Shown: positions 1 through 7,464 of the stretch, in pieces
Position numbering within the stretch: position 1 is the stretch's first letter
Layout of the letters: the number at the start of each line of letters is the position of its first letter
Assembly: GCA_040757115.1 (NCBI GenBank)
Contig: JBFLYA010000184.1
Location: forward strand, 1 to 7,464
DNA: 7,464 nt
Direction: 5' to 3'
Source: a bacterium
GTDB taxonomy: Bacteria > UBA9089 > CG2-30-40-21 > SBAY01
The notes under the pieces: model-generated
The model's database searches: none
Told to the model about the DNA's origin: nothing
What the model saw: only the letters and a program-made list of their open reading frames with translations
Translations under genes and position numbers: made by a program

Positions 1-8
1 AAGGACAA

Positions 9-34
9 CCCCCTAACCCCCTTTATTAAGGGGG
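9..34. repeat. C-rich direct repeat and CCCCCTT/AAGGGGG hairpin
   Basis: Two consecutive CCCCCT-led units (9-16 and 17-25) run into a perfect 7-bp inverted repeat, CCCCCTT at 17-23 and AAGGGGG at 28-34, with a TATT loop. No T-tract follows, so it is not a typical intrinsic terminator on the + strand, although it could mark the end of a gene lying left of the window. It looks like an intergenic repeat. No partner copy is visible in this window. Confidence 0.5.
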
Positions 35-78
35 AATATGTGTTCTAAACCAGAGGATACGAGTCTGTGGATACTATA

Positions 79-134
79 CTAATTCGCTAATCTCTAATTC
101 ACTAATTCGCTATTTTCAGGGGAAACGTTCATGC
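79..134. repeat. CTAATTCG octamer/heptamer array with ATTTTCAGG tail
   Basis: Four units follow each other: CTAATTCG (79-86), CTAATCT (87-93), CTAATTCA (94-101) and CTAATTCG (102-109). A fifth, CTATTTT, merges into a tail reading ATTTTCAGG-GG-AAAC (112-126) and on to CATGC (130-134). The same tail closes the CCCGAGT array at 227-280, so array and tail look like parts of one composite repeat type. No coding content is supported here. Confidence 0.65.
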
Positions 135-198
135 CCACAGAGAGTGGACACAAAGGAAGATGAAAATGGGTTGGATGGTTTGATGGTTCAGGTGAAAT

Positions 199-212
199 CA
201 GGCTGAAGCCTG
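199..212. repeat. REP-like hairpin CAGGCT-GA-AGCCTG
   Basis: A perfect 6-bp inverted repeat, CAGGCT (199-204) and AGCCTG (207-212), with a 2-base centre is followed by CGGCTACC. The shape and the isolated non-coding position resemble small palindromic extragenic repeats. No T-tract follows it, so it is not a terminator. Only one copy is present in the window. Confidence 0.4.
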
Positions 213-226
213 CGGCTACCAGCCTT

Positions 227-280
227 CCCGAGTCCCGAACCCCGAGTCCCGAGTCCCGATTTTCAGGATAAACATCCATC
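227..280. repeat. CCCGAGT heptamer array with ATTTTCAGG tail
   Basis: There are four exact-length heptamers, CCCGAGT (227-233), CCCGAAC (234-240), CCCGAGT (241-247) and CCCGAGT (248-254). A partial fifth unit, CCCGATT, runs into ATTTTCAGG-AT-AAAC (259-273) and on to CCATC. The tail matches the one at 112-134 at about three quarters of positions, although the two arrays are unrelated in sequence. The reverse strand can be read as a short open frame through this repeat, but nothing supports a protein. Confidence 0.7.
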
Positions 281-345
281 TCTTTAAGTTTTTACTTCTA
301 CAGTTTCATCCGTGTCCATCTGTGGCTGAATAGCTACGAAAAAAT

Positions 346-352
346 AAGGGAG
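346..352 (+). promoter_or_regulatory. Ribosome binding site of aspS
   Basis: AAGGGAG lies 8 bases before the ATG at 361 and supports that start. No convincing -35/-10 pair was found between the upstream repeats and this site, so the aspS promoter is unassigned. No T-box leader motif is visible either. Confidence 0.7.
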
Positions 353-360
353 TAATCTAT

Positions 361-2118
361 ATGAAAAGAACTCATACTAATGGCGAATTACGACTTAAAG
401 ATGAAAATAAACAGGTTACATTGCTTGGCTGGGTCAACCGTCGACGGGACCACGGCGGATTGATATTTATTGACCTGCGAGACCGCGAAGGAATTACTCA
501 AATTGTATTTAATCCTGAAATAGATGAGATTTCTCATGCCCAGGCTCATAACCTAAGACCTGAATTTGTCATTGGCATCCATGGCTATGTCAGACCAAGA
601 CCTAAAGGCACGGCGAACCCTAATTTACCTACGGGTGAGATTGAGGTTATTGCCAATCATCTTGAGATTATTAATCCTTCTAAAACACCACCTTTTTTAA
701 TCGATGAGACGATAAATGTCTCAGAAGATACAAGATTAAAATATAGATTTTTAGACCTGCGCAGACCTTCTTTACAAAAAAACCTTATTCTGAGACATAA
801 AATATATCAGGCAACTCGAAAATATCTTGATGAGCAAGGATTTATTGAGGTAGAAACACCAATGCTCATTAAAAGCACACCAGAAGGGGCACGGGATTAT
901 TTAGTTCCCAGTCGTGTCAATCCAGGTAAGTTTTATGCCTTACCTCAATCCCCACAACTATTTAAACAAATTCTAATGTGTGCCGGATATGATAAATATT
1001 TTCAGATTGCCAAATGTTTTCGTGATGAAGACCTGCGGGCAGACCGCCAACCAGAATTTACGCAGGTTGATATAGAAATGTCGTTTATTGATGAAGAGGA
1101 TGTTTTTGAGGTCATCGAAGGGTTTATTGCCACGATATTTAAAGTTGGACTTGATTTAGATGTCCCAATTCCCTTTAAAAGAATTACCTTTAAAGAGGCG
1201 ATGGATAAATATGGCAAGGATAGTCCGGATGTTCGCTTTGGCTTAGAGTTAGTGGATATTACTGATCTGGCTAAGAAGAGTAAATTCCAGGTTTTTTCAA
1301 AAACCGTTGCTGGGAAAGGGCAGGTCAAAGGAATTAAAGTTCCAAAACCTGATTTTTCAAGAACTGACCTGGACTTTTTGACCTCTTTTGTCAGTATCTA
1401 TCGAGCAAAAGGACTTGCCTGGTTTAAGGTCAAAGAAAAAACGCTGGAATCATCAATTGCTAAGTTTTTCAGTGAAGAAGAACAGATGGCGATTATTGAC
1501 CGATTTAAAGCAGATACGGATGATTTCCTGTTATTTGTCGCAGATACTCCAAAGGTTGTTGCCGATAGTCTGGCTAATTTGAGATTACATCTGGCAGATA
1601 AATTTAATTTAATTCCTCAAGAATTTAATTTTATCTGGGTAGTCGATGCCCCATTAGTTGAATATGATGATGAAGAAAAAAGATATGTCGCCGTCCATCA
1701 TCCATTTACCTCACCAAAGGAAGAAGACTATCCATTAATCGAGACTAATCCTGGCCAGGTTCGTGCAAGGGCTTATGACCTGGTTTTAAATGGGATAGAG
1801 ATAGGTGGTGGTTCAATCAGGATTCATCGCCGGGATATTCAAGAGCGGGTATTCAAATTATTGAAGATAGAAGAAAATGAAGCAAAAGAGAAATTTGGCT
1901 TTTTATTAGAGGCATTAGAATATGGCGCCCCGCCACACGGCGGGATTGCCTTTGGATTGGATAGATTATTACGGTTAATGGTTGGTGCTGACTCAATCCG
2001 CGAGGTAATTGCCTTCCCTAAAACACAAAGTGCTACCTGTTTGATGACCGATGCCCCATTTGAAGTATCCAATAAACAGTTGAAAGAATTAAGTATTGAA
2101 GTCAGACCCCACGAATAA
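361..2118 (+). CDS. aspS: Aspartate--tRNA(Asp/Asn) ligase, bacterial type, probably non-discriminating
   Basis: Class II cytosolic synthetase that charges tRNA-Asp with aspartate. The 585 residues match the usual bacterial length (about 590). Order: OB-fold anticodon-binding domain (about 1-105), then a catalytic core interrupted by the bacterial GAD domain (about 290-410). Visible marks are TPEGARDYLVPSR leading to QSPQLFKQ (196-203), motif 2 FRDEDLRADRQPEFTQ (220-235, with R221), GGGSIRIH, and motif 3 GLDRL (R535). In the anticodon domain, RRRDHGG puts His at 31 and RPRPKG puts Gly at 83. E. coli, which is discriminating, has Leu30 and Lys at the matching places, whereas His and Gly are linked to non-discriminating enzymes that also make Asp-tRNA-Asn for GatCAB. 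That last step is inference. Start is set by AAGGGAG 8 bases upstream. A glgA promoter begins 2 bases after the stop, and a tRNA-Asp gene lies about 3.8 kb downstream. Confidence 0.97.
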   Translation: MKRTHTNGELRLKDENKQVTLLGWVNRRRDHGGLIFIDLRDREGITQIVFNPEIDEISHAQAHNLRPEFVIGIHGYVRPRPKGTANPNLPTGEIEVIANHLEIINPSKTPPFLIDETINVSEDTRLKYRFLDLRRPSLQKNLILRHKIYQATRKYLDEQGFIEVETPMLIKSTPEGARDYLVPSRVNPGKFYALPQSPQLFKQILMCAGYDKYFQIAKCFRDEDLRADRQPEFTQVDIEMSFIDEEDVFEVIEGFIATIFKVGLDLDVPIPFKRITFKEAMDKYGKDSPDVRFGLELVDITDLAKKSKFQVFSKTVAGKGQVKGIKVPKPDFSRTDLDFLTSFVSIYRAKGLAWFKVKEKTLESSIAKFFSEEEQMAIIDRFKADTDDFLLFVADTPKVVADSLANLRLHLADKFNLIPQEFNFIWVVDAPLVEYDDEEKRYVAVHHPFTSPKEEDYPLIETNPGQVRARAYDLVLNGIEIGGGSIRIHRRDIQERVFKLLKIEENEAKEKFGFLLEALEYGAPPHGGIAFGLDRLLRLMVGADSIREVIAFPKTQSATCLMTDAPFEVSNKQLKELSIEVRPHE

Positions 2119-2119
2119 C

Positions 2120-2148
2120 TTGACTTTTATTTTTGTCTATGGTATATT
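2120..2148 (+). promoter_or_regulatory. Sigma-70-type promoter for glgA-gltX-purN
   Basis: TTGACT (2120-2125) and TATATT (2143-2148) are separated by exactly 17 bases, close to the housekeeping consensus. The element starts 2 bases after the aspS stop and lies 31 bases before the glgA ATG, so transcription would begin at about 2155 and leave a very short leader. Read-through from aspS is also possible because no terminator is seen between the genes. Confidence 0.7.
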
Positions 2149-2179
2149 TATTAAAACTTTAAAAAAGGAGTGAAAGAAA

Positions 2180-3643
2180 ATGAAACCGAAATTAAAAGTA
2201 ATAATGGTTTCACCAGAGGTAGTTCCATTTGCTAAAACAGGTGGATTAGCTGATGTTGTTGGATCTCTGCCATTAGCATTAACTAAATTAGGATGTGAGG
2301 TGCGAATTGTCCTGCCCAAATATAAAATGGTGGAAGAGTCTGAATTTAACCTGTTAGATATTGATAAGGAAGTAACCTTTAAGGTAGGTGAGACTCTTCA
2401 GAAAGCAAAAATTTTCTCCACCAAGGTCGCAGGAGTGATTACTGTTTATTTCCTTGAACATGAATATTATAACCGTGATGGACTTTATGGGACAACTGAA
2501 GAAGGGGATTATAAAGATAATCTTGAGAGATTTACTTTCTTTTGTGGTGGAACATTAGAATTACTTAAAACGATAGAATATAAACCGCAAGTTATCCATT
2601 GTCATGATTGGCAGACAGGATTAATTCCGGTGTATTTAAAAACATTGTATCAGGATGACCCGTTTTTTGAAGGGGTAAAAACCATCTTTACTATTCATAA
2701 TTTAGCCTATCAAGGTATATTTTCCAAAGATGAATTTCCAATAACAGGTCTGGATAAAAAATTGTTCACCCCGGATAGGTTAGAATTCTGGGATAAGTTA
2801 AATATCCTGAAAGGGGCTTTGATCGATGCAGATATGTTAAGTACCGTTAGTAAAGGTTATGCTCAGGAGATAATGACGACAGAATATGGTTGTGGACTGG
2901 AGGGAGTATTAATCGAAAGAAAGGATAATCTTTATGGTGTAGTTAATGGTTTAGATTATCAAGAATGGGACCCGACTATGGATAAAGAAATTACATTAGG
3001 TTACGATATTAATACGATTAGTCGGAAAGCGAAGAATAAAAAAACACTTCAGCAAGAAAATAATTTACCCGTTGATAGTGAAGTTCCATTAATAGGGATG
3101 ATTACAAGATTAGCCCCACAAAAAGGACTGGATATTTTAGCTGAGATACTGGATGAATTGATGGCGTTGAATATCCAGTTTGTGTTGTTAGGCACAGGTG
3201 ATGCGAAATACCATATAAAAATGGAAGAAATTAAAGAGAAATATCCAGATAAAGCAAGCATTCATCTCACATTTGACCCACCGTTAGCCAAGAAAATATA
3301 TGCTGGTGCAGATATGTTTTTAATGCCATCTAAATATGAACCCTGTGGTTTAGGACAACTTATTAGCCTTAGATACGGCACCATCCCTATTGTTCGGGCA
3401 ACGGGTGGTTTGAAAGATACAATTACTAATTTTGACCCGCAACGCAAAATAGGAAATGGTTTTGTCTTCGAGGAATATACATCTGAGGCATTACTTTCAA
3501 TCATCAAAGAAGCAGTAAATGTTTTTTGTAACGATAAAGAATCCTGGAGAAGATTGATTTTAAATGGTATGAGTGTGGATTTCTCCTGGGAATACTCGGC
3601 AAAAGAATATATTGAATTGTATGAAAAAGCAATGCAGAAATAA
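2180..3643 (+). CDS. glgA: Glycogen synthase, GT5 family (ADP-glucose type)
   Basis: Adds glucose from a nucleotide sugar, normally ADP-glucose in bacteria, to the non-reducing end of an alpha-1,4-glucan, in the cytoplasm. The 487 residues fit the bacterial GT5 length (about 480). The N-terminal Rossmann half opens with VSPEVVPFAKTGGLADV, the KxGGL substrate loop (K19). The C-terminal half has TRLAPQKGLD, placing Arg310 and Lys315 where E. coli has its essential R300/K305, and SKYEPCGLGQL with Glu387 (E. coli E377), then GTIPIVRATGGLKDT. All key residues are present. AAGGAG (2165-2170) lies 9 bases upstream of the ATG. It has its own promoter and is followed after 27 bases by gltX, so it probably heads a glgA-gltX-purN transcript. 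No other glg gene is visible here; donor choice is inferred from the family. Confidence 0.96.
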   Translation: MKPKLKVIMVSPEVVPFAKTGGLADVVGSLPLALTKLGCEVRIVLPKYKMVEESEFNLLDIDKEVTFKVGETLQKAKIFSTKVAGVITVYFLEHEYYNRDGLYGTTEEGDYKDNLERFTFFCGGTLELLKTIEYKPQVIHCHDWQTGLIPVYLKTLYQDDPFFEGVKTIFTIHNLAYQGIFSKDEFPITGLDKKLFTPDRLEFWDKLNILKGALIDADMLSTVSKGYAQEIMTTEYGCGLEGVLIERKDNLYGVVNGLDYQEWDPTMDKEITLGYDINTISRKAKNKKTLQQENNLPVDSEVPLIGMITRLAPQKGLDILAEILDELMALNIQFVLLGTGDAKYHIKMEEIKEKYPDKASIHLTFDPPLAKKIYAGADMFLMPSKYEPCGLGQLISLRYGTIPIVRATGGLKDTITNFDPQRKIGNGFVFEEYTSEALLSIIKEAVNVFCNDKESWRRLILNGMSVDFSWEYSAKEYIELYEKAMQK

Positions 3644-3670
3644 AAAAAATAGAACAAGGGTATAGAGAAA

Positions 3671-5083
3671 ATGGTTCGAGTAAGATTTGCTCCGGCACCA
3701 ACAGGATATTTGCATCTTGGAGGCGCCAGAACAGCTCTTTTTAATTGGCTTTTTGTTAAACAACAGCAGGGTAAATTCATTTTACGCATAGAAGATACGG
3801 ATGTTAAACGGTCAACTGATGAGAGTGTAAATGCCATCCTCGACAGTCTGAAGTGGCTTGGCATCACCTGGGATGAGGGACCTTATTTTCAATCCCAAAG
3901 AACCCATATCTATCAAGAGTATGCAAAGAAATTATTACAGGATAATCAAGCATATTATTGTTATTGTTCCCCATCTGAATTAGAGATTCTTCGTAAAAAG
4001 GCAACTGGGGAGGCGCCAGGATATGATGGTCGGTGTAGAAACCTGTCCCCAACTCAGCGTCAGGAATATGAATCTTCTGGCAGAAAACCCACGATTAGAT
4101 TTAAATCGCCATCTGGACTAACTCAAGTAAATGATTTAATTCGAGGTAAAGTGTCTTTTGATAATGCCTTGTTTGGTGATTTTATCATTTTTAAATCAGA
4201 TGGGATGCCAACTTATAATTTTGCCTGCATCATAGATGATGCCTTGATGGAGATTACCCATGTCATTCGTGGTGAAGACCATATTTCTAACACCCCCCGC
4301 CAGATTTTATTATATCAAGCATTAGGATTTAAAATACCAGTATTTGCTCATCTACCCTTGATTTTGGGATTGGATAAAACGCCATTGAGTAAACGACATG
4401 GAGATGTTGCGATTGAACATTACCGGCAAGAAGGCTATTTGCCAGAGGCACTTATGAATTATCTCGCCCTTTTAGGTTGGTCAACGCCGCAAAGTCAGCA
4501 AATCTTTTCTAAAGAAGAATTATTAATAAAATTCTCCATAGACCGTGTCAGTAAAAACCCCGCTATCTTTGATTTAGAAAAACTACGCTGGTTAAATGGG
4601 GAATATATCAGAAGATTAGATATAGATTCACTGACCGTGTTATGTTGGGAATACTTAAATAAAATTCGAAATTCGAAATTTGAAATTCGAAATTTGAAAT
4701 TTAAAGAGATAGTAAGACTTTTTCAGGAACGGATAAAGACACTTTCAGATTTTGTTAAACAAGCAGAATTTTTCTTTGTGAACAGCCCTAAATATCACCC
4801 ATCTGCCGTTGAGCAAATCCTGATGAAAGACGGCGTCCGTCAAATTTTAGAACAGGTAAAAGATAGATTGGTTCAATTAGAACCGTTTGATACGAATTCT
4901 ATTGAGAAAACTATTCGTGAATTAGCCGACCAGCTAAAAATAAAAGCCTCAGACATCATCCATCCTTTACGAGTAGCATTAACTGGAGATAAAGTTAGTC
5001 CAGGATTGTTTGAAGTAGTCGCTTTATTAGGAAAAGAAAAAGTCCAGGAAAGACTCATTAAAAGAAGGTGGGAAAATGGATAA
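3671..5083 (+). CDS. gltX: Glutamate--tRNA ligase (class I GluRS)
   Basis: Cytosolic synthetase that charges tRNA-Glu. The 470 residues fit the bacterial family. The catalytic domain starts with VRFAPAPTG and HLGG (15-18, the HIGH motif with Leu in place of Ile/Val). A zinc-type knuckle follows: Cys97, Cys99 and Cys122, with Asn124 where E. coli has the fourth ligand His. Next come VIRGEDHISNTPRQ and the KMSKS equivalent DKTPLSKRHG (235-244). The helical anticodon-binding region ends in PLRVALTG and GLFEVVALLGKE. Residues 331-345 are encoded by a 7-bp tandem DNA repeat yet keep the frame and roughly the normal linker length. The AAGGG at 3656-3660 is a modest ribosome site, 10 bases from the ATG. 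The last 8 bases overlap purN. Discriminating versus tRNA-Gln-charging specificity cannot be read from this alone. Confidence 0.96.
   Translation: MVRVRFAPAPTGYLHLGGARTALFNWLFVKQQQGKFILRIEDTDVKRSTDESVNAILDSLKWLGITWDEGPYFQSQRTHIYQEYAKKLLQDNQAYYCYCSPSELEILRKKATGEAPGYDGRCRNLSPTQRQEYESSGRKPTIRFKSPSGLTQVNDLIRGKVSFDNALFGDFIIFKSDGMPTYNFACIIDDALMEITHVIRGEDHISNTPRQILLYQALGFKIPVFAHLPLILGLDKTPLSKRHGDVAIEHYRQEGYLPEALMNYLALLGWSTPQSQQIFSKEELLIKFSIDRVSKNPAIFDLEKLRWLNGEYIRRLDIDSLTVLCWEYLNKIRNSKFEIRNLKFKEIVRLFQERIKTLSDFVKQAEFFFVNSPKYHPSAVEQILMKDGVRQILEQVKDRLVQLEPFDTNSIEKTIRELADQLKIKASDIIHPLRVALTGDKVSPGLFEVVALLGKEKVQERLIKRRWENG
4662..4703 (+). repeat. AAATTYG heptamer array inside gltX
   Basis: Six consecutive 7-bp units read AAATTCG, AAATTCG, AAATTTG, AAATTCG, AAATTTG, AAATTTA. 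Three times seven is 21 bases, so the array encodes a 7-residue amino-acid repeat (IRNSKFE then IRNLKFK, residues 332-345) without breaking the frame. It sits in the variable linker of the helical anticodon-binding region of GluRS, not in a catalytic segment. Its period matches the non-coding arrays elsewhere in the window. Confidence 0.85.
5064..5072 (+). promoter_or_regulatory. Ribosome binding site of purN inside the gltX end
   Basis: GAAGGTGGG lies within the last codons of gltX, 3 bases before the ATG at 5076 (7 bases counted from the GAAGG core). The 8-base overlap (ATG 5076, gltX TAA ending 5083) suggests translational coupling of the two genes. Confidence 0.6.
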
Positions 5084-5687
5084 ATTGAAGATAGGAATTT
5101 TAGCCTCAGGTAGAGGGTCTAATTTACAGGCGATTATTGACGCCGTTGAGTTAGGGAATCTTTCGGCTGATATTGCCATAGTCATTAGTGATAACAAAGA
5201 TGCCTATGCCTTGATTCGGGCACAAAAGTATGGAATTAAAACACTTTTCCTTGACCCAAAAGGATTTAGCAGAGAGGATTATGACCGAAAGGTAGTTGAG
5301 GTTTTACAGGAAGAGAATATTGAATTAGTAGTCCTGGCGGGATTTATGCGAATTATCACCCCTTATTTTGTTAATGCTTACAAAAACAAAATTATGAACA
5401 TTCACCCGGCGTTACTTCCATCTTTCCTTGGATTACACGGACAGCGACAGGCAATAGATTATGGTGTAAAGATTTCGGGTGCAACAGTACATTTTGTTGA
5501 GGAAGGCTGTGATACAGGACCGATAATTTTACAAGCCGCTGTGAATGTTGAAAATGATGATACCGAAGAAACTTTATCTGCTCGAATTTTAGAACAAGAA
5601 CATAAGATTTATCCGCAGGCTATCCAGCTTTATGCTGAGGGAAAATTAGAGATTATTGGGAGAAAAGTAAGGATAAAACAAAAATAA
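5076..5687 (+). CDS. purN: Phosphoribosylglycinamide formyltransferase (GAR transformylase)
   Basis: Transfers a formyl group from 10-formyl-tetrahydrofolate to glycinamide ribonucleotide, the third step of purine synthesis, in the cytoplasm. The 203 residues compare with 212 in E. coli. It opens with the nucleotide-binding loop ILASGRGSNLQAI (8-19). The catalytic triad is complete: Asn108 and His110 in MNIHPALLPSF, and Asp146 in GCDTGPII (E. coli N106, H108, D144). VVLAGFMRI before the catalytic loop is also typical. The gene overlaps gltX by 8 bases and so is very likely translated from the same message. No other pur gene is visible in the window. No terminator is seen; the tRNA promoter begins 3 bases after the stop. 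Confidence 0.96.
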   Translation: MDKLKIGILASGRGSNLQAIIDAVELGNLSADIAIVISDNKDAYALIRAQKYGIKTLFLDPKGFSREDYDRKVVEVLQEENIELVVLAGFMRIITPYFVNAYKNKIMNIHPALLPSFLGLHGQRQAIDYGVKISGATVHFVEEGCDTGPIILQAAVNVENDDTEETLSARILEQEHKIYPQAIQLYAEGKLEIIGRKVRIKQK

Positions 5688-5690
5688 TAC

Positions 5691-5719
5691 TTGACGATTT
5701 AGAGATTTTATGGCATAAT
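5691..5719 (+). promoter_or_regulatory. Sigma-70-type promoter for the tRNA genes
   Basis: TTGACG (5691-5696) and CATAAT (5714-5719) are 17 bases apart. The pair starts 3 bases after the purN stop and points at the two tRNA genes. The expected start at about 5725 coincides with the first bases of a long hairpin, so the primary transcript would begin in a stable stem. Confidence 0.7.
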
Positions 5720-5723
5720 GGAG

Positions 5724-5767
5724 AGTAGAGAGTAGTTTGACGAAGATATCAAACTCTACTCTCTACT
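5724..5767 (+). repeat. Long hairpin at the 5' end of the tRNA transcript
   Basis: The left arm 5724-5740 pairs with 5749-5767 to form 17 base pairs around an 8-base loop (5741-5748), interrupted only by a 2-base CT bulge on the right side (5756-5757). It is followed by more CTACT repeats and no T-tract, so it is not a terminator. It could be a structure removed when the tRNA precursor is cut, or a by-product of opposed copies of the heptamer. Confidence 0.7.
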
Positions 5768-5797
5768 GACTACTGACTACTCTCTACTAACTATTTA
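5756..5797. repeat. CTACTNN heptamer array
   Basis: Six heptamers follow without gaps: CTACTCT, CTACTGA, CTACTGA, CTACTCT, CTACTAA and CTATTTA. The left arm of the preceding hairpin carries the same heptamer in the opposite orientation (AGAGTAG twice). The array ends 7 bases before the tRNA-Val gene and lies inside the predicted leader. Units are too short and there are no spacers, so this is not a CRISPR array. Confidence 0.75.
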
Positions 5798-5804
5798 CAA
5801 TAGT

Positions 5805-5879
5805 GGGCGAATAGCTCAGCGGGAGAGCACTTGCTTTACACGCAAGGGGTCACAGGTTCGAAACCTGTTTCGCCCACCA
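5805..5879 (+). tRNA. tRNA-Val (anticodon UAC)
   Basis: A full cloverleaf folds by eye. The acceptor GGGCGAA pairs with TTCGCCC, the D stem is GCTC/GAGC, and the anticodon stem CTTGC/GCAAG holds the loop TTTACAC, giving anticodon UAC, which reads GUA valine codons. The T stem is ACAGG/CCTGT with loop TTCGAAA. Discriminator A is followed by an encoded CCA (5877-5879). It is the first gene of a two-tRNA transcript. Confidence 0.96.
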
Positions 5880-5884
5880 CTTTC

Positions 5885-5907
5885 TGGTAACTGGTGAATA
5901 GTTACCA
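5885..5907. repeat. Hairpin between the two tRNA genes
   Basis: TGGTAACT (5885-5892) and AGTTACCA (5900-5907) form a perfect 8-bp stem with a 7-base loop in the 48-base spacer between tRNA-Val and tRNA-Asp. The surrounding bases (TGGTAAC, TGGTGAA, TAGTTAC, CAATTAC) again fall in steps of seven. No T-tract follows, so transcription probably continues into tRNA-Asp. Confidence 0.6.
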
Positions 5908-5927
5908 ATTACCACTTATCAAACAAT

Positions 5928-6006
5928 GGGGTCGTGGTGTAGCATGGTCTAACACACCAGTCTGTCACACTGGAGATCGCGGGTTCAAATCCCGTCGACC
6001 CCGCCA
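5928..6006 (+). tRNA. tRNA-Asp (anticodon GUC)
   Basis: The acceptor GGGGTCG pairs with CGACCCC, the D stem is GTGT/ACAC, and the anticodon stem CCAGT/ACTGG holds the loop CTGTCAC, giving anticodon GUC, which reads Asp codons. The T stem GCGGG/CCCGT holds the loop TTCAAAT and includes one G-U pair. Discriminator G73, the known AspRS identity base, is followed by an encoded CCA (6004-6006). It is the natural substrate of the AspRS gene in the same window. Confidence 0.96.
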
Positions 6007-6010
6007 GTCG

Positions 6011-6048
6011 TTAGTTTGAATAATTTCGGCAAACAAATATCTTTTTTT
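6011..6048 (+). terminator. Weak candidate terminator after the tRNA genes
   Basis: GTTTG (6014-6018) can pair with CAAAC (6030-6034) around an 11-base loop, and a run of seven T (6042-6048) begins 7 bases later. The stem is short and poor in G and C, and the T-run is offset, so this is only a weak candidate. It is still the one T-tract between the tRNAs and the next gene. Confidence 0.3.
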
Positions 6049-6064
6049 GTAACCATTCACCTCA

Positions 6065-6081
6065 CCACAGAGACACAGAGA
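6065..6081. repeat. CACAGAGA direct repeat (two units)
   Basis: CACAGAGA occurs twice in tandem (6066-6073 and 6074-6081), preceded by a C. The CCACAGA start is shared with the inverted arms at 135 and 325, which hints at one dispersed repeat family. The rest of 6007-6107 shows no gene. Confidence 0.4.
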
Positions 6082-6107
6082 CGAACCAACCTTGCTCACA
6101 AAAAACC

Positions 6108-6136
6108 TTGACTTTTTTAGCCGCATCTTCTATAAT
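6108..6136 (+). promoter_or_regulatory. Near-consensus promoter of the Rpn-family gene
   Basis: TTGACT (6108-6113), a 17-base spacer and a perfect TATAAT (6131-6136) give a strong housekeeping-type promoter 27 bases before the ATG. Transcription would start at about 6143 and leave a leader of roughly 20 bases holding AGGAGG (6153-6158), 5 bases from the start codon. The gene therefore looks expressed and not a silent remnant. Confidence 0.8.
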
Positions 6137-6163
6137 AGAGATTGAAATAAAGAGGAGGTAGCA

Positions 6164-7090
6164 ATGAAAATATCCAATCCTCATGATGTCTTCTTTAAAG
6201 AGGTCTTTTCTGATAAAGAAAGAGTTGTTGATTTCATCAACTCTACTTTACCTGAGGAGTTGAAGAAAAATCTTGACCTATCAACCCTAGTGTTAGATAA
6301 TAATTCTTATATCGATGAGGAACTAAAGGAGAATTTCGCGGATATAGTTTATAATTGTCTCTACAGTGGCAAGGTCAATATCAAGATTTCACTTTTATTT
6401 GAGCATAAGAGTAAGCCAGTGAAATATCCACATTTACAGCTTCTCAGGTATATGCTGAAGATATGGGAGAGGAATATCAAGCAGAAAGAACAGTTAATTC
6501 CCATAGTTCCGCTTATCTTTTATCATGGTAAGCAGAGGTGGGAATTAAGAAAGTTGAGTGATTATTTTGAGGGAATAGATGAGGTATTGAAGGGATATTT
6601 ACCCGAGTTTAATTATTTATTGACCGATTTATCCTGTTATAGTGATGAGGAGTTAAAAGGGAGGGTATTTATAAATGAAGCCTTAAAGGTTTCATTATTG
6701 GTATTGAAGAATATCTTTGATAAGAAGAGATTGAGGGAGCATATAGAGGGATTTTTTGCGATAGGGAAGATGTATTATGAAGAGGAACGAGGGTTAAAGT
6801 TTTTAGAAGGGGTAATTCGGTATATTTATAGTAGCACAGAGATTAAGCCAGAAGAGGTGATAGAGGCGGTTAAAAGTGTTTCTGAAAAAGGAGGTGAGGT
6901 AGCAATGACTACAGCTGTGAAATTAAGAGAGCAGGGATTACAGCAAGGATTACAGCAGGGATTACAGCAGGGTGCGTATAATAAAGCGGTAGAGACTGCT
7001 AAGTATTTGTATAGTAAGGGAGTTGATTTAGAGCTAATTGCTGAAGCAACAAAATTGTCACTTGATGAGTTGAAACGGCTTATCAATTAA
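6164..7090 (+). CDS. Rpn family recombination-promoting nuclease / putative transposase (PD-(D/E)XK)
   Basis: 308 residues resembling the Rpn/YhgA-like group (formerly Transposase_31). E. coli RpnA is a DNA endonuclease that raises RecA-independent recombination, and some Rpn proteins act as phage-defence toxins. Visible here: the N-terminal family start NPHDVFFKEVFSD (5-17), a nuclease core with Asp60 (FADIVY) and Glu80-x-Lys82 (LLFEHKSKP), and the conserved PLIFYHGK (116-123). The middle is helical, and the C-terminus has three GLQQ units (258-269) and a final helical domain of about 40 residues. The catalytic set looks intact. It has its own strong promoter and AGGAGG site. No transposase partner, target duplication or inverted ends directly flank it. 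An internal in-frame start at 6905 may make the last 61 residues as a separate protein. Whether this copy cuts DNA or defends the cell is inference. Confidence 0.88.
   Translation: MKISNPHDVFFKEVFSDKERVVDFINSTLPEELKKNLDLSTLVLDNNSYIDEELKENFADIVYNCLYSGKVNIKISLLFEHKSKPVKYPHLQLLRYMLKIWERNIKQKEQLIPIVPLIFYHGKQRWELRKLSDYFEGIDEVLKGYLPEFNYLLTDLSCYSDEELKGRVFINEALKVSLLVLKNIFDKKRLREHIEGFFAIGKMYYEEERGLKFLEGVIRYIYSSTEIKPEEVIEAVKSVSEKGGEVAMTTAVKLREQGLQQGLQQGLQQGAYNKAVETAKYLYSKGVDLELIAEATKLSLDELKRLIN
6888..6897 (+). promoter_or_regulatory. Internal Shine-Dalgarno within the Rpn-family gene
   Basis: AAGGAGGTGA is fully complementary to the usual 16S rRNA 3' end. It lies inside the coding region, with 10 bases between GGAGG and the in-frame ATG at 6905. 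The overlapping GAGGTAGCAATG (6896-6907) repeats exactly the 12 bases around the main start (6155-6166). Confidence 0.6.
6905..7090 (+). CDS. Possible intragenic small protein (C-terminal 61 residues of the Rpn gene)
   Basis: Starting at Met248 of the long protein, in frame, a product of 61 residues would begin MTTAVKLREQG. It would contain all three GLQQ units and the final helical domain, ending DELKRLIN. The evidence is the optimal internal ribosome site 6888-6897 and the 12-base match to the main start. In E. coli Rpn genes, small proteins made from internal starts and matching the C-terminus have been reported to block toxicity of the full-length protein; the same role here is inference. 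No clear internal promoter was found: TATATT at 6821-6826 has no good -35 partner. The small protein could come from the full message. It could also not be made at all, because the match to a ribosome site may be dictated by the GGEVAM codons. Confidence 0.45.
   Translation: MTTAVKLREQGLQQGLQQGLQQGAYNKAVETAKYLYSKGVDLELIAEATKLSLDELKRLIN
6935..6970 (+). repeat. 12-bp direct repeat encoding GLQQ
   Basis: GGATTACAGCAA (6935-6946), then two copies of GGATTACAGCAG (6947-6958 and 6959-6970), encode GLQQ three times. Units differ at only one base, which indicates recent expansion or ongoing conversion. Because the unit is four codons long, gain or loss keeps the frame and would only change the length of the linker before the C-terminal domain. 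Confidence 0.9.
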
Positions 7091-7226
7091 GATGTTGAGG
7101 TAAAAAGTCTTACAAAGCAGAAAAATTAGTTAAGAGACAGCAAAGCAGGTTGTTATATGCACCGAAGGTGCAAAGGAATCGTAGCCATGGGTTTGAACCT
7201 ACGGAAGATTAGCTTGAAAATTAATT
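7091..7226. repeat. Gene-free stretch with small hairpins downstream of the Rpn gene
   Basis: No open frame with a credible start is present. TGCACC (7158-7163) and GGTGCA (7167-7172) form a 6-bp stem with a GAA loop. CGTAG (7180-7184) and CTACG (7199-7203) can form a second stem. Neither is followed by a T-tract, so they are not good terminators for the Rpn gene. They look like small palindromic intergenic repeats. Confidence 0.4.
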
Positions 7227-7463
7227 GTAACCGTTCAGGCTATATATCAAAAGTGTAAGAAAGGGGATAAGGAGATAAGAGTGATATGGAGATAAGATAA
7301 TAGAAATAGATTGAAATTTATAGAAATAGGTAGAAATTGATTGTGGAAAACAACAAATTTCCATAAATTTCTATTAGTTTCTATTAATTTCAATTTTTTT
7401 AATAATATCTCCCTATCTCCTTAATCTCCACATCTCCTTTTGTTACACCACCTGAACGCTTAC
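7227..7463. mobile_element. MITE-like palindromic element, about 237 bp
   Basis: The ends GTAACCGTTCAGG (7227-7239) and CCTGAACGCTTAC (7451-7463) are inverted copies matching at 12 of 13 positions. Inside, GTGTAA (7253-7258) faces TTACAC (7443-7448). A GGAGATAA-rich block (7263-7302) faces ATCTCC units (7407-7439), and TAGAAAT units (7301-7336) face ATTTCTA units (7358-7393). The arms close on TTGT/ACAA around a 5-base loop at 7345-7349. The element has no coding capacity. Small size, inverted ends and near-complete self-pairing fit a non-autonomous element or a giant extragenic palindrome. A target duplication cannot be judged because the window ends one base after the right end. Confidence 0.6.
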
Positions 7464-7464
7464 T

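Follow-up and report, generated by a model that had tools for sequence, protein, structure and literature searches.

The STRR sequences of filamentous cyanobacteria are degenerate 7 bp tandem repeats, several families of which occur in a single genome. Heptamers are the most abundant class of long simple repeats in most genomes surveyed, a finding of Mrazek (2007) as reported in PMC4679880 and PMC4692102, and their excess is known outside the cyanobacteria (PMC4692102, PMC4679880). Both papers also attribute to Mrazek (2007) the proposal that slippage over a 7 nt polymerase footprint is the reason, and three heptamers in Calothrix are among the cases that PMC4692102 cites. Why 7 is the favored unit in bacterial tandem repeats is an old question, and the footprint hypothesis is the only answer that has been offered.

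The uncultured bacterial lineage described here makes this question testable, since its arrays are dense and related genomes are at hand. In the genome studied, period 7 is a genome-wide property that spans many unrelated motifs, coding and intergenic alike, and species differ in the heptamer that they carry at a given in-frame linker of an essential gene.

The window and its arrays

The window, 7,464 bp in length, is the whole of contig C184 of draft genome G000 (4.32 Mb in 462 contigs). It carries aspS, a starch-synthase-like gene, gltX, purN, two tRNA genes and a PF04754 gene. The closest GltX relatives in the named collection are from metagenome-assembled genomes of other phyla (54–59% identity), and none of these best matches has a cyanobacterial label. 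Rfam matches over the window are to tRNAs only, which rules out a known RNA family for its repeats.

The initial annotation listed four arrays in the window, all of which TRF finds (Table 1). It also noted heptamer-like steps in the gap between the two tRNA genes; these belong to a heptamer hairpin of the TTACCAR family, which TRF does not report as an array. Its remark that the period is nearly constant holds for the dominant class and not for the window as a whole, where arrays of 12 bp (6930–6972) and of 8, 10, 17 and 20 bp (in a hairpin at 7261–7439) are present as well. The four arrays arrived by different routes: in cassettes, in a hairpin and as an in-frame gene array.

Table 1. Positions of genes, arrays and hairpin elements in the window
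Feature	Position	Strand	Evidence and remarks
Array 1, CTAATTCG/CTAATCT/CTAATTCA, 7/8 bp units	78..112	+	TRF unit 8/7/8/8, score 42; inside dispersed cassette
Separator module, ATTTTCAGGGGAAAC..CATG-stem-CACAAAGG..GATGAAAAT	112..167	+	Pattern matches, stem pairs; central stem covarying
Array 2, CCCGAGT, 7 bp	226..259	+	TRF period 7, score 54; ends at another ATTTTCAGG (259–267)
aspS (aspartyl-tRNA synthetase)	361..2118	+	Pfam PF00152, PF02938, PF01336; directly downstream of arrays 1 and 2
gltX	3671..5083	+	Pfam PF00749 (catalytic domain, 1–307), PF19269 (anticodon-binding domain, 342–462); array 3 inside, in frame
Array 3, AAATTYG, 7 bp, gltX codons 331–344	4662..4701	+	TRF period 7, score 66
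purN (formyl transferase)	5076..5687	+	Pfam PF00551
Array 4, hairpin of GAGAGTA / CTCTACT heptamers, purN to tRNA-Val gap	5721..5788 (array part 5754–5788)	+	TRF period 7, score 42; fold z -3.6
Short hairpin GGTAACTGGTGAATAGTTACCAATTACC, GGTAACT/TTACCAR heptamer family, between two tRNA genes	5885..5914	+	Read from sequence
IS66-type MITE, 237 bp, ends GTAACCGTTCAGG / CCTGAACGCTTAC	7227..7463	+	Fold z -7.7; reaches contig end

Period 7 across the genome and its turnover

The genome survey comprised 60 stretches from the larger contigs of G000, 1.15 Mb in all (27% of the genome). At a TRF score of at least 40 it yielded 751 arrays, compared with 67 in an order-4 Markov shuffle, and for period 7 the corresponding numbers are 156 and 0. 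Periods 14 (104 arrays) and 21 (46) are harmonics of 7; the second class, period 8 (106 arrays), consists largely of mixed 7/8 arrays and of repeated copies of a few elements. Exact lag runs of at least 13 give the same picture: 85 per Mb at lag 7, with harmonics at lags 14 and 21, compared with 12 at lag 8 and 0–4 at the remaining lags up to 11. Such lag-7 runs number 0 per Mb in the order-4 shuffle, 6 per Mb in 80 loci mostly from other phyla, and 42 per Mb in the sister genome G001. The period-7 peak is repeated in G001 and in most of the relatives sampled; array density at lag 7 varies within the phylum, being high in G002, G003, G006 and G008, and no heptamer arrays were present in the 58 kb of G010 examined. 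The shuffles and the loci mostly from other phyla rule out a chance origin of the arrays, and the prediction made from the window, a sharp peak at 7 across many unrelated motifs in place of a flat distribution of unit lengths, is borne out. This over-representation of 7 bp units, relative both to other lengths and to shuffled sequence, is characteristic of Mrazek-type heptameric SSR-rich genomes.

Arrays also gain and lose whole units between sister species, another property of Mrazek-type genomes, here seen in a small sample. Three of about 13 orthologous arrays of G000 and G001 differ in length (by 7, 7 and 14 bp; again few cases), and the eight tandem-type indels of at least 4 bp in a 134 kb alignment of the two genomes, likewise a small sample, comprise two of 4 bp, one of 6 bp, four of 7 bp and one of 14 bp.

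Motif switching at orthologous linkers

Period 7 is the commonest array class within ORFs too, although it is no multiple of 3, and the in-gene arrays are located in or close to linkers between domains, or else within an oligomerization domain. The most informative case is array 3, which occupies the linker that joins the catalytic domain of GltX to its anticodon-binding domain. The gltX gene of G001 has the same array; at the same codons, and with the same total length, G002 has AAAATCG and G003 has AAATTGG, and the gltX of the latter two are 88% identical to each other despite their different heptamers. The inter-domain linker of TrpE has AAATCCG in G000 and G001, AAATCCG mixed with AAATTCA in G003, and AAAATCC around a hairpin in G002. 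Six clear motifs are found in the CarB oligomerization domain: ATTCAAA (G000, G001), AAAATCG (G003), AATTGCG (G005), GGATTTC (G014), AATTGCA (G009) and AGTCAGA (G007). By a shuffle test period 7 at this site is decayed and still significant in G006 and G004, and none is detected in G008, G011 and G013. HdrA-like proteins provide two more sites of motif switching, and one further gene (L050:8051) changes from AAAATCC to AAAATCA between G000 and G001. The case of queC is mixed, with heptamers in G000 and G001 and an in-frame CCCCCTTA hairpin repeat in G002 and G003. The gltX, trpE and carB arrays are not assembly artefacts, as they occupy the same site in the separate assemblies G000 and G001 (96–99% protein identity). 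Literature searches returned no match to the encoded peptides. These in-frame arrays show how a repeat that is not a triplet can repeatedly rewrite the linkers of essential enzymes, and the gltX, carB, trpE and hdrA sites are natural recorders of array turnover.

Lineage-specific motif sets

In the cases checked, the switched heptamer matches heptamers at unrelated loci of the same genome; the motif set is a property of the lineage, recurring at unrelated loci of one genome. Counted as contigs that carry a triple repeat, AAAATCG occurs on 19 contigs in G002, 7 in G003 and 0 in eight other genomes. AAATTGG occurs on 9, 5 and 26 contigs in G002, G003 and G013, respectively, and on 0 in seven others, including G008, which belongs to the genus of G013. 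AAATCCG is found in G000 (4 contigs), G001 (2), G008 (11), G013 (29), G014 (5) and G009 (1), with 0 in G002 through G007, and TCCCGAG is confined, among 15 genomes, to G000 and G001, which form one genus. The AAAATCG sites that were read, 18 in G002 and 2 in G003, include several inside conserved genes, and flank homology among these 20 sites is limited to an orthologous pair, a paralogous pair and two matches of 21–25 bp. The parallel test within G000 used coding arrays only, and a version that collapsed arrays by flank similarity was discarded because degenerate array parts in the flanks merged unrelated loci; among coding arrays of unrelated genes in G000 alone, motif sharing is not significant (2 pairs versus 0.48 expected, n = 24). 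The argument for copying between arrays therefore rests on the motif counts across genomes and on G002 and G013.

These distributions bear on an alternative explanation, local polymerase slippage alone, under which a footprint of about 7 nt would favor 7 bp duplications everywhere and arrays would arise and drift independently. It would account for a peak at 7 that unrelated motifs and contexts share, for the 7 and 14 bp indels, and for the fact that the coding motifs of G000 mostly differ from gene to gene. However, the heptamer that prevails at many unrelated loci of one genus is missing from the next, and dispersed cassettes and MITEs (below) carry fixed arrays, so we regard slippage alone as unlikely. 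If it is true that arrays at unrelated sites change their word together, local slippage is insufficient and a copying process between arrays is required.

Cassettes, hairpins and IS66-type elements

Arrays 1 and 2 are the 3′ ends (CTAATTCG and CCCGAGT, respectively) of two dispersed, non-coding cassettes whose boundaries are ATTTTCA/TGAAAAT modules. The module consensus, 51–56 bp long, is ATTTTCAGG(A/G)GAAAC..CATG-stem-loop-stem-CACAAA..GATGAAAAT; the pattern has 40 matches in the G000 sample and the window together, a few of them loose or truncated, and in its central stem four pairs are changed on both sides. Immediately upstream of genes (L033, L029, L020, L030), modules and short non-coding cassettes follow one another alternately in head-to-tail order, forming long runs. 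The modules do not fit integron attC sites, as their ends are ATTTTCA/TGAAAAT in place of GTTRRRY/RYYYAAC cores. Array 1 recurs with its flanks at L018, L019, L030 and L033 and in G001, where the CTAATTCG cassette lies between glgA and gltX; the array 2 type of cassette is also present at L015, L017, L020, L029 and L033. The CTAATTCG array looks identical across all the copies seen, and it has therefore spread as a cassette and not by slipping.

Many other arrays are parts of hairpins. A reverse-complement partner lies within 300 bp of 119 of 309 arrays, compared with 0 for random places and 11 for a reversed but non-complemented control; many arrays are therefore hairpin arms. The hairpin in the gap between purN and the tRNA-Val gene differs between the sister genomes: where G000 has array 4, G001 contains a different, longer heptamer hairpin (156 bp, GGTAAYT/TTACCAR), and both flanks are about 98% identical to those in G000. 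The MITE at the right end of the window folds as a single long hairpin, the arms of which have degenerate 7/8 bp steps. Elements with similar ends number 89 in 1.15 Mb of G000, and 33 of them have an exact 8 bp target duplication (controls 0). The family thus has GTAA terminal inverted repeats and 8 bp target duplications, the window copy ending at the contig edge, and an IS66 transposase pseudogene with two stops, found between matching ends on contig C277 of G000, is the remnant of a related autonomous element. Comparison of G000 with G001 reveals clean presence or absence of MITEs with 8 bp target duplications and of concentric hairpin nests.

It could be argued from such elements that the arrays are mere passengers, parts of hairpin transposons and cassettes, and that period 7 derives from a few old, much-copied elements. 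Of the 309 arrays, 31 lie in IS66-type MITEs and 33 adjoin the ATTTTCAGG modules of ATTTTCA cassettes, and both the clean insertions between G000 and G001 and the identical CTAATTCG cassette copies fit this explanation. A further 192 arrays are in other intergenic sequence or short ORFs, and 53 are within ORFs of at least 200 codons. Those in-gene arrays speak against a passenger origin, since in gltX, carB and trpE the arrays that were read are pure, with no element ends, as does the large number of motifs, which differ at orthologous sites; we consider it quite improbable.

A possible mechanism

The initial annotation proposed one generating mechanism for the arrays. The 7 and 14 bp changes between sister species fit one step size; array placement, by contrast, is diverse, through cassettes, IS66-type MITEs and in-gene arrays with species-specific motifs. 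The explanation that we favor, to which we would give about an even chance, is that arrays turn over in 7 bp steps, reach new sites through transposition and array-to-array copying, and persist where a site is permissive. Slippage or template switching during replication, with a preferred offset of 7 nt, would both initiate arrays and alter their length, and transposition of hairpin elements would carry them elsewhere. The pure arrays in genes may have been copied from other arrays of the genome by short ectopic conversion or template switching, and such copying could give each lineage its word list. Selection would purge arrays except where a linker between domains or a gap between genes tolerates them, and at such sites arrays could replace one another. 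An encoded 7-residue repeat may favor the survival of arrays in putative helical linkers. Counting against this explanation, linkers of CarB and GltX with and without arrays are often nearly equal in length, which would not be expected from simple insertion or slippage.

A bolder version, which we find doubtful, is that some trans-acting process inserts the heptamer of the lineage at many unrelated sites, essential genes included, and that a change of word leads it to rewrite existing arrays, with tiny dispersed arrays thereby undergoing concerted evolution across the genome. The constant step with a lineage-specific word, and the replacement of an array at the same site with little change in length, might also be expected if a reverse transcriptase or similar enzyme added heptamers from a 7 nt template in the manner of telomerase, for example during break repair, with the template changing between lineages; many motifs coexist within one genome, however, and Rfam has no match in the window apart from tRNAs, which makes such templated writing very improbable. 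Least probable of all is that selection sets the period in genes through a 7-residue periodic peptide suited to helical linkers, for although the positions of the in-gene arrays, by linkers or within an oligomerization domain, would suit it and period 7 prevails in ORFs without being a multiple of 3, this period also dominates intergenic DNA, which encodes no peptide.

Comparison with known repeats

Heptamer excess is already known in bacteria; no description of motif switching or of a lineage-specific lexicon was found in the heptamer-repeat literature (PMC4692102, PMC4679880). As in the Mrazek-type heptameric repeats, in which 7 is the most abundant unit class and which are scattered across phyla in the accounts given by PMC4679880 and PMC4692102, the heptamers of this lineage form the leading class, but here 7 dominates even in ORFs and the motifs are many and change from genus to genus at a given position in a gene. 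The GGGNATC-type repeats of Xanthomonas and Nostoc (PMC4692102) are likewise heptamers, mainly intergenic, that occupy the same neighborhoods in related species with varying length and sequence. They are, however, one G-rich family able to form G-quadruplexes, whereas the present repeats are diverse, mostly AT-rich and often hairpin-paired. Most G000 motifs are AT-rich and lack the G-rich unit and four G-tracts that a G-quadruplex calls for; C/G tracts are limited to arrays of the CCCGAGT/CCTCTGC type. The TAACTGA repeats of Beggiatoaceae, cyanobacteria and Bacteroidetes (PMC4679880) are also direct heptamer repeats with many locations, frequently a short way upstream of a gene, but consist of one motif with related heptamers rare, in contrast to the large and changing lexicon found here.

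The IS66-family MITEs share with the elements of this genome their GTAA ends, the 8 bp target duplications and an IS66 transposase remnant with the same ends; the cargo here differs in being concentric hairpins that are partly heptameric. Finally, the parallel with cyanobacterial STRR that was raised for this window extends to behavior, as both are 7 bp degenerate tandem repeats with several families in one genome, and not to the host, which by its GltX relatives is not cyanobacterial: the present arrays belong to another lineage, probably have other motifs, and occur within genes and in MITE and cassette contexts.

Non-coding modules, mobile elements and repeats within genes

The runs of ATTTTCA/TGAAAAT modules look like a non-coding cassette array. 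Each module is 51–56 bp long, with conserved ATTTTCA/TGAAAAT at its ends and a covarying stem in the center. Modules alternate with short hairpin cassettes, and the runs terminate with ATTTTCAGGAGAA, which lies where the following gene has its ribosome-binding site. Elsewhere, at L210:6208–6578 and L022:3778–3992, different palindromes are nested concentrically, each hairpin within the loop of another, in up to four or five layers.

The IS66-type MITEs reach a density of ∼77 per Mb in the 1.15 Mb sample of the same genome (loci L007–L066); a third of them have a perfect 8 bp target duplication, and a degenerate IS66 transposase has the same ends.

Repeats also lie within genes. The HdrA-like ORF carries at least four separate in-frame heptamer arrays, and a 12 bp repeat (window 6930–6972) in the PF04754 gene encodes GLQQ repeats close to the C-terminus. 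The QueC genes of two related genomes, G002 (L287) and G003 (L288), have an in-frame insertion of the CCCCCTTAATAAAGGGGG hairpin repeat at, or adjoining, the site of the heptamer array in QueC of G000 (the window's genome) and its sister G001.

Locations of the features discussed
Feature	Location	Remarks
ATTTTCA/TGAAAAT module runs	window 112–167; L033:17860–18500, L029 and L020 (minus strand)	
PF04754 (YhgA-like) gene	window 6164–7090	
IS66-type MITE	window 7227–7463	89 similar elements in L007–L066
HdrA-like ORF	L036:3356–6672	single, long; 1536 aa

Follow-up and report, generated by a model that had tools for sequence, protein, structure and literature searches.

The closest described systems to the gene considered here are the Rpn nucleases of Escherichia coli. 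RpnA is inactivated by mutation of the catalytic residues, which include D11, D63, E82 and Q84 (Kingston et al., PMC5350276), and its Met244 was proven by mutation to be an internal start (Zhong et al. 2023, PMC10327210). The small product inhibits in all of RpnA, RpnB, RpnC and RpnP2. The same work describes a Clostridioides difficile Rpn, for which mutation of the ribosome-binding site or start abolishes RpnS, and a distribution over 34 bacterial phyla. Zhong et al. also present the dimeric structure 7TH0, with the C-terminal domain as an oligomerisation module (PMC10327210). From the E. coli genes and the one C. difficile gene, internal antitoxins were proposed to be general in the Rpn family.

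The gene studied here lies in a window of 7,464 nucleotides, the whole stretch of DNA that was analysed, and it is very probably an RpnL/RpnS gene-within-gene toxin-antitoxin unit as in Zhong et al. 2023. A sequence-only reading of the window had likened the arrangement to that of enterobacterial Rpn toxins. The likeness stands, with Met248 of the window protein sharing an alignment column with E. coli RpnA Met244, but "enterobacterial" is too narrow because the C. difficile case and the 34 phyla had already been reported (PMC10327210).

The full-length gene and its internal start

The features of the locus are the following, with their basis in brackets.

6108..6136, + strand: sigma-70-like promoter of rpn, TTGACT-17-TATAAT (11 of 12 consensus positions; a consensus match only)
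6153..6159, + strand: Shine-Dalgarno of the full-length rpn start, AGGAGGT (duplex energy -12.8 kcal/mol)
6164..7090, + strand: rpnL, 308-residue Rpn family PD-(D/E)XK nuclease, predicted toxin (PF04754, TIGR01784, model)
6176..6778, + strand: Transposase_31/PD-(D/E)XK nuclease domain, residues 5-205 (Pfam, alignment, VIA-align)
6888..6897, + strand: internal Shine-Dalgarno, AAGGAGGTGA (exact match; anti-SD duplex energy)
6905..6907, + strand: internal start codon ATG, residue 248 (in frame with 6164-7090; aligned to E. coli RpnA Met244)
6905..7090, + strand: rpnS, 61-residue C-terminal product, predicted antitoxin (profile, Foldseek, superposition on 7TH0)
6935..6970, + strand: three 4-residue repeats, (GLQQ)x3, first RpnS helix (sequence)
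6971..7087, + strand: C-terminal helix-turn-helix-like domain of RpnS (model of the 61-residue product, Foldseek)

The open reading frame at 6164-7090 is assigned to its family by Pfam PF04754 (Transposase_31, E 3.5e-46) and NCBIfam TIGR01784 (E 3.8e-27). Its catalytic residues are intact, as RpnA D11, D63, E82 and Q84 align with D8, D60, E80 and K82 of the window protein. The AlphaFold2 model of the full 308-residue protein (mean pLDDT 91.5) comprises the nuclease core, one long helix spanning residues 241-284 and containing Met248, and then two short helices. PD-(D/E)XK nucleases such as EndoMS, Shedu and restriction enzymes match model residues 4-159 with Z of 5-7 in VIA-align. A Foldseek search of the full-length model against the PDB gave zero significant matches, and PADLOC gave a single match (E 2.1e-6), to a weak model called putative invertase.

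The sequence-only reading had pointed to a strong ribosome site inside the coding region followed by an in-frame ATG at 6905. Both are there: the site is exact at 6888-6897 and the ATG is codon 248, which leaves 61 residues. The sequence AAGGAGGTGA is unique in the window even when one mismatch is allowed, and its spacing to the ATG is ordinary. Among the window's five protein-coding genes, with Shine-Dalgarno strength taken as the anti-SD duplex energy upstream of each in-frame ATG, the internal site (-17.7 kcal/mol) is at the top of 27 internal in-frame ATGs, the runner-up reaching -7.7 kcal/mol, and all five annotated starts are weaker (-4.1 to -12.8 kcal/mol). Synonymous recodings of the window gene, which keep the peptide KGGEVA, have an average strength of -12.6 kcal/mol and equal the native site in 7% of cases (P 0.07), because the peptide KGGE itself supplies much of the Shine-Dalgarno. 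The proof therefore comes from the homologues and not from the window gene by itself.

Other explanations of the site at the nucleic acid level were considered. A chance Shine-Dalgarno is ruled out by controls within the window and within the family, and mRNA structure was set aside as a regulator, the folds of 6870-6940 (z 0.69) and 6850-6960 (z -1.26) being not unusual. No sigma-70-like promoter for rpnS, of the kind reported in E. coli, was found at 6700-6888 on the + strand, in a scan that leaves room for one.

Anatomy and predicted function of the small product

The small product had been predicted to consist of the repeat region plus the C-terminal domain, and this description is borne out: 10 residues are followed by three GLQQ tetrads and a C-terminal helical domain. 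The repeats begin at residue 11 of the product, which fits the family span of 8-20 residues past the Met. Tetrad number varies from 2 to 11 among the paralogues, in line with the hypervariability reported for the family, and two very similar genes (L049 and L050) have 3 and 11. Modelled alone, the 61 residues form three helices (mean pLDDT 79), for which the best PDB match in Foldseek is 7TH0, E. coli RpnA-S (probability 0.97, TM 0.75 on the target). VIA-align places residues 260-305 of the model on 7TH0 with 1.3 A over all 46 residues and a Z of 7.2, a modest value by itself for a short helical match. An RpnS profile built without any E. coli row also finds 7TH0 (E 1e-8), aligned from residue 1. 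The small product is thus predicted to be a three-helix C-terminal domain like that of RpnAS.

Anatomy by itself does not separate an inhibitor from an activator. The small protein might be made and yet help the nuclease, activating or assembling it as a structural subunit or a stabiliser, comparable to Cas11d for Cas10d, a precedent cited in PMC10327210, and the oligomerisation role of the C-terminal domain in the 7TH0 dimer (PMC10327210) would suit such a part. We consider this very improbable, however, given that the closest tested homologues, RpnA, RpnB, RpnC and RpnP2, are all inhibited by their small product and that decayed loci retain the small frame without the nuclease, as would be expected of an antitoxin. 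Two such rpn loci lack the nuclease frame and keep the RpnS frame and Shine-Dalgarno intact, as possible orphan antitoxins:

L053, 504-743, + strand: decayed rpn remnant with RpnS frame and Shine-Dalgarno
L040, ORF 1168-1384, minus strand: decayed second rpn copy with RpnS frame and Shine-Dalgarno

These are the only real rpnS remnants among the short C-terminal matches. Most of the others (L044, L046, L047, L055 and L062-L064) were rejected as stand-alone rpnS, being genes cut by contig ends.

Conservation of the internal start beyond the needs of the protein

About 90 homologous sequences were compared. Eighty were drawn from a wide spread of phyla, and to these were added E. coli RpnA and RpnB, the three further intact copies in the window's own genome and related genes from other genomes of its genus and phylum. 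With the exception of L071, every homologue outside Bacteroidota that has a residue at the Met248 column carries a start codon there or at most a few residues away. Among 76 distinct sequences outside that phylum this is ATG in 72 and GTG in 3, and in the remaining one (L135) a neighbouring TTG was scored, with ATG as the codon right after it. A Shine-Dalgarno of -7 kcal/mol or stronger precedes the internal start in 72 of the 76, whereas the nuclease parts of these genes contain 323 further internal ATGs, of which 15 have one. At -10 kcal/mol the counts are 57 of 76 and 1 of 323. When each gene is recoded synonymously with its own codons, the native site is stronger than the average of the recoded versions in 71/76 (Wilcoxon 2.7e-13, on sequences that are phylogenetically non-independent). 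When the nucleases outside Bacteroidota are clustered at 60% identity the Shine-Dalgarno is found in 33/35, and at 45%, which leaves just 10 groups, in 10/10.

Bacteroidota are a phylum that is generally not reliant on Shine-Dalgarno sequences. Their homologues have a median of -1.1 kcal/mol, mostly keep the ATG, and for the most part have neither the Shine-Dalgarno nor the Gly-Gly segment. The start codon is missing at the column in four of them as well as in L071, and some homologues have weak sites. One sequence labelled Bacteroidetes, L144, does have a Shine-Dalgarno; it is the only such case in the comparison and derives from a metagenome bin.

The Shine-Dalgarno and Met could in principle be by-products of a conserved KGGExxM segment at the junction between nuclease and C-terminal domain, with no internal translation at all. 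The peptide does favour this to a degree, as KGGE tends to encode AGGAGG and the recodings stay strong on average (-12.6 kcal/mol), and some Bacteroidota without a Shine-Dalgarno nevertheless have Met at the column. Yet the Shine-Dalgarno core, while staying at initiation distance, takes each of the three codon phases with respect to the ATG (in 47, 11 and 19 homologues), and the peptides at the site differ: KGGEVAM in the window gene, and KHKESLM, EGSEVVM, EMEVETM, REEAIM and KEVIM elsewhere. In RpnA the site reads AAG GAG AGT TTA ATG, or K-E-S-L-M, and both RpnA and RpnB use AAG GAG in another phase than the window gene before the same aligned Met. Codon choice in the Gly-Gly homologues points the same way. 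The first Gly is GGA or GGG in 30/30 genes (19 expected) and the second is GGT, the rarest Gly codon in those genes, in 27/30 against 5.0 expected; after clustering, GGT is found in 14/14 at 60% identity (expected 2.3) and in 4/4 at 45% (expected 0.5). Where Val replaces Met at the column, it is encoded by GTG in all three cases (L094, L123 and L150), while elsewhere in these genes GTG accounts for 15 of 56 Val codons.

Phase variety with differing peptides, together with the forced GGT, therefore indicates that the DNA signal is selected beyond the protein's need. Judged from these alignments, the internal Shine-Dalgarno and start codon are under DNA-level selection across phyla, and a by-product of the peptide is a very improbable account of them. 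The sequence-only reading had proposed such a homologue alignment, and had named as damaging a Gly-Gly segment kept with its Shine-Dalgarno lost. This was not seen as a pattern: among the Gly-Gly homologues only L099 has a site weaker than its own recodings, and it still reads GGAGGA at -10.0 kcal/mol. The position of the site exactly between nuclease and C-terminal module might also suit ribosome pausing that aids folding at the domain boundary without initiation, but this is hardly credible, as a start codon at fixed spacing would be superfluous for pausing and yet the column is near-universal with GTG as its sole frequent substitute, the homologous site is a proven start in E. coli, and the orphan loci without an upstream domain retain it.

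The C-terminal domain that follows the internal start in the Rpn homologues is of one of two kinds, RpnAS-like or DUF4351-like. The comparison thus supports both the generality of the internal start in Rpn genes across phyla and a selection on start codon and Shine-Dalgarno whatever the peptide or the C-terminal domain that follows. A distant viral homologue is present at one locus (L161).

PDDEXK_2 nucleases and their C-terminal domains

The same genomes also encode PDDEXK_2 (PF12784) nucleases (L043, L045, L054, L065 and others; E 1.7e-45 for L043). They share with the Rpn proteins a PD-(D/E)XK nuclease, repeats of the GLQQ type and a similar kind of helical domain at the C-terminus, but the nuclease family differs and the internal Shine-Dalgarno and start are absent. 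A start codon with a strong Shine-Dalgarno near the junction was found in 0/19 inspected PDDEXK_2 sequences. Their best ATG, GTG or TTG sites, at -7 to -8 kcal/mol, fall within repeat units or near the C-terminus.

One rpn paralogue, L041, links the two groups. Its C-terminal DNA (L041 1758-1916) has 82-85% identity to the PDDEXK_2 genes L043, L044, L045 and L054 and about 71% to its Rpn kin L040 and L049, with which its nuclease DNA shares 82%. The closer match of the C-terminal part to PDDEXK_2 genes than to Rpn kin suggests that Rpn- and PDDEXK_2-type nucleases exchange C-terminal domains at the GLQQ repeats and that the internal start stays behind. If C-terminal specificity domains are exchanged and only Rpn genes keep the start, RpnS, orphans included, may therefore serve PDDEXK_2 nucleases, which lack an antitoxin from their own genes, as a shared antitoxin in trans, a doubtful extension of the model at present.

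Distribution and neighbourhood

The genome that contains the window has four intact rpn copies, and matches occur in 11/61 genomes, in keeping with the patchy, mobile distribution and variable copy number of the family. At the syntenic site of the sister genome G001 (L162), the two tRNAs and the rpn promoter are kept, and rpn itself persists for its first 52 nt (window 6164-6215), after which the sequence diverges into a repeat-rich stretch. As just these 52 nt of the gene are retained, rpn with its internal antitoxin has been lost in the sister genome. Contigs of G000, G001 and G008 often end inside GLQQ-type nuclease genes (L044, L046, L047, L055 and L062-L064), and copy numbers of such genes are probably underestimated because assembly breaks fall inside them.

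Several repeats were observed in the window. A palindromic element of ~240 bp at 7225-7463, with ends GTAACCGTTCAGG / CCTGAACGCTTAC and no ORF, has at least 40 copies of 98-100% identity in its own genome (scores cover 40 of the 483 initial candidates), and the sister genome has nearly 40; it is a very young MITE-like burst. Short dispersed repeats at 7156-7226 and 6038-6082, either side of rpn, have many copies in G008, a genome of the same phylum. An AT-rich repeat of AAATTCGAAATTTG units at 4659-4702 lies in frame within gltX, where it encodes NKIRNSKFEIRNLKFKE, and resembles an intergenic repeat gone into a gene.

Discussion

Our results make it very probable that the Rpn design known from E. 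coli extends to an unrelated and uncultured lineage. The long frame would make RpnL, a PD-(D/E)XK DNA endonuclease, and the second ribosome site at 6888-6897 would start translation at ATG 6905 to give the 61-residue RpnS, a repeat helix followed by the C-terminal three-helix domain. As established for the E. coli Rpn proteins, RpnS most likely pairs through its repeat helix with the same helix of RpnL and so keeps the nuclease inactive. Release of RpnS, probably upon phage infection, would then free RpnL for DNA cutting. Translation of RpnS, toxicity, inhibition and phage defence in this organism are inferred. What is new here is the DNA-level case for a selected internal start across phyla and the contrast with the PDDEXK_2 genes; the data suggest a simple rule for genome annotation and do not by themselves reveal a new mechanism.

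A more distant parallel is offered by Cas10d/Cas11d of type I-D CRISPR, in which a small C-terminal product likewise arises from an in-frame internal start in the same gene. The proteins are unrelated to Rpn, however, and the role of the small one is to assist, not to inhibit (PMC10327210). C. difficile Rpn (PMC10327210), likened here by description, also has an internally initiated RpnS outside Enterobacteria and belongs to a different lineage from the window gene. The nearest counterparts are E. coli RpnA/RpnAS (b3411), RpnB, RpnC, RpnD, RpnE and RpnP2. Like the window gene, they combine a Transposase_31 nuclease, in which the catalytic positions are the same, with a three-helix C-terminal domain that has 4-residue repeats, and they have an internal ribosome-binding site whose start is the homologous Met (Met244 in RpnA). 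Small products are of similar size, with 49 residues in RpnA, 53 in RpnB and 61 in the window gene. The differences lie in detail: overall identity of the window protein to RpnA and RpnB is 26-27%, the nuclease motif has Lys where RpnA has Gln84, and the three GLQQ repeats have no counterpart in RpnA. The Shine-Dalgarno is AAAGGAGGTGA read as K-G-G-E in the window gene, and AAGGAG read as K-E in E. coli.
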